From Dysgonomonas mossii DSM 22836 (lineage in GTDB: Bacteria; Bacteroidota; Bacteroidia; Bacteroidales; Dysgonomonadaceae): a stretch of DNA of 64,000 nucleotides. Within the stretch, counting starts at the first letter, position 1. Each line of letters opens with the position of its first letter. The translations under genes and the position numbers were made by a program. The stretch is from positions 343,995 to 407,994 of the forward strand of contig NZ_GL892005.1 of NCBI RefSeq assembly GCF_000213575.1. Reading direction: 5' to 3'. The notes beneath the pieces are model-generated. The model saw nothing but the letters and a program-made list of their open reading frames with translations. It was not told the origin of the DNA and made no database searches. Shown in pieces: positions 1 through 64,000 of this stretch.

Positions 1-449
1 AGCGCACTGATACATATTCCTATTGCCAAGGTGAATAAAAGAGACATTGTCAGCATAAGATTGTGTGACATCTCTATGAGTATACGAGGGTTCTGCTCTA
101 CAATTGTTAGGTCTGTAACCTTTATTCCGGCAAGCATCGTTTTATAAGCAAACATACCCGGTATCATCGTAATACAGGCCGGCATTGTAAATACAACAGG
201 AGGACTGTCTACCTTATGTGCAGCAAAAATGCCTATCAGTCCTATCAATACAGATCCCGCCAGAGTTGCGGTTATTAACCCGAAATCGAGCTGAACCAGA
301 ATAAAACGAATGCAATGTCCCATTCCTCCCAGCAGGCCGGCTACCCATAACAAACGTTTAGGTGAACCAAATAATATAGCCCAACAGAAGCCGACGATGA
401 ATGCAATGCCAAAGTCGCGTAGTATATTTATGATAGTAAGTTCTTCCAT
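1..449 (-). CDS. ThrE-family threonine/serine exporter, C-terminal half-protein (DUF3815/ThrE_2), truncated by window edge
   Basis: The minus-strand frame starts with ATG at 449 (MEELTIINILRDFGIAF) and stays open to base 1, giving about 149 residues. It consists of hydrophobic segments separated by short loops, with Gly-rich turns such as GLLGGMGHCIR and a motif MPACITMIPGMFAYK typical of the small ThrE_2 partner. The start lies only 6 bases after the stop of the DUF1212 gene at 456-1256, so the two form one operon. In many bacteria ThrE is a single ten-helix protein; here the halves are separate genes, as is common in Bacteroidetes. The predicted role is amino-acid (threonine/serine) efflux across the inner membrane. 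The C-terminus is not visible. Confidence 0.85.
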   Translation of the reverse strand, partial: MEELTIINILRDFGIAFIVGFCWAILFGSPKRLLWVAGLLGGMGHCIRFILVQLDFGLITATLAGSVLIGLIGIFAAHKVDSPPVVFTMPACITMIPGMFAYKTMLAGIKVTDLTIVEQNPRILIEMSHNLMLTMSLLFTLAIGICISA

Positions 450-455
450 TTTTTT

Positions 456-1256
456 CTAAAAATTATTGATCCCCATTAATGTAATACATAAGGTCATCCC
501 TGCGGCAATACAAAGTAAAATAAACCCTCCGAATAAGGCTCTGTTGATTGCAGACGAGAGGTATCCTTCTATCAGATCTATAACACAATTTATAAGAGGA
601 ACTCCCGGTATAAGATATAATACGCCTGTAGCCATAGCTGCTTCGGGATGCGCTCCGATTCCATATAGCCTTCCAAGCCCGGTAATGAGAGTGGTAACAA
701 AAGCTGCTATCGATATACAAATCATAGAGTTGAAATTCTTCTTCGAGAAGGCGACACGGACAAAATAACCTAAAAAAGCAGCAACGAAAGTTACTACAGC
801 ATTCATCGAATCTCCTAATGAGAAAAGGCATAGACCTGCACATGAAAGCCCGACAGCTATAGCAACATATATATCTTTATAATATGGTTTAGCTTTGATT
901 AGAGCAAATTCGTTTTCCGCTTCGGTGATGGAAAGTTTCTCTTCTTTTACTTTCCACGACAAATGTGATATTTCGGTCAAAACAGCAAGGTGGACATTGT
1001 GAGGGGGCGAATTCTTAAATCTGGTGACTGTATTTGCAGGGTCGTTCAGATCTTTTAGCGTAATTAACAGCCCTTTGAACGTCGGATCTATATGCAGATC
1101 AAACTCCCATGTCGAAGCCATTCTCCCCAGATTACTGTTCAGTCTTCCGCAGTGCGCGCCCGATGCAAGTAGATAAGTACCTATATCTAAAATGAGATCA
1201 GCTAAGCGTTGCGCTGGTATTTTTACTTTTTCTGTTGTATCTTTATACTCTAACAT
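456..1256 (-). CDS. ThrE-family threonine/serine exporter, N-terminal half-protein (DUF1212/ThrE_1)
   Basis: A 266-residue protein with a soluble N-terminal region of about 125 residues followed by roughly five hydrophobic helices (from about residue 129 to the end). Family hallmarks are ASGAHCGRLNSNLGRMA near residues 32-48 and the membrane motif YLIPGVPLINCVIDL near residues 217-231, which match the DUF1212/ThrE_1 family. It is the first gene of a two-gene operon with the DUF3815 partner immediately downstream. A Bacteroidetes-type -7 box lies about 20 bases before the ATG. The likely role is inner-membrane export of threonine and serine; substrate specificity is inferred from the family only. 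Confidence 0.88.
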   Translation of the reverse strand: MLEYKDTTEKVKIPAQRLADLILDIGTYLLASGAHCGRLNSNLGRMASTWEFDLHIDPTFKGLLITLKDLNDPANTVTRFKNSPPHNVHLAVLTEISHLSWKVKEEKLSITEAENEFALIKAKPYYKDIYVAIAVGLSCAGLCLFSLGDSMNAVVTFVAAFLGYFVRVAFSKKNFNSMICISIAAFVTTLITGLGRLYGIGAHPEAAMATGVLYLIPGVPLINCVIDLIEGYLSSAINRALFGGFILLCIAAGMTLCITLMGINNF

Positions 1257-1275
1257 TCCAACCTTAATTTTACAA

Positions 1276-1283
1276 CAAAGATA
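1276..1283 (-). promoter_or_regulatory. Predicted -7 box (TATCTTTG) for the thrE-like operon
   Basis: On the minus strand the sequence reads TATCTTTG, a perfect match to the Bacteroidetes TAnnTTTG -7 element, ending 19 bases before the ATG at 1256. I do not see a convincing -33 TTG at the usual distance, so this rests on the -7 box and position alone. Confidence 0.5.
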
Positions 1284-1386
1284 TTAAAGAATATTTAATG
1301 TAGTAAACACTTATAATTGAGTTTATAAACGTGAGTTTAATTTATAATAATATATAGCTTTAAATTAGTAATTTAAAAAGAAAACC

Positions 1387-3279
1387 ATGTGTAAAAAGAT
1401 TTGTTCAACCTTTTTTATATTATTATTCGTTTTTTCTATTAGTTCTTTTTCTCAGAAGAAACATACGTTTGAGATTAAGAATGGAGATTTTGTATATGAC
1501 GGAAAACCGGTAAGAATAATTTCAGGCGAAATGCATTATCCGCGTATTCCTCACCAATATTGGCGTCATCGTATGCAGATGCTAAAAGCAATGGGGCTAA
1601 ATGCCGTGGCCACTTATGTATTCTGGAATATTCATGAGCCTGAACCCGGTAAATGGGATTTTACAGGAGATAAGAATCTTGCCGAATATATAAAAATAGC
1701 AGGTGAAGAAGGATTGATGGTGATACTTCGTCCCGGTCCGTATGTATGTGCTGAGTGGGAATTTGGAGGTTATCCTTGGTGGCTTCAGAATGTAGAGGGT
1801 TTGGAATTGAGACGTGATAACGAACAATTTCTAAAATATACCCAGTTATATATAAATAGATTGTATAAGGAAGTTGGAAATTTGCAAATAACTAAAGGTG
1901 GCCCTATTGTTATGGTGCAGGCAGAAAATGAATTCGGATCTTATGTCTCCCAACGTAAAGATATTCCATTGGAAGAGCATCGCAGATACAATGCAAAAAT
2001 CGTTCAGCAATTAAAAGATGCAGGTTTCGATGTTCCATCTTTTACTTCGGATGGAAGTTGGTTGTTTGAAGGAGGTGCTGTTCCCGGAGCTTTGCCAACT
2101 GCAAATGGGGAAAGTAATATAGAGAATTTAAAGAAAGCTGTAGATAAGTATAATGGAGGACAAGGACCTTATATGGTTGCAGAGTTTTATCCCGGATGGC
2201 TTGCTCACTGGCTCGAACCTCATCCTCAGATAAGTGCTACAAGTATAGCTCGTCAAACAGAAAAGTATTTACAGAATAATGTGTCTATCAACTATTACAT
2301 GGTGCATGGCGGAACTAATTTTGGTTTTACCAGTGGCGCTAACTATGATAAGAAACATGATATTCAGCCCGATCTTACTAGCTACGATTACGATGCACCT
2401 ATTAGCGAAGCCGGATGGGTAACACCAAAATACGACTCGCTTCGTAATGTAATTAAAAAATATGTCAATTACTCTTTGCCTAAGGTTCCCGCTGCTATAC
2501 CTGTTATAGAGATCCCATCTATTAAACTTGACAAGATCGCTACCTTAGACGGATTGAACTCAAAAGTAGTGGAAAATAATAAACCTATGACTTTCGAACA
2601 GTTAAACCAAGGTTATGGATATGTTTTATATAAAAAGCACTTCAATCAGCCAATAAGCGGTACACTGAAGATAAATGGTTTGCGCGATTATGCCATTATA
2701 TATGCAAACGATGAAAAGGTAGGGGAGCTTAACCGATATTTTAATCAAGATTCTATCGATGTTGACATTCCATTCAATTCTACGTTAGAGATCTTAGTAG
2801 AGAACATGGGACGCATCAATTACGGATCAGAGATTGTTCATAACACAAAAGGAATCATCAGCCCTGTTATAATAAACGGAATGGAGATAGAAGGTGATTG
2901 GCAAATGTACCAGATACCGATGGATGAAGCTCCTGATTTTAGTAAGATGCAAAAAAATAGCGTATTTGGTAACACCGAATCAGCAGCGAAACGTCTTCTC
3001 GGAGCTCCGGCCTTATATAAAGGAACATTCAATCTGACAGAAACAGGGGATACATTCCTCGATATGGAAGATTGGGGCAAAGGTATTGTCTTTATAAATG
3101 GTAAGAACATCGGGCGTTATTGGCATGTAGGACCTCAACAAACGTTATATGTTCCGGGGGTATGGCTGAAAAAAGGACAAAATGAGATCGTAATTTTTGA
3201 ACAACAGCATGATAAGCATCACACAGAAGTAAGAACAACAAAAGTTCCTGTGTTGACAAATCTTAAGTTGCCTCAATAA
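1387..3279 (+). CDS. Secreted GH35 beta-galactosidase
   Basis: A 630-residue glycoside hydrolase family 35 enzyme that removes terminal beta-galactose from glycans, probably in the periplasm. A signal peptide covers about residues 1-22 (hydrophobic FFILLFVFSISSFSQ). The catalytic barrel shows the family motif VQAENEFGSY, with E182 as the expected acid/base, and VAEFYPGWLAHW, with E266 as the expected nucleophile. The C-terminal part contains jelly-roll type galactose-binding segments such as KGIVFINGKNIGRYWHVGPQ. The length is typical for bacterial GH35. No lipobox and no type IX secretion sorting domain is visible at the C-terminus. It stands alone, with divergent thrE genes upstream and a terminator downstream. 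Confidence 0.95.
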   Translation: MCKKICSTFFILLFVFSISSFSQKKHTFEIKNGDFVYDGKPVRIISGEMHYPRIPHQYWRHRMQMLKAMGLNAVATYVFWNIHEPEPGKWDFTGDKNLAEYIKIAGEEGLMVILRPGPYVCAEWEFGGYPWWLQNVEGLELRRDNEQFLKYTQLYINRLYKEVGNLQITKGGPIVMVQAENEFGSYVSQRKDIPLEEHRRYNAKIVQQLKDAGFDVPSFTSDGSWLFEGGAVPGALPTANGESNIENLKKAVDKYNGGQGPYMVAEFYPGWLAHWLEPHPQISATSIARQTEKYLQNNVSINYYMVHGGTNFGFTSGANYDKKHDIQPDLTSYDYDAPISEAGWVTPKYDSLRNVIKKYVNYSLPKVPAAIPVIEIPSIKLDKIATLDGLNSKVVENNKPMTFEQLNQGYGYVLYKKHFNQPISGTLKINGLRDYAIIYANDEKVGELNRYFNQDSIDVDIPFNSTLEILVENMGRINYGSEIVHNTKGIISPVIINGMEIEGDWQMYQIPMDEAPDFSKMQKNSVFGNTESAAKRLLGAPALYKGTFNLTETGDTFLDMEDWGKGIVFINGKNIGRYWHVGPQQTLYVPGVWLKKGQNEIVIFEQQHDKHHTEVRTTKVPVLTNLKLPQ

Positions 3280-3290
3280 AATAAATATAG

Positions 3291-3326
3291 AAAGAGGCTG
3301 TCTAGTCTCAGACAGCCTCTTTTTTA
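3291..3326. terminator. Bidirectional Rho-independent terminator between GH35 and kor genes
   Basis: A perfect 13-bp stem (3291-3303 with 3310-3322, core GAGGCTGTCT/AGACAGCCTC) closes a six-base loop. T-runs lie on both sides, so it can end both the plus-strand GH35 transcript and the converging minus-strand oxidoreductase transcript. Confidence 0.85.
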
Positions 3327-3345
3327 TTTTCAAAGAAACGAAATC

Positions 3346-3900
3346 TTATTCAGATTTTTGAACTTCTTGTATAATCTCCATACCTTTCATTATTGCCTGC
3401 TCATTCATTGGCAGTAAACCATGGTGACGTTCAGGTAAAGATTTTTTCAATCCTTTCATAACGTTTTCGAGTTTTACCATTGGGCTTACTTTCAATAATC
3501 CACCTAGAACAATCATATTGAATGCTTTCGTATTTTTCATCAATATAGCTGTATCCACAGCTTCAACTTTATAGATATTGATATCCTTGCGTGTTGGTGG
3601 ATGTTGAAATCCGTTCGGGTCATAAATTAATATTCCTCCCGGTTTTACATGCGACTCGAATTTGTCCAATGACGGCTGATTTAAAATAATCGCAATATCA
3701 AACTCATTCACTATCGGCGAGCTGATGGGGCTGTCGCTCAATATTACAGTCACGTTAGCTGTGCCACCACGTTGCTCCGGTCCGTAAGAAGGGAACCATG
3801 AAACTTCTTTATCTTCCATCAGACCTGAATAAGCAAGGATTTTACCCATAGATAATACACCTTGTCCTCCAAAACCTGCTATAATTATTTCTTGTGTCAT
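3346..3900 (-). CDS. korC: 2-oxoacid:ferredoxin oxidoreductase, gamma subunit
   Basis: A 184-residue gamma subunit of a four-subunit 2-oxoacid:ferredoxin oxidoreductase. The N-terminus IIAGFGGQGVLSMGKILA is the classic nucleotide-like binding motif of the POR/KOR gamma family, and the SWFPSYGPEQRGGTANV motif follows at about residues 35-51. It is the last gene of the operon and starts 10 bases after the beta-subunit stop. The complex oxidatively decarboxylates a 2-oxoacid to an acyl-CoA and passes electrons to ferredoxin. Whether the substrate is 2-oxoglutarate (Kor) or branched-chain 2-oxoacids (Vor) cannot be decided from this subunit. Confidence 0.88.
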   Translation of the reverse strand: MTQEIIIAGFGGQGVLSMGKILAYSGLMEDKEVSWFPSYGPEQRGGTANVTVILSDSPISSPIVNEFDIAIILNQPSLDKFESHVKPGGILIYDPNGFQHPPTRKDINIYKVEAVDTAILMKNTKAFNMIVLGGLLKVSPMVKLENVMKGLKKSLPERHHGLLPMNEQAIMKGMEIIQEVQKSE

Positions 3901-3910
3901 GTTTCTTTGT

Positions 3911-4669
3911 TTAAATATTTTTCAAATCGCCTAATGGATATGCAGGAAACATATTTTCTACCATCCAATCGTTAGCTGCCTGAGGAGACATTTTCCATCC
4001 GGCATTACATGTAGATACAATTTCTACAATAGATGTACCTTTATTCTCCATCGAGTTTTCGAACGCTTTACGTATCATGCGTTTCGCTTTCTTTACAGAG
4101 GCTGCTGTATGAACGCTCTGACGAGTAGCCAGACAAACTCCTTGTAACTGAGCCAACAGATCGAGAATCTTGAGAGGGTATCCACTCTCGTGAGTATCGC
4201 GTCCGTTAGGAGATGTTGATGTTATCATTTGGCTAAGGGTTGTTGGAGCCATTTGTCCCCCGGTCATGCCATAAATTCCGTTATTTATAAAGATTATAGC
4301 AATATTTTCACCTCTATTAGCCGCATGTATCGTTTCACCAGTACCAATGGCAGCTAAGTCTCCGTCTCCCTGATATGTAAATACCATTTTATCGGGATTC
4401 AGTCGTTTTGCTGCTGTAGCCAGTGCCGGAGCACGTCCGTGTGCAGCTTCCTGCCAGTCGATATCCAAATAGTTGTATGCAAACACAGCACAACCAACCG
4501 GAGCTATACCGATTGTTTTATCACGCAATTCCATATCATCAATAACCTCAGCTATCAACTTATGAACTACACCATGTGAACAACCCGGGCAGTAATGCAT
4601 GTCCACATCGTTCATCAACGCAGGCTTGGCATATACTAGGTTAGCCGGATCTATAATATTTGTACTCAT
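3911..4669 (-). CDS. korB: 2-oxoacid:ferredoxin oxidoreductase, beta (thiamine diphosphate-binding) subunit
   Basis: A 252-residue thiamine-diphosphate subunit. The cofactor motif begins with GDGDLAAIGTGE at residues 101-112 and ends with the Asn of FINNGIYGMTGGQ near 130, binding Mg-ThDP. A CPGCSHG motif sits at residues 27-33, as in KorB/VorA-type beta subunits. It lies between the alpha and gamma genes. The gap to the alpha gene is 88 bases, wider than elsewhere in the operon, and contains a -7-like box at 4720-4727, so a second promoter may exist. The substrate (2-oxoglutarate or 2-oxoisovalerate) is not resolved. Confidence 0.9.
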   Translation of the reverse strand: MSTNIIDPANLVYAKPALMNDVDMHYCPGCSHGVVHKLIAEVIDDMELRDKTIGIAPVGCAVFAYNYLDIDWQEAAHGRAPALATAAKRLNPDKMVFTYQGDGDLAAIGTGETIHAANRGENIAIIFINNGIYGMTGGQMAPTTLSQMITSTSPNGRDTHESGYPLKILDLLAQLQGVCLATRQSVHTAASVKKAKRMIRKAFENSMENKGTSIVEIVSTCNAGWKMSPQAANDWMVENMFPAYPLGDLKNI

Positions 4670-4719
4670 AATTGTTTAAACTTTGAATTTTAAGGTCTCA
4701 GACCTACTTACTATTCTCG

Positions 4720-4727
4720 CAAATGTA
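4720..4727 (-). promoter_or_regulatory. Possible internal -7 box between korA and korB
   Basis: On the minus strand the bases read TACATTTG, fitting TAnnTTTG, about 50 bases upstream of the korB start. No matching -33 TTG was found. It would allow korBC to be expressed separately from korDA, but this is only a motif match. Confidence 0.3.
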
Positions 4728-4757
4728 ATGAACACTTGCCTATCTTAATATCGTTTT

Positions 4758-5840
4758 TCAACAGTCAAATTTATTCTGCAAGGCGTCTACTACTTCGCTT
4801 GGTGTAGGAACAATTCCACCCAAACGTCCGTAATGTTCAACCTTTACTTTACCGTTTACAGCCAAACGAACATCCTCGACCATCTGTCCGGCGTTCATTT
4901 CCACTGTAAGCATTCCTTTTACCTTTGTTGAATATTTGTCAATCTCCTTCGATGGGAACGGCCACAAAGTTATTGGGCGTATAAGACCCACCTTTATTCC
5001 TTGAGCACGTGCTATCTCCATTGCCTTTTGGCATATACGGGCAGCAGACCCAAATGCAACAAGTATATAATCTGCATCTTCGCAGTTTACTTCCTGGTGC
5101 AAACAAACATCTTTCTCTATCTTCTTAAACTTAGCTTGAAAACGGAGGTTATTTATCTCCATCTTATACGGATCAAGTTCCAGCGAAGTTATTACATTCG
5201 GTTTTCTATCAGCTGGTTTTCCAAGGGTAGCCCAAGGACATTGTTCGCGTATCTCCTTTTCGGTTCTTCTTCGTTTAAATTCCGGAAGTTTTACCTTTTC
5301 CATCATTTGCCCGATAACACCATCGGTAAGTATCATAGCCGGTGTTTGATATTTGAACGCGAGATCGAATCCCAATGCAACAAAGTCCACCATTTCTTGT
5401 ACCGACGCAGGAGCAAGAGTTATCAGGTTATAATCGCCATGCCCTCCTCCTTTTACAGTTTGGAAATAATCGGCTTGCGATGGTTGTATTGTACCCAATC
5501 CGGGTCCTCCACGCATAACATTCACTAACAAACAAGGCAATTCGGCTCCGGCAAGATAAGACACCCCTTCGAGCATTAAGCTCATGCCCGGGCTTGAAGA
5601 TGAGGTCATCACGGCCTTGCCGCATCCGGCTCCCCCGTAAACCATATTTATAGATGCTATTTCGCTTTCAGCCTGAAGTACAACCATACCGGTAGTATTC
5701 CACGGTGCTTCGGCCATCAACGTTTCCATTATCTCCGATTGAGGAGTAATAGGATAGCCAAAATATCCGTCTGTCCCATATCTAATTGCAGCATGAGCTA
5801 TGGCTTCATTGCCTTTCATTAAAACTATTTCTTCTGACAT
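4758..5840 (-). CDS. korA: 2-oxoacid:ferredoxin oxidoreductase, alpha subunit
   Basis: A 360-residue alpha subunit, the pyrimidine/transketolase-domain partner of KorB. The family motif GYPITPQSEIME occurs at about residues 27-38, followed by the SSSSPGMSLMLEGVSYLAG segment. The C-terminal part (VAFGSAARICQKAMEIARAQG and GLIRPITLWPFP) is the transketolase C-terminal-like domain. The length is that of the compact VorB/KorA type without a fused gamma domain. It follows the ferredoxin subunit gene by 63 bases on the minus strand. It is called 2-oxoglutarate or 3-methyl-2-oxobutanoate dehydrogenase alpha subunit in relatives; I cannot tell which. Confidence 0.9.
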   Translation of the reverse strand: MSEEIVLMKGNEAIAHAAIRYGTDGYFGYPITPQSEIMETLMAEAPWNTTGMVVLQAESEIASINMVYGGAGCGKAVMTSSSSPGMSLMLEGVSYLAGAELPCLLVNVMRGGPGLGTIQPSQADYFQTVKGGGHGDYNLITLAPASVQEMVDFVALGFDLAFKYQTPAMILTDGVIGQMMEKVKLPEFKRRRTEKEIREQCPWATLGKPADRKPNVITSLELDPYKMEINNLRFQAKFKKIEKDVCLHQEVNCEDADYILVAFGSAARICQKAMEIARAQGIKVGLIRPITLWPFPSKEIDKYSTKVKGMLTVEMNAGQMVEDVRLAVNGKVKVEHYGRLGGIVPTPSEVVDALQNKFDC

Positions 5841-5903
5841 AATTTTTGGTTAATTAAAAAAACGAATCTACTAAGCGAAAAAGCTGTATTGATTCGTCAT
5901 CAT

Positions 5904-6134
5904 TTATTCAAATTTTTTCTTGTAGACTGTGAGACATCCGTCAGGACATACATAACCACAATTGGCACAACCTATACAAGCATCTGGATTTTTCATGTAA
6001 ACGTAGTGATAACCCCGACTGTTAACTTCACGAGGTTGAAGTTCTAAAACATCACAAGGACATGAAACCACACAGAGGTCACAGCCCTTACAACGTTCTT
6101 CGTTTACAACTACTGTTCCTTTTATTTTGGCCAT
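5904..6134 (-). CDS. korD: 2-oxoacid:ferredoxin oxidoreductase, 2[4Fe-4S] ferredoxin-like delta subunit
   Basis: A 76-residue small ferredoxin with two complete cluster motifs, CKGCDLCVVSCP (about residues 15-26) and CIGCANCGYVCP (about residues 53-64). As first gene of the operon (delta, alpha, beta, gamma) it supplies the electron-accepting [4Fe-4S] centres of the 2-oxoacid oxidoreductase. A Bacteroidetes-type -7 box lies about 65 bases upstream of its ATG. In the same window pyruvate is handled by the separate one-chain enzyme NifJ, so this complex is more likely to use another 2-oxoacid. Confidence 0.9.
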   Translation of the reverse strand: MAKIKGTVVVNEERCKGCDLCVVSCPCDVLELQPREVNSRGYHYVYMKNPDACIGCANCGYVCPDGCLTVYKKKFE

Positions 6135-6198
6135 TTTTCTTTATAATAATTTTTTTAGTAATCGCTAACTATAATAAAGTTCTCATTTGATCCCCACA

Positions 6199-6206
6199 CA
6201 AAGGTA
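6199..6206 (-). promoter_or_regulatory. Predicted -7 box (TACCTTTG) for the kor operon
   Basis: The minus strand reads TACCTTTGTG, a perfect TAnnTTTG element, 65 bases upstream of the korD ATG. This would give an untranslated leader of about 55-60 bases. No clear -33 TTG is seen. Confidence 0.5.
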
Positions 6207-6335
6207 GATGTTATTCTTATTATATTCCTTTTTTTTATGAATAAAGATGTTAAAAAAAAGATGTCTTAAAACATATTGAGCTAGCATTTTATCATACAAA
6301 ATCCAATAATCTCTATCTTTGGGGAGGTTCGGTCT

Positions 6336-6812
6336 TTATTTGGTTAGGTTTCCGCTGGTTGTACTTACTATTTGTACTAAATCTAGCGGATTTAACTGAA
6401 TTTGTAGACCTCTTTTTCCGGCACTAATGTAAATATATTCGAACGCTTCATAAGATTTATCGATATAGGTTGGAAATAATTTTTTCATACCAATAGGAGA
6501 GCAAGCGCCTCTTATATATCCTGTGATGTTAAGAAGCTCTTTCATCGGTATCATATCACAACTCTTATTTCCTGAGATTTTCGCAGCTGCTTTCAAGTCA
6601 AGCTCTTCTGCTCCGGGTATAATACAAACAAAATAACCGGATTTATCTCCTTTCAGTACCAGTGTTTTAAAGACCTGTTCAACAGGCTCGTGTAACTGTT
6701 CGGCCACATGTATGGCACTAAGATCGGACTCGTCGACCTGATATGGAATAAGCTTATATTCTATTTTCTCTTTATCCAAAAGCCGGACCGCGTTTGTTTT
6801 ATCAATCTTCAT
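6336..6812 (-). CDS. ybaK: YbaK/EbsC-type Cys-tRNA(Pro) deacylase
   Basis: A 158-residue YbaK-family trans-editing protein that hydrolyses cysteine mischarged on tRNA(Pro). Visible family features are the conserved lysine in VFKTLVLKGDKSGYFVCIIPG (about residues 47-67), the LDLKAAAKISGNK segment, and the GYIRGACSPIGMKK motif near residues 98-111. It is a stand-alone cytosolic protein of normal length. The neighbours do not point to another role. A short 125-base spacer separates its start from the end of the DUF6051 gene on the same strand. Confidence 0.9.
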   Translation of the reverse strand: MKIDKTNAVRLLDKEKIEYKLIPYQVDESDLSAIHVAEQLHEPVEQVFKTLVLKGDKSGYFVCIIPGAEELDLKAAAKISGNKSCDMIPMKELLNITGYIRGACSPIGMKKLFPTYIDKSYEAFEYIYISAGKRGLQIQLNPLDLVQIVSTTSGNLTK

Positions 6813-6937
6813 TTCTACTTATTTTTCTGCAAATAAAACAACTAAACACGATAGATGTTTACAAAGTCTATTTTGTACTCATATTAATTGCCATTATTGC
6901 TTTCTCATATATTAAGTTCAGAAAGAAAAATACAGGA

Positions 6938-8152
6938 CTAGGATTGGAGAAAAGCACTGATTTTGTCAAATGTAAATCTGAATTGCTCGTCTACTTCATC
7001 TGCGATTTTTGGTAGTGCAGGAAATGGATCTTCATGTATATATTTGTATGGATAATCCAAAATTTCGATATTGATCGGGATATCCCTGCGTGAACCTTGC
7101 AGTGTATTTATCACTTCATAGGCTGGAACAACTTCATCCTTCGCCAATGTTATAGCATAAAACTGATGGCTCATTTTTCGGAATACTTCCTCCCGGCATT
7201 CTGTCAATACCCTATAATTCAGCATGCTTCTGAAGTTGTTGCCTTCCGGATGTGTATGCATATAATGACGAAGCACTTCGTCGCGTTTCATATGGCTATC
7301 CAGATGTTCTACGACATAAGAATAAAGACTTACATTGGCTTCACTGTCGAGGATGAATTTTGATACAGGTGATAGCCTGTTGAATACAGCTCCTCCACAA
7401 AAAGTAGCATACTTGGAGTTAGAGAAATGCCCATCTTTGTTGCTCATCATCAGTATTTCGCCTAAGAATGTACCTATAGAATATGAAAAGAAATCGATAG
7501 AAGCATCCTTATCTATAGCCGGATGTAGTCCTTCCTTGAAGTTTTCTACAAAGTCGATCACATCATAGTAGGTTTGCAACCCCGACCAAATAAAACGTTG
7601 AGGTTTATTATGCAAACGGGTACTGATCGCTACATTGGATAAACTGGAACAGATAACATCGGGATGTCGCATTTTTCGCTGCTCACTCACTCTGTACATT
7701 TCACGGGTGCTACTCCAAACCGCAGGAGCACGATTCATATGAAATGCTATAGGGAACATAACGACAGATTTACCCGTTTTATCAACGATATACTTAGCCC
7801 ACGGTAAATATTTATACCATGTTTTTTCATTAAAGCCGTGAAACATGAGTATAATGCCCTTAGCTTTCGTTTCTTTCTTAGGCATTATCATGTGATATCT
7901 GAACTTGATATTCTCTAATATTTCAGCGTCTCTCTTGTTCAACATTTCCTGAATCACATCGGGCTCATAATCTTCAGGTACACTCGGTATAAATTCATAA
8001 TCATCGTTATTGCCCAATCCTCCGGGAAGGATAAAACGATAATTGGAGTCGAAGGTAAAGTTACGCATTACCAAATTTTGATCGATCTCGATCTCACTAT
8101 CAGTATAGTTCTCGATCTTCTTTAGATGATTAAAAAGGTCTATGTACTTCAT
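6938..8152 (-). CDS. DUF6051-like alpha/beta-hydrolase-fold protein
   Basis: A 404-residue protein that I recognise as DUF6051-like. It has an alpha/beta-hydrolase look: LMFHGFNEKTW (residues 102-112) resembles an oxyanion-hole strand and FFSYSIGTFLGE (221-232) a nucleophile elbow with S225. The histidine in YIHEDPFPALP near residues 373-383 is a possible catalytic base. No signal peptide is present, so it should be cytosolic. Its ATG follows the DUF2851 stop by 7 bases, suggesting co-transcription. Substrate and pathway are unknown; hydrolase activity is inferred from the fold motifs only. Confidence 0.65.
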   Translation of the reverse strand: MKYIDLFNHLKKIENYTDSEIEIDQNLVMRNFTFDSNYRFILPGGLGNNDDYEFIPSVPEDYEPDVIQEMLNKRDAEILENIKFRYHMIMPKKETKAKGIILMFHGFNEKTWYKYLPWAKYIVDKTGKSVVMFPIAFHMNRAPAVWSSTREMYRVSEQRKMRHPDVICSSLSNVAISTRLHNKPQRFIWSGLQTYYDVIDFVENFKEGLHPAIDKDASIDFFSYSIGTFLGEILMMSNKDGHFSNSKYATFCGGAVFNRLSPVSKFILDSEANVSLYSYVVEHLDSHMKRDEVLRHYMHTHPEGNNFRSMLNYRVLTECREEVFRKMSHQFYAITLAKDEVVPAYEVINTLQGSRRDIPINIEILDYPYKYIHEDPFPALPKIADEVDEQFRFTFDKISAFLQS

Positions 8153-8159
8153 TTTATTC

Positions 8160-9425
8160 TTATTTTTCTACCAGTAATTGATGTCCTATTCTACAAAACA
8201 AACATTTGCGAAGTTCGCAATATTCTCTCTTCAGTTGAATCATGGCCTGTGAGTCGGCTGCACTGTTTAATGGCATTTTCAATTTTGCAAAAAGCCTGGT
8301 TATACTATTTTGTTCAGGTTTTAGCATTTCCAAAAACTTTAGAGCTCGTTCGCAAAGGGCTTCATTGTCTATACTTTTCCCATATATAAATAATATTGGA
8401 GCTACAGTATTGATCAGTAAAATGTCGAGAGACGAATCACCCAGATACTTCGATTTGCGTTCCGATGTTACTCCAAATGCATAATGAGTCTGCCAATACT
8501 CAGAGGCATTGACATGAAACATCAGCCGGATACGTCCGATATCATCACAAGCTGTAATTTTAGAAAATAATACATGTGAACTATGCAACAAAGAAGCCAG
8601 TTGGGCAATTCTTATCTGAGGAAAAGCCGTAGGCCGTGATCTCATACTTTTGAATATATATGAATCTAACGGTTTTAGATCATATTTATTTTTCAGAAAC
8701 TCATATTCTTTTTTCAACAAAACGAAGTAATCGTCTTCAACTTTCACATTATCAAGCATACCGGCCTGTCCGAATAAAAGAGCTTCTATTTGAATAATAT
8801 TGTCTCCTTGTTTTTGAATACATTTCAACGGCAGACTAAGAGCTAATCGCTCAAAGGAGTCGGAGTTGAGACCGAATCCAAAATTTCGAGTAAGCAGCAC
8901 ATAAAAAGCATCTTCCCACGAGTTTTGGAAACGCTTTAACAAGCTTTCTATATGGTTTGCTTTTCTTTCAAGACGCTCTATCAGTAACGTATTCATCCAC
9001 GAGCTGAGGTGAAAAGGCGGAATGTTTCCTATATAGTTGCGACACGGAATGTCTGTATTGGAATGAATTAGGAAATCATAGTTCTCTTTTATATGCTGCG
9101 GATAGACTATCTCGCATTGGATAACAGATTGTCCCAGTTCATTAAACACTTCACAATTAGCCTTCTCTACTACATGAAGTATCACCGAATTGTAGCTTTT
9201 ATTTTTATGATGGTTATGCACTTTCCATTGATCTGAGCTTGTATGTATTTCTATATTTCCTGCCCATAGCTCACCATCTATTTTTATTTTAGCATTAAAA
9301 TAATCGGGACCCTCATTCGTATTCGGTAAGCCCACGTCCAAAACTTCTATCTGACGACCATCAGTCGTTTTTAGTTCTTTTTGATAGAGTTTAAATTTCC
9401 AGATATAGTGTAAAATGTCTTCCAT
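8160..9425 (-). CDS. DUF2851 family protein of unknown function
   Basis: A 421-residue protein matching the DUF2851 family. Recognisable segments are the N-terminal LHYIWKFKLY, the acidic motif LPNTNEGPDYFNAKIKIDGELWAGNIEIH (described here in part: NEGPDYFNAKI, then WAGNIEIH), and the later LPLKCIQKQGDN block. No signal peptide or membrane helix is visible. The N-terminal part is reminiscent of a nuclease-like fold with conserved Asp, Glu and His residues, but no activity is established and I do not assign one. It sits between the MutS-like gene upstream (22-base gap) and the DUF6051 gene. Confidence 0.7.
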   Translation of the reverse strand: MEDILHYIWKFKLYQKELKTTDGRQIEVLDVGLPNTNEGPDYFNAKIKIDGELWAGNIEIHTSSDQWKVHNHHKNKSYNSVILHVVEKANCEVFNELGQSVIQCEIVYPQHIKENYDFLIHSNTDIPCRNYIGNIPPFHLSSWMNTLLIERLERKANHIESLLKRFQNSWEDAFYVLLTRNFGFGLNSDSFERLALSLPLKCIQKQGDNIIQIEALLFGQAGMLDNVKVEDDYFVLLKKEYEFLKNKYDLKPLDSYIFKSMRSRPTAFPQIRIAQLASLLHSSHVLFSKITACDDIGRIRLMFHVNASEYWQTHYAFGVTSERKSKYLGDSSLDILLINTVAPILFIYGKSIDNEALCERALKFLEMLKPEQNSITRLFAKLKMPLNSAADSQAMIQLKREYCELRKCLFCRIGHQLLVEK

Positions 9426-9447
9426 AAGTTAAGTGTTAGGTTGTCGA

Positions 9448-11241
9448 TCATAATCCGGTGATACCCATCTTCTTCATCAGAAAGCTTGCATTCATGTTTT
9501 GAGCTACTCCTTCCCTGATTTTATAGGTAAATGAGAGATGATCGTCTTTAATATCCGCCTCAAAGCGGTAATTTTTTATAGCATCGGGGAATTCTTTTTC
9601 AAGGTCGCCCAACAATAAATCGTGTGTAGCGATGATACCATTCGCCCCAAGTGACAACAATTGTTTCATCAAGGCAATAGAGCCTTTTTGCTTATCTTCC
9701 GAGTTGGTGCCTTTCAGTATCTCGTCGAGAATAATAAATAATGGTTCGCCCGATTGCAAGCGGTCGATTATCATCTTCAGACGCTTAAGTTCTGCAAAAA
9801 AATAAGACTCATTGTCTGTAAGAGAATCGGAGGTACGAAGATTGGTAACTAGCTTGTATGGATAGAATCTCAATGAGGAGGCACACACCGGAGCTCCGGC
9901 ACAAGCCAGCATGAGGTTTATACCTACGGTTCGCAAGTATGTACTTTTGCCTGCCATATTTGCTCCTGTGACTACAAGAAAAAAGGGATGGCTTTCTATT
10001 GTTACATCGTTGCTTACACACACACACCGATTGAGCATCGGGTGACCAAGATTTTTACCTTCCAATATATATGTTTCAGATGCCTCGGGATAAATATAGT
10101 CGGGGTGGTTGTAGGCATATACAGCAAAAGACACCAGACTGTCAAACTCTGCCAAAACATTTAGCCAACTTCCGATATTTTCTTGGTGGCGGGTTATCCA
10201 CTTTTCAATCTTTATTGAATAAATAATATTCCAGAAGAAAATGGGATTGAGAAGAAGCAACCCCAAGACGTTGGATGACTGATCGAGGTTGTTGCTATAT
10301 GATTTTAGCTGGCGGATAGCTAGTGAGGCAAGTTCCCCATCTTTAATTTTATTTTGCAATTCGATTAATAACGGTGATTTAAACTCTTCGGTTTCTATTA
10401 TTTCAAATAGGCTTGAGTATGTTTGTAGCGTCTCTATTTTCTTTTCAAAAAAACTCATTTTCAGACGAATGTCTTTCATCGGAGTAAGGCTTGCTATAAA
10501 GAAAATAGTCCAACAAGATCCTAGTATTGCAATAGGAATCAAATCAAAGAAACTTAGAACAATAGATAGAGCAAATACAATAGGGGCGATATATACAAAG
10601 TATCGCCAATAGCTTTCAGATAATAAGCGAGTTTGCATAAATTGACGAGAGAAGTTGTCTATATCCAATCCTTCAGTTTCGCTCATCTGCCCTGTTGCTC
10701 TCAGGTGGTTGAGTAGCCGTGGGTTGCGACTCAATTCTTTTACGGCTTCCTGATGTTCAATAATATCATCTTTTTTCTCAAAAGGCTTTAGCAGGGAGCC
10801 TGCTAGTTTGTTCTTGCCAAAAGAAGTAACAGTACGGTTTATAGATTGAAAGAAAGAGTGATTTCCAAATAAGTCGAGATCTACACTATAGCTGTGACTG
10901 CCATCAGCCTTTTCGGGTGCTCCATCGAACGCTGAAAAATCATAATCGATACCTTTCAGCTCACTTTCGGCATTCTTTATCAGCAACTCACAATATCTTT
11001 TTTTTAGAAATAGCTTGTTGTGATATTTCAGCAGATAGAGAAAGAAAGCGGCTGTTATAAAAATAATAGAGACAACTGCAACAGTATGTCCCCACATTAC
11101 CCAGCAAAGGAGAATACATCCCAAGATAGTAACTAACCGCAAAGTTCCGATCTGAAAAATAGCACTTTTTAGTTTAGTCAGCTTTTCGTCTTCTCTTTTT
11201 ATAAGATCCTTATAAGATTCTTGTACTTCTTCTAGTGTCAT
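9448..11241 (-). CDS. Membrane-associated MutS-like ATPase (MutS domain V protein)
   Basis: A 597-residue protein with a MutS-type C-terminal ATPase domain. Walker A is TGANMAGKST at residues 425-434, Walker B is LFIILDEILKGT at about 501-512, and the ATH signature is in IIATHDLLLG near 537. Unlike repair MutS it lacks the mismatch-binding domain I and has four hydrophobic segments, two at about 31-70 and two at about 213-253, plus a lever/core-like middle. This is a Bacteroidetes family seen next to unrelated housekeeping genes. DNA binding is possible but unproven; a role at the membrane is inferred from the helices. It is 38 bases downstream of recO on the same strand. Confidence 0.8.
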   Translation of the reverse strand: MTLEEVQESYKDLIKREDEKLTKLKSAIFQIGTLRLVTILGCILLCWVMWGHTVAVVSIIFITAAFFLYLLKYHNKLFLKKRYCELLIKNAESELKGIDYDFSAFDGAPEKADGSHSYSVDLDLFGNHSFFQSINRTVTSFGKNKLAGSLLKPFEKKDDIIEHQEAVKELSRNPRLLNHLRATGQMSETEGLDIDNFSRQFMQTRLLSESYWRYFVYIAPIVFALSIVLSFFDLIPIAILGSCWTIFFIASLTPMKDIRLKMSFFEKKIETLQTYSSLFEIIETEEFKSPLLIELQNKIKDGELASLAIRQLKSYSNNLDQSSNVLGLLLLNPIFFWNIIYSIKIEKWITRHQENIGSWLNVLAEFDSLVSFAVYAYNHPDYIYPEASETYILEGKNLGHPMLNRCVCVSNDVTIESHPFFLVVTGANMAGKSTYLRTVGINLMLACAGAPVCASSLRFYPYKLVTNLRTSDSLTDNESYFFAELKRLKMIIDRLQSGEPLFIILDEILKGTNSEDKQKGSIALMKQLLSLGANGIIATHDLLLGDLEKEFPDAIKNYRFEADIKDDHLSFTYKIREGVAQNMNASFLMKKMGITGL

Positions 11242-11279
11242 TCGCTAAAGTTATAGATTTTATTATAATTAATCGTATG

Positions 11280-12002
11280 CTAAAACAATTCGTGTAAGAC
11301 ATCCAGCGACTTCAGTGCCGGAAAGTCGTATAGATGCAAACGGTAGTATTCCAATATTCTATTTATGATGTTAACCCGATCTTGCCGAGAGAAAACAAAA
11401 TGATGCATATTTTCGTATGTAATACGTGCCAGCATAGATAAAGCTTTACTGTCGTACCTATTAAGATAATAATTATGCAAAGGTTGATAATGAACAAACT
11501 CGCCGTTTATCATATCAAACAAATTATTTTCCCTGTATTCTTCAAGGTTCGGATAAAATCCCATAAAGTGGCTCAGTTTGAGCATAAATACCAAATGGAA
11601 ATTAGCTATGCTTTTATCCGTCATCTCGAGTATCTGTACCGACTGTTCAAGAAAGTCGAATAGCAATTGGCTGGTGTCGGCATCTTTTAAGACCCTTGAC
11701 AAAAACTCGGAAAGGAAAAAAGTCATTGACGTTTTTCCCATATCTCCGGCTATCTCATATAAATAAAAATCGGAGCGGGCTTCTCTGATTCTTTGAATAT
11801 CTCTATTGCTTTGATGCTCAACTTCCATGTCGAGTATCGCTAAAGGCGAAAATAAAGATTTGGGAACTTTTGAGCCCTTACCTCTTGCTTTGGACACCAT
11901 ATACGTTACCCGCCCGAAAGATTCGGTAAATAACTGAGCAAGCAAATACTTGTCGTTGTAGTTTATGGTATTCAGTACCAGTCCTCTTGTCTTATAAAGC
12001 AC
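11280..12002 (-). CDS. recO: DNA repair protein RecO (GTG start preferred)
   Basis: RecO loads RecA at gaps together with RecR. The family N-terminus is MLYKTRGLVLNTINYNDK, and the frame contains exactly this sequence beginning with GTG at 12002. An ATG at 12122 would add 40 hydrophobic residues not seen in RecO proteins, and a -7-like box (TATTTTTG on the minus strand, 12023-12030) lies inside that extension. I therefore choose 12002, giving 240 residues, normal for the family. The OB-fold motif FGRVTYMVSKARGK and the helical C-terminal domain with FYPNLEEY follow. It lacks the C-terminal zinc-finger cysteines of some RecO proteins. It heads the run recO, MutS-like, DUF2851, DUF6051. Confidence 0.85.
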   Translation of the reverse strand: MLYKTRGLVLNTINYNDKYLLAQLFTESFGRVTYMVSKARGKGSKVPKSLFSPLAILDMEVEHQSNRDIQRIREARSDFYLYEIAGDMGKTSMTFFLSEFLSRVLKDADTSQLLFDFLEQSVQILEMTDKSIANFHLVFMLKLSHFMGFYPNLEEYRENNLFDMINGEFVHYQPLHNYYLNRYDSKALSMLARITYENMHHFVFSRQDRVNIINRILEYYRLHLYDFPALKSLDVLHELF

Positions 12003-12325
12003 TTCGATAATGTTTAGCTTGACAAAAATACTATTTTTTATCCGAGTGAGATTCGTTATCTCTACAAAGAAGATAAAAGGGGATAGTAAAAAAGTAATAA
12101 ACTCGTTTAGCTTTATTTTCAAATATTATCTTATTATAAGAGACCGTTTGATGTGTAATAAGTATTGTAATGGGAAAAAGTAACATCAAAAAATAAGTAA
12201 AATACTGTCACTTTTGTCACTTTTTGAAAATTTTTGATCAATGATCCTTATTTATTAAACATGCATGAATTATCTCAGCCATGTAAAAATAATTGACTAA
12301 CTTCGCATATAATAAATATAACACT
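12003..12325. other. Divergent intergenic region between recO and the HAD gene
   Basis: This 323-base AT-rich span carries no convincing gene. A minus-strand box TATTTTTG at 12023-12030 sits 20 bases before the recO GTG. A plus-strand box TAACTTCG at 12298-12305 sits 20 bases before the HAD ATG. A short direct repeat, TGTCACTTTTGTCACTTTTTG-like, lies near 12208-12228. I see no hairpin with a T-run. Confidence 0.45.
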
Positions 12326-12958
12326 ATGTCTCAAAAAATAAAAAATATACTTTTTGATCTCGGGGGAGTTATTATAAGCCTGAATAAGCAGGAAGCGTTG
12401 AACCGTTTTACGGCTATTGGCTTTCCTAATATTGAAGATTATTTAGGTGAGTTTCGTCAAGAAGGAATATTTCTGGAGTACGAAGAAGGTAAAATAAGTC
12501 CCGAAGGTTTTTATAAAGAATTCCGCAAGTTATGCGGTAATGATAATATTGCCGCCGAAGATATCGATAATGGATGGTTAGGCTTTTTAGCGGGAATTCC
12601 TCCATACAAATTTGAACTTTTGAAAGAGCTTCGCAAAAAGTATAAAGTATATTTATTAAGCAATACAAATCCGTCTGTAATTAAATGGGCTTCAAGTGAG
12701 GCTTTCTCACCCGAAGGTTTGCCTATTCAGGCATATTTCGATAAATGCTATCTTTCTTTTGAGATAGGGCATGCAAAACCCGACAGAGAGATATTTGACT
12801 TTATACTTGCCGATTCGGGAATGATTCCGTCCGAGACTCTGTTTCTTGATGATGGCAAAGCGAATATAGAAATAGGTAAAGAGATTGGCTTTGAAACTTG
12901 TTTGGTCGATCAAACAGAAGACCTAAGAAAAGTGTTTACTGATAGAGACCTGTTATAA
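12326..12958 (+). CDS. HAD-superfamily phosphatase (HAD-IA type)
   Basis: A 210-residue HAD hydrolase starting at MSQKIKNILFDLGGV. An in-frame ATG 33 bases further upstream would add eleven residues, but a promoter-like box TAACTTCG at 12298-12305 sits between the two starts, so the downstream ATG is preferred. Motif I is FDLGGVI with the nucleophilic Asp, motif II is LLSNTNPS, motif III is the Lys of GHAKPDREIF, and motif IV is ETLFLDDGKAN. The Gly instead of Asp two residues after the nucleophile matches YihX-like HAD-IA enzymes. Sugar-phosphate or nucleotide phosphatase activity is plausible. ribF begins 15 bases downstream. Confidence 0.85.
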   Translation: MSQKIKNILFDLGGVIISLNKQEALNRFTAIGFPNIEDYLGEFRQEGIFLEYEEGKISPEGFYKEFRKLCGNDNIAAEDIDNGWLGFLAGIPPYKFELLKELRKKYKVYLLSNTNPSVIKWASSEAFSPEGLPIQAYFDKCYLSFEIGHAKPDREIFDFILADSGMIPSETLFLDDGKANIEIGKEIGFETCLVDQTEDLRKVFTDRDLL

Positions 12959-12973
12959 GTTAATATTTAGGAT

Positions 12974-13915
12974 ATGCAGTTGGTAGATAAGACAAACAAG
13001 ATAGAACTTCCGTCATTAGTGGCTACTATTGGCTTTTTCGATGGTGTACATACAGGACATCGGTATCTGATTGATCAGGTGAAAGAAGAAGCAGCCAAGC
13101 GAGGTTTACCCTCTGCTGTCATAACTTTTCCTGTACATCCGCGAAAGGTATTGCAAAAGGACTATCAACCGGCTTTACTTTGTGGCTATGACGAAAAGAT
13201 AGAGCGTCTGGCTACTACCGGAATTGATTATTGTATTTGTCTCGATTTTACGGTTGAGATATCACAAATGTCTGCTAAAAGATTCATGCAGAATATCCTG
13301 AAAGAAAAATTGAATGTTGATTCTCTCGTTATAGGCTACGATCATCGTTTTGGTCACAATAGAGAAGATGATTTTTCTGACTACGAACGATACGGCAGTG
13401 AAATAAAAATGCAGGTAATAGAAGCCAAAGCTTTACCGGGGCTCGAACATGTTAGTTCGTCACGTATACGTAAGCTTCTGGCAGAAGGATATATCCGTAA
13501 AGCGGGGAAGCTATTATCATATAACTACACTATCTCAGGAAAGATTGTGGAAGGATTTAAAGTAGGCAGGACGATAGGCTTCCCAACAGCCAATATACAG
13601 ATATGGGAGACTTACAAGGTAGTTCCTGCATTTGGTATATATGCAGTCTATGTACATGTCGAAGGTGTTAAATATGATGGTATGCTTTACATTGGCAAGC
13701 GCCCTACACTGCATAATGGAGATAATATAAGTATAGAGGTTAATCTCTTCGATTTTGACGGAGATCTGTATAATAAAACCCTCACGGCCGAGTTTCTCGA
13801 TTTTGTGCGTCCTGACGAAAAATTCTCAGATATTGCGACTTTAAAGGATCAGATTAGTAGAGATAAAGAGACTGTAATAAAAGTTATTGAAAATTATAAA
13901 GGGCTTAATACCTAG
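12974..13915 (+). CDS. ribF: Bifunctional riboflavin kinase / FAD synthetase RibF
   Basis: A 313-residue RibF that makes FMN from riboflavin and then FAD. The FAD-synthetase half has the nucleotidyltransferase motif TIGFFDGVHTGHRYLI (residues 16-31) and the SSSRIRKLLAEG motif (about 157-168). The flavokinase half has KVGRTIGFPTANI (about 196-208) and MLYIGKRPT with the conserved GxRPT-like turn. The length is standard. It shares a transcript with the upstream HAD gene, 15 bases apart. The HAD enzyme could be an FMN or riboflavin-intermediate phosphatase, but that is speculation from position only. No FMN riboswitch is seen upstream. Confidence 0.93.
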   Translation: MQLVDKTNKIELPSLVATIGFFDGVHTGHRYLIDQVKEEAAKRGLPSAVITFPVHPRKVLQKDYQPALLCGYDEKIERLATTGIDYCICLDFTVEISQMSAKRFMQNILKEKLNVDSLVIGYDHRFGHNREDDFSDYERYGSEIKMQVIEAKALPGLEHVSSSRIRKLLAEGYIRKAGKLLSYNYTISGKIVEGFKVGRTIGFPTANIQIWETYKVVPAFGIYAVYVHVEGVKYDGMLYIGKRPTLHNGDNISIEVNLFDFDGDLYNKTLTAEFLDFVRPDEKFSDIATLKDQISRDKETVIKVIENYKGLNT

Positions 13916-14166
13916 TCTCTAAACCATATCTCAGTTATATAATCCTAAAATATTAACTTATAACAAAAAAATAATAGATAAAGAGTTAAATAACTGATTT
14001 TTATTTTTATATTTGTGGAGCATTAGAGTTCTTAACAGTATGGTTTAAATTTTTCTTCGCAAGTCACTTCCCTTCTTGGTAACCTTTCTTGTCTAGTTTA
14101 TTTTAGCTTTTTATTCTTATTTACTTCTTCTGCAAAGTATTAAATTTTAAATTTTATTTTTTTACA
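13916..14166 (+). promoter_or_regulatory. Long pyrimidine-rich 5' leader of the RRM gene
   Basis: A 251-base gene-free stretch upstream of the RRM protein. A -7 box TATATTTG is at 14008-14015, which would leave an untranslated leader of about 145 bases. From about 14050 to 14135 the leader is unusually rich in T and C (blocks like CACTTCCCTTCTTGG and TTACTTCTTCTGC). This layout resembles leaders of cold-inducible or self-regulated RNA-binding proteins, but the function is inferred. Confidence 0.4.
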
Positions 14167-14487
14167 ATGAACATTTTTATTGCAGGGTTGAGCTACAGCA
14201 TCAACGACAATGATTTGAGAGATTTATTCAACGAATACGGTGAAATTTCCTCAGCAAAAGTTATTATGGACAAGGCTACAGGCCGTTCTAAAGGTTATGG
14301 ATTTGTTGAACTTGAAGACAATGCAGCCGGACAAAAAGCTATTGAAGAATTAAATGGTGCTGAATATGACGGAAGAACTATTTCTGTTTCAGAAGCTCGT
14401 CCTCGTACAGAAGGTGGAGACCGCCCACGCAGAAACTTCGATAACAACAGAGGTGGAAACGGTGGTTTTAGAAGACGTGAATATTAA
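14167..14487 (+). CDS. RRM-domain RNA-binding protein with Gly/Arg-rich tail
   Basis: A 106-residue single-RRM protein. RNP2 is IFIAGL at residues 3-8 and RNP1 is KGYGFVEL at residues 42-49, both with the aromatic residues needed for RNA stacking. After about residue 80 the protein ends in a basic, glycine-rich tail (GGDRPRRN, NNRGGNGGFRRREY), as in Bacteroides Rbp and cyanobacterial Rbp proteins. Such proteins bind single-stranded RNA and influence post-transcriptional control. It stands alone behind a long leader and ends at a strong terminator. RNA targets cannot be predicted here. Confidence 0.92.
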   Translation: MNIFIAGLSYSINDNDLRDLFNEYGEISSAKVIMDKATGRSKGYGFVELEDNAAGQKAIEELNGAEYDGRTISVSEARPRTEGGDRPRRNFDNNRGGNGGFRRREY

Positions 14488-14508
14488 TTAGTATTCTACA
14501 TAAACAAT

Positions 14509-14535
14509 AAAAGGTGCCATTTGGCACCTTTTTTG
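14509..14535. terminator. Rho-independent terminator after the RRM gene
   Basis: The stem AAGGTGCCA / TGGCACCTT (14511-14519 with 14522-14530) is followed by a T-run on the plus strand and preceded by an A-run. It serves the RRM gene and may also stop the converging fabH transcript. Confidence 0.85.
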
Positions 14536-14561
14536 TTTTTATTAATTGACAGGCTTAATAA

Positions 14562-15545
14562 TCAGTATGCCCATTTTAAGTATAAAGCTCCCCATGTAAA
14601 TCCTCCGCCAAATGCTGTAAGGATAAGGTTGTCTCCTTTCTTAAGCTGAGATTCCCATTCGTGTATGCAGACAGGAATGGTGGCAGCACTTGTATTGCCA
14701 TACTTTTGTATGTTTACCATAACCTTGTTTGGCGAAAGTCCCATGCGATTTCCTACAGCCTCTATAATGCGAATGTTTGCCTGATGAGGAACTAACCAGT
14801 CTACCGATTCGTTTGATAGATTGTTGCGTTCCATTATCTCTACAGAAACATCAGCCATTTTAGATACGGCATGTTTGAATACTACTTGTCCTTCTTGATA
14901 AACATAGTGCATGTCTTTATCTACGGTTTCGTGGGAAGCCGGATATGCCGAACCTCCTCCATATTGGTGGAGATGAGTTATCCCAACCCCGTCGAGATGA
15001 AGAATACTATCCATAATACCAAACTCTTCTTCGGTAGGTTCCAGCATTACAGCACCTGCAGCATCTCCAAATAGAGGACATGTAGCACGATCTTTATAGT
15101 TGGCTATAGATGTCATTTTATCTCCTGCAGCTACAATTACTTTTTTGTATTTGCCTGATTTGATAAAATTAGAACCAACCTCTAATGCATATATAAAGCC
15201 TGAACATGCAGCTTGGATATCAAACCCTAAAGCATTTTTTATTCCACAAGCTTCAGCAGTCATTGCAGCCGTTGATGGGAATACATAGTCAGGTGTAGTA
15301 GTGGCAAAAATGATTACCTCAACCTCCTCTGGTTTGGTATTTGTTTTCTTCAATAATTCTTTCACAGCTTCGGCTCCCATAACAGAAGTACCTTTGCCTT
15401 CGCCTTTGAGTACACGACGTTCTTTGATTCCGACACGGGTCATGATCCATTCGTCTGTAGTATCCACCAATTTTTCAATATCACTGTTGGTGAGAATATC
15501 CTCAGGGACATATGCTCCTATACCGGTAATTGCAGCTCGAATCAT
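14562..15545 (-). CDS. fabH: 3-oxoacyl-ACP synthase III (FabH)
   Basis: A 327-residue beta-ketoacyl-ACP synthase III, which condenses acetyl-CoA (or branched acyl-CoA) with malonyl-ACP to start fatty-acid synthesis. The catalytic triad is visible: C114 in [11 protein letters not shown]254 in [11 protein letters not shown] and N284 in [10 protein letters not shown]. The length is standard. It is the last gene of the conserved yceD-rpmF-fabH cluster, 73 bases downstream of rpmF. Given that Bacteroidales make branched fatty acids, branched acyl-CoA starter use is likely but not readable from this sequence alone. Confidence 0.95.
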
Positions 15546-15618
15546 TGTTTTTTTGGTTTTGTGAGTATTTATAAAAAAAATGCCCTAATATTAGGGCTTA
15601 AAGTCTTGGTTTAAGATA

Positions 15619-15804
15619 TTAAACCGCAGCTCCTTTTTCTATTGCCAATTTACCTCTGTAGTATCCGCACTCAGGGCAAACTGTGTGGAATACATGCCAA
15701 GAGCCGCAATTAGAGCATACAGCTAATGTTGGAGCTACTGCTTTATCATGAGTTCTTCTTTTAGCTGTTCTAGACTTTGACTGTCTTCGTTTCGGATGTG
15801 CCAT
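15619..15804 (-). CDS. rpmF: 50S ribosomal protein L32
   Basis: A 61-residue L32. The N-terminus MAHPKRRQSKSRTAKRRTH is the typical basic, proline-containing opening, and the zinc ribbon consists of CSNCGSWHVFH followed by CPECGYYRG, giving the four metal-binding cysteines. It lies between the DUF177/YceD gene (62 bases upstream) and fabH, the arrangement found in most bacteria. It keeps all zinc ligands, so it is the zinc-dependent form. Confidence 0.96.
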   Translation of the reverse strand: MAHPKRRQSKSRTAKRRTHDKAVAPTLAVCSNCGSWHVFHTVCPECGYYRGKLAIEKGAAV

Positions 15805-15866
15805 CTTTTTGTTTTATTTAGTTATTTCTATATATCTGAATTAAAAAATCAAATTTCTGTTCTTAT

Positions 15867-16445
15867 TTAATCTTCGTCAATAGAGACATCTTTCAATGCA
15901 TCCCAACGAGAATCTGTAAGAGGTGAGTCCTCTTCTATTTCGATATCGTCTAAGTCGTCTTCGTCCGAATCTTCATCGGAAGTACTTTTAGCTCTATGCT
16001 TATTTAACTTAGAAGACATTGCTTTATTGCATGTGCCTGGAGGATGTATGCGTTTTGCTGGTAAGCTAAGTATGATAAATTCATACAAAAACCATGCTAT
16101 ATTAATTTCCCCATCATCTTCAGGAATGATAACAATCTCATCACTTTCTTCAGAGTATTCTTTACCGAATTTAACGATAAGCTTGTTTTTTGTTTCCACA
16201 TTCATGTTGATGTCGTCTAAACATCTGTCGCATGGAACTAAAACAAATCCGGTAATATCAAAATTGAGCTCAAAAATAGTACTTGTCTTTTTTAAAGATA
16301 CTACTACTTTTAAGTTGCCCCTTTTTATATCGGCTGTGCCGTCATCAATAAGAGCAAAGTACTTATTATCCAAGTCATACTTGAATTCATGTTTCCCTTC
16401 GCTTAAGCTTCTCAAAGGGATATTATATAAGCTAAACTTTCCCAC
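15867..16445 (-). CDS. yceD: YceD-like DUF177 protein (large-subunit rRNA accumulation family)
   Basis: A 192-residue DUF177/YceD protein. The defining motif GFVLVPCDRCLDDI is at about residues 66-79, followed by the GEINIAWFLYEFIILSLPAKR segment and a second cysteine in PPGTCNKAM. The C-terminal tail is very acidic (long runs of Asp and Glu from about residue 155). YceD is associated with 23S rRNA maturation or accumulation in bacteria and chloroplasts. It opens the yceD-rpmF-fabH operon; a good -7 box lies 31 bases upstream. Confidence 0.9.
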   Translation of the reverse strand: MGKFSLYNIPLRSLSEGKHEFKYDLDNKYFALIDDGTADIKRGNLKVVVSLKKTSTIFELNFDITGFVLVPCDRCLDDINMNVETKNKLIVKFGKEYSEESDEIVIIPEDDGEINIAWFLYEFIILSLPAKRIHPPGTCNKAMSSKLNKHRAKSTSDEDSDEDDLDDIEIEEDSPLTDSRWDALKDVSIDED

Positions 16446-16475
16446 GTATTGTATTTAAAACTCAAAAGAACGGCG

Positions 16476-16483
16476 CAAAGGTA
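16476..16483 (-). promoter_or_regulatory. Predicted -7 box (TACCTTTG) for yceD-rpmF-fabH
   Basis: The minus strand reads TACCTTTGCGCCG, a perfect TAnnTTTG match 31 bases before the yceD ATG. A -33 TTG at the consensus distance was not found. Confidence 0.55.
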
Positions 16484-16585
16484 TAAAGTTTTTTTGGAAT
16501 AAATAAATATTTTAAGTCTAATCTTGAAACAAAGTAGAAGAGGAGATTCAAATGTAAATAATCTGATTTTGAATTTGTATATGAA

Positions 16586-16617
16586 AAAGCTACATAAAAA
16601 TTAATTTATGTAGCTTT
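16586..16617 (-). terminator. Orphan terminator-like hairpin
   Basis: A perfect 13-bp stem (AAAGCTACATAAA with TTTATGTAGCTTT) and a six-base loop. Read on the minus strand it is followed by TTTTTCATA, so it looks like a minus-strand terminator. It lies about 290 bases beyond the terminator of the biotin-carrier gene with no gene in between. Confidence 0.5.
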
Positions 16618-16909
16618 CTCGTAATTGGCGTAGTAATGTTGTTTGTTTTCTCTTATAATATATCTTTATAATACAAGATATATAATTTTAATTATGTAGT
16701 GTAGCTTTGTTTAAAAAAGTATTGTTCTAGTGCTCATTTACTATATAGATGGAGGAAATATAAAAACGTTGCATAAAAAAAATAGTTTTTTTGTTCTTTA
16801 ATAATATAGTGTTTAGGTAAGGTGTTGATAAGCAGTTGATTCGTTTGGCGTCGTTATGGAATTATCAGGAATCAGGAAGTATTCTTTAGTATAAGGTGAA
16901 ATAAAAAGA

Positions 16910-16942
16910 GAGTGCTGCATAAAAATAATTTATGCAGCACTC
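16910..16942 (-). terminator. Rho-independent terminator of the mce-mmdA-biotin carrier operon
   Basis: A perfect 14-bp stem (GAGTGCTGCATAAA at 16910-16923 with its complement at 16929-16942), five-base loop, followed on the minus strand by TCTTTTTATTTC. It lies 20 bases beyond the stop of the biotin carrier gene. Confidence 0.85.
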
Positions 16943-16961
16943 CTTTATAGGTAGTTGTTTT

Positions 16962-17408
16962 TTATCCGATTGTAATCAGAGCGACTCCTTCTAATACAGA
17001 GTCTCCTTTGGATACATGTATACCGGTAACTTTTCCGTCTTGAGTTGCTTGAATAGCATTCTCCATTTTCATAGCCTCAAGCATAACTACAGTCTGTCCT
17101 TTCTTCACTTCGTCACCTTCATTAACTAATACGTCGATGATGATGCCCGGAAGTGGAGATTTTACACTGCCTGCACCACCACTCGCTGGTTTGGTTGGTG
17201 CCGGAGTTGTAGCTTTAGGTGCTGCTGTGGCAGTAGCTGCCGGCGCTTTCGAAGCCGGACGAGTAACAAGAGTGATTTCTTCCTCGTTGTTTACCAATTC
17301 TACTTTATAGTTGCTTCCGTTTACGGCAACTTCAGCAAGACCGTTATCCATTTTGTTTACGGCTACTATGTATTCCTGTCCGTTTATTCTATATATGAAC
17401 TGTTTCAT
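16962..17408 (-). CDS. Biotin carboxyl carrier protein of the methylmalonyl/propionyl-CoA module
   Basis: A 148-residue biotinyl carrier. The C-terminal biotinyl domain has EAMKMENAIQ with K114 as the biotinylated lysine. An Ala/Pro/Thr-rich flexible linker spans about residues 52-78, and the first 50 residues form the small N-terminal domain found in Bacteroidetes MmdC-type carriers. It is the last gene of the operon (epimerase, MmdA, OadG-like, carrier) and is followed by a strong terminator. It should shuttle carboxyl groups for the MmdA carboxyltransferase. The usual sodium-pump beta subunit does not follow it. Confidence 0.9.
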   Translation of the reverse strand: MKQFIYRINGQEYIVAVNKMDNGLAEVAVNGSNYKVELVNNEEEITLVTRPASKAPAATATAAPKATTPAPTKPASGGAGSVKSPLPGIIIDVLVNEGDEVKKGQTVVMLEAMKMENAIQATQDGKVTGIHVSKGDSVLEGVALITIG

Positions 17409-17423
17409 AATAATTTATCAATT

Positions 17424-17600
17424 TTATTTTCTTACTGGCATTTGAAGCATAGCTTTACTTTTGTCAGCCCATGGTAGATAATCTTTCGACACATGTTTGA
17501 TCGTTAGCACATTGCTTTCTATGTCGTGCTGGTTTTGCACTTCATATATCGCTAAGGCTATAGCTGCTAATACTTCTGACGGTATATTATTATTACTCAT
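17424..17600 (-). CDS. 58-residue OadG-like protein lacking the membrane anchor
   Basis: A short gene on the minus strand, ATG at 17600 and TAA at 17424-17426. It reads MSNNNIPSEVLAAIALAIYE, then a hydrophilic segment with SNVLTIKHVSKDYLPWADKS and a C-terminus LQMPVRK. From memory this resembles the cytosolic tail of Bacteroidetes OadG/MmdC-type gamma subunits (the AAIA-alpha helix, VLTI strand and the Pro-Trp motif), but the usual N-terminal transmembrane helix is missing. It lies 20 bases after mmdA and 15 before the carrier gene, and so probably bridges MmdA and the biotin carrier. Homology is judged by eye only. Confidence 0.7.
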   Translation of the reverse strand: MSNNNIPSEVLAAIALAIYEVQNQHDIESNVLTIKHVSKDYLPWADKSKAMLQMPVRK

Positions 17601-17620
17601 AATACTAATTCGTTTAGAGA

Positions 17621-19171
17621 TTATAGAGGCAGGTTGTCATGCTTCTTGGAAGGATTAACTTGCTTTTTAGTTCTCAGTTGTTCCAAAGCACGGATAACGC
17701 GGAAACGAGTATTTCTCGGTTCGATCACGTCATCGATATATCCATAGCGTGCAGCGTTGAAAGGATTACAGAATAATTTGTTGTATTCTGCTTTCTTTGC
17801 AGCAAGTGCTTCAGCCGGATTCTCAGATTCTTTGATTTCTTTCGCGTAAAGTACTTCTGCTGCTCCATCAGCACCCATAACTGCGATTTCGGCAGTAGGC
17901 CATGCATAGTTGATGTCGCCACGAAGTTGTTTACAGCTCATTACGATGTGTGAACCTCCGTAAGACTTACGTAGAGTAACTGTTACTTTAGGTACTGTAG
18001 CTTCTCCGTATGCATAAAGAAGTTTTGCGCCATGAGTAATTACACCGCCGTATTCTTGACCTGTTCCAGGAAGGAATCCCGGTACGTCTACCAGTGTCAC
18101 CAACGGAATATTGAAAGCATCGCAGAATCGTACGAAACGAGCTGCTTTGCGTGAAGCGTTGATGTCTAGTACTCCGGCAAGGTATTTAGGTTGGTTAGCC
18201 ACGATACCAACAGATTGGCCATTCATGCGGGCAAAACCAATTATTATGTTCTTAGCATAGTTCCCATGTACCTCAAGGAATTCGCCATTGTCGACAACCG
18301 CACCGATTACTTCAAACATATCGTATGGTTTATTCGGATTGTCAGGGATGATTTCATTTAGTAAATCCTCCATTCTGGCAATTGGGTCTGTACATTCTTT
18401 GCGAGGAGCTTCTTCCATATTGTTTTGAGGAAGGAAGCTATATAAGTGGCGGATCAAAGATAATCCATCATCTTCGTTTGCTACAGAGAAATGAGCAACC
18501 CCCGATTTAGTAGTGTGTACGCTTGCTCCACCAAGTTCTTCTTGTGTTACATCTTCTCCGGTAACAGTTTTTACTACTTTAGGTCCTGTAAGGAACATGT
18601 AAGATGTGCCTTCTGTCATCAAGACGAAGTCTGTCAAAGCTGGTGAATATACAGCTCCACCGGCGCATGGGCCGAAGATTCCTGATATTTGAGGTATTAC
18701 ACCCGAAGCTAAGATATTACGTTGGAAAATTTCTGAATAGCCGGCAAGAGCGTTAACTCCTTCTTGTATACGTGCACCTCCCGAGTCGTTGATGCCGATT
18801 ACCGGAGCACCTACTTTCATCGCCATATCCATTACTTTACAGATCTTTAATGCCATAGTTTCGGAAAGTGATCCTCCTATAACAGTAAAGTCTTGAGCGA
18901 AGACATAAACAAGACGACCTTCGATCGTACCACAGCCTGTAACAACTCCGTCTCCAAGGAATTTTTGTTTGTCCATTCCGAAGTTTGTACTGCGGTGTTC
19001 AACGAACATGTCAAATTCTTCGAAACTACCTTCATCCAATAAGATGGCTAAGCGTTCGCGTGCAGTATACTTGCCTTTTGCATGTTGAGCTTCTATTCTC
19101 TTTTCTCCTCCACCGAGGCGTGCCTTTGCGCGGAGCTCTATCAGCTCTTTTACTTTTTCAAGTTGGCCCAT
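17621..19171 (-). CDS. mmdA: Methylmalonyl-CoA decarboxylase / propionyl-CoA carboxylase carboxyltransferase subunit MmdA
   Basis: A 516-residue acyl-CoA carboxyltransferase with two crotonase-like halves. Signature segments are [20 protein letters not shown] near the N-terminus, [19 protein letters not shown], the oxyanion region [16 protein letters not shown] (about 170-185) and, in the second half, [18 protein letters not shown] and [11 protein letters not shown]. The enzyme moves carboxyl between methylmalonyl-CoA and carrier biotin in the propionate pathway. It lies between the methylmalonyl-CoA epimerase and the biotin carrier, so methylmalonyl-CoA is the expected substrate. Whether it acts as sodium-pumping decarboxylase or as carboxylase is open because neither a beta pump nor a biotin carboxylase gene is adjacent. 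Confidence 0.93.
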
Positions 19172-19263
19172 GTTTTAATATTTTAGATTCTAATTAAATT
19201 ATAGGATAATGCAAAAATGACTTTACTTCATTGTGGGTTTAATGAGTAAAGTCATCTTCTTAT

Positions 19264-19677
19264 TTATTTTTTTGGAGTCTCACAGAGTTCTGTAAGAACG
19301 CTTCCAGTTGATTTCGGGTGAAGGAATGCGATATCAAGACCTTCAGCGCCACGGCGAGGGGCTTTGTCTATTAGTTGAACTCCTTTAGCTTCTACTTCAG
19401 CTAAAGCGTTTGCTACGCCGTCTTGAACACACCATGCAATGTGGTGAATTCCTTCTCCTTTTTTCTCAATAAATTTAGCAATTGTGCTGTCTGGACTTGT
19501 TGGCTCAAGCAGTTCAATTTTTGTTTGACCTACTTTGAAGAAAGCAGTCTTTACTTTTTGATCTTCAACAACCTCTATGCTGTAGCATTTCAAGCCTAAA
19601 ACTCCTTCATAATAAGGAAGTTGTTCTTCGATGCTTTTCACAGCAATACCTAGATGTTCAATGTGCGAAATATCCAT
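19264..19677 (-). CDS. mce: Methylmalonyl-CoA epimerase
   Basis: A 137-residue glyoxalase-fold protein that interconverts (R)- and (S)-methylmalonyl-CoA. The start HIEHLGIAVKSIEE carries the metal-ligand His, IELLEPTSPDSTIAKFIEKKG holds the ligand Glu, and GIHHIAWCVQD holds further His residues. The end GLDIAFLHPKSTGSVLTELCE is typical and provides the last ligand Glu. It is the first gene of the operon with mmdA 92 bases downstream. It links the mutase product to the decarboxylase in succinate-to-propionate fermentation. A -7 box lies 38 bases before its ATG. Confidence 0.94.
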   Translation of the reverse strand: MDISHIEHLGIAVKSIEEQLPYYEGVLGLKCYSIEVVEDQKVKTAFFKVGQTKIELLEPTSPDSTIAKFIEKKGEGIHHIAWCVQDGVANALAEVEAKGVQLIDKAPRRGAEGLDIAFLHPKSTGSVLTELCETPKK

Positions 19678-20019
19678 GTTATATTTGAATAAAAAGTTAT
19701 TATTTAGTTCGCCCCAAAGGTACTATTAAAATATAAGACAACGAAATTAAAATTATAAAAAAACTTGTATTATGCACAAAAAATAAGAAACTGTGCATTT
19801 GTGGAAATATGTTACTGTTTCTATTGATATTGTGGTTCTTGTAGTTGTACTACGTAACAATATATTCATATTTAGCACTAATTGCTATGTTATTAATATT
19901 GATTGTATATTGCCTACACTCATATCCCTTTTATATCAAACAGATAATTTTGTGAACAATGTGTTATAGCTGGTTGTTATATTATAACCTATTGTTCCAT
20001 CTTTTAAAATGATATTGCT
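19678..20019. other. Divergent intergenic region, mce and the 87-residue gene
   Basis: This 342-base AT-rich region contains no reading frame I would call. It holds the mce promoter box at 19715-19722 on the minus strand and a plus-strand TAATTTTG box at 19945-19952 that could serve the gene at 20020. I see no strong hairpin or repeat in the middle part. Confidence 0.4.
19715..19722 (-). promoter_or_regulatory. Predicted -7 box (TACCTTTG) for the mce operon
   Basis: The minus strand reads TACCTTTGGGGCG. The box is a perfect TAnnTTTG. A TTG on the same strand lies 16 bases upstream (19739-19741), a little closer than the usual spacing of about 19. Confidence 0.5.
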
Positions 20020-20283
20020 ATGAGACTTAGAGATGTTTTGAAGGTAGGGGATATATTATATAGAGTTGACCCCAAAAAGTTGTCTATTAAGGAGTTTAAG
20101 GTTAATTCTCCTGACGAAGTCGTAAATTTTACGACGACCAATTATGAGGATTTTTCCGTAGCGTGTGAAAAGAAACGATTCTCTTTGCCTTTCGATAACT
20201 TCCCTTTTGAGTTTAAAGGGTTTATATACTTCCAGAGTGAAGATGAAGCGAATAACTTTATAAAAACTCAAATAGGATTATAG
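20020..20283 (+). CDS. Small hypothetical protein (87 residues)
   Basis: I do not recognise this family. The 87-residue product is hydrophilic and mixed-charge, with no signal peptide or membrane helix. The opening MRLRDVLKVGDILYRVD suggests a beta-rich small domain (the KVGDxLYRV pattern is common in small barrel-like domains), and the end QSEDEANNFIKTQIGL looks helical. A good bidirectional terminator follows, and a -7-like box lies 67 bases upstream, which together support it as a real expressed gene. It is transcribed divergently from the mce operon and has no operon partner. Function unknown. Confidence 0.6.
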   Translation: MRLRDVLKVGDILYRVDPKKLSIKEFKVNSPDEVVNFTTTNYEDFSVACEKKRFSLPFDNFPFEFKGFIYFQSEDEANNFIKTQIGL

Positions 20284-20320
20284 TTGTTTAGTTTATACAA
20301 TTGCTATTGTATTATAATAC

Positions 20321-20355
20321 AAAAAGATTATCCCAATCGGGATAATCTTTTTTGT
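20321..20355. terminator. Bidirectional terminator
   Basis: A perfect 14-bp stem (left arm 20321-20334, core GATTATCCC; right arm 20339-20352, core GGGATAATC) with an AATC loop, A-run before and T-run after. It separates the plus-strand 87-residue gene from the converging DUF2807 gene. Confidence 0.88.
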
Positions 20356-20373
20356 TTTTATGCTTTAGGCTTC

Positions 20374-21090
20374 TTATTCTTGTCTCGAAATCTTACCGCT
20401 TCCGGATATTGACTGATCTATTTGTGGGTTACCTTTATACTTAACACTACCACTGCCAGAGATACTTACGTCTAGATATTTGTTTGCATATACAAAAAAG
20501 TCTCCGCTCCCTGATACCGAACATTTAACAGAGTCGGCAACCAGATCTGTAGCTATTACTTTACCGCTTCCTGATATTCTGGAGTCTATGTTTGTTACTT
20601 TACCTTTTGCATTTACATCGCCCGATCCTGATACTCTTGTTGATAATGAGTGGCATATAAGGCTGTCTATAATAATGTTGCCGCTCCCTGATACCGATAC
20701 ATCTAATTTTGATGTTTCTAACTTGCCTTTTAGGTGAGCTTTCATAGAACCGCTTATGCTTAGGCTTGTCAGGTCTTTCGAGTTAGTATATATCTTGTAT
20801 GTTGTAGGGTTGATGTTTTCTTTACTCTTGAAAGATAGCACGTCACCATCTGTTTTTATTATCAACAATGGATAAATATTTTCATCAGTCTCTACGCGCA
20901 CATATGGTGCTACGTCCGGCTTTTGCTCATAAACGAGTTCACCGCCTCCGCCAAATTCAATGGCTTTATAGTCAGATATACTAACTTCGTTTTCTACTAT
21001 TGTTCCGTTACCTCTTACCGAATTGAAGTTACAAGACTGGGCAACAAATATTAATAAACTAATGCTGATTGTGTATAAAATAGATTTCAT
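20374..21090 (-). CDS. DUF2807 (GIN-domain) lipoprotein
   Basis: A 238-residue putative surface or periplasmic lipoprotein of the DUF2807 head-GIN family. The signal peptide ends in a lipobox-like VAQSC with C20 as the lipidated cysteine. The mature part is dominated by a repeating SGSG motif (SISGSMKAHL, SVSGSGNI, RVSGSGDV, RISGSGKV, SVSGSGDF, SISGSGSV, SISGSGKI), roughly every 20 residues, which builds a beta-solenoid. These proteins are abundant in Bacteroidetes and are often called putative auto-transporter adhesins; true function is not known. It is a single gene facing a terminator. Confidence 0.85.
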   Translation of the reverse strand: MKSILYTISISLLIFVAQSCNFNSVRGNGTIVENEVSISDYKAIEFGGGGELVYEQKPDVAPYVRVETDENIYPLLIIKTDGDVLSFKSKENINPTTYKIYTNSKDLTSLSISGSMKAHLKGKLETSKLDVSVSGSGNIIIDSLICHSLSTRVSGSGDVNAKGKVTNIDSRISGSGKVIATDLVADSVKCSVSGSGDFFVYANKYLDVSISGSGSVKYKGNPQIDQSISGSGKISRQE

Positions 21091-21170
21091 TTCTATAATA
21101 ATTTAAAATTGTTAACTTATAGATATGACGGCATAACTATGTTTTTGGTTACAGAAAAAATCAAAAAAAA

Positions 21171-21560
21171 TTAAATAATTTTATTTTTAATGAAAAATAC
21201 AACCAGCAGCACCCATCCTGCAATCATAAACATGCCTCCGATAGGGGTAATGGGACCTAAAAATTTTAAGTTCACATTCCAATATTCGGAGAAGGCTAGA
21301 AAGTAAATACTAAACGAAAACAAGAATACACCCACAATTATGGAGATAGCAGCCCACTTCTCGATAGAGGACGTGAAAGACAGAGTCAGCCCTATTACCA
21401 GCAATACAATCGCATGATACATCTGATAACGTACCCCTGTGTCGAAGCTCGCTAACTTGTCGGGAGTAAGCATCGCTTTGAAGGCATGTGCTCCAAAAGC
21501 TCCAAGTATAACAGATATAGTCCCGTATACACTTGCTGCAATTAATACGAGTTGTTTCAT
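21171..21560 (-). CDS. DUF423 small inner-membrane protein (YgdD family)
   Basis: A 129-residue protein with four hydrophobic helices. The family signature is near the start: GTISVILGAFGAHAFKAML (about residues 14-32) followed by TGVRYQMYHAIVLLVIGL. The C-terminal GPITPIGGMFMIAGWVLL matches the conserved end of DUF423. The ATG overlaps the citrate-synthase stop by four bases (ATGA), so the two are translationally coupled. No biochemical role is established for the family; conserved Gly and His residues in the first helix are its main feature. Confidence 0.88.
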   Translation of the reverse strand: MKQLVLIAASVYGTISVILGAFGAHAFKAMLTPDKLASFDTGVRYQMYHAIVLLVIGLTLSFTSSIEKWAAISIIVGVFLFSFSIYFLAFSEYWNVNLKFLGPITPIGGMFMIAGWVLLVVFFIKNKII

Positions 21561-22918
21561 TCTCTTTTATCTATTGGTATGTATTCGCGAACGTCAGCAG
21601 CATTTTTATATGCCGGGCGGATAATTCGTTTTTGCTTAAAGTTCAGTTCTTCGATACGGTGTGCTGTCCATCCTACAATACGAGCCATGGCAAACAAAGG
21701 AGTGTAAATTTCCTGCGGAAGGCCAATCATATCGTATACAAATCCGGAGTAAAAGTCCACGTTGGCACATACCTGTTTGTTTACATTCTTGCCTTTGGTT
21801 TCCATGAAGTTGAAGATTGCCCGCTCTTCTAATAAGGTGTAGAAGTTATATTCAGCTTCGCGCCCTTTCTCAATTGCCAGATCTCGAGCCATTTCTTTCA
21901 GGAGAACAGTACGAGGGTCTGATATGGTGTATATAGCGTGCCCGATACCGTAAATAAGCCCGGTGCGGTCATAAGCTTCTTTGTTCAATATCTTGCAAAG
22001 GTAATTGTCTATTTCTTCAACGCTGGTCCAGTCTTTAACCTCACTCTTGATTGTTTGTATCATGTCTATAACCTTCAGGTTTGCTCCTCCGTGCAGTGGC
22101 CCTTTTAGTGAGCCGATACCTGCGGCAATAGTAGAATATGTATCAGTGCCTGTCGAGCTGGTTACGCGTACCGTAAATGTAGAGTTGTTCCCTCCACCAT
22201 GGTCGGCATGTACCATCATGGCTAGGTCTAGAATTTTTACATCTAGTGGAGTGTAATGTCGTCCTTTCATCATGTAAAGGAAATTCTCGGCTAGAGAAAC
22301 GTCCGGTTGAGGGTGTCTTATATGTAACGACTTGCCTTGTCCATGTCGTATGGCATTATGTGCATAGGCTACTATAGTAGGGAATGTTGCGATTAGATTG
22401 ACCGATTGTTTGATTAGGTTTTCGGGAGTTGTATCATCTGGATTCTCATCGAATGTATATAGCTCGAGCACGCATCTTGACAGATAGTTCATGATGTCTT
22501 TTCCTACCAAGTCTAATATATGCATCACTATCTTAGGATTCAGATCCATGGTTCTGCTTATTACACCCGAGAACTCTTTTAGTTCTTCTCTACTCGGTAG
22601 ATTACCTGAGAGAATCAGATAAACGACTTCTTCAAATCCCAGACGGTCTTCTTTCTGAGCTCCTTTTACTATATCTTCAAGGCTAATTCCTCTGTATATC
22701 AGTCTACCCGGTATTGGAGTCAGTTTCCCTTCAGCATCACGTTCGTACCCAACAACGTCACCCACCTTTGTCAGACCAACAACAACTCCTGTATGGTCTT
22801 CATTTCTAAGTCCACGTTTTACATTGAATGTTTTGAAAAGTTCGTTGTCAATGTTGCATGTTGTTTCTACTGTTTTTGATATTTTTTTTATTGTTTCACT
22901 ATCTTTTAATCTATCCAT
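21557..22918 (-). CDS. gltA: Citrate synthase
   Basis: A 453-residue citrate synthase (oxaloacetate + acetyl-CoA to citrate). I choose the ATG at 22918 (MDRLKDSETIKKI); an ATG 57 bases further upstream adds a hydrophobic stretch unlike the family. Catalytic segments include MVHADHGGGNNSTFTVRV (first His), GSLKGPLHGGANLKV (second catalytic His) and FYSGFVYDMIGLP (Asp-containing region is replaced by a typical variant around VCANVDFYSG). The sequence looks like the long Bacteroidetes form. It lies two genes downstream of aconitase on the same strand and overlaps the DUF423 gene by four bases. Confidence 0.93.
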   Translation of the reverse strand: MDRLKDSETIKKISKTVETTCNIDNELFKTFNVKRGLRNEDHTGVVVGLTKVGDVVGYERDAEGKLTPIPGRLIYRGISLEDIVKGAQKEDRLGFEEVVYLILSGNLPSREELKEFSGVISRTMDLNPKIVMHILDLVGKDIMNYLSRCVLELYTFDENPDDTTPENLIKQSVNLIATFPTIVAYAHNAIRHGQGKSLHIRHPQPDVSLAENFLYMMKGRHYTPLDVKILDLAMMVHADHGGGNNSTFTVRVTSSTGTDTYSTIAAGIGSLKGPLHGGANLKVIDMIQTIKSEVKDWTSVEEIDNYLCKILNKEAYDRTGLIYGIGHAIYTISDPRTVLLKEMARDLAIEKGREAEYNFYTLLEERAIFNFMETKGKNVNKQVCANVDFYSGFVYDMIGLPQEIYTPLFAMARIVGWTAHRIEELNFKQKRIIRPAYKNAADVREYIPIDKRE

Positions 22919-23002
22919 AATATCTGGTTTTAATTGTTTGTCAATGGTACTTATTAGGAACAAAAAATTATTCAAATAGGTTCTTGAATAATATAAATAT
23001 AT

Positions 23003-23440
23003 TTAGAATACTATATCGCAATTTCTTTCTGTTTCGTCTATTTTTGCTCCCAAACTTTTGTAGAAGGATATCGCTGGTTTGTTCCATTCTGAAACTTGCC
23101 ATCTTAACCTGTCGCACTTCTCTTTCTCCGCATGTTTGATAACTGCATTGATGAGTAGCGAGCCGATTCCCTTTCCTCTATATTTTTCTTTTATGTAAAG
23201 GTCATCCATATATAAGGATTTACCCACCCATGTGTAATATGCAAAGAAAAATGTAGCATATCCTATAATACTATTATCTTCGTCTCTGGCTGTAAAACCA
23301 TGAAGGAAGTCTTTCTCGGATATCATCTTTTCTACCGAATTTTTCATCTTTTCCGGTTGGTTCTGGAATGTTGCAAATTCAAGAAAAAGAGCAACTAGTT
23401 CTTCGAAATCATTCTCTTCAATGTTTTTTATTGTTACCAT
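23003..23440 (-). CDS. GNAT-family N-acetyltransferase
   Basis: A 145-residue GNAT acetyltransferase starting MVTIKNIEENDFEELVALF. I prefer the ATG at 23440 because it follows the DJ-1 stop by 10 bases with an AAGGATC ribosome-binding sequence in between; an ATG at 23470 would overlap the DJ-1 gene. The acetyl-CoA loop is KYRGKGIGSLLINAVIKHAE (about residues 94-113), preceded by SLYMDDLYI. The final part NKPAISFYKSLGAK is the usual beta6-beta7 region. This resembles small diamine or amino-acid acetyltransferases, but the substrate is not known. Confidence 0.85.
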   Translation of the reverse strand: MVTIKNIEENDFEELVALFLEFATFQNQPEKMKNSVEKMISEKDFLHGFTARDEDNSIIGYATFFFAYYTWVGKSLYMDDLYIKEKYRGKGIGSLLINAVIKHAEKEKCDRLRWQVSEWNKPAISFYKSLGAKIDETERNCDIVF

Positions 23441-23450
23441 ATTTTGATCC

Positions 23451-24035
23451 TTAATCAGTAAAGTTGTCAACGATTTTATCTTCTTGCCAGTTGTATTCTA
23501 TTCTTTTTGCTATTTCTCTTGCTTTTTCTAGTCCCTTTATGTCTGCGATAAAGCCTAAAGCCATATCTATCCCTGCGCTAATACCTGAGGATGTATAGTA
23601 TTTGCCATCTACTACCCATCGGGCTTGTTTTATCCAAGTGACTTGATCGGAGCTTTGTTTTACCCAATCGAAAGACCGTTTGTTAGATGTTGCTTCTCTT
23701 CCGTCCAATAGACCCGTCTTTGCCAGTAAGGCACTTCCTGTACAGACGGTGATAACAAATTGACTTTTAGTAGCTAGATGTTTAATTGTGTCAATAAAGC
23801 TGGAGTTGTTTATTTCATCCCTTGCGCCTATTCCTCCAGGAAGAAACAATACCTGATCGGAGATAAACTGATCAAGTTTTTCTGTTGCGATGTGTATATT
23901 GTCTTGATTCGAAATCAAACCGCCATCCAGAGAATAGTATTTGATTTCCCATTCGTCTGCTTTGCCAAAAACTTCCACAGGACCAAATACGTCAAGGGTT
24001 TCAAAGTTGTGAAATAGTACAACGTTTATGATCAT
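23451..24035 (-). CDS. DJ-1/PfpI-family protein (isonitrile-hydratase-like)
   Basis: A 194-residue protein of the DJ-1/PfpI superfamily. The nucleophile elbow is FVITVCTGSALLAKTG with C98, and the start VVLFHNFETLDVFGPVEVF resembles the isonitrile hydratase / AraC-associated DJ-1 branch; no AraC DNA-binding domain follows. The later GREATSNKRSFDWVKQ and TSSGISAGIDMAL segments support this branch. It lies between aconitase and the GNAT gene and is separated from aconitase by a 13-bp inverted repeat. Possible activities are amidase-like, glyoxalase-like or stress protection; I cannot choose. Confidence 0.8.
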   Translation of the reverse strand: MIINVVLFHNFETLDVFGPVEVFGKADEWEIKYYSLDGGLISNQDNIHIATEKLDQFISDQVLFLPGGIGARDEINNSSFIDTIKHLATKSQFVITVCTGSALLAKTGLLDGREATSNKRSFDWVKQSSDQVTWIKQARWVVDGKYYTSSGISAGIDMALGFIADIKGLEKAREIAKRIEYNWQEDKIVDNFTD

Positions 24036-24054
24036 TGCTACATTGTGTTTCTAC

Positions 24055-24109
24055 GTAAAAGGTGACAAAGGGAACAGTTTAATGATGTTTTCGTAATGTC
24101 ACCTTTTAC
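24055..24109. repeat. 13-bp inverted repeat between aconitase and DJ-1 genes
   Basis: GTAAAAGGTGACA (24055-24067) is perfectly repeated as TGTCACCTTTTAC (24097-24109) with a 29-base spacer. The hairpin lies in the 108-base gap after the aconitase stop and before the DJ-1 start. It lacks a T-run on the minus strand, so it is not a standard terminator. Confidence 0.6.
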
Positions 24110-24143
24110 TATAGGTGTAACTTTATAATGAGATAAATAAAAA

Positions 24144-26411
24144 TTATTTTTGTTTCATATAGTTCAGGGCACTACCGGCTTTAAACCAAGCTATCTGCAC
24201 CTCATTATATGTATGGGCAACCTCAAAAGATTCTTTTGTCCCATTCTTGTGTATTAGTTCAACAGTCAGGTTCTTTCCCGGTTTAAATTCGGAGAGTCCG
24301 ATTATGCTGATTTTGTCGTCTTCCTTTATTTTTTCATAGTCATTCTTATCCACAAAGGTAAGTGCTAGCATCCCTTGTTTTTTTAGATTTGTTTCGTGTA
24401 TACGAGCGAAAGACTTTACTAGTATAGCTTTTACATTCAAGAAACGAGGTTCCATCGCAGCATGTTCACGAGAAGACCCTTCTCCATAATTTTCTTCGGC
24501 AACAACAACTGACCCTAACCCCTCGGCTTTAAACTTACGGGCTAATTTTGGAACAGGAATGTATTCGTTCGTTTCCTGATCAAGTACTGCATTTGTCATA
24601 TCATTGAAGGCGTTCACCGCCCCAATGAGCATATTGTCGGATATATTGTCCAAATGTCCTCTGAATCGAAGCCACGGGCCTGCCATCGAAATATGATCCG
24701 TTGTACACTTTCCTTTTACCTTGATTAGAAGCGGTTGTTCTATTATGTCTTTACCATCCCATGCCGCAAATGGCGCTAATTCTTGAAGTCGTTGCGAATC
24801 TTTTGCTATGCTGATTTCGATATCCGATCCATCTGCAATTGGTGCTAAAAATCCGGATTCTTTCAATTCGTATCCCAACGGAGGTAATTCGTATCCTTTT
24901 GGTTCTTCCAATTTTACTTTCTCTCCTTCACTATTCACTAAGGTGTCAGTCATAGGGTTGAAGCAGAGATCACCGGCAATGCTCAATGCTGCTACAATCT
25001 CGGGAGATGTAACAAATGCGTGAGTATTTGGGTTTCCGTCGTTTCTTTTTGCAAAGTTCCTGTTAAAAGAGGTGACGATAGAATTCGCACGCTCAGGGTC
25101 TTTACTTTCGCGTTTCCATTGTCCTATACATGGGCCGCAAGCATTCGCCATGATGGTAGCACCCACTTCTTCGAAGGCCGGAAGTATACCGTCTCTTTCG
25201 GCTGTATAACGTACCTGTTCCGATCCGGGATTGATAATGAATTGTGCTTTAACTTCTACATGCTTTTGTTTTGCATCTTTTACGATCGATACTGCTCGTG
25301 ATAAGTCTTCATACGATGAGTTCGTACACGAGCCTATCAAGCCCACTTCCATTTTTTGAGGATAGCCTTTTTCTCTCACGACTTTGGCAAATTCCGAAAT
25401 CGGATGAGCTGCATCGGGAGTGAAAGGGCCATTTACGTATGGTTCGAGTGTCGATAAATCTATTTCTATAACCTGATCGAAATACTCTTTCGGATTGTTT
25501 ACTGTTTCTGTATCCGGTTGAAGGTATTCAATTACTTTATCTGCAAGTTCAGACACATCGGTGCGTTCTGTTGCTTTTAGGTAATCAGATGATTTTTTGT
25601 CGTAAGGAAAGATAGATGTGGTTGCACCTACTTCTGCTCCCATATTACATATCGTTGCTTTGCCCGTAGCAGATAGCGAGCTCGTTCCATCTCCGAAATA
25701 TTCTATAATAGCATTCGTGCCTCCTTTTACGGTAAGTATTCCTGCCAATTTTAGTATTACATCTTTTGGCGAAGCCCACCCGGATAGCTTTCCTGTGAGT
25801 TTTACACCGATCAGTTTAGGCATTTTTAGTTCCCAAGGCATTCCCGCCATAACGTCTACTGCATCGGCACCACCCACGCCTATTGCTATCATGCCCAATC
25901 CTCCGGCATTAGGCGTATGAGAGTCCGTTCCTATCATCATACCTCCCGGGAAGGCATAGTTCTCGAGTACTACTTGGTGTATGATGCCGGCTCCCGGTTT
26001 CCAAAAGCCGATACCGAATTTATTAGATACGGTACTAAGAAAGTCATATACTTCTTTGTTTGTTACTTCGGCCGTGTTCAGATCTTCTTTTGCCGATTTA
26101 TGAGCTTGTATAAGATGGTCGCAGTGTACGGTGGAAGGCACAGCCACTTTTGTTCGTCCCGAGTTCATCAGTTGCAGTAAGGCCATTTGAGCCGTAGCAT
26201 CCTGCATGGCAACCCTATCGGGTGAAAAGTTTACATAGTCGGTAGCACGGACATAGTTTCTTAAAGGCTCATCTGTTGATAGGTGAGCGTATAGGATTTT
26301 CTCGCTAAGGGTTAATGGTCGCTTAAGAATCTTCTTTGCTTCATCAACTTTTTGGGGGTAAGATTCATAGAATTTACGAATCATCTCTATGTCAAACGTA
26401 TTACTTTTCAT
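24144..26411 (-). CDS. acnA: Aconitate hydratase
   Basis: A 755-residue aconitase converting citrate to isocitrate. The [4Fe-4S] ligands are in [13 protein letters not shown] and [15 protein letters not shown], the active-site region [20 protein letters not shown] is present, and the C-terminal swivel domain includes [16 protein letters not shown]. The length and sequence correspond to the mitochondrial-like aconitase common in Bacteroidetes. With citrate synthase downstream, it forms the oxidative branch to isocitrate, although no isocitrate dehydrogenase is in this window. A -7-like box TATTTTTG (minus strand 26453-26460) lies 41 bases upstream. Confidence 0.94.
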
Positions 26412-26698
26412 CGATCATTGTTTTTTTAGTTATGTCCAAATACCTAGAATAACAAAAATAATAAAAATGTTCTATTATGTGACGTCTTTTATATAGAAAG
26501 ATTATATTGCGCATAGATAAAGTAAGCTAAAATTGAATATCTATATATAAATGTAAGATGTGCATAAAATCGTTGTTTTAGATAATATGGAATAGCTGTA
26601 TATTAAACCTCGGTCTTTTAAAAAAGTCTAAGAATTTTAGTTAAAGGCTTATTTTAGCAGGATTTTCTTATTTTTGTAGCTCTAAACAATTTTATGGC

Positions 26699-27733
26699 AT
26701 GAAGAATATCATCTTTATATTAATTCTATTATTCGCAACTCTATCTATAAAGGCTCAGTCTTCCTCCGAAAAACTCATTAGAGAAGGGGTTAGCCTTCAT
26801 GATAAGGGGCGTTATAAAGAAGCCATATCTTCTTATGAAGAGGCATTGAAGGTAAATCCTTCGTCAATGTCTGCTGTTTACGAAATGTCTTTGTCTTATT
26901 TGAAACTTAATAATTATGAGCGTGCCGTAAGCTTGAGCTCAAAAGTTATTAATGCCAACTTTCAGCCTTTACTTATGGATGCCTATATTGTAAAGGGTAC
27001 GGCGCTGGCTAATATGGATAAGATGAGCGATGCAATTAAAACATTGAACGATGCGGTTGTCAGATGTGGAGATGAGTATTTGCTTCACTTCAACCTAGGA
27101 CTCTGCTACTTCAATAGTAAGGATAATAAAATGGCGGCGCATCACTTGCGTAAAGCGATAGAAATAGATGCAACGCACTCGAGTGCATTCTTGTTGTATG
27201 CTTATGCTTTGAATGACTTGGATCAGTGGGTGCAGAGTTTTTATGCATTCCATTTCTTTTTGTTGCTGGAACCCAATACCGAAAGATCGAAAGATGCTTT
27301 CAGTGAGATGCTTGATATATTGAATGCTAAATTAGAGCCCGGTTCAGTAAGGTTGACTCCAGAAGATGGCATAGACCGTGAGTGGCTCTATAAGAATATA
27401 CAATTGAAGAAACCGCAAGGTACAGATAGTGCCTCTGAGTATTCTTATTTTGTAGAGGCATCTAAGCTGATATTCTTTACTATAGCGCAAATGCAGAATG
27501 ACTCTCAAAGTGGATTATTGTGGTTTTTCTTTGTTCCTACCTATGAAGAAATCTTAGGTTCGGGACATTTTGATACTTATTGCCGCTATGTGAGTGTCGC
27601 TTATTTCCCCGAATCGCTTACATGGTGGGATAAGAACAAGACGCAAGTTGATAATTTCATTGAATGGTTCGAGCATGGTCAGGGTGAAGCCGATGAGGAA
27701 GCCGATTTTGGTGATGATTCGGATTTAGAATAA
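26699..27733 (+). CDS. Exported tetratricopeptide-repeat protein
   Basis: A 344-residue protein with a signal peptide (MKNIIFILILLFATLSIKAQ) and at least three TPR units: EGVSLHDKGRYKEAISSYEEA, SLSYLKLNNYERAVSLSSKV and LGLCYFNSKDNKMAAHHLRKA. The C-terminal half is not repeat-like and ends in a very acidic tail (EADEEADFGDDSDLE). It should act in the periplasm as a protein-binding scaffold. It precedes the ECF sigma gene by 33 bases on the same strand and may be co-transcribed with it. No enzymatic motif is present. Confidence 0.85.
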   Translation: MKNIIFILILLFATLSIKAQSSSEKLIREGVSLHDKGRYKEAISSYEEALKVNPSSMSAVYEMSLSYLKLNNYERAVSLSSKVINANFQPLLMDAYIVKGTALANMDKMSDAIKTLNDAVVRCGDEYLLHFNLGLCYFNSKDNKMAAHHLRKAIEIDATHSSAFLLYAYALNDLDQWVQSFYAFHFFLLLEPNTERSKDAFSEMLDILNAKLEPGSVRLTPEDGIDREWLYKNIQLKKPQGTDSASEYSYFVEASKLIFFTIAQMQNDSQSGLLWFFFVPTYEEILGSGHFDTYCRYVSVAYFPESLTWWDKNKTQVDNFIEWFEHGQGEADEEADFGDDSDLE

Positions 27734-27766
27734 TAGAGTAATTGATATTTGGAAGATTTATAGTAA

Positions 27767-28318
27767 ATGTCACGGGAGGCAGAAGAACAACTTATAGAGA
27801 GGCTGCACGAGCCCAAAACTCAGCAGGCGGCATTTGCCGAGCTGGTGAAGGAATATAGTGAGCCTTTGTATTGGCAGATACGAAAGATCGTATTGAGCCA
27901 TGATGATACGGATGATGTCTTGCAAAATACATTTATAAAAGTATGGACAAGTATCGAAAATTTCCGGGGAGACTCCAAATTGTCTACCTGGCTTTATCGT
28001 ATAGCTGTTAATGAGGCTATTACATTCCTGAATAAACAGCGATCTTTAAACAATGTTTCGATAGATGATGCCGATACGTTTTTATTGGGTAAACTCGAAG
28101 GTGATGAGTACTTTGACGGCGACGAAGCTCAACTGAAACTACAGAAAGCAATTCTTCTTTTACCGGAGAAGCAGCGTATTGTTTTCAATATGAAATATTT
28201 TGATGAAATGAAATATGAAGATATGTCCGATATTTTAGAAACCTCTGTGGGTGCGCTAAAAGCGTCTTATCATCATGCGGTAAAAAAAATAGAGGAATTT
28301 TTAACAACGGAGAATTAA
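27767..28318 (+). CDS. ECF-type RNA polymerase sigma factor
   Basis: A 183-residue sigma-70 family protein with only regions 2 and 4, as in extracytoplasmic-function sigma factors. Region 2 includes DDTDDVLQNTFIKVWTSIENF (given in parts: DVLQNTFIKVW and FRGDSKLSTWLYRIAVNEA). Region 4 has LPEKQRIVFNMKYFDEMKYEDMS and the helix-turn-helix SVGALKASYHHAVKKIEEFL. The next gene encodes a short single-helix membrane protein likely to be its anti-sigma factor, and a Spy-like protein follows, an arrangement typical of envelope-stress control. The inducing signal is unknown. Confidence 0.92.
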   Translation: MSREAEEQLIERLHEPKTQQAAFAELVKEYSEPLYWQIRKIVLSHDDTDDVLQNTFIKVWTSIENFRGDSKLSTWLYRIAVNEAITFLNKQRSLNNVSIDDADTFLLGKLEGDEYFDGDEAQLKLQKAILLLPEKQRIVFNMKYFDEMKYEDMSDILETSVGALKASYHHAVKKIEEFLTTEN

Positions 28319-28376
28319 ACCTTTTATCTAAATAATAGTCTATACTACAGATAAGGACTCTAAAGATTAAACAATC

Positions 28377-28742
28377 ATGTTGGATAATTTTGACAAAAGC
28401 AAAAAACCTTTTAAAGTTCCCGAAAATTACTTCGAGAATTTTAATAACAGGATAATGGATCAACTGCCTTCTAAAGAAGAACCAAAGGTAAAGATTGTTC
28501 CGTTGTGGAGGAAGGTATTGCCTTGGACAGCAGCTGCGGCAGCAATTGTTGGTATTTTGTTCACAGTTGGTGTTTTTGACAAAAACAATATGCCTTCGGA
28601 TAAACAATATGCCAATCAGAAGACGGATATGACCGAAGAAACGATTGCATATCCCAGTGCTCAGGACGAAGAGGATTACTATCTTTTTTTGCAGGATGAG
28701 GTAAGAAAATCTCAATTTAAGGAAATGTTATATAACTATTAA
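28377..28742 (+). CDS. Putative anti-sigma factor, single-pass membrane protein
   Basis: A 121-residue protein with one transmembrane helix at about residues 49-67 (LPWTAAAAAIVGILFTVGVF). The N-terminal cytosolic part contains FKVPENYFENFNNRIMDQLP, a motif seen in small Bacteroidetes proteins encoded after ECF sigma factors. The periplasmic tail is short and acidic. There is no zinc-binding ZAS motif (HxxxCxxC), so the assignment as anti-sigma rests on position, topology and the PENYF motif. It starts 58 bases after the sigma gene and ends two bases before the next gene. Confidence 0.65.
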   Translation: MLDNFDKSKKPFKVPENYFENFNNRIMDQLPSKEEPKVKIVPLWRKVLPWTAAAAAIVGILFTVGVFDKNNMPSDKQYANQKTDMTEETIAYPSAQDEEDYYLFLQDEVRKSQFKEMLYNY

Positions 28743-28744
28743 TA

Positions 28745-29233
28745 ATGAATATCGATATGAAGTTGAAAAATATTCTGGTTTTGTTATTGCTGTTCTGTTT
28801 TACGTTTTCAGTTGCAGCCCAGAATAGACCAAGACAAGGTGGAGGACGGTTCGATATACAAGCATTCAATCAAAAGAAAGCAGAGTATTTAAAAAAAGAA
28901 CTAAACTTAACAGATGCGGAAGCTAAAGCATTTTTGCCATTGGAGGCAGAGTTTTCAATGAAAAAATATGAAGCTAACCGTGAAGCACGAAGAGAGACTC
29001 GCGAACTGAAGCGTAAGAAAGACAAAACAGATGCAGACTATAAAAGAATTGTTCAATTGAATCTGGAATCGGAACAAAGGGATTCTCAGTTACAAATCGA
29101 ATATTATAAGAAGTTTGCAAAAGTATTGTCGGCTGAGAAGTTGGAAAAGTATAGGTCAGTTGATATTCGATTCAAGGAAGACGAATTGAAGCGCCACAGG
29201 GAAAGATTCAATTCCGGTAGAGATTCGGATTAA
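28745..29233 (+). CDS. Spy/CpxP-like periplasmic protein
   Basis: A 162-residue exported protein. The signal peptide is MKLKNILVLLLLFCFTFSVAAQ (within residues 5-26), and the mature part is helical and highly charged, with the motif NLTDAEAKAFLPLEAEF that resembles the LTPEQ-type motif of Spy/CpxP/ZraP proteins. The rest is rich in Lys, Arg and Glu and likely forms a long helical hairpin. Such proteins chaperone or sense misfolded envelope proteins and often sit behind ECF sigma genes. It follows the putative anti-sigma gene by 2 bases, which supports one envelope-stress operon. Confidence 0.7.
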   Translation: MNIDMKLKNILVLLLLFCFTFSVAAQNRPRQGGGRFDIQAFNQKKAEYLKKELNLTDAEAKAFLPLEAEFSMKKYEANREARRETRELKRKKDKTDADYKRIVQLNLESEQRDSQLQIEYYKKFAKVLSAEKLEKYRSVDIRFKEDELKRHRERFNSGRDSD

Positions 29234-29257
29234 AAGTAAAAAAATAATGACATAAAG

Positions 29258-29288
29258 TTTGGTTTATTGCAAATAATGTATACTTTTG
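29258..29288 (+). promoter_or_regulatory. Predicted promoter of the his leader/hisG transcript
   Basis: TTTG at 29258-29261 (the -33 element) and TACTTTTG at 29281-29288 (the -7 element TAnnTTTG) are separated by 19 bases, the consensus spacing for the Bacteroidetes primary sigma factor. Transcription should start near 29295, about 13 bases before the leader-peptide ATG. Confidence 0.7.
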
Positions 29289-29307
29289 CTTTTGTAAAAA
29301 TAAAATT

Positions 29308-29358
29308 ATGAGCAATAAATTTCATCATCATCATTATAGTGTTACTCCCGTTGGGTAA
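29308..29358 (+). CDS. hisL: Histidine-operon leader peptide (four consecutive His codons)
   Basis: A 16-codon reading frame, MSNKFHHHHYSVTPVG, ending in TAA at 29356-29358. Four CAT codons in a row (29323-29334) lie ahead of hisG in the same direction, and a terminator hairpin follows. This is the layout of a ribosome-dependent histidine attenuator: shortage of charged tRNA-His should stall the ribosome on the CAT run. The stop codon region (29350-29360) can pair with the terminator's 5' arm. The peptide is too short for ordinary gene calling. Confidence is high in the layout, lower in the exact RNA structures. Confidence 0.82.
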   Translation: MSNKFHHHHYSVTPVG

Positions 29359-29408
29359 GTAAGTATATTGATGTGGTGTTTGCCAAAATATAGAAGAGCT
29401 TGCCTGAT
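29350..29408 (+). promoter_or_regulatory. Candidate antiterminator helix of the his attenuator
   Basis: Bases 29350-29360 (GTTGGGTAAGT) can pair with 29398-29408 (GCTTGCCTGAT) over 11 positions, five of them G-U wobbles. This pairing consumes the 5' arm of the terminator at 29395-29405, so the two structures exclude each other. The 29350-29360 arm covers the leader stop codon and would be masked by a ribosome finishing the peptide. I inferred this by eye; no folding energies were computed. Confidence 0.55.
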
Positions 29409-29427
29409 AGAGGTGAGCTCTTTTTTT
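29395..29427 (+). terminator. Attenuator terminator before hisG
   Basis: An 11-bp stem (29395-29405 with 29411-29421, two G-U pairs; outer part AGAGCT/AGCTCT) with a five-base loop and a run of seven T. It lies between the His leader peptide and hisG, 33 bases before the hisG ATG. Confidence 0.8.
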
Positions 29428-29459
29428 GTTGCTGGAAAATAATATAAAATTAATATATC

Positions 29460-30314
29460 ATGGTATTAAGAATTGCTGTTCAGTCGAAAGGTCGGCTATT
29501 TGAGGAAACGATGGCGCTTTTGCAAGAAGCCGGTATAAAACTGAATAATATTAAGCGCACGCTGCTTATTCCTGCGAAAGACTTCCCTGTAGAGATTCTC
29601 TTTCTGCGTGACGATGATATCCCGCAAGCTGTAGCTACAGGAGTTGCCGATATCGGTGTGGTAGGAGAAAATGAATATAAGGAAAAAGCCGAGGCTGCGG
29701 ATGTCGTAAAAGGCTTAGGGTTTAGCAAATGCCGCTTATCGCTGGCTATTCCAAAGGATGAAAAATACGAGGGTGTGCAATGGTTTGAAGGCAAGAAGAT
29801 AGCCACATCTTATCCTCATATCTTAAACCAATATTTAGCAGAGCAGGGTATTAAATCAGATATTCACATTATTACAGGATCGGTAGAAATTTCGCCTAGT
29901 ATAGGTCTCTCAGATGCTATTTTTGATATAGTGAGCTCCGGCGGAACATTGGTGAGTAATCGTTTGAAAGAGGTTGAGGTTGTGATGCAATCGCAAGCCT
30001 TACTCATAGCCACTAAAAACTTACCACAGGAAAAAAAAGATATACTTGACGAACTAATATTCAGGATAGAAGCTGTTCAGAGTGCAGAAGGGAAAAAATA
30101 TGTACTTCTGAATGCACCCGAAGATAAGCTTGAAGAAATATTTGATATCTTGCCGGGGATGAGGAGTCCTACAGTTACCCCACTAGCTACAAAGGGTTGG
30201 TGTTCTGTTCAGTCGGTTATCGAAGATAAACGTTTTTGGGAAGTTATTACCAAATTAAAAGCATGTGGTGCTGAAGGTATTATTGTATTACCTATAGAAA
30301 AAATGATTTTATGA
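29460..30314 (+). CDS. hisG: ATP phosphoribosyltransferase HisG (long form)
   Basis: A 284-residue enzyme for the first step of histidine synthesis (ATP + PRPP to phosphoribosyl-ATP). It opens LRIAVQSKGRLFEETMALL, and the catalytic domain contains ADIGVVGENEY and the phosphate-binding SVEISPSIGLSDAIFDIVSSGGTL (split here: VEISPSIGLSDAIFD and SSGGTL). The last 75 residues (GMRSPTVTPLATKGWCSV to the end) are the regulatory ACT-like domain, so this is the long, feedback-inhibited type that does not need HisZ. It is the first structural gene after the His attenuator. Its stop overlaps the next GNAT gene by four bases. Confidence 0.95.
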   Translation: MVLRIAVQSKGRLFEETMALLQEAGIKLNNIKRTLLIPAKDFPVEILFLRDDDIPQAVATGVADIGVVGENEYKEKAEAADVVKGLGFSKCRLSLAIPKDEKYEGVQWFEGKKIATSYPHILNQYLAEQGIKSDIHIITGSVEISPSIGLSDAIFDIVSSGGTLVSNRLKEVEVVMQSQALLIATKNLPQEKKDILDELIFRIEAVQSAEGKKYVLLNAPEDKLEEIFDILPGMRSPTVTPLATKGWCSVQSVIEDKRFWEVITKLKACGAEGIIVLPIEKMIL

Positions 30315-30838
30315 TAGAGGTTTCAGATGATATTGTATTATACCCATTGTCTGTAGATGACATCTTTAAGATATTTAATACGCTCAACAACGAGAGAGAA
30401 TATATGCGTGAATGGTTACCGTTTGTGGATGCTACAAAAGAGATAGAAGATACGGGTAACTATGTGAGATATGTATTGCAGACTGCCGACAAACAATTTA
30501 CTATATACTATAAGGATCAGTTTGTAGGACTGATTGGTTTTAAAGATACGGATACAGATAATAAGAAAACAGAAATAGGATACTGGTTGTCTCAATATGC
30601 TCAAGGTAAAGGCATCATGATACAGTCGGTTGCTAAACTTATAGAACATGCTTTCGGTGAATTAGATATGAATCGCATCCAGATAAAAGTCGCTGTAGGT
30701 AATGATAAGAGCCGTCGTATTCCCGAGAAGCTTGGGTTTCAGATGGAAGGGATAGAACGTGATGGGGAATTGTTGGTAGATAATGTGTTTACTGACATAG
30801 CTGTTTACAGCCTGTTGAGGAAAGAATATAAGAAGTAA
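30311..30838 (+). CDS. GNAT-family acetyltransferase (RimJ/RimL-like) inside the his operon
   Basis: A 175-residue GNAT protein of the RimL-like branch. Hallmarks are LNNEREYMREWLPFVDATK near the N-terminus, TEIGYWLSQYAQGKGIMIQSV (acetyl-CoA loop) and the C-terminal MNRIQIKVAVGNDKSRRIPEKLGFQMEGIERD (visible as RIQIKVAVGNDKSRRIPEKL). It overlaps hisG by ATGA and precedes hisD by two bases, so it is translated within the his transcript. Ribosomal-protein or small-molecule acetylation are family activities; no link to histidine synthesis is known to me. Confidence 0.88.
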   Translation: MIEVSDDIVLYPLSVDDIFKIFNTLNNEREYMREWLPFVDATKEIEDTGNYVRYVLQTADKQFTIYYKDQFVGLIGFKDTDTDNKKTEIGYWLSQYAQGKGIMIQSVAKLIEHAFGELDMNRIQIKVAVGNDKSRRIPEKLGFQMEGIERDGELLVDNVFTDIAVYSLLRKEYKK

Positions 30839-30840
30839 TT

Positions 30841-32127
30841 ATGCAGATAATAAAATACCCTTTACGTAGTCAGTGGGCCGAAATACTCACACGCCCTGTT
30901 TTCGATACTTCGGCATTGAACAGCACAGTCAGTTCTGTCCTTGATGATATAAAAGAAAGAGGAGATCAGGCTGTCTTTGAATATGAAGAAAAATTCGATA
31001 AGGTGAAACTTCTCTCTCTGGCTGTTTCTGCAGAAGAAATAGCAGAAGCCGAGAATTTAGTTTCTCAGGAATTAAAGGAAGCCATTCGACAAGCAAAAGA
31101 GAATATCGAGATATTTCATCGTAGTCAGATATTTGAGACGAAAAAAATAGAGACAAGCAAAGGTGTCATTTGTTGGCAAAAAGCCGTCGCTATTGAAAAA
31201 GTAGGGCTTTATATTCCGGGGGGGACAGCTCCTTTGTTTTCTACAGTGCTGATGCTTGCTATTCCGGCTAAAATTGCAGGTTGTAAAGAGATTGTTCTTT
31301 GCTCGCCTCCCAATAAAGAAGGAAATATACATCCGGCTATATTGTATGCAGCAAAAGAAGCCGGTGTAGACAAAGTGTTTAAGGCGGGAGGAATACAGGC
31401 TATTGGAGCAATGGCTTACGGTACGGAATCTATACCGAAAGTATATAAAATATTCGGGCCTGGAAACCAATATGTAATGGCTGCGAAACAGCTTGTAAGC
31501 CTCAGAGATGTAGCGATAGATATGCCGGCAGGGCCATCCGAGGTACAAGTGATTGCAGATGAGACATCCATACCTGCATTTGTTGCGGCCGATTTATTGT
31601 CGCAGGCAGAGCATGGAGCAGATAGTCAGGTGATATTAACAACAACCAGTGAATCTTTTATCTCCGAAGTTTTACATGAGATAGAGCGACAATTGTTTGA
31701 ACTTCCTCGTCGCGAGATTGCACAGAAGGCATTAGAAAACAGTAAGCTAATACTATTAAAAAATAATCGAGAAATTATAGATATAACCAACGAATATGCA
31801 CCCGAACACCTTATTATAGAAACAGCAGACTATGCAGATATTGCAGACGAAATAGTAAATGCAGGTTCTGTTTTTCTTGGAAATTATACGCCGGAAAGTG
31901 CCGGAGACTATGCTTCAGGGACAAATCATACGTTGCCTACTAATGGTTATGCGAAGGCTTATAGCGGCGTTAATCTGGATAGTTTTGTGAAAAAGATAAC
32001 TTTCCAGAAGATTACAAAAGATGGTATTCATAATCTTGGAAAAACGATTGAAGTAATGGCCGAGAACGAACAATTGTTTGCTCATAAAAATGCAGTAACT
32101 TTACGGCTAAAGGACAAAGGAAAATGA
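30841..32127 (+). CDS. hisD: Histidinol dehydrogenase
   Basis: A 428-residue zinc- and NAD-dependent enzyme for the last two steps of histidine synthesis (histidinol to histidine). Family features are the nucleotide region VGLYIPGGTAPLFSTVLML, IFGPGNQYVMAAKQLV, the zinc-ligand segment DLLSQAEHGADSQVIL and EYAPEHLII with the catalytic Glu-His pair, and the C-terminal SGTNHTLPTNGYAKAYSGV. The length is standard. The stop overlaps the following lipoprotein gene by four bases. It belongs to the attenuator-controlled his transcript. Confidence 0.95.
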   Translation: MQIIKYPLRSQWAEILTRPVFDTSALNSTVSSVLDDIKERGDQAVFEYEEKFDKVKLLSLAVSAEEIAEAENLVSQELKEAIRQAKENIEIFHRSQIFETKKIETSKGVICWQKAVAIEKVGLYIPGGTAPLFSTVLMLAIPAKIAGCKEIVLCSPPNKEGNIHPAILYAAKEAGVDKVFKAGGIQAIGAMAYGTESIPKVYKIFGPGNQYVMAAKQLVSLRDVAIDMPAGPSEVQVIADETSIPAFVAADLLSQAEHGADSQVILTTTSESFISEVLHEIERQLFELPRREIAQKALENSKLILLKNNREIIDITNEYAPEHLIIETADYADIADEIVNAGSVFLGNYTPESAGDYASGTNHTLPTNGYAKAYSGVNLDSFVKKITFQKITKDGIHNLGKTIEVMAENEQLFAHKNAVTLRLKDKGK

Positions 32128-32474
32128 AATCACTTAGTTTATTAGTTACAATCGGACTATTGGTAAGCTGTTCGGCTTTTGAGAAAACAATCAATAAAGC
32201 TCAGTATGTAAATGCCGACAAGGTAATCTACGAAAAATATTTTGGGGAGAGAGTTGAAATACGAAACAAGGCGCAAATAGCCAAGTTAGTTGATATCATA
32301 GGTTCGGCGCAGAAGGAAGCTGTAGACTTTATACCGAAAGATCAATTTGTATTTATTCGAAGTAAAGATACTATCTCAATACAGCGAAACGGAGCATTAT
32401 TAAGGGACGGAAATGGTACATATCGCTTAGGTGCTTACATGTCGACAGAACTAAATAAACTGTTAGAAAAATGA
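32124..32474 (+). CDS. Small putative lipoprotein within the his operon
   Basis: A 116-residue protein starting MKSLSLLVTIGLLVSCSAFE, with a lipobox LVSC and Cys16 as the likely lipidated residue. The mature part is a mixed alpha/beta domain of about 100 residues with no motif I recognise. It overlaps hisD and the following GNAT gene, each by four bases, so it is firmly part of the transcript. Its presence in a biosynthetic operon is unexplained. Function unknown; location is predicted to be the inner or outer membrane, periplasmic side. Confidence 0.7.
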   Translation: MKSLSLLVTIGLLVSCSAFEKTINKAQYVNADKVIYEKYFGERVEIRNKAQIAKLVDIIGSAQKEAVDFIPKDQFVFIRSKDTISIQRNGALLRDGNGTYRLGAYMSTELNKLLEK

Positions 32475-32902
32475 TTCAGACCAGAATTATAAAGTATGGT
32501 ACAGCAGACTATGACAAGATGGTTGCTCTTCGTTATAAAATATTGAGAGCGCCTCTGGGACTTACATTTTCAGCAGAATATCTGGAAAAGGAGAAAGAGG
32601 ATATTCTCTGTGTTTGTGAAAATGAAGGGCAGATTGTAGGTTGTTGCATTCTTACGCCAGCAGATAAAACGGTAGTTCAATTGCGTCAAATGGCAGTAGA
32701 TGATTCTGTTCAGAAAAAAGGAATAGGTGCAAAGTTGCTCTTGTTCGCCGAAGAGTCTGCAAAAGAAAACGGATTTGATAAGATTGTACTGCATGCCCGA
32801 AAGGTTGCGATAGGATTCTACCTGAAATATAATTATGATATAGTTGGCGATGAGTTTGAAGAAGTAGGTATTCCTCATTTTGAAATGCAGAAAATACTCT
32901 AA
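32471..32902 (+). CDS. GNAT-family N-acetyltransferase
   Basis: A 143-residue small GNAT protein. The N-terminal YDKMVALRYKILRAPLGL and the acetyl-CoA loop VDDSVQKKGIGAKLLLFAEES (shown as QKKGIGAKLLLFAE) are typical of the ElaA-like/YitI-like group, as is the end YNYDIVGDEFEEVGIPH. It overlaps the upstream lipoprotein gene by four bases. It is the second GNAT gene in the his transcript. The substrate is unknown. Confidence 0.85.
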   Translation: MIQTRIIKYGTADYDKMVALRYKILRAPLGLTFSAEYLEKEKEDILCVCENEGQIVGCCILTPADKTVVQLRQMAVDDSVQKKGIGAKLLLFAEESAKENGFDKIVLHARKVAIGFYLKYNYDIVGDEFEEVGIPHFEMQKIL

Positions 32903-32948
32903 ACATACCAAGAAAAATATTCGTAAAAAGACATATATAAATTGAATA

Positions 32949-33404
32949 ATGATGGAAAACGAAAAAAAACAAGTACTGGAAACAGTATCAAAATATATAG
33001 ATATTACATTAACTCCTTTTGGAAAATCTCAACGTACAGTTATAGATATAGAAAAGAGAGACCCGATGTATGATGGTAATGGCGTTGTTTACATGCTGTC
33101 TATATTCGAGAAAGGAGAATTGGTGAATAACCGTATCGGTACTTACATGGTTCTGTTGAATAAAGGTGATCAGGCTGGGTTTCATGAGCATGGGACTAAA
33201 AAAGAACAAGAGCTATATGTACTGGTTCATGGCGAAGGTGAATATATAGAACGTGAAGGATTGGACAAAATTACTAGAAAGTTCAACCTGAAAAAAGGAA
33301 ACGTAACATCTATCCAGGGAGATAATAATTATCACTCTATAATCAATACAGGAGACGAGCCTCTGATTGTATTTGTTGTGACTACATATCAGCCTAATAT
33401 ATAA
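32949..33404 (+). CDS. Cupin-domain protein
   Basis: A 151-residue protein with a single cupin fold. The metal-binding pattern is visible as GFHEHGTKKEQELYVLVHGEGEY (in parts: FHEHG, E, then LVHGEGEY) and the second motif as DNNYHSIINTGDEPLIVFVV, giving the usual His-His-Glu...His set. It begins with two adjacent ATG codons; the first is used here. It follows the GNAT gene by 46 bases in the same direction, probably in the his transcript. Cupins of this size can be isomerases, dioxygenases or ligand-binding proteins. No function assigned. Confidence 0.78.
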   Translation: MMENEKKQVLETVSKYIDITLTPFGKSQRTVIDIEKRDPMYDGNGVVYMLSIFEKGELVNNRIGTYMVLLNKGDQAGFHEHGTKKEQELYVLVHGEGEYIEREGLDKITRKFNLKKGNVTSIQGDNNYHSIINTGDEPLIVFVVTTYQPNI

Positions 33405-33492
33405 ATAACTTTAACTCATAGAGCCTTTTGTTAAAATATTATTTATATTTATTGGAGTTAATTGATTGTCTAATTATAAAATCTGTTTTATC

Positions 33493-34071
33493 ATGAATAA
33501 AAGAATATTGATGCTAGCGGGCGATTTTGTTGAGGATTACGAATTGATGGTTCCTTATCAGGCACTGGTAAGTGTAGGATTCCATGTAGATGTAGTATGT
33601 CCGGGGAAGAAAGCCGGAGAACAGGTTGCTACAGCAATACATGATTTTGTGGGATTTCAGACTTATGCAGAGCTGAGAGGTCATAACTTCACATTGAACA
33701 AGAGTTTCGATAATGTAAAACTTGAAGATTACGCAGGATTGTATATTACAGGAGGACGAGCTCCTGAATATATTCGTCTTGATCCTAAAGTATTAGAATA
33801 TACAAAGTATTTCTTCGAAAAAAATCTGCCTGTTGCAGCTATTTGCCACGGTATTCAGGTGCTTACTGCCGCAGATGTAGTTAGAGGAAAGACGCTTACT
33901 TGCTATGTAGCTGTAGGGCCTGAAGTAAAGTTGGCCGGCGGTAATTACAAAGATATTCCCGCTACCGAAGCTATTACAGACGGTAATCTGACTACCTCCC
34001 CTGCATGGCCCGGACATCCGGCTATACTAAAAGAGTTTTATAAACTTCTTGGGGTTAAAATTGAATTGTAA
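33493..34071 (+). CDS. DJ-1/PfpI-family protein (protease I-like)
   Basis: A 192-residue PfpI-type protein starting MNKRILMLAGDFVEDYELMV. The ATG at 33493 matches the family start; a TTG further upstream is not needed. The nucleophile elbow is VAAICHGIQVL with C118, the acidic partner is E14 in DFVEDYE, and the closing EAITDGNLTTSPAWPGHP is the typical PfpI end. Family members are deglycases, chaperones or proteases. It lies between the cupin and hisC genes, with a terminator-like hairpin between it and hisC. Confidence 0.85.
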   Translation: MNKRILMLAGDFVEDYELMVPYQALVSVGFHVDVVCPGKKAGEQVATAIHDFVGFQTYAELRGHNFTLNKSFDNVKLEDYAGLYITGGRAPEYIRLDPKVLEYTKYFFEKNLPVAAICHGIQVLTAADVVRGKTLTCYVAVGPEVKLAGGNYKDIPATEAITDGNLTTSPAWPGHPAILKEFYKLLGVKIEL

Positions 34072-34094
34072 ATTATAGAAGTATAAGGGAATGG

Positions 34095-34133
34095 GAGTGC
34101 TCAAAAGTGTATTCTTCTTTTTTGAGCACTCTT
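34095..34133. terminator. Terminator-like hairpin between DJ-1 and hisC genes
   Basis: A perfect 12-bp stem (GAGTGCTCAAAA at 34095-34106 with TTTTGAGCACTC at 34120-34131) with a 13-base loop. The following T content is modest, so termination may be partial. If it works, hisC and hisB need their own promoter or depend on read-through. Confidence 0.55.
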
Positions 34134-34219
34134 ATTACTCTAATATATAGCAGTGCTCGCTGCGTAGTTAAGTTAAATAAATAAGATAAAAAGATATCTA
34201 AACTAAACAGTTTAAAGGA

Positions 34220-35248
34220 ATGAATTTACAGCAGCTCGTGCGCAAAAATGTATGGAATATGAAGCCTTATTCATCGGCTAGAGATGAATTTAAAGGGGAT
34301 GCATCAGTGTTTTTAGATGCGAACGAAAATCCACTGAATGATAAATATAATCGCTACCCCGATCCTTTACAATGGTGTTTGAAACAAAAAATAGCTAAAG
34401 TAAAAAATATAGCTCCCGAAAATATTTTCTTAGGCAATGGAAGTGATGAGCCTATTGATTTGGTTATTCGTATTTTTTGCGAACCTCGCATTGATAATAT
34501 TGTGGCCGTAGACCCTACTTACGGAATGTATCAGGTTTGTGCAGAGGTGAACGATGTAGAGTATCGGAAAGTATTGCTGAACGAAAACTTCGACCTGGAT
34601 GCTCAGAAACTGCTTGAAAAAACAGATTGTAATACAAAACTGATATTTTTATGCTCTCCTAACAATCCTACAGGGAACTTGTTAAGCAGAGAAGAGATAA
34701 AAAAGGTATTAGATTCTTTTGAGGGTATTGTAGTTGTCGACGAGGCTTATATCGATTTTGCTTCTGAAGCGACATGGCTGAATGATCTTGATAAATATCC
34801 TAATCTTATAATTCTGCAAACATTCTCTAAAGCATGGGGGTTGGCTGCCGTACGTCTGGGTATGGCTTTTGCTTCGGCTGAGATAATTAAGCTGTTCAAT
34901 AAAGTTAAGTATCCATACAATGTAAATATTCTGACTCAAAACTTTGTTGGAGATGAATTAGACAAACTTGAATTAAGAAAGCAGTGGATTGCTACCTTGC
35001 TCGAAGGACGAAATTATCTGATAAATGAGTTGCCAAAATTACCTTTTGTAGAGAAAATATATCCCACGGATGCCAATTTTATATTGGTAAAGGTTGAGGA
35101 TGCCAATAGCCTGTACAAGCAATTAGCAGATAAAGGTGTAATTGTTCGCAACAGGAACTCGGTTTCCTTGTGCGCCGGCTGTTTGCGTATAACAGTAGGT
35201 ACTGATAAGGAAAATGAGATGTTAATTAAAACTTTGCGAACGTTATAA
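34220..35248 (+). CDS. hisC: Histidinol-phosphate aminotransferase
   Basis: A 342-residue PLP-dependent class I/II aminotransferase converting imidazole-acetol phosphate to histidinol phosphate. It opens with [15 protein letters not shown], as in HisC. The PLP lysine lies in [15 protein letters not shown], the Asn of [13 protein letters not shown] and the Asp of [11 protein letters not shown] contact the cofactor. The length is standard. A ribosome-binding AAAGGA lies 7 bases before the ATG. It is followed by hisB 58 bases downstream. Confidence 0.94.
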
Positions 35249-35306
35249 ATATAAACATATCAATAGAGAGGTAAATCCGATCTAAAAGCATATTCAATAT
35301 ATTATA

Positions 35307-36422
35307 ATGAAAAAGAAAGCTCTATTTATAGACCGTGATGGGACTTTGGTTGTAGAACCACCGATAGATTATCAACTGGATAACCTCGATAAACTTGAGT
35401 TTTATCCAAAGGTTTTTCGGAACCTTTATTTTATCCGAAAGAATCTCGATTTTGAATTTGTGATGGTTACTAATCAAGACGGATTGGGTACTCCATCCTT
35501 TCCCGAGGATACATTTTGGCCGGCACATAACAAAATGCTTAAGACGCTGGACGGAGAAGGAATCGTATTTGATGATATCCTTATTGATAAAAGTTTTCCT
35601 GAAGATAATGCCCCAACACGAAAACCCCGTACAGGTATGTTAGGCAAATATATGACAGGTGATTATGATCTTGAGCAATCTTTTGTGATTGGAGACAGGC
35701 AAACAGATGTTGAGTTAGCAAAAAATCTAGGTTGTAAAGCTATTTTTATGCAAGATGAGTTTGTTTTACCTGATGAACTAAAGGATATATGTGTGCTTCA
35801 AACTACCGATTGGGATGTCATTTCTGAGTTTTTGTTTGCCGGAGAGCGCAAAGCAGAGGTAAAAAGAACGACCAAAGAAACAGATATATATGTTGCACTC
35901 AATCTGGACGGAAAAGGACAATGTCAGATATCTACAGGTTTAGGTTTTTTCGATCATATGCTTGAGCAAATAGGAAAGCATTCGGGGATGGATCTTACCA
36001 TACAAGTAAAAGGTGATCTGCATGTAGATGAGCATCATACAATAGAAGATACCGCTATTGCTTTAGGTGAAGCGATATATAAGGCATTAGGAGATAAAAG
36101 AGGTATAGAACGTTATGGCTATAGCTTGCCTATGGATGATTGTTTGTGTTCCGTTGCGCTTGACTTTGGTGGTCGGGCTTGGTTGGTTTGGGATGCAGAA
36201 TTTCATCGCGAGAGAGTAGGGGATATGCCTACCGAAATGTTCCTGCACTTTTTCAAGTCTTTGAGCGATTCAGCGAAAATGAACCTCAATATAAAGGCAG
36301 AAGGCGCGAATGAACATCACAAAATAGAAGGAATATTCAAGGCATTGGCCAGAGCTTTGAAGATGGCGAAGAAGAGAGATATCTTCAATTATGAACTACC
36401 TTCTACCAAAGGCGTGATTTGA
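35307..36422 (+). CDS. hisB: Bifunctional histidinol-phosphatase / imidazoleglycerol-phosphate dehydratase
   Basis: A 371-residue fusion. The N-terminal half is a HAD phosphatase ([15 protein letters not shown] at residues 4-18 with catalytic Asp residues, [18 protein letters not shown] near 125-142). The C-terminal half is the dehydratase, with the metal-binding repeats [14 protein letters not shown] and [16 protein letters not shown], and a final [20 protein letters not shown]. It performs the sixth and eighth steps of histidine synthesis. It closes this cluster; hisH, hisA, hisF, hisI and hisE are not in the window, so they must lie elsewhere. Confidence 0.95.
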
Positions 36423-36506
36423 CTATTTAATGTGAAATTGATGCAATAAATAAAGTAAAAGCCTGTTTTTAAAGGTACATTAACTACTCATTTTTCATTT
36501 TTTGTG

Positions 36507-36514
36507 TAAGTTTG
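36507..36514 (+). promoter_or_regulatory. Very close -7 box upstream of the porin gene
   Basis: TAAGTTTG matches TAnnTTTG and ends only 5 bases before the ATG at 36520. If used, transcription would start at or next to the start codon, giving an almost leaderless mRNA. No -33 TTG is visible at the right distance. Confidence 0.35.
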
Positions 36515-36519
36515 CACCA

Positions 36520-38625
36520 ATGAAAAAATATACAGTATTTCTTTTCTTATTTCTTTTCGCTTCTCTTGTTGCGGAAGCACAAAACAAGAAAGCTTTACAG
36601 TCTCCCGCAATAGTGGAGAAAGCGGATTCTATATCTGCAAGTCTTGGTAAGTTGCCTCCGAGTGGACGAAAAATAGATACAGTAAAAGTTAACGTTCCCA
36701 ATATATATGTGTGGAAAATAACACCCCGTTTGGGAGAACGTATATTTATTCCTCGCGATTCGGCTGTAATAGATTTTCATAAAACTATGTTAGTAGATGG
36801 AAAAGGTGTAGCCATTGGCTATTTGGGCAATGTAGGCTCTCCTTTACAATCCAAAATATTCTTTGAACGCCCCGAACCTTCCCGTTTTATTTTTCAAGAT
36901 CCGGTACGTGCATGGCGAAAAGGGCCGGAGGATCAGGTGTTCTATAATACTAAAGTGCCTTACTCTGAGATTAAATATCAAAGTGGAGGTGGCGGAGAAA
37001 GTGCGGAAAATCGTTTTCAGGGAGAGATATCTATGAATATGGGTAAAAAACTGAATGTCGGTTTTGATTTTGACTATATCTATTCTCGTGGATTTTACAA
37101 TTCTTTGTCAAATAAAGGAGTAAGTTATGACTTCTATGCCAGCTATATAGGTGACAAATATAAGATGCATGCTTACTTCCAGAATAATAATTTTACTATT
37201 ATCGAGAATGGTGGTATATCCGATACATTGTACATTTCAAACCCTGACCATCCCAATGTAGTAAATAATGGAAACTTCAAAGGGAGTTCGTTGGACATTC
37301 CTACACGAATGCAGGATACTTGGAACAGACTCAGAGGTCGTAATCTGTATGTGACTAACAGATATGATCTGGGTGATGATACAGAAACATATCCTGTAAA
37401 TGATAGCGTGATGGGAACACGCAAAAAGAAGGACTATGTTTCGTTAGCAAGCGTGATTTTTACAACGCACTATACGGATCAACGTCGCAGGTTTAATTCA
37501 AACTATAGCAATATCGCGAATGTCTATACTCCACAGCTTTGGAATGGGGAAAAGGGTTGGACTACTCTTTCGGATCCGAAGTATGAAGCGAATATTGATG
37601 ATTATATGTCATATTATTCATTCAAGAATACATTGGCGTTGGCTATGAATGAAGGCTTCCGAAAATGGACGAAATTTGGTTTAACGGCGTTCATTGAACA
37701 TGATCTGCGTAAATATTCCATGCCCTTTTTAGGCATTGAAGAATCAGGGGCTATGTATGGTCTTCCCGGTGCATCGATGAAGGAAAGTGAATATTCATTG
37801 CTTGTAGGAGGAGTCTTAACGAAAGAGAAGGGAAAGTTTTTAAGATACAGGGCTACAGCCGAAAAAGATTTACATAATAGCGATTACAGGCTCGAAGGAG
37901 AAATTACTACTCGATTGAATTTCAGTAATAAAGACTTTTCGGTAAAAGCTAATGCTTATATAAAGAATATAAGCCCAAGTTTTTTTCAGAACAATTTTTC
38001 ATCTAAGTATTGGAACTGGAAGGATATGGGGTTGAAAGATACCCGTCGTGTTTATATAGGCGGAGAGATTGTTTTTCCAGAACTGTCATTTTCTCAGACT
38101 CGGATAAGTGGAGGTGTTGAAAATATAACAGGTCTTATATATTATAATCAGGAGAAGAGAATAGCTCAAAGCAATGAGGATATACATGTGATAGCTTTAC
38201 GCCTCGATCAGAATTTCAGATCCGGGATTTTTCACTGGGATAATCAACTTGTTTTCCAACAGGCAGATAGTGAAGAGGCTTTACCCTTGCCTAAATGGAG
38301 TTTATATTCAAATATATACCTGACCACTAAGCTGGCCAAAGTATTAACTCTACAATTGGGTGCTGATGCTTATATTCACTCAAAATATTATATGCCGGGC
38401 TATGAGCCTTTGACTATGCAGTTTTATAATCAACAAGATATGAAACTGGGAGAATTTCCTGTTGTAAGTGCTTATCTGAACCTTCATCTAAAATATACTC
38501 GCTTTTTTGTTATGATGTATAATATTGCCGAAGGAATGGGGAATGGACAGTCGTTCTCTTTATATCGTTATCCGGTAAATCCTCGGGTTTTAAAATTAGG
38601 AATTTCTTGGCAATTCAATAATTAG
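36520..38625 (+). CDS. Putative outer-membrane porin (Porin_10-like)
   Basis: A 701-residue protein that I recognise as a Bacteroidetes putative porin. Start at MKKYTVFLFLFLFASLVAEAQ, a clear signal peptide; the frame is open six codons further upstream, without a plausible start. The mature protein has a short N-terminal region (SPAIVEKADSIS, KITPRLGERIFIP) and then a long beta-rich segment with alternating hydrophobic residues, aromatic girdles and turns such as FDFDYIYSRGFYNSLSNKG. It ends in the typical barrel terminus RVLKLGISWQFNN. The next gene, a solute-binding-like protein, begins 7 bases later, suggesting joint expression. The transported solute is unknown. Confidence 0.75.
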   Translation: MKKYTVFLFLFLFASLVAEAQNKKALQSPAIVEKADSISASLGKLPPSGRKIDTVKVNVPNIYVWKITPRLGERIFIPRDSAVIDFHKTMLVDGKGVAIGYLGNVGSPLQSKIFFERPEPSRFIFQDPVRAWRKGPEDQVFYNTKVPYSEIKYQSGGGGESAENRFQGEISMNMGKKLNVGFDFDYIYSRGFYNSLSNKGVSYDFYASYIGDKYKMHAYFQNNNFTIIENGGISDTLYISNPDHPNVVNNGNFKGSSLDIPTRMQDTWNRLRGRNLYVTNRYDLGDDTETYPVNDSVMGTRKKKDYVSLASVIFTTHYTDQRRRFNSNYSNIANVYTPQLWNGEKGWTTLSDPKYEANIDDYMSYYSFKNTLALAMNEGFRKWTKFGLTAFIEHDLRKYSMPFLGIEESGAMYGLPGASMKESEYSLLVGGVLTKEKGKFLRYRATAEKDLHNSDYRLEGEITTRLNFSNKDFSVKANAYIKNISPSFFQNNFSSKYWNWKDMGLKDTRRVYIGGEIVFPELSFSQTRISGGVENITGLIYYNQEKRIAQSNEDIHVIALRLDQNFRSGIFHWDNQLVFQQADSEEALPLPKWSLYSNIYLTTKLAKVLTLQLGADAYIHSKYYMPGYEPLTMQFYNQQDMKLGEFPVVSAYLNLHLKYTRFFVMMYNIAEGMGNGQSFSLYRYPVNPRVLKLGISWQFNN

Positions 38626-38632
38626 TAAAATT

Positions 38633-39445
38633 ATGAAGAATAAGGCTTTCTTATCGGTTCCCATAATTGTTATTATTCTGATTTTTGTTTGGATTTTTAT
38701 ACGGAATAATACTACAGATAAGGATTCTCGTGACTATCCTCAGATTCAGTACGAAGGAGTGCTTCGTGTAGTTACAGACTATAACTCTGTTGGTTACTTT
38801 GTGTTAGGGGATACGATTGCTGGTTTCAATCACGACCTTATTGAATTATTACAGGAGAATATCCCTTTAAAAATAGATATTCAGCTAGAATCCAGTATAG
38901 ATAAAAGCATGGATGGATTGAGAACCGGAAAATACGATATTGTGGCTAGGAATATACCTGTTACTTCAGAGTTGCGCGACTCTGTAAATTTTACAGAAGT
39001 CATTGCTCAGAACAGACAGGTGTTGATTCAACGTAAAAAAAAGTATAATAATAATATAGAGCCGATTAGAAGTCATTTAGACTTGGCGAAGAAAACGCTT
39101 TATGTTCCTGCTAAGTCTCCGGTTATCCTTCGGATACAAAACTTGGCGCATGAAATAGGGGACACAATATATATAAAGGAAGATCCGGCCTATGGCTCCG
39201 AGCAGTTGGCTATGATGGTAGCATCAGGAGATATCGATTTTGCAGTTTGTGACGAAAAGGTAGCAGCTAATATTGCCAAAACATCGCCCGAAATAGATTA
39301 TTCTACTTTTGTCGGTTTCACCCATCTGGAGGCTTGGGCTGTGAGGAAAAGCTCCCCTGCTTTGCTTGATTCTCTTAATGTTTGGATCAGTCGTATAAAG
39401 GGGACGGAAGCTTATAATAAAATATACAAAAAATACTATAATTGA
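38633..39445 (+). CDS. Membrane-anchored solute-binding protein (family 3 / MltF N-domain-like)
   Basis: A 270-residue protein with an N-terminal membrane anchor at about residues 5-24 (FLSVPIIVIILIFVWIFI) followed by a family 3 periplasmic-binding fold. Motifs include GVLRVVTDYNSVGYFV at the domain start and MDGLRTGKYDIVARNIPVT, and the second lobe contains DPAYGSEQLAMMVASGDIDFAV, which resembles the regulatory domain of the lytic transglycosylase MltF. The transglycosylase domain itself is missing; the protein ends after NKIYKKYYN. There is no ABC permease nearby. It is probably a sensor or binding protein co-expressed with the upstream porin. Confidence 0.75.
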   Translation: MKNKAFLSVPIIVIILIFVWIFIRNNTTDKDSRDYPQIQYEGVLRVVTDYNSVGYFVLGDTIAGFNHDLIELLQENIPLKIDIQLESSIDKSMDGLRTGKYDIVARNIPVTSELRDSVNFTEVIAQNRQVLIQRKKKYNNNIEPIRSHLDLAKKTLYVPAKSPVILRIQNLAHEIGDTIYIKEDPAYGSEQLAMMVASGDIDFAVCDEKVAANIAKTSPEIDYSTFVGFTHLEAWAVRKSSPALLDSLNVWISRIKGTEAYNKIYKKYYN

Positions 39446-39581
39446 GTTTTTTCAAAGTACAATTTTAGTAGAACGAATAGAGTTTGTTATTCATCATTGA
39501 AAAATACACTATGCGAATATAAAATTTTTCTGCATTTTTATATGCTGTTTCAAGAAAAATGATTAAAATTGCTAAGTGGAC

Positions 39582-39612
39582 TTTGCAATGACATAAAAAA
39601 AAGTTACCTTCG
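39582..39612 (+). promoter_or_regulatory. Predicted promoter of the ATPase gene, internal to a longer reading frame
   Basis: TTTG at 39582-39585 and TACCTTCG at 39605-39612 are spaced by 19 bases, matching the Bacteroidetes consensus except for one C in TAnnTTTG. A ribosome-binding AAGGAG follows at 39623-39628 and a GTG start at 39635. Confidence 0.6.
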
Positions 39613-39634
39613 TCGGGGTTTTAAGGAGTATCGA

Positions 39635-40828
39635 GTGGAATCTTTTTTTCGGACACATAAGTATTTAGTTGAACATCTTTTCGAAGATGCAACTCCCAGA
39701 CTGTTAATGCAACAGATTGACTGGTCGCGCCGTTTGATTGGAATCAAGGGGGCGAGAGGTGTCGGGAAAACTACATTCCTTCTGCAATATGCTAAAGAGT
39801 TCTTCGAGTTAGACCAAAGAGACTGTTTATATATAAATATGAATCAGTTTTATTTTACAGTCAGAACAATCTTTAGTTTCGCAAAAGAGTTTGTAGAAAA
39901 AGGAGGTAAGACACTTCTACTCGATCAGGTATATAAGTATCCGGGGTGGTCTAAAGAATTGAGAGAATGTTACGAATGTCTTCCTCAATTGAAGATCGTA
40001 TTTACAGGTTCTACAGTAAACAAGCTCGGAGAAGATGCAGAACTGGCATCTATTGTAGATGTATATAATTTAAGAGGTTTTTCCTATCGGGAATTCTTAA
40101 ATATTCAATTTGGAAAGAATTTCAAACCGTATGGTTTGGATGACATAATAAATAATCACCGTGAAATAGCTGAGAATATATTCTCAGAGATCAACCCTTT
40201 AGAACATCTATGGGGCTATATACATCATGGTTATTATCCGTTTTTTCTTGAAAAAAGAAATTTTTCGGAAAATTTACTCAAAACGGTGAATATGATGTTG
40301 GAGGTAGATGTGTTGTCTATCAAACAAATAGAAATGTCTTATTTGCCCAAATTAAGAAAATTGCTGTATCTATTGTCTTTGTCTGCACCGGGCAAACCCA
40401 ATATCAGCCAATTGAGTACCGATTGTGAGATATCCAGAGCTACAGTGACAAACTATCTGGAGTATTTGCGTAGTGCAAGATTGATAAATATGCTTTATAG
40501 AGAAGGTGAGGAGTTTCCCAAGAAACCCGACATGGTCTATATGCATAATACGAATCTGATTTTCCCTCTGAAAATATCAGATGTAAATGATCAGGAGCTG
40601 CGTGAAACATTTTTCTACAATCAGGTGCATCACAGCGATAGCAAATTGAAGAAAGGAGCTAAAAGCGGAATGTTTATTGTCGAAAATGATGACAAGAAAT
40701 ATAAATTTAAGATAGATGGTCAAAAAACCAGAGGCAAACATAAACCGGAGATGCTTTACGTAATAGCAAATCTAGAGAAGGGTGATAGAAATATTATTCC
40801 TTTATGGCTTTTTGGTTTTTTATATTAA
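39635..40828 (+). CDS. DUF4143-type AAA ATPase
   Basis: A 397-residue ATPase. The GTG at 39635 is chosen as start: the AAGGAG ribosome-binding sequence is 6 bases away and a promoter-like pair lies just upstream, whereas a TTG at 39569 is before that promoter. Walker A is GIKGARGVGKTTFLLQY (about residues 37-53), Walker B is TLLLDQVYKYPGW, where family members usually have an acidic DEVHK-like motif. The C-terminal half has a winged-helix-like segment (STDCEISRATVTNYLEYLRSARLI) and a DUF4143-like tail. Such proteins are common in Bacteroidetes; their role is not well defined. nifJ begins 89 bases downstream. Confidence 0.82.
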   Translation: MESFFRTHKYLVEHLFEDATPRLLMQQIDWSRRLIGIKGARGVGKTTFLLQYAKEFFELDQRDCLYINMNQFYFTVRTIFSFAKEFVEKGGKTLLLDQVYKYPGWSKELRECYECLPQLKIVFTGSTVNKLGEDAELASIVDVYNLRGFSYREFLNIQFGKNFKPYGLDDIINNHREIAENIFSEINPLEHLWGYIHHGYYPFFLEKRNFSENLLKTVNMMLEVDVLSIKQIEMSYLPKLRKLLYLLSLSAPGKPNISQLSTDCEISRATVTNYLEYLRSARLINMLYREGEEFPKKPDMVYMHNTNLIFPLKISDVNDQELRETFFYNQVHHSDSKLKKGAKSGMFIVENDDKKYKFKIDGQKTRGKHKPEMLYVIANLEKGDRNIIPLWLFGFLY

Positions 40829-40917
40829 AAGAATAAGGAGCTGATAATTGAAAAGTTGTCAACTTAGCCAAATCAAAACAATGTAAACTAAAAAAAGATA
40901 ATCAACTATTAAAAAGT

Positions 40918-43900
40918 ATGGCTAAACAAAAAAAATTCATTACATGTGATGGAAATCAGGCCGCAGCACATATTTCTTATATGTTCAGCGAAGTGGCTTC
41001 GATATATCCAATCACACCATCATCAACTATGGCAGAGTATGTTGATGAATGGGCAGCAGCCGGACGCAAAAATATATTCGGCGAAATCCTCAGAGTGCAG
41101 GAAATGCAGTCGGAGGCTGGTGCTGCTGGTGCAGTTCACGGATCATTACAGGCTGGAGCTCTAACAACTACTTATACGGCATCTCAGGGATTGTTGTTGA
41201 TGATCCCTAATATGTACAAAATAGCAGGAGAGTTACTCCCTAGCGTTTTCCACGTATCCGCACGTGCTTTGGCAGCACAGGCTTTGTCTATCTTCGGAGA
41301 CCATCAAGATGTTATGGCAGCTCGTCAGACCGGGTTTGCTATGTTCTTCTCGGGCTCGGTACAAGAAGTTATGGATTTGTCTGCTGTTCCTCACTTGGCA
41401 ACTCTCGAGTCTCGTATTCCTTTTATGAATATTTTTGATGGATTCCGTACATCTCACGAAATACAGAAAGTGGAAGAAATGAGTCAGGATGACTTAATTC
41501 CTCTTGTAAACCAAGAGGCCCTTAAAGGATTTCGTGATAGAGCATTGAATCCTGAAAATCCTGTCACTCGTGGTACTGCTCAGAATGATGATATTTATTT
41601 CCAATCGCGTGAAGCTGCTAATAAATTCTATGATGCAGTTCCTGCTATTGTTGAAAAATATTTAGAAGAAATTAATAAGATCACAGGACGCAAATATGGC
41701 TTGTTTGATTATTACGGAGCTGAAGATGCCGACCGTGTGATTATAGCTATGGGTTCGGTAACAGAGGCAATTAAAGAAACTGTAGACTTCTTGAATGCCA
41801 AAGGAGAAAAAGTAGGCTTAGTTGCAGTTCACCTTTATCGTCCATTCAAAGCAGAAGCTTTCCTTTCAGCAGTTCCTAAAACTGCAACAAGAATAGCTGT
41901 ACTTGACCGTACAAAAGAGCCGGGAGCTCTTGGACAGCCATTATACATGGATGTAAAAGACTGTTTCTTCGGTAAAGCTGATGCTCCTACAATTGTTGGC
42001 GGTATTTATGGACTTTCTTCAAAAGATACTACTCCGGCTCAGATTATGTCTGTGTACGAAAATCTAGCAATGAACCTGCCTAAGAACGATTTTACAATCG
42101 GTATCGTAGATGATGTTACATTCAAATCATTACCTCTTAAAGAAGAAGTTTCTGTAGATGATACTACTTATGAAGCTAAATTCTATGGTCTTGGATCGGA
42201 TGGAACAGTAGGTGCAAACAAAAATACAGTTAAGATTATCGGTGACAACACCAATAAATACTGTCAGGCTTATTTTGCTTACGACTCTAAAAAATCAGGA
42301 GGATTTACAGCATCGCATCTTCGCTTTGGTGATAATCCTATCCGTTCTACATATTTGGTAAATACTCCAAACTTTGTAGCATGTCACGTTCCTGCTTATT
42401 TGCATTTGTATGATGTAACTAAGGGCTTGAAGAAAAACGGAACATTCCTACTCAACTCTGTATGGAGTAAAGAAGAAGTCGGAAACTACCTTCCTGATAA
42501 TGTAAAGAAATATCTTGCAGTCAACAACATCAATTTCTATATCATCAACGCAACTCAGATTGCTACCGAAATTGGTCTTGGAGGCCGTACAAATACAATC
42601 CTTCAATCAGCATTCTTTAAGATTTCGAATGTAATCCCTTACGATTTGGCTGTAGAACAAATGAAGAAATTCATTGTGAAATCATACGGACGTAAAGGTG
42701 AAGACGTTATCAATAAGAATTATGCTGCGGTTGATCGTGGTATAGAACTCGAAAAAGTTGAGGTTCCGGCAGAATGGGCAAATATTGTAGTTGGTAAACC
42801 TGAAGAAGATGATGCTCCTGAGTTTATCAAAAACGTAGTTCGTCCAATAAATGCACAACGTGGCTACGATCTTCCTGTATCTGTTTTCGTTGGTCGTGAA
42901 GATGGTACATGGGATCATGGTACCACAGAGTATGAAAAACGCGGTGTTGCCGCATTTGTACCTGTATGGGATGCCGAAAATTGTATACAGTGTAACCAGT
43001 GTGCTTATGTTTGTCCTCATGCTACTATCCGTCCGTTTGTTTTAGACACAGAAGAGCAAGCTAAACTTCCGGGTGATGTTACTTTGTTGAAAGCACAGGG
43101 TAAACAATTTGATGGTATGGGCTTCCGTATTCAAGTGGATGTGCTAGACTGTCTTGGTTGCGGTAACTGTGCTGATATATGTCCGGGTAAGAAAGGAAAC
43201 TCTGCTCTTACAATGGTTGAGATCGGATCACAATTCCCTGAACAAGACAACTGGGATTTCATGGTCAAGAATGTAACAAGTAAGGCTCATCTTATTGATA
43301 CTAAATTGAATGTGAAGAACTCTCAATTTGCAACTCCGCTATTTGAGTTCTCAGGTGCATGTTCTGGTTGTGGAGAAACTCCATATATCAAACTTGTAAC
43401 TCAGTTGTTTGGTGATCGTATGTTAATTGCCAACGCCACAGGTTGTACATCGATATATGGTGGTTCAGCTCCATCTACTCCATACCGTAAGAATGAAGAA
43501 GGCAAAGGACCGGCATGGGCTAATTCACTATTCGAAGATAATGCAGAATATGGTCTTGGTTTTGCCTTGGCTAATATTACTATGCGCAACAGACTCGAAA
43601 AACTGATGAATCAAGCTCAGGATTGCGATAAATGTTCACCTGAAATAAAAGCTCTATACAAAGAATGGGTAGAAAATAAAGATGAGGCTGACAAGACAAA
43701 AGAACTTACAGCTGCAATGTTACCATTACTGGAAGTAGAGAAAGATAAATGTGACTACTGCAAAGAGATATATTCATTGAAACAATATCTAATCAAACGT
43801 TCTATCTGGATATTTGGTGGTGACGGTTGGGCATATGATATAGGTTTCGGTGGATTGGATCATGTATTGGCTACAGGCGAAGATATCAATATTCTGGTAT

Positions 43901-44481
43901 TGGATACAGAGGTGTACTCTAATACAGGAGGCCAGTCTTCTAAGTCTACTCCGATAGCAGCCGTTGCTAAATTTGCTGCAGCAGGAAAGAAGATTCGCAA
44001 GAAAGACCTTGGTATGATAGCTACTACATACGGTTATGTATATGTAGCACAAATTGCGATGGGAGCTAATCAAGGACAGTGTCTGAAAGCGATCAAAGAA
44101 GCAGAAGAATATAAAGGGCCATCATTGGTTATTGCATACTCTCCTTGTATCAGTCATGGTCTGAGAAAAGGGATGGGACATGCCCAGGATGAAGAAAAAG
44201 CAGCGGTTGCTTGCGGATACTGGCATCTATGGCGTTACAACCCAATGTTGGAAGAGGAAGGCAAAAATCCATTTACAATGGATAGTAAAGAGCCTGACTG
44301 GTCTAAATTCCAAGCATTCTTAGGAAATGAGGTTCGCTATACATCTCTACAAAAATCAAATCCATCTGAAGCTTCAGAACTATATGAAGCAGCACAGAAC
44401 AATGCGATGTGGAGATACAATAGTTATCAACGTTTAGCTAATAGCAACTTTGGTAAATTTGACGAGACGAAAGAATTGTAA
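40918..44481 (+). CDS. nifJ: Pyruvate:ferredoxin (flavodoxin) oxidoreductase
   Basis: A 1187-residue one-chain enzyme oxidising pyruvate to acetyl-CoA and CO2 with ferredoxin as acceptor. Domains follow the usual order: domain I (ASIYPITPSSTMAEYVDEWA), domain II with the CoA-binding part, domain III gamma-like (GSDGTVGANKNTVKIIGD), ferredoxin-like domain with CIQCNQCAYVCPH and CLGCGNCADICPGKKG, and the ThDP domain with CSGCGETPYIKL, GGDGWAYDIGFGGLDH and NTGGQSSKSTP. All eight clustered cysteines of the ferredoxin domain are present. The length is standard. It implies anaerobic pyruvate metabolism and is followed by a strong terminator. Confidence 0.97.
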   Translation: MAKQKKFITCDGNQAAAHISYMFSEVASIYPITPSSTMAEYVDEWAAAGRKNIFGEILRVQEMQSEAGAAGAVHGSLQAGALTTTYTASQGLLLMIPNMYKIAGELLPSVFHVSARALAAQALSIFGDHQDVMAARQTGFAMFFSGSVQEVMDLSAVPHLATLESRIPFMNIFDGFRTSHEIQKVEEMSQDDLIPLVNQEALKGFRDRALNPENPVTRGTAQNDDIYFQSREAANKFYDAVPAIVEKYLEEINKITGRKYGLFDYYGAEDADRVIIAMGSVTEAIKETVDFLNAKGEKVGLVAVHLYRPFKAEAFLSAVPKTATRIAVLDRTKEPGALGQPLYMDVKDCFFGKADAPTIVGGIYGLSSKDTTPAQIMSVYENLAMNLPKNDFTIGIVDDVTFKSLPLKEEVSVDDTTYEAKFYGLGSDGTVGANKNTVKIIGDNTNKYCQAYFAYDSKKSGGFTASHLRFGDNPIRSTYLVNTPNFVACHVPAYLHLYDVTKGLKKNGTFLLNSVWSKEEVGNYLPDNVKKYLAVNNINFYIINATQIATEIGLGGRTNTILQSAFFKISNVIPYDLAVEQMKKFIVKSYGRKGEDVINKNYAAVDRGIELEKVEVPAEWANIVVGKPEEDDAPEFIKNVVRPINAQRGYDLPVSVFVGREDGTWDHGTTEYEKRGVAAFVPVWDAENCIQCNQCAYVCPHATIRPFVLDTEEQAKLPGDVTLLKAQGKQFDGMGFRIQVDVLDCLGCGNCADICPGKKGNSALTMVEIGSQFPEQDNWDFMVKNVTSKAHLIDTKLNVKNSQFATPLFEFSGACSGCGETPYIKLVTQLFGDRMLIANATGCTSIYGGSAPSTPYRKNEEGKGPAWANSLFEDNAEYGLGFALANITMRNRLEKLMNQAQDCDKCSPEIKALYKEWVENKDEADKTKELTAAMLPLLEVEKDKCDYCKEIYSLKQYLIKRSIWIFGGDGWAYDIGFGGLDHVLATGEDINILVLDTEVYSNTGGQSSKSTPIAAVAKFAAAGKKIRKKDLGMIATTYGYVYVAQIAMGANQGQCLKAIKEAEEYKGPSLVIAYSPCISHGLRKGMGHAQDEEKAAVACGYWHLWRYNPMLEEEGKNPFTMDSKEPDWSKFQAFLGNEVRYTSLQKSNPSEASELYEAAQNNAMWRYNSYQRLANSNFGKFDETKEL

Positions 44482-44499
44482 AATTAACAAATATTATGA

Positions 44500-44539
44500 A
44501 TAAGAGGGAGGCTTGAAAAGGCCTCCCTCTTATGTTTTT
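44500..44539 (+). terminator. Rho-independent terminator after nifJ
   Basis: A perfect 13-bp stem (ATAAGAGGGAGGC at 44500-44512 with GCCTCCCTCTTAT at 44521-44533), eight-base loop, followed by a T-rich tract TGTTTTTG. It lies 19 bases beyond the nifJ stop. Confidence 0.88.
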
Positions 44540-44618
44540 GAGAACACGCAAAGTGCAATCGTTTATTGAGTTAAGTAGTTATTTGATAAGAAAGTAAATT
44601 AATATTCAAAAAAAATAT

Positions 44619-44626
44619 TATCTTTG
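44619..44626 (+). promoter_or_regulatory. Predicted -7 box (TATCTTTG) of the gldKLMN operon
   Basis: TATCTTTGCAAC is a perfect TAnnTTTG element, 40 bases upstream of the gldK ATG. The expected start of transcription near 44633 leaves a leader of about 35 bases. A consensus-spaced -33 TTG is not evident. Confidence 0.55.
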
Positions 44627-44666
44627 CAACACTTGATATATAGTTACTATAACTGATACAAAACAA

Positions 44667-46829
44667 ATGAACAAAAAAACTTTACTGACTTCACTACTAT
44701 TGATCTGTGTGTCAATAGCTTCTTATGCTCAACGTCAAAGCTCAGAGCAATATTCCGTTCCTTCGAGGAATGAATATTTGTTAAAAGATCCAGTGTGGTT
44801 CATATCCATTGGAGGTGGTGCCCAATTGTATGTGGGTGAGGATGATAATGGTGTTGCCTGGAATAGGACATCATTCTCGAGTAGAATAACCTTTGCACCG
44901 ACATTTTCCGTTGGTCGTCGAATGAGTACATTGATTACTCTGCGAGCTCAAATATCAGGAGGAAGCATACATGGCTTCAATGATGGTTGGAGTGGAATTT
45001 ACGATAGATGGTGGAAACATGGTACGAATGGAGAAGGTCTAAAAATGTTAACTAAAGACCCGGCTTGGGATTATATGGGCTGGATTGAAGGTGTTGATTA
45101 TGTGTATGATGCTGTTGATGAGAGTGGAGTGCCCGTTTGGCATCCTACAAAATATCAACCCAACGAACAATATTATATGCAACATTTACGTTATATGAGC
45201 ATAACTGGAGATGTGCAGTTAAATTTTCTTAATCTTATAAATGGATATAAGCCGGAACGTAAGTTTGAAGTAAACCCTTTTGTGGGTGTAGGTATGTATC
45301 AGCGCTTTGCTCATAGAGGGACTCTTCAGGGTACCTTCTTTGGTGGAAGCGGTGGTTTGAACCTAGGCTTTAATTTGACCAGAAATTGGCAAATATTTGG
45401 AGAAGGAAGAGTTGTTCTACTTAGTGATACCTTTGATGGACAAAAAGGCGATAAAAGTAATAATGGATTAGCTCAGGCAACTCTAGGTATAACTTATAAG
45501 TTTACAAATCCCAAATATATTGACCCTGCTATTGAAACTCGTTTACGCTTACCTTACAATATAGCCCGCGCTTGTGACAATATGCTTCTTGTTCCCGGGG
45601 GTAATATCGAATTGGGTACAGGTATTGATCCTTTATGGGGAGATGAAGTGCCTCGTAAACTTGTTGCCGTGAGTCCATTTTGGATGGATGAAACCGAAGT
45701 AACAAATAAGCAGTATCGTGAGTTTGTATACTGGGTGCGTGACTCTATTATTAGAGAACGTTTAGCAGATCCGGCGTATGGAGGAGACCCAACGTTTAAA
45801 GTTTTAGTAAGACCGGAAAATGAAAATAGTACTGTTGGTCAGCGTTTAAACTGGAGTAAGCCAATTCCTTGGAAAAATCCAACTCAACGCGAACAGGCTG
45901 CTATAAACAGTGTGATAGGAGGAAATCCTTTTGCTGCAGATAAATCCGGTTTGATAAATACAGCTTTGAATTTTAGATATGACTGGTTTGACGTAAAAAG
46001 TTATAATGCGTTTTTGGCAAAACTAAAAGAAGGTGATGCACGTTCTATAGTTATATCCAAGGATACAGCTTATGTAAATCAAAGAGGTGATATTATTCGC
46101 GAAACGTTAGCAAGATCATCGCACGGAGATAAGATTGATTTTACAAATACATATATTGTAAATGTTTATCCTGATGTGATGGCATGGATGACAGATTTTG
46201 CTAATGCCAAGAGTGAACAATATGTAGGTAAATATTTTAATGATAAGGCTTATAATAATCATCCTGTGGTAGGGGTATCATGGGAACAAGCGGATGCTTA
46301 TTGTGCATGGCGTACAGATCGCTATTTGGCTGAAAAGAAGTGTAGCTTAGACGGTTTCGCCGGATATCGTTTGCCGACAGAAGCTGAGTGGGAATTTGCA
46401 GCAAGAAACGGGCGTTCGGAGTTGACCTATCCGTGGTATTCGGATAAAACGCATACAACCGATGGTTTGGCTCATGCTAATTTTAGAGCATCAAAAGATT
46501 TGAAAGACTTAATGTCTCCTGTAGCAAGCTTCTTACCGAATCGTTTTGGACTTTACGATATGGCGGGTAATGCGGCAGAATGGACAACTACAACATTTAC
46601 GGAATCTGTAGATCGTATGGCTGATGAGGCTAATCCTGACTTCAGCTATAGAGCTGTACTTGCAGATCCAAGAGTGTTGAAACGTAAAATAGTAAAAGGC
46701 GGTTCATGGAAAGACTCTACGGTAAAATCCGGAGATCGTTCTGTTGAATTCCAAGATAAAGGCCGTTCATTCATTGGTTTCAGATGTGTAAGAACCTGGA
46801 GCTTTGATGAAAGAGGTAAATTTTATTAA
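44667..46829 (+). CDS. gldK: GldK/PorK-type protein fused to an N-terminal OmpA-like beta-barrel
   Basis: A 720-residue protein. Residues 1-21 are a Sec signal peptide (LLLICVSIASYAQ) with no lipobox. Residues of about 40-285 form a beta-barrel-like domain (WFISIGGGAQLYVGEDD, NPFVGVGMYQRF, ATLGITYKF) reminiscent of the barrel of Bacteroidales OmpA-family proteins. From about 300 the GldK part begins, a formylglycine-generating-enzyme-like fold: LLVPGGNIELGTG, FWMDETEVTNKQYREFVYW, YRLPTEAEWEFAARNG, YDMAGNAAEWTTT and KGGSWKDSTVK. Known GldK/PorK proteins are lipoproteins of roughly 460-490 residues forming the outer-membrane ring of type IX secretion. Position before gldL, gldM and gldN fixes the identity; the N-terminal barrel is unusual. 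Confidence 0.88.
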   Translation: MNKKTLLTSLLLICVSIASYAQRQSSEQYSVPSRNEYLLKDPVWFISIGGGAQLYVGEDDNGVAWNRTSFSSRITFAPTFSVGRRMSTLITLRAQISGGSIHGFNDGWSGIYDRWWKHGTNGEGLKMLTKDPAWDYMGWIEGVDYVYDAVDESGVPVWHPTKYQPNEQYYMQHLRYMSITGDVQLNFLNLINGYKPERKFEVNPFVGVGMYQRFAHRGTLQGTFFGGSGGLNLGFNLTRNWQIFGEGRVVLLSDTFDGQKGDKSNNGLAQATLGITYKFTNPKYIDPAIETRLRLPYNIARACDNMLLVPGGNIELGTGIDPLWGDEVPRKLVAVSPFWMDETEVTNKQYREFVYWVRDSIIRERLADPAYGGDPTFKVLVRPENENSTVGQRLNWSKPIPWKNPTQREQAAINSVIGGNPFAADKSGLINTALNFRYDWFDVKSYNAFLAKLKEGDARSIVISKDTAYVNQRGDIIRETLARSSHGDKIDFTNTYIVNVYPDVMAWMTDFANAKSEQYVGKYFNDKAYNNHPVVGVSWEQADAYCAWRTDRYLAEKKCSLDGFAGYRLPTEAEWEFAARNGRSELTYPWYSDKTHTTDGLAHANFRASKDLKDLMSPVASFLPNRFGLYDMAGNAAEWTTTTFTESVDRMADEANPDFSYRAVLADPRVLKRKIVKGGSWKDSTVKSGDRSVEFQDKGRSFIGFRCVRTWSFDERGKFY

Positions 46830-46855
46830 AAATAATTTTCAAGAGAGCTCTCAAT

Positions 46856-47743
46856 ATGGGAAAAGCGTGGCATAGTTTTAGGCTATTTATTGCAAGTAGA
46901 AGAGGACAGACAGTGTTTAATATTCTTTATAGTTGGGGTGCTGCTGTAGTTATCCTGGGGGCAATGTTTAAAATTATGCATGTACCGGCAGGGAACATCG
47001 TTCTAATGATCGGAATGATTGTCGAAGTTATTGTTTTTATTGCCGCAGGGTTCGACTATTCATCACCATCAAGTGATGAAGTAGGAGCGAATGCTTTATC
47101 CGGAGTAATAGTAAGTGGTGGGGTTGGATATGACGAATCCCCTTCTAATATAAAACTAGCAGAGACAAGGAAATCCGGAGATTCTATAAAATCCTCCGGA
47201 GTTTCCGGCTCTTCGGTAGTTGTTCTTGGCGGTTCGGGTGCTTCGGGAGGAAATGGAGTAACAGCTGTATCTGGCAGTGGTTCATTTTCATCATCTTCTA
47301 CAGGGCAACCTTCTGCTGCTCGTACGGGTTCGGCAGATTATGGACAGAGTGCGGCAAATACAGCTCAGAATTTAGAAGAATTCTCCATTACAATTAACTC
47401 GTTGAATGAGGCTTCTCAGAAACTGTTGAAAGCATACAATCAAATCACCGAAACAAATGGTTTTGTAGACAATCTCACTACGTTAAATCAGAATGTGAGT
47501 GGTTTGAATGATGTCTTTAATGCACAATTACAGACTATAACTGAACAAATGTCGGCTATCAGATATATCAATGACAGTTTGGCAAGGATGAAGAATTTAT
47601 ATGATGGAGCTATTGGTGATAGTTACATGTTCAGAGAAGAGTCTGCGAAAATGACAAAACATATTGAGGCTTTGAACAATGTATATGCTCGTTTATTACA
47701 AGCTATGACAACGAATAACAATCCAAACCAACCTAAATTCTAA
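46856..47743 (+). CDS. gldL: Type IX secretion/gliding motor protein GldL
   Basis: A 295-residue inner-membrane protein with two N-terminal helices, about residues 18-40 and 46-66. The second contains E57 (MIGMIVEVIVFIAAG), the membrane-buried acidic residue expected for the proton-driven GldL-GldM motor. A Ser/Gly-rich linker covers about residues 95-165, and the C-terminal part is a helical coiled-coil region (ITINSLNEASQKLLKAYNQI). The length is at the upper end of the family. It starts 26 bases after gldK and is followed 53 bases later by gldM. Confidence 0.92.
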   Translation: MGKAWHSFRLFIASRRGQTVFNILYSWGAAVVILGAMFKIMHVPAGNIVLMIGMIVEVIVFIAAGFDYSSPSSDEVGANALSGVIVSGGVGYDESPSNIKLAETRKSGDSIKSSGVSGSSVVVLGGSGASGGNGVTAVSGSGSFSSSSTGQPSAARTGSADYGQSAANTAQNLEEFSITINSLNEASQKLLKAYNQITETNGFVDNLTTLNQNVSGLNDVFNAQLQTITEQMSAIRYINDSLARMKNLYDGAIGDSYMFREESAKMTKHIEALNNVYARLLQAMTTNNNPNQPKF

Positions 47744-47796
47744 AATAATCGGAGAAATAGAAAACAGAATTAGAAACCTAAAGAAGAGAATATAAA

Positions 47797-49365
47797 ATGG
47801 CTTTAAGTAAAGGGCAATTGACAAGGCAGAAGATGATTAATCTCATGTATCTGGTGTTTATTGCGATGCTAGCTCTAAATGTTTCTACCGAGGTATTGGA
47901 TGGATTTGTGATGATTAATGATAATATTCAGGAATCTATAGCCGTCACAGATGAAAGAAATAAGCATATATACGCCGATATAGCCGCTTCTTATGAGACT
48001 AACAGAGACAAAACTCAGGACTCATATAATAGGGCACAAAGTGTAAAGGCTAAGACCGATTCTATTTTCGATTACTTGCAGTATCTGAAACTGGAGATTG
48101 CAAAAAAGAGCGATGGTGCAGATGCTGATATAAATAATTTGAAATCGAAAGATAATCTCGATGCTTCTTCCGAAGTAATGATTTCGCCGGTGGGTGGTCA
48201 GGGAAAGAAGCTGAAAAAGATATTGGATGCGTATAGGGAAGCTATGGTAGCGCAGATTCCTGACGAGAGCAAACGTAAGATCGTAAGCAGTACTTTATCT
48301 ACTGAACCTTCTGCAAGAGCGAAGAAGGATCATAAAGATTGGATAACATCGTCTTTTGACGGGATGCCAAGTATTGCTGTTCTGACTTTCCTTTCGGAAT
48401 TGCAAATGAATGTGAAGCAGGCCGAGGGAGAAGTTTTGAATGATCTTGCTAAAAATATCGACTTGAAAGATATTCGTGTCAATGAACTGAGTGCGTTTGT
48501 TGTTCCGCAGTCAAATATGGTGATGAAAGGTGTTCCTTACAAAGCCAATATTATAATGGCGGCAGTAGATACAACACAACGGCCTCGTATTGTAATAAAT
48601 GGTAAAGAGTTACCAACCGCGAAAAATGGTTTATATGAGGTCGGTACGGGAGTTTCGGGTACATATAAATTCGATGGATTTATCGAACTAATGGATAGAA
48701 GCGGATTGCCTGTAAAACGTAATTTCTCTCAAGAATATACAGTAATGGAACCTATGGCCACAGTAGCGCCATTCTGGATGGATGTGCTATATGCCGGAGT
48801 TCAGAACATGCTGACTATTGCTGTGCCGGGTGTAGCCAGCCAGGACGTACAGGCTACAGTGGTAAGTGGAGGGACATTAACTCCTTCGGGCAAAGATTGG
48901 GTTGCTGTACCTTCTCCATCTCAGATAGGTCAGAAGTTTATCATTTCTGTATCTGCAAAGGTGAATGGAACACAACAATTTATAGCAAGGAAGGAATTGA
49001 GGATTCGTCCGTTGCCGGAACCATTAGCGTTTATTTCATATACAGATCAGAACGGTGCACCTAAAGTTTTTAGAAAAGGGGTTATAGCCAGATCTATACT
49101 GTTGGGTACACAAGGTATAAAAGCTTCTATCGATGATGGTATTCTGAATATTCCATTTCAGGTTTTGAGTTTCAGAACAATGTCTGTAGACGCTATGGGA
49201 AATGTTACACCCGAAATGTCAAGCGGAGCTAATTTCTCATCCCGTCAGATAGAACAGATGCGAAAAATGACTAGAGGTACAATTTTAATAATATCAGGGA
49301 TAAAAGCCAAAGGCCCCGATGGTATAGAAAGAGATCTATACCCAATGGAAGTAAGAATTAATTAA
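47797..49365 (+). CDS. gldM: Type IX secretion/gliding protein GldM
   Basis: A 522-residue protein that spans the periplasm and couples the inner-membrane motor to the outer-membrane ring. The single N-terminal membrane helix (MINLMYLVFIAMLALNVS, about residues 12-29) is preceded by the conserved basic segment KGQLTRQK. The large periplasmic part includes helical and Ig-like domains (TAKNGLYEVGTGVSGTYKFDG, VPGVASQDVQATVVSGG). The end ERDLYPMEVRIN is the usual GldM terminus. It lies between gldL and gldN. Confidence 0.94.
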   Translation: MALSKGQLTRQKMINLMYLVFIAMLALNVSTEVLDGFVMINDNIQESIAVTDERNKHIYADIAASYETNRDKTQDSYNRAQSVKAKTDSIFDYLQYLKLEIAKKSDGADADINNLKSKDNLDASSEVMISPVGGQGKKLKKILDAYREAMVAQIPDESKRKIVSSTLSTEPSARAKKDHKDWITSSFDGMPSIAVLTFLSELQMNVKQAEGEVLNDLAKNIDLKDIRVNELSAFVVPQSNMVMKGVPYKANIIMAAVDTTQRPRIVINGKELPTAKNGLYEVGTGVSGTYKFDGFIELMDRSGLPVKRNFSQEYTVMEPMATVAPFWMDVLYAGVQNMLTIAVPGVASQDVQATVVSGGTLTPSGKDWVAVPSPSQIGQKFIISVSAKVNGTQQFIARKELRIRPLPEPLAFISYTDQNGAPKVFRKGVIARSILLGTQGIKASIDDGILNIPFQVLSFRTMSVDAMGNVTPEMSSGANFSSRQIEQMRKMTRGTILIISGIKAKGPDGIERDLYPMEVRIN

Positions 49366-49386
49366 TTAACACAAAATACACATCCT

Positions 49387-50259
49387 ATGAAATATATTGT
49401 TTCATTAATGTTGGGTGGACTGCTCTCGGCAAGTTCACTCTTTGCACAAAACTCAGCAAATAACGAATTCAGAATGATGAATGGCGCACCTGTCACATCG
49501 TCCACAGAAGATATGATTACAGAGATTTCGTCCAGAGAACTTTTTCTTATGGAGAATTCGATGAATGATTACTCGTCTGCTACATGGACTAGAGATATAT
49601 ACAGGGAAGTATATGATGTAGAAGGTAACGAATCTTTGTTTTATCCAACAGTTTCAACCGAAAAGCGTGCTAATTTGTTTTCTCTTCTTATTAATCTTTT
49701 GTCAGATAATACAATTGCTGCATATAAATTTGAAGATCAACCCGACTTCAACGATGATAGTAAATTTACAGCAAAAGAGGTAATGGATCAGAATCGCATT
49801 GGATATACAGTAAATGACAATCGTACACTTACCATAAAAAGAGAAGATTTGGCGAATATGCAAATCACTTGTTACCTTGTAAAGGAAAAATGGTATTATG
49901 ATATCGCAACAGGAAAAGGTGACGTGCGTGTAGAAGCGATTTGCCCTGTAATTTGCGATAGAGGAAGAGAATATCCGATGTTTTGGGTAATGTTTGACGA
50001 TATTAGTGTATATCTCGCCAGAGCGATATCTCCTGTGGCTGTGGCTAATGTTACTCCGGTATTGAGCAATGCATCTTTTTACGATATCTTCAGAAACAGA
50101 TATTATAGAGGATGTATATACCGTGTAGGAGTGCGAGACTTAGCGAAGTATTTTACTACTCCTGAAAGTCTTACAAAAGAACGCAAACGTATTGAAAGTG
50201 AACTTGACTTTGTACAATCTCGTTTTGATGCTGTGGCTACAGCTCATCAGAAGAATTAG
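49387..50259 (+). CDS. gldN: Type IX secretion/gliding protein GldN
   Basis: A 290-residue periplasmic protein with a signal peptide (MKYIVSLMLGGLLSASSLFAQ). GldN/PorN binds GldK to build the outer ring. Family features include WTRDIYREVYDVEGNESLFYP near residues 59-79, GKGDVRVEAICPVICDRG and the C-terminal FYDIFRNRYYRGCIYRVG. It follows gldM by 21 bases and is the last gene of the operon; a hairpin terminator follows. No PorP/SprF, SprA or porX/porY gene is in the window. Confidence 0.93.
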   Translation: MKYIVSLMLGGLLSASSLFAQNSANNEFRMMNGAPVTSSTEDMITEISSRELFLMENSMNDYSSATWTRDIYREVYDVEGNESLFYPTVSTEKRANLFSLLINLLSDNTIAAYKFEDQPDFNDDSKFTAKEVMDQNRIGYTVNDNRTLTIKREDLANMQITCYLVKEKWYYDIATGKGDVRVEAICPVICDRGREYPMFWVMFDDISVYLARAISPVAVANVTPVLSNASFYDIFRNRYYRGCIYRVGVRDLAKYFTTPESLTKERKRIESELDFVQSRFDAVATAHQKN

Positions 50260-50285
50260 AATATAAATCGTATATAACCGAATTG

Positions 50286-50317
50286 AAGGGGTTATCCGTA
50301 TGGATACCCCTTTTCTT
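50286..50317 (+). terminator. Terminator after gldN
   Basis: The stem AAGGGG(T)TATCC / GGATACCCCTT (50286-50297 with 50302-50312, one bulged T) closes a four-base loop and is followed by TTCTTTTG. It lies 26 bases beyond the gldN stop. The 180 bases from there to the next terminator contain nothing recognisable. Confidence 0.75.
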
Positions 50318-50439
50318 TTGCTGTTTTTTTGTGCAAATTAAGTTATAAAAAGGAATTATTATCGCATTCGCTCTTATCTGTTTTTATTACAGAGTAAAAA
50401 AAAGTACCAAGAATTTTTGTATTATATATTTATATACAA

Positions 50440-50473
50440 GGAAAAAGCTTAAAAGTTTCCTCTTAAGCTTTCT
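50440..50473 (-). terminator. Terminator of the malto-oligosaccharide operon
   Basis: The stem AAAGCTTAA (50444-50452) with TTAAGCTTT (50463-50471) closes a ten-base loop. Read on the minus strand it is followed by TTTTTCC. It lies 27 bases beyond the stop of the last gene of the operon. Confidence 0.7.
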
Positions 50474-50499
50474 TTGTGAATAAATATAAGTAAATCTGA

Positions 50500-51870
50500 T
50501 TATTTTGGTCTTACAAATACTTTATACTCCCATGCCTTTAGAGATTGGGGTAATTGCGGAACATTTACTCCTGCAAAATAATCGGTATAGCTGCCTCGTC
50601 CTATAGCGTCATTGCTGGTATACTTGATGTCTTTGTTCGATAGGTTGAGCATTACAACGATTTCCTGACCTGCTCTTTCTCTTGAATAAATCAGCAGCTC
50701 CTTATTGGCAGAAGTATTATATTTCTTGAATGTGCCACCCAGTCCTGCTTGTAATGCAGGATGTGTATGTTTTAGCTGGTTTAGCTTCTTATAGAACTGT
50801 GTTGTGCTATTTTCTGCCCACGAAGGAACCATATCTTTTTCGAAGAATGACAAGCGTTTTTTGAGTCCTACTTCCTGACCGGTATATATCATCGGCATAC
50901 CATTCAACGTGTAGGTAAGAACAGCAAACGCTTCAACACCTTTTCCGTAGCGTTCAAACTCTGTTCCATTCCATGAATTTTCATCATGGTTTGTTAAGAA
51001 GAGCATTTTATAAGCGTCCGGACACATTATCGTATCCAGCTTTTGGATATATGATGTAATATCTTCTGCACTCTTTGTTCCTTTGTTTACATCAGCCATC
51101 ATGTGCATCAACTCCCATGAGTAGTTTGCATCAAATGCGTGTTCCAGTAAATCATAATTTTCGGATTCAGCAAGCATAAATACAGGCTTGATGCTATCTA
51201 AAGTTTTACGTGCATCGTTCCAGAAATCGGTAGGTACTTCATGAGCCATATCGCACCGATATCCATCTATATTGAAATCCTTTATCCAGTATTTCAGGGC
51301 ATCTGTCATTGCGGCTCTCATATCTTTATTGTCATAATTCAGTTCGTAGGTATCAGTCCAGTCATACGGGCTTTTGATATTACCAAGACTATCTTTCATA
51401 TACCAGTCAGGATGTTCTGTAGTCCAGGCATTGTCGCAACCGGTATGATTCGCAACCCAGTCTAGTATTACTTTAAAGCCCATCTCATGCGCTTTATCTA
51501 CCAGCTTTTTGAAATCCTCTTTTGTACCAAATTCAGGGTTGATATCTTTATAGTCTCTTACAGCATAGTAACTTCCGAGTGTACCTTTTCTATTCTTTTC
51601 CGAAATAGGATGTACAGGCATAAACCAAAGCACGTCTACACCCAGCTCTTTGAGTCGGGGAAGATGTTGTTCGAAAGCAGCAAAGGTTCCCTCTTTGGTA
51701 TACTGCCTTACGTTAACTTCATATATTACGGCGTTTCTAGTCCAATCCAAGTGTTTGACTGTGCACTTCTCTTCTTGTTGCACCCCAGAGCTTTCTGTTT
51801 GAGGTTTTGGTTTACACGAATAGCAGGTGAGGGCTATTAATGTGATTACAAATAATAATTTATTCTTCAT
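50500..51870 (-). CDS. GH13 alpha-amylase-family lipoprotein
   Basis: A 456-residue alpha-amylase-type enzyme acting on malto-oligosaccharides or starch. A lipoprotein signal peptide ends near C19 (LTCYSC). The (beta/alpha)8 barrel has the four conserved regions: DWVANHTG, YRCDMAHE with nucleophile D207, MLAESEN with acid/base E235, and FLTNHDENSW with D296. The C-terminal beta domain is short. It is the last gene of the operon malQ, periplasmic GH13, lacI, MFS transporter, this gene. The acidic LES surface-export signal of Bacteroidetes is not evident after C19, so a periplasmic location is more likely than the cell surface. Confidence 0.9.
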   Translation of the reverse strand: MKNKLLFVITLIALTCYSCKPKPQTESSGVQQEEKCTVKHLDWTRNAVIYEVNVRQYTKEGTFAAFEQHLPRLKELGVDVLWFMPVHPISEKNRKGTLGSYYAVRDYKDINPEFGTKEDFKKLVDKAHEMGFKVILDWVANHTGCDNAWTTEHPDWYMKDSLGNIKSPYDWTDTYELNYDNKDMRAAMTDALKYWIKDFNIDGYRCDMAHEVPTDFWNDARKTLDSIKPVFMLAESENYDLLEHAFDANYSWELMHMMADVNKGTKSAEDITSYIQKLDTIMCPDAYKMLFLTNHDENSWNGTEFERYGKGVEAFAVLTYTLNGMPMIYTGQEVGLKKRLSFFEKDMVPSWAENSTTQFYKKLNQLKHTHPALQAGLGGTFKKYNTSANKELLIYSRERAGQEIVVMLNLSNKDIKYTSNDAIGRGSYTDYFAGVNVPQLPQSLKAWEYKVFVRPK

Positions 51871-51905
51871 AAATATTTATTCTTTCAGATAATTATATTT
51901 TCTAA

Positions 51906-53243
51906 TTATTTAGCAGATTCGGGTTTAAGTTCTTTATGTGAGTCTTCGACAAAGGATACCGATATAGCAGCCAAAAGCATGGCTATCCCTGCAACCACCA
52001 GCATCATTATAGAGCTGCCGCCAACTACATGTTTTAATATAAGCCCGCCTGTCAGCCCCGCTACGATCTGAGGTATGGTAATCGTTGCATTAAAGATTCC
52101 CATGTATAAGCCCATTTTGCTAGCCGGTAACACGGCTGATAGTATAGCGTAAGGCATAGCCAGAATGCTTGCCCAAGCAATACCGACACCTACCATAGAA
52201 ATAAGTAACAAGTATTTGTCTTCAAACACATACATAGACATCAGACCTAAAGCACCGAGCAGTAATGAAAAAGAATATACTTTTTTACGACCGAGCTTAT
52301 CAGCGATTTTAGCCATGAAAATAGCAAAGATAGCGGCAAAGATACCGTATACGCCACTTAATACGCCATTCCAGTTTCCGGCTTCGTTATATGCCGCAGA
52401 TAGAGGGTCTGTTGTATGCCACACATTCTCCGCAATTCCGCCGATTGCATACACCCACATGATGAAGAGCGCAAACCATGAGAAAAACTGTACTATAGCC
52501 AGTTGTAACATCGTCTTTGGTGTGGCCTTGAGTACATCAATAAAAGATTTCTTTTGTTTTTCTTCTTCTGTTATATTATTATATTCTTCGTACTCTTTCG
52601 GGGCATATTCTTTGACACGGATACTTGTCCATAACACTGTCAGTAAAAGTGCCGAACCTCCTATATAGAAAGACCAGATAACAGAAGGAGCAACCTTTTC
52701 CCCGGCACCCGGAATATTCTGGATACCTATCCAAGTTAGAATAAATGGAAGAAACGATCCAACTACAGCTCCGATATTTGTAAGGAAGCTTTGAGTTGAA
52801 TATCCTAGATTGCGTTGTTTGTCATTCACCATATCGCCAACCAAAGAGCGGAATGGCTGCATAGAAACATTAAAGGCACAATCCATGAACAATAACATAA
52901 ATGCTCCAAAAAAGACAGGAGGCATAATGGCTGCGACAAATTCCGAATTTGGCATAAAGAACATGGCAATGGCCGAAACTATGGCTCCTCCCAAAATAAA
53001 TGGAATACGACGCCCTAAGCGTGTCCACGTGCGGTCGCTCGACATGCCGATGATCGGCTGTACAATGAGCCCGGCAATAGGGGCAGCCAGCCAAAATAAT
53101 GGAAGATGATGGGGGTCAGCACCTAAAGCTGATAAGATACGGCTAGTTTGAGAACTTTGTAAAGAATATCCGATTTGTATTCCTAAGAATCCGAAACTGA
53201 GGTTCCAGATTTGCCAAAATGTTAGATTTGGTTTTTGTTTCAT
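51906..53243 (-). CDS. MFS transporter, SLC45-like (maltose/malto-oligosaccharide)
   Basis: A 445-residue inner-membrane transporter with about twelve helices. The opening FWQIWNLSFGFLGIQIGYSLQSSQ and the loop 2-3 motif GMSSDRTWTRLGRRIPFI are typical of the SLC45/sucrose-maltose branch of the major facilitator superfamily. The middle loop is highly charged (KEYEEYNNITEEEKQKK). It lies between the lacI regulator and a GH13 lipoprotein, so maltose or short malto-oligosaccharides are the probable cargo, imported by proton symport. Specificity is inferred from context. Confidence 0.88.
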   Translation of the reverse strand: MKQKPNLTFWQIWNLSFGFLGIQIGYSLQSSQTSRILSALGADPHHLPLFWLAAPIAGLIVQPIIGMSSDRTWTRLGRRIPFILGGAIVSAIAMFFMPNSEFVAAIMPPVFFGAFMLLFMDCAFNVSMQPFRSLVGDMVNDKQRNLGYSTQSFLTNIGAVVGSFLPFILTWIGIQNIPGAGEKVAPSVIWSFYIGGSALLLTVLWTSIRVKEYAPKEYEEYNNITEEEKQKKSFIDVLKATPKTMLQLAIVQFFSWFALFIMWVYAIGGIAENVWHTTDPLSAAYNEAGNWNGVLSGVYGIFAAIFAIFMAKIADKLGRKKVYSFSLLLGALGLMSMYVFEDKYLLLISMVGVGIAWASILAMPYAILSAVLPASKMGLYMGIFNATITIPQIVAGLTGGLILKHVVGGSSIMMLVVAGIAMLLAAISVSFVEDSHKELKPESAK

Positions 53244-53277
53244 GGTTTGTCCGATTATCTAAATAAACTTATTGTTA

Positions 53278-54303
53278 TTAGCCATCAGACAAATTACGTG
53301 TTGTCTGCCTGACAATTAATGAAGTTTTTATTATTTTGTTTTTCCTTGAGGTATTCTCAGGGTTTTCTATTTTTTCTAGAATTAGTTTCATCGCCTCCAT
53401 TCCGACTTCTATGGGGTGTTGATCCATAGTTGTTAACATGGGGTCGGTATCTTGAGATATATTAGAATTCGAAAATCCACAGATAGAGATTTCTTCAGGA
53501 ACCTTGAATCCTAACTTTTTACAAGCAAGTAATATTCCCGAAGCCGTATAATCATTCATTGCCATAAAAGCATCAGGATGATTGGGTTCTTGCAAGATCT
53601 CCATTGCTCTTTCATACCCGAGCTGTTTTGTGTCTGCGGTACGTATCAGTTGTTCATCAACAGGTATTTGATACTTTCTAAGAGCATCCAAATAACCATT
53701 TTTCCTGTTTTTCGAAATTTCAAGATGTGAAGGAGCCGAAAAGAAGGCTATACGCTTACAGCCTGTTTTGATCATATAATCTACAGCAGTAAGTGTTCCG
53801 TTGTAGTCGTCCACCACTACTTTATCTGAATCGATTCCGGTACAAATCCTATCGAAGAAGATGACGGGAATATCATTGTCTATCAGCTCTTGAAAATGAT
53901 CGTATTTTGTTGTTGTCTTCGACTGAGAGATTAAAATTCCACAGACTCGTGCCTTTATTAGTGTTTGTACATTCCTGGCTTCCTTTTTATAGTCTTCAAG
54001 CGATTGGCAAACAATTACATGGTAATCTTTTTCTTCAGCCACTGTTTCCATTCCAGAAAGGACACCCGAAAAAAAGTGATTAGCAAGTTCAGGTACAATA
54101 ACTCCAATAATATTGTTGTGTTGAGTTCTGAGACTTAAAGCCAACGCATTTGGCTTATACTTATGCTTTTTTGCATAATCCTGTACTATTCTCCGTGTTT
54201 CAGGGCTAATGTCCGGATTATCTTTCAACGCCCTCGATACTGTCGAGGGCGATATATTAAGATCCTTTGCAATATCTTTAATAGTAAGAGGCCCTTTTTT
54301 CAT
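53278..54303 (-). CDS. LacI-family transcriptional regulator
   Basis: A 341-residue regulator. The N-terminal helix-turn-helix is IKDIAKDLNISPSTVSRALKD (shown here as KDIAKDLNISPSTVSRAL, residues about 9-26), followed by the hinge helix YKPNALALSLRT. The ligand-binding domain has the periplasmic-binding fold with IIGVIVPELANHFFSG and DAFMAMNDYTASGILLA. It lies inside the malto-oligosaccharide operon between the periplasmic GH13 gene and the MFS gene and is likely to control it. A perfect 14-bp LacI-type palindrome occurs upstream of malQ (58998-59011). Ligand and sign of control are not readable. Confidence 0.92.
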   Translation of the reverse strand: MKKGPLTIKDIAKDLNISPSTVSRALKDNPDISPETRRIVQDYAKKHKYKPNALALSLRTQHNNIIGVIVPELANHFFSGVLSGMETVAEEKDYHVIVCQSLEDYKKEARNVQTLIKARVCGILISQSKTTTKYDHFQELIDNDIPVIFFDRICTGIDSDKVVVDDYNGTLTAVDYMIKTGCKRIAFFSAPSHLEISKNRKNGYLDALRKYQIPVDEQLIRTADTKQLGYERAMEILQEPNHPDAFMAMNDYTASGILLACKKLGFKVPEEISICGFSNSNISQDTDPMLTTMDQHPIEVGMEAMKLILEKIENPENTSRKNKIIKTSLIVRQTTRNLSDG

Positions 54304-54339
54304 GTACTAGAATTTTGATGATACTTTCTATAAAAGTAA

Positions 54340-58873
<4,534 letters not shown>

Positions 58874-58934
58874 GTTGCAGTTTTTATGGTTATAGATTAA
58901 TGGTCTTTTTATGCAAAAGAGTATATCTGCTAAA

Positions 58935-58942
58935 CAAAACTA
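58935..58942 (-). promoter_or_regulatory. Possible -7 box (TAGTTTTG) of the malQ operon
   Basis: The minus strand reads TAGTTTTG, fitting TAnnTTTG, 61 bases before the malQ ATG. No -33 TTG at the normal distance. The palindrome at 58998-59011 would be centred about 75 bases upstream of the resulting transcription start. Confidence 0.4.
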
Positions 58943-58997
58943 CATATTAAAGTATGATACTATGGCTTTAGAGGATTGTTTTTTTATGAAAATGATT

Positions 58998-59011
58998 TGC
59001 AAACGATTGCA
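58998..59011. promoter_or_regulatory. LacI-type operator candidate upstream of malQ
   Basis: TGCAAACGATTGCA: the arms TGCAA and TTGCA are perfect inverted copies around ACGA, with a CG step near the centre as in most LacI/GalR-family operators. It is 125 bases upstream of malQ, and the operon contains a LacI-family regulator gene. I saw no second copy in the other intergenic regions I checked. Confidence 0.6.
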
Positions 59012-59022
59012 TTAGAACATAA

Positions 59023-59049
59023 AAAGCACAGAATCAGTTCTGTGCTTTC
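59023..59049. terminator. Terminator between the polyferredoxin gene and malQ
   Basis: The stem AAAGCACAGAA (59024-59034) with TTCTGTGCTTT (59039-59049) closes a four-base loop. On the minus strand it is followed by TTATG after the T-rich arm. It lies about 60 bases beyond the stop of the 4Fe-4S protein gene and so insulates malQ from read-through. Confidence 0.75.
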
Positions 59050-59108
59050 AATGCTTTTGTTGACTATTATTGAGGTTGAAAATGTTTTCCGATCTTTTCG
59101 AATTGTGA

Positions 59109-60653
59109 TCAGAAGCCGAAACCATCAATGACAACGTCTTCTTTCTTTTCTTCCTTAAAAGCTTTACGCTGTTTATGCTCCTTATTTCCTTCCACGTATA
59201 TTGCTCTGTATGGGCGAACCGGGCAAATATATTCACAGCCGCCACAACCAACACAGATGTCGGGGGTGATGAATGGGATAGTTAACCCTTCGTGACCTTC
59301 GTACGGGATCATCGTTACGGCTTGAGTAGGGCAGTGTTCTGCACAGGCTCCGCAATTTGTCCCTTCGGTATGGACTACACATATATCTTCGTGAAAAGTT
59401 ACACGTCCAATTTGAGTCATGTGTTTTTCTTCCATCGTAAGTGATTTTAGAGCATGACTTGGGCAAACATCAGAGCAAACAGTACAATTGTAATTGCAAA
59501 AACCCTTATCGTAGTTCATCATAGGTTGCATCATTCCCCCTAAACCATATTCCATAAAGGCCGGCTTGATAATTTTTGATGGGCATCGGCTGATGCAAAG
59601 ATGACATGCTGTACAGTGCTCTAGTAAATGCTCTACACTTACCGCACCCGGAGGACAAATCGCATTCTTGCGGATGTACTTATCATTACCGATCAACTCG
59701 GCAGCTTTGTTTTGGGCATACGCAGCAGGAACTGCTATCGCTGTGGTGAGTCCGGAAAAAATAAATTGTCTTTTACTCTTATCTGTTTTATTCTTTGCTT
59801 CGGGAGTAATTGCATGTTGTTTCTTGAAAGATGGAGAAAATGTAATTGCATTTTTTGAGCAACTGCTTAAGCAATTGAAACAGTCTACACAACGAGTATA
59901 ATCAACAGCGTGATTTTTGCTGTCGATACACGAGGCCTTACATTTCGTAGCACACGAACCACAACTGTTACACAAACTTTCGTTTATCCTGATTTTAAAC
60001 AAGGAAAACTTGCTTAAGAATCCCAATACTGTGCCTACCGGACAGATCGTGTTACAATATGTTCTTCCATATCTCCAAGCAAAAAAGCCGATAGTAAAGA
60101 ATGTAATCAACGCCACAATAAAAGAAAATAGGCTAAGCATGACTATTTCTACTTTATAGAAAGTATAATTACCAAAGCTTGTAAAAATAGATTCTAAAAC
60201 ATTGTTACCTCCCATATAAACCGGGCGAAATGCATTCGAGATAATTCTTCCCCATGCACTGTAAGGATCGATTAGTCCAAGTAGGATAGGGAATCCAGCG
60301 AAGAAGGCGATAATTGTCGCACCGAGAACAGTCCAGCGAAGAATGTTTCTTGCTTTACTGTAATTGTAGCGTTTCTTTTTCTTTGAGAATAAGCGTCGTT
60401 TAGAAAACCAGCTTACGATGTCCTGATAAATTCCCATTGGGCATATAGACGAACAGTAAATACGTCCGAAAAATAAGGTTAGGATAGCTAAAAAAACAAG
60501 GATAATAAAACTACCTCCCAGTATTGCGGGAACTAATTGTATCTGAGCTAACCAATGAAAGCTTTCGGGGAGTAAAGCTGCAAAGTCTAGAAAATATAAT
60601 GTTATGAGAGTGAATATCACAATAGATATCCCAACTCGCAAGTACTTGAGCAT
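59109..60653 (-). CDS. Membrane polyferredoxin: NapH-like core fused to NapG-like multi-cluster domain
   Basis: A 514-residue protein. The first 230 residues are NapH-like: about four membrane helices, with the cytosolic motifs YCSSICPMGIYQD and YCNTICPVGTVLG, followed by two cluster motifs CNSCGSCATKCKASC and CVDCFNCLSSC. A further hydrophobic segment near residues 295-310 (FIFSGLTTAIAVPAAYAQ) precedes a C-terminal domain with four more 4Fe-4S motifs: CTACHLCISRCP, CTVCSDVCP, CGACAEHCP and CVGCGGCEYICP. It should move electrons across or along the inner membrane. It follows the DUF362 gene by 21 bases and shares its operon with a TonB receptor. The electron acceptor is unknown. Confidence 0.85.
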   Translation of the reverse strand: MLKYLRVGISIVIFTLITLYFLDFAALLPESFHWLAQIQLVPAILGGSFIILVFLAILTLFFGRIYCSSICPMGIYQDIVSWFSKRRLFSKKKKRYNYSKARNILRWTVLGATIIAFFAGFPILLGLIDPYSAWGRIISNAFRPVYMGGNNVLESIFTSFGNYTFYKVEIVMLSLFSFIVALITFFTIGFFAWRYGRTYCNTICPVGTVLGFLSKFSLFKIRINESLCNSCGSCATKCKASCIDSKNHAVDYTRCVDCFNCLSSCSKNAITFSPSFKKQHAITPEAKNKTDKSKRQFIFSGLTTAIAVPAAYAQNKAAELIGNDKYIRKNAICPPGAVSVEHLLEHCTACHLCISRCPSKIIKPAFMEYGLGGMMQPMMNYDKGFCNYNCTVCSDVCPSHALKSLTMEEKHMTQIGRVTFHEDICVVHTEGTNCGACAEHCPTQAVTMIPYEGHEGLTIPFITPDICVGCGGCEYICPVRPYRAIYVEGNKEHKQRKAFKEEKKEDVVIDGFGF

Positions 60654-60674
60654 TTGATGATAGTTATAGTTTAA

Positions 60675-61613
60675 TTATATTTTTATTCTCTTGATGTTCA
60701 GTTTTTCAATATCCATCGTCCCCAGTTTCAGCTTTTGTCCGTTAGCCAAGTGTCCTACATGGTCGAGAGGCATCTCACGTACCTGACCAAAAAATTTGGT
60801 AGCGGCAGTATCTACTGCAACAATATCTTGTGAGACGAACAATCCCTTTGTAGTTACCACATCGGAGGCTGATCTTCCCTGAGGTCCGTTTGTTTTCACG
60901 ATACGGTATGCGTCCACTACATTCAATACCGGTTTTTTAGAATATGTACACACATCGGCGATACATTGTTGCAATCCGCTTGCATGAAATATTCTTCTGT
61001 CCCATACAATGCCCATGTAGTTTTTCATCGAGATAGTCAGATTCGCTCCTCCATGATGTTTCAGTACGGGTACGTTGATCCACGCATCGCAGTCGAGAAT
61101 GGCTTGGTGTATCTTTGTGCTTTTCAAGGTAACACCGTTAGGCAGGGACACATCTTTATAGTATGACTCCTCATGAGCAGGCACAACCTTTGCTCCAGCG
61201 GTTTTTGCAGCAGCTTCTATCCCGCTATTTTTGTAGCATTTGAGCCAGTCGTCACAGGTATGGTCAAATACAGTAACTTCTTTAGCTCCGGCAGCAAAGC
61301 ATTGTCGAACAATCTCGCTTACGAGCTTTGGGTTCGTATTTCCGGCAAGCTCGGGAGCCTTGTCCCATCCAATGTTGGGCTTAACTACAACTTTATATCC
61401 TTTCTTTATAAACTTGCTCATACCTCCCATTTCCGAGATGGCACGTTTAAACATAGCGTCAGGTTCTCCGCCCATTACGGCTACCATATCCACCGGCTTA
61501 CCTGTTTGAGTGTTTTCAAGCGTTTGGGCCAGTACGTCCATCCCTGCGCTTGTCTTTATTGTTGCTGCAGCACCGGTGATCGCTATTGCTCTTAGAAAAT
61601 TTCGTCTGTCCAT
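60675..61613 (-). CDS. Tat-exported DUF362 protein
   Basis: A 312-residue DUF362 protein. The N-terminus MDRRNFLRAIAITGAAATIK has a twin-arginine motif (RRNFLR) and a hydrophobic stretch, so export in folded form is expected. The DUF362 body includes KVVVKPNIGWDKAPE, VTVFDHTCDDWLKCYKNSG, WINVPVLKHHGGANLTISMKN (shown as INVPVLKHHGGANLTISM) and a conserved NVVDAYRIVKTNGP. The family often occurs next to ferredoxins and is suspected to handle metal or redox centres. It lies between the TonB receptor (29 bases upstream) and the polyferredoxin gene. Biochemical function unknown. Confidence 0.85.
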   Translation of the reverse strand: MDRRNFLRAIAITGAAATIKTSAGMDVLAQTLENTQTGKPVDMVAVMGGEPDAMFKRAISEMGGMSKFIKKGYKVVVKPNIGWDKAPELAGNTNPKLVSEIVRQCFAAGAKEVTVFDHTCDDWLKCYKNSGIEAAAKTAGAKVVPAHEESYYKDVSLPNGVTLKSTKIHQAILDCDAWINVPVLKHHGGANLTISMKNYMGIVWDRRIFHASGLQQCIADVCTYSKKPVLNVVDAYRIVKTNGPQGRSASDVVTTKGLFVSQDIVAVDTAATKFFGQVREMPLDHVGHLANGQKLKLGTMDIEKLNIKRIKI

Positions 61614-61642
61614 AGTTAATCTTTATTTAATAAAACCTTATT

Positions 61643-63544
61643 TTAAAATCTTAAATTGATACCGCCAAACACTGTTGCTCTAGGCATGGGGTATCCTGCA
61701 TTTACTTCATAGTTCTGAGCCAGAAGGTTTTCTCCTCTCACAAATATTTCGAGCATACTTATAGGCTTGTAAGCTGCTCTGACATTCCATAGTGTAAACG
61801 TTTCTTTTTTTGCCTCTGTTTTTGTTGCTTTGTTCTCAAGCACAGTATACAGCCCATCTATAAATTGGATACCTGTAGATAACATCCATTTGTTATACGA
61901 ATAATTTACCCCTGCATATAATTTATGTTCGGGAGATGCCAGAACTTTATATTTCATATGCAAGAAGCTGTAATTTGCAGACAAACTTACATGTGGGGCT
62001 ACCCTGTATTGAGTTGCAAATTCTAGACCATAGTTTTTTATCTTTCCTGTATTTACATTCAATGGCTTGTTGTTTACCATCACGGTCTGTATGCTGTTAC
62101 TGCCGTCTATATAATACAAACTCAGATCAAAATTTAATGCTCTGTTAAGTAACTTTTGGAATACTGATATTTCATAGTTCATCAACCGCTCGGCCTTTAA
62201 GTCCGGATTCTGAGGAGGGAACATGTACATTTCGCGTATAGTAGGATTGCGGAAACCTTTACTCACGATTCCTTTTATTATTGTATTCTCCGTAGCTATA
62301 TAACTCACTCCGGCTTGTGGAATGTATTCTGTTCCGGTAATGGCATGATGATCTACTCTTATCCCTGCATTTAGTACTACTTTAGAAGCCAGCATTTGTT
62401 GGAAGTTTATATATCCTGCAACTTCATTTACGCTTTTTCTGGCTATGTCTGCATCTTCTCTATTATCGAGAAACTTGTTCCATGCATGTCCTCCGAAATG
62501 CTGAAAATCGAATCCTGCGGTTGTTTGGTTTCCTTTAAAGAAGCTGTAGTTTTGGTAGAGGGTAATACCTACCATCTTATCGTTCGACCTGAATCTATAA
62601 TCTTTGGCTTCTCCTGTAGGCGGATATCCGTCATTGATCTTGTGCGAGCCAAAGTTGTAATAGAATTTAAGAGCTCCTGATGTTTTCTCGTAGTTGTTTT
62701 CAAGAGAGAATGATGTTACTCCACGAGTAATATCGGCATCATTATCGATGACAGGACTATTCACTGCTCCGGGGTTTGAGGCTTTGAAATTAGTCAAATC
62801 AAGATCGATAAATGTTTTCCAATTAGTAGTGAAATCATAACCAACTTTTGCATATCCGCTATATTGCTCAAAATCCATGTTTTCTCGCTGTCCGTCCGAA
62901 CGATTGTAGCTTAGAGATACGTAGCTGTTAAACTTACCCGAGCGAATAGCATTATTCGCCTCTGTACTAAGTGTGTTGTATGAGCCGTACATAGCTCTGA
63001 AGTTTGTCTTCACTCCATCTTGTAGTTGCTTCTTGGTAATAATGTTGATCACCCCACCCATTGCATTCGACCCGTACAAAACGGATGCCGGACCACGCAC
63101 TACTTCTACTCGTTCTGCCATTAATGACTGATACGAATCGGCTAAGGGGTGTCCCATCAACCCCATATATTGTGGGTGTCCGTCTATTAACATCAGCATC
63201 TGTGTGGTAGGGCTTCCACCTATACCACGTATTGTAATTCCTCCGGCAGATCCTGCCGCAACACCGTAACCCATAATGCTTCGTGAAGTAATAAATAAGC
63301 CGGGTACTTCTTCTGTAATGATAGGTAATAATGATTGTTCAAATCGACTTTCGATTTGCTTACTTCCCACTATGCTTACACTCATCGGGAGATTGTTAAT
63401 ATTTACAGCCGGACGAGTTCCGGTGACGATAACATCTCCTAGCTGGATAGAATCCCGTGGTATTGAAATCGGATTGTTGTCTATGGCGTAAGTAAGTTGG
63501 ACAAATAATAAAACAGAAGCAATTGTACTAATTGTTTTTTTCAT
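61643..63544 (-). CDS. TonB-dependent outer-membrane receptor
   Basis: A 633-residue TonB-dependent receptor. A signal peptide (TIASVLLFVQLTYA) precedes the TonB-box region around DSIQLGDVIVTGTRP. The plug domain includes GITIRGIGGSPTTQMLMLIDG and VEVVRGPASVLYGSNAMGGVINII (visible as VVRGPASVLYGSNAMGG), and the barrel ends in the typical aromatic terminus PRATVFGGINLRF. It lacks the N-terminal carboxypeptidase-like domain of SusC proteins. The length suits siderophore, metal-chelate or cobalamin uptake. The operon with DUF362 and a polyferredoxin suggests that its cargo is linked to metal or redox handling. The cargo is not readable. Confidence 0.92.
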   Translation of the reverse strand: MKKTISTIASVLLFVQLTYAIDNNPISIPRDSIQLGDVIVTGTRPAVNINNLPMSVSIVGSKQIESRFEQSLLPIITEEVPGLFITSRSIMGYGVAAGSAGGITIRGIGGSPTTQMLMLIDGHPQYMGLMGHPLADSYQSLMAERVEVVRGPASVLYGSNAMGGVINIITKKQLQDGVKTNFRAMYGSYNTLSTEANNAIRSGKFNSYVSLSYNRSDGQRENMDFEQYSGYAKVGYDFTTNWKTFIDLDLTNFKASNPGAVNSPVIDNDADITRGVTSFSLENNYEKTSGALKFYYNFGSHKINDGYPPTGEAKDYRFRSNDKMVGITLYQNYSFFKGNQTTAGFDFQHFGGHAWNKFLDNREDADIARKSVNEVAGYINFQQMLASKVVLNAGIRVDHHAITGTEYIPQAGVSYIATENTIIKGIVSKGFRNPTIREMYMFPPQNPDLKAERLMNYEISVFQKLLNRALNFDLSLYYIDGSNSIQTVMVNNKPLNVNTGKIKNYGLEFATQYRVAPHVSLSANYSFLHMKYKVLASPEHKLYAGVNYSYNKWMLSTGIQFIDGLYTVLENKATKTEAKKETFTLWNVRAAYKPISMLEIFVRGENLLAQNYEVNAGYPMPRATVFGGINLRF

Positions 63545-63550
63545 TCATTT

Positions 63551-63952
63551 TTATAATAGCCACGGAAACTTGAAGCAATCTTCATCATATAGGGCATAAT
63601 CTGCTTTTCCATTTACCGCGAATGTTTTAACCAGTTTGGCACCTTCGAGCAACTTACATGCCAACGCCAGAGATGCGCCCGTCTTCACTCTGTCTTCTAC
63701 CAGCAATATAGATTTACCTTTGAAGTCGAAGTCGATGGGTGCTATCAATTGCGGACTTTCATATTTGGGCTTTTGATAAGCGTCGCGTAGGTTTATTTTT
63801 AACAGATGGATATTGACATTTAGCCTTTGATTGAGAATAGCAGCAGGTATTATCCCGCCGTTAGCTATAGCGACAATCATATCGAACTTTTCGTGAAAAG
63901 CAATGTCGCGGAAGCGTTCCAACACTTTCGCAAAAGACTTGTTGTTAGACAT
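63551..63952 (-). CDS. Phosphoribosyltransferase-fold protein
   Basis: A 133-residue type I phosphoribosyltransferase-like protein. The PRPP-binding motif is ILLVEDRVKTGASLALA (about residues 80-96), with an acidic Glu-Asp pair as usual, and FDMIVAIANGGIIPAAIL (about 23-40) forms the second PRPP-contact loop. The protein is shorter than most purine enzymes. Its stop lies six bases before the TonB receptor ATG, so it is in the same operon. It could be a nucleobase salvage enzyme or a regulatory PRTase; the neighbours do not decide this. Confidence 0.8.
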   Translation of the reverse strand: MSNNKSFAKVLERFRDIAFHEKFDMIVAIANGGIIPAAILNQRLNVNIHLLKINLRDAYQKPKYESPQLIAPIDFDFKGKSILLVEDRVKTGASLALACKLLEGAKLVKTFAVNGKADYALYDEDCFKFPWLL

Positions 63953-63961
63953 TTTTGTATC

Positions 63962-64000
63962 TTATATTTTAGCGATAGCTTTCAATAAAGCATACCCCCC
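63962..64000 (-). CDS. Possible C-terminal end of a further upstream gene
   Basis: From the window edge the minus strand can be read as GGYALLKAIAKI followed by TAA at 63962-63964, nine bases before the ATG of the phosphoribosyltransferase gene. The spacing and direction fit an operon partner, but twelve residues are not enough to identify it, and the frame could be accidental. Confidence 0.25.
   Translation of the reverse strand, partial: GGYALLKAIAKI

Follow-up and report, generated by a model that had tools for sequence, protein, structure and literature searches.

Bacteria can adjust a biosynthetic operon to the supply of its own product, and the stretch of DNA analysed here raises the question of how this might be done for histidine in Dysgonomonas mossii DSM 22836. 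The window, which is the whole stretch of 64,000 nucleotides, carries hisG (29460..30314, ATG at 29460), identified by PF01634 and PF08029 and taken to be the regulated gene, and all of the features described below lie on its + strand. The preliminary description read the region upstream of hisG as a complete histidine attenuator in a Bacteroidales genome, and the conserved His leader, terminator and antiterminator that we describe support this main interpretation. The promoter, read from the sequence, consists of a -33 element TTTG (29258..29261) and a -7 element TACTTTTG (29281..29288) with a spacing of 19 bases; TACTTTTG fits TAnnTTTG, which we take to be the Bacteroidota-type -7 consensus. 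The leader ORF, MSNKFHHHHYSVTPVG*, has 16 codons (29308..29358, from the ATG at 29308 to the TAA ending at 29358), with four CAT codons in a row at 29323-29334 and no Trp codon. A terminator scan located an intrinsic terminator at 29392..29427, comprised of a hairpin of 14 pairs (29392-29424) and a T tract to 29427; its core, AGAGCTTGCCT/AGGTGAGCTCT, is 11 bp and is followed by seven T (29421-29427), and it tops the 8 sites listed for 28700-37000 in both pairs and G-C pairs. All these parts (the promoter pair and its spacing, the run of CAT codons, the 11-bp terminator and the hisG start) had been named in the preliminary description and were confirmed. As a whole, 29290-29440 folds better than 200 of 200 dinucleotide shuffles (z -5.3).

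The genes that follow hisG on the same strand are, in order, a GNAT gene, hisD, four small genes, hisC (so named from its family and position) and hisB. The GNAT acetyltransferase gene between hisG and hisD occupies 30311-30838, and the small genes between hisD and hisC (32124-34071) include one more GNAT. Directly 5' of the his promoter, 27767-29233 holds a sigma-70 family (ECF-like) gene and then two small genes. In the window's genome hisA, hisF and a hisIE-like ORF form a separate cluster (L330, G000:C2:630386 onwards) with no His-rich ORF within 1.49 kb upstream, so no second attenuator was found there.

To examine the spread of the leader we collected the sequences upstream of hisG from relatives of the window, from the class Bacteroidia and from named genomes, a total of 219 stretches of which 200 were distinct; the hisG matches listed covered 113, 89 and 171 genomes, from which 70, 69 and 38 loci were used. 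A leader was defined as an ORF of 7-45 codons with its stop 50-300 bases before hisG and at least three His in six codons. Conservation of the His codons among relatives had been proposed as a check on the preliminary description, and by this definition hisG has a short His-rich ORF ahead of it in 168 of the 200 distinct loci, compared with a mean of 3.15 over 20 rounds of shuffling. When the opposite strand was searched over the whole stretch, a His-rich ORF occurred in 15/200 loci, and the same rule applied to other residues gave 82/200 for Leu (the closest), 66 for Ser and 63 for Ile. The leader is found in 21/23 loci of the genus, 45/52 of the order, 43/62 of the named genomes and 59/63 of the class Bacteroidia outside the window's order; it is present in 48 of the 53 sampled families, of which at least f41 (represented by L040) was probably scored in error. 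An additional sample gave a leader in 12/12 class loci and in 13/26 loci from the rest of the phylum, some of them weak (L255, L259), and in 0/8 of the loci with the most divergent HisG (L249-L252, L262 and L264-L266). Comparison of the loci shows that the His residues of the leader ORF are kept while the rest of the peptide is variable. Three loci of one phylum-level family (L256, L257 and L258) have very His-rich leaders, for example MKRTKLHISHPHHDVHHLHQGHHHA.

The two exceptions within the genus have the leader farther 5', and an additional 250-430 bases separate their terminator from hisG. They are L003 (record L090, Dysgonomonas sp. 521) and L006 (record L072, D. hofstadii); both leaders are intact, and the extra sequence of L003 contains inverted repeats. 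By our definition the leader is absent from 32/200 loci, and in ten leaderless loci (L034, L101, L110, L116, L119, L131, L147, L149, L205 and L207) a long frame ends just before hisG, so another gene may come first at these loci.

With a relaxed definition of the leader, which probably admits some ORFs that are not leaders (e.g. L040, L102, L106, L125, L126, L146 and L156), a terminator was detected in 159 of 174 loci, and the detector overlooked terminators that are visible in L113 and L145. Nine class-level loci (L203, L204, L206, L208, L209, L220, L170, L173 and L174) have a convincing His leader, no detectable terminator and a strong small hairpin at or beside the leader stop codon; their output is possibly translational or Rho-dependent. 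L158 resembles these nine and has a weak terminator-like hairpin. From the 159 loci with a terminator, 152 lay within our spacing and energy limits, and 136 of these had an antiterminator helix (B:D, below) of -7.9 kcal/mol or better. Conservation of the promoter was assessed in the 136 loci: TAnnTTTG lies no more than 110 bases 5' of the His codons in 126 (9.4 when shuffled), and TTG is found 17-21 bases 5' of the -7 box in 98 (0.7 when shuffled).

A search with a model of the genus element (R1) showed how specific the element is to hisG. In the window's genome there was one significant match, at hisG (7.7e-17), and the next (0.15) was the complement of the same hairpin. Strong matches were present in 23/25 genus genomes, and all 24 strong matches were at hisG; G001 (51% complete) had none and G006 a marginal one (0.0097), and neither of these genomes has a hisG match. 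Among the Rfam families none reached its gathering score for the window element, the weak matches including RF01692 at 23 bits against a cut-off of 49, and no T-box model reached its gathering score in the window. The enteric His_leader, RF00514, likewise stayed below its gathering score there, was absent from the matches at E <= 10 for 29230-29480 and exceeded the cut-off in none of the 61 genomes of relatives. Its sub-threshold matches in 4/61 genomes, none of them at hisG, were rejected as terminator look-alikes; the one in the window's genome sits between two convergent ORFs, and the other three were judged by position only.

The antiterminator is formed by strand B (29350..29360), which spans the stop codon (29356-29358), and strand D (29398..29408), which overlaps the 5' arm of the terminator, so that the two helices are mutually exclusive. 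When the RNA up to 29339 was left out, as if the His codons were masked, and the transcript was ended at 29410, the 11-bp helix 29350-29360:29398-29408 folded, with -16.3 kcal/mol in all, as the preliminary description had proposed. Over 152 loci the B:D energy averaged -11.59 kcal/mol for a locus's own strands, -9.5 for strands swapped between loci (0/2000 permutations) and -7.3 for shuffled ones; with one locus per family (44 families) own strands gave -11.0 and swapped ones -8.33 kcal/mol (0/2000 permutations). Because this comparison was restricted to the surroundings of the leader stop, the search was repeated without restriction. The best partner of the terminator 5' arm then started between -12 and +6 of the stop in 117/152 loci (16% of shuffles) and between -24 and +10 in 136/152 (30% of shuffles). 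The placement of the left arm over the stop codon, another claim of the preliminary description, therefore holds in the window and is conserved far beyond the genus. Strand B starts a median of 19 bases past the first base of the last His codon, and fewer than 12 in 16/136 loci. Covarying base pairs had also been suggested as a check, with a divided outcome: within the genus B:D is 92.7% paired, compared with 13-50% when the strands are slid, and its covariation does not go beyond shuffles (91/500 reach the score), the columns varying too little; across the 44 families the comparison of own with swapped strands supports the pairing.

A third helix, A:C, emerged from folding and from RNAalifold, which, unguided on 24 genus sequences, joined the His codons to the spacer that separates the stop from the terminator. 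Strand A (29323..29333) lies in the His codons, and strand C (29364..29378), which swaps between loci also support, lies between B and the terminator. The pairs in the window are 29323-29327 with 29374-29378 and 29329-29333 with 29369-29373, and an extension joins 29335-29338 with 29364-29367. Since A:C encloses B, the strand order A-B-C-D is interleaved with respect to B:D; by the window's coordinates the connectors are 16 bases from A to B, 3 to 8 from B to C and 19 from C to D, and no base is shared between strands. Across 136 loci the leader stretch that is paired by the spacer overlaps the His codons in 112, and the 3' end of A:C lies a median of 13 bases before the terminator.

The preliminary description favoured a simpler two-state design with the stop codon as the switch, and this part of it was not supported. 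In such a design B and the stop codon would be the sole switch, and A:C would be a by-product of CAT repeats meeting ATG/GTG-rich spacers. CAT repeats do pair readily with GATG and GTG, and the A:C signal is uneven: only 69/136 loci (12/37 in the named set) lie more than 1 sd beyond dinucleotide shuffles of C, and covariation inside the genus is weak (31/500 shuffles reach the score). The pairing is nevertheless locus-specific: over 136 loci a locus's own strands gave -10.5 kcal/mol, shuffled ones -7.1 and swapped ones -9.0 (0/1000 permutations), and with one locus per family (35 families) the values were -8.57, -6.35 and -7.52 kcal/mol (4/2000 permutations). Several loci, moreover, have long A:C helices that run past the His codons (L192, for example, with -22.9 kcal/mol), and ribosome-free RNA lacking A:C would often form the antiterminator, while the computed B:D pairing of free RNA is low (0.19, below). 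We consider the two-state explanation unlikely.

Two other candidate features were rejected. The classic local hairpin (1:2), in which B pairs with the codons that follow the His run, appears in the genus fold, but over 136 loci it reaches -6.12 compared with -6.25 for shuffled sequences; it is slightly better than swaps (1/1000). The AARATAT-like stretch before the terminator (29384-29393) was considered as a general pause signal, and it is found in 22/23 genus loci and 11/113 elsewhere.

Computing the fold of the alternative states, which had also been suggested in the preliminary description, gave a preference for each state. For each of the 136 loci the transcript was ended just after D and the ribosome was assumed to cover 14 bases from the A-site codon. 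Free RNA gave a mean B:D pairing of 0.19; a ribosome placed on the first His codon raised it to 0.79 and one on the last to 0.83, and one at the stop lowered it to 0.01. The corresponding values for the window were 0.00, 0.97, 0.98 and 0.00. Stalling raised B:D pairing by more than 0.2 in 108/136 loci, and a strict switch test (free < 0.3, stalled > 0.6) was passed by 85/136. In complete transcripts the terminator was favoured in every state (mean 0.91-0.95, window 0.98). Folding alone consequently does not show the switch, and because the finished terminator wins all three states at equilibrium, the choice would have to fall during transcription, with control that is kinetic.

These calculations were made with ViennaRNA, which scores no pseudoknots, so A:C and B:D are mutually exclusive by construction and might coexist in the RNA. 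If they did, A:C could aid the antiterminator or set RNA polymerase pausing and would offer no protection against it. The strands do stand in pseudoknot order with no shared base, and the connectors given above for the window belong to that order. In the window, however, A:C extends inward, and the inner hairpin sequesters B (in folding without pseudoknot scoring), and we regard coexistence as distinctly unlikely. Finally, action of another kind (translational attenuation acting on hisG, control by Rho, or an ORF that is incidental to a T-box or protein-sensing leader) is highly improbable for this locus, given the strong terminator in the window, the lack of a T-box or other Rfam family at gathering score and an ORF that is conserved for its His residues while the remaining peptide varies, although the nine terminator-less His leaders with a hairpin at or beside the stop suggest that other outputs may exist in the phylum.

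The reading that we prefer is that the hisG operon is very probably controlled by ribosome-mediated transcription attenuation with an interleaved A-B-C-D-E layout, as predicted from sequence and folding. Several features by which an attenuator is recognized are found at the locus: a predicted short leader ORF with a run of codons for the amino acid of the pathway, an intrinsic terminator between this leader and the first gene, an antiterminator that excludes the terminator, and a geometry in which, by folding with the assumed 14-base footprint, a stalled ribosome exposes B and a stop-bound one masks it. Transcription would start a few bases 3' of the -7 box, so that the leader ATG would lie near the 5' end. 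When histidyl-tRNA is scarce, the ribosome would stall on the CAT run, covering A and leaving C free; B would then pair with D while the 3' arm of the terminator has yet to be transcribed, and RNA polymerase would continue into hisG. With ample histidine the ribosome would reach the stop and cover B, and the terminator would form. In RNA with no ribosome, or after its release, A:C would form once C is made, B would be enclosed and the terminator would form; by shutting in the antiterminator strand, A:C would make untranslated RNA favour termination as well. A:C may double as a pause hairpin that lets the ribosome catch up, as its median distance of 13 bases from the terminator would allow. The sequence comparison shows that the parts exist, are conserved and can pair, and folding supplies the preference for each state; from these data we infer how the operon is regulated in the cell and what A:C does there.

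In the enteric his attenuator (RF00514) the position of the ribosome picks the fold, and there are three ribosome states. That system shares with ours the run of His codons in a leader peptide and the intrinsic terminator before hisG, and the model proposed here would have the same three states with another strand order: the enteric leader uses sequential neighbouring helices, whereas here the four strands A-B-C-D, with A:C interleaved with B:D, come ahead of the terminator's 3' arm. The E. coli trp attenuator has its stop codon inside the first hairpin, and it shares a codon-strand hairpin, an antiterminator and a terminator; its strand 2 pairs with both the codon strand and strand 3, while the present layout has separate strands, C and B, for these two roles.

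There is also a likeness to the Bacteroid-trp RNA (RF01692), also a Bacteroidota peptide leader, with its stop in the antiterminator strand and a codon strand that pairs past the stop. It differs in carrying Trp codons; the his leader has His codons and no Trp codon, and scores well under the RF01692 cut-off. The window's genome contains a Bacteroid-trp leader (L151, 49.9 bits) with the peptide MNLLLTNTYWWWHSQLKKS*, which includes WWW; its stop region is complementary to the loop and 3' arm of the terminator, and its Trp-codon strand pairs past the stop. Among the RF01692 loci, of which 28/30 were analysable, the stop region prefers the terminator loop and 3' arm over the 5' arm in 28/28, and pairing of the codon strand to the spacer beyond the stop reaches -11.1, compared with -8.7 when shuffled (more than 1 kcal/mol better in 20/28). 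Taken together, the trp and his pairing data suggest that the antiterminator is tied to the stop codon in both leaders, which grip different arms of the terminator.

A literature search turned up no description of the interleaved layout or of a his leader found throughout the phylum; his operons of Bacteroidetes may be among those covered by Lopatovskaya et al. in 2010, reportedly in a large survey of amino-acid attenuators. Flavobacterium psychrophilum gave strong hints of leader-peptide attenuation 5' of amino-acid operons, and it has a structured element 5' of hisG that is conserved in Flavobacteriaceae and has no Rfam hit (PMC9723704, 2021); the main text of that work gives no His codons, helices or spread past the family. 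Leader-peptide attenuation and a hisG element had thus already been flagged in Flavobacteriaceae, and the breadth and the predicted layout are what is added here. Candidate his attenuators with three to five consecutive His codons and with a terminator and antiterminator 5' of his operons are known from 17 genomes of Firmicutes, where they are presented as independent acquisitions, with no Bacteroidota in the main text (PMC9413887). The amino-acid attenuator motifs of RNA family libraries are taken, in the passage concerned, as gamma-proteobacterial with few transfers (PMC3766115). Some 5' UTR sORFs of B. thetaiotaomicron were found reminiscent of attenuation leaders, his not being named in that passage (PMC7366714), and an account of the his genes of the superphylum mentions attenuation, where it treats the subject, for enterics only (PMC8305728). 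Bacteroid-trp is listed in PMC2864571, and Bacteroidota his leaders are not described in the relevant sections of PMC2965389 and PMC4833913.

As a tentative proposal, though by no means an implausible one, a common ancestor of much of Bacteroidota may have run its his genes by an interleaved attenuator, in which a protecting helix (codon and post-stop strands) and an antiterminator (stop-codon strand and terminator arm) have no strand in common and are mutually exclusive through topology; the trp leader would be built on this plan too, and some lineages would since have swapped the terminator for a hairpin on the leader stop codon. The interleaved layout, if it holds, solves the switching problem of attenuators in another way. 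A leader in 48 of 53 families would make attenuation an old and ordinary means of amino-acid sensing in a dominant phylum of the gut and the environment. The his leader would also test whether the coupling of transcription and translation in Bacteroidota is close enough for attenuation, and it would provide a clean means of making gene expression in these organisms follow the supply of histidine.
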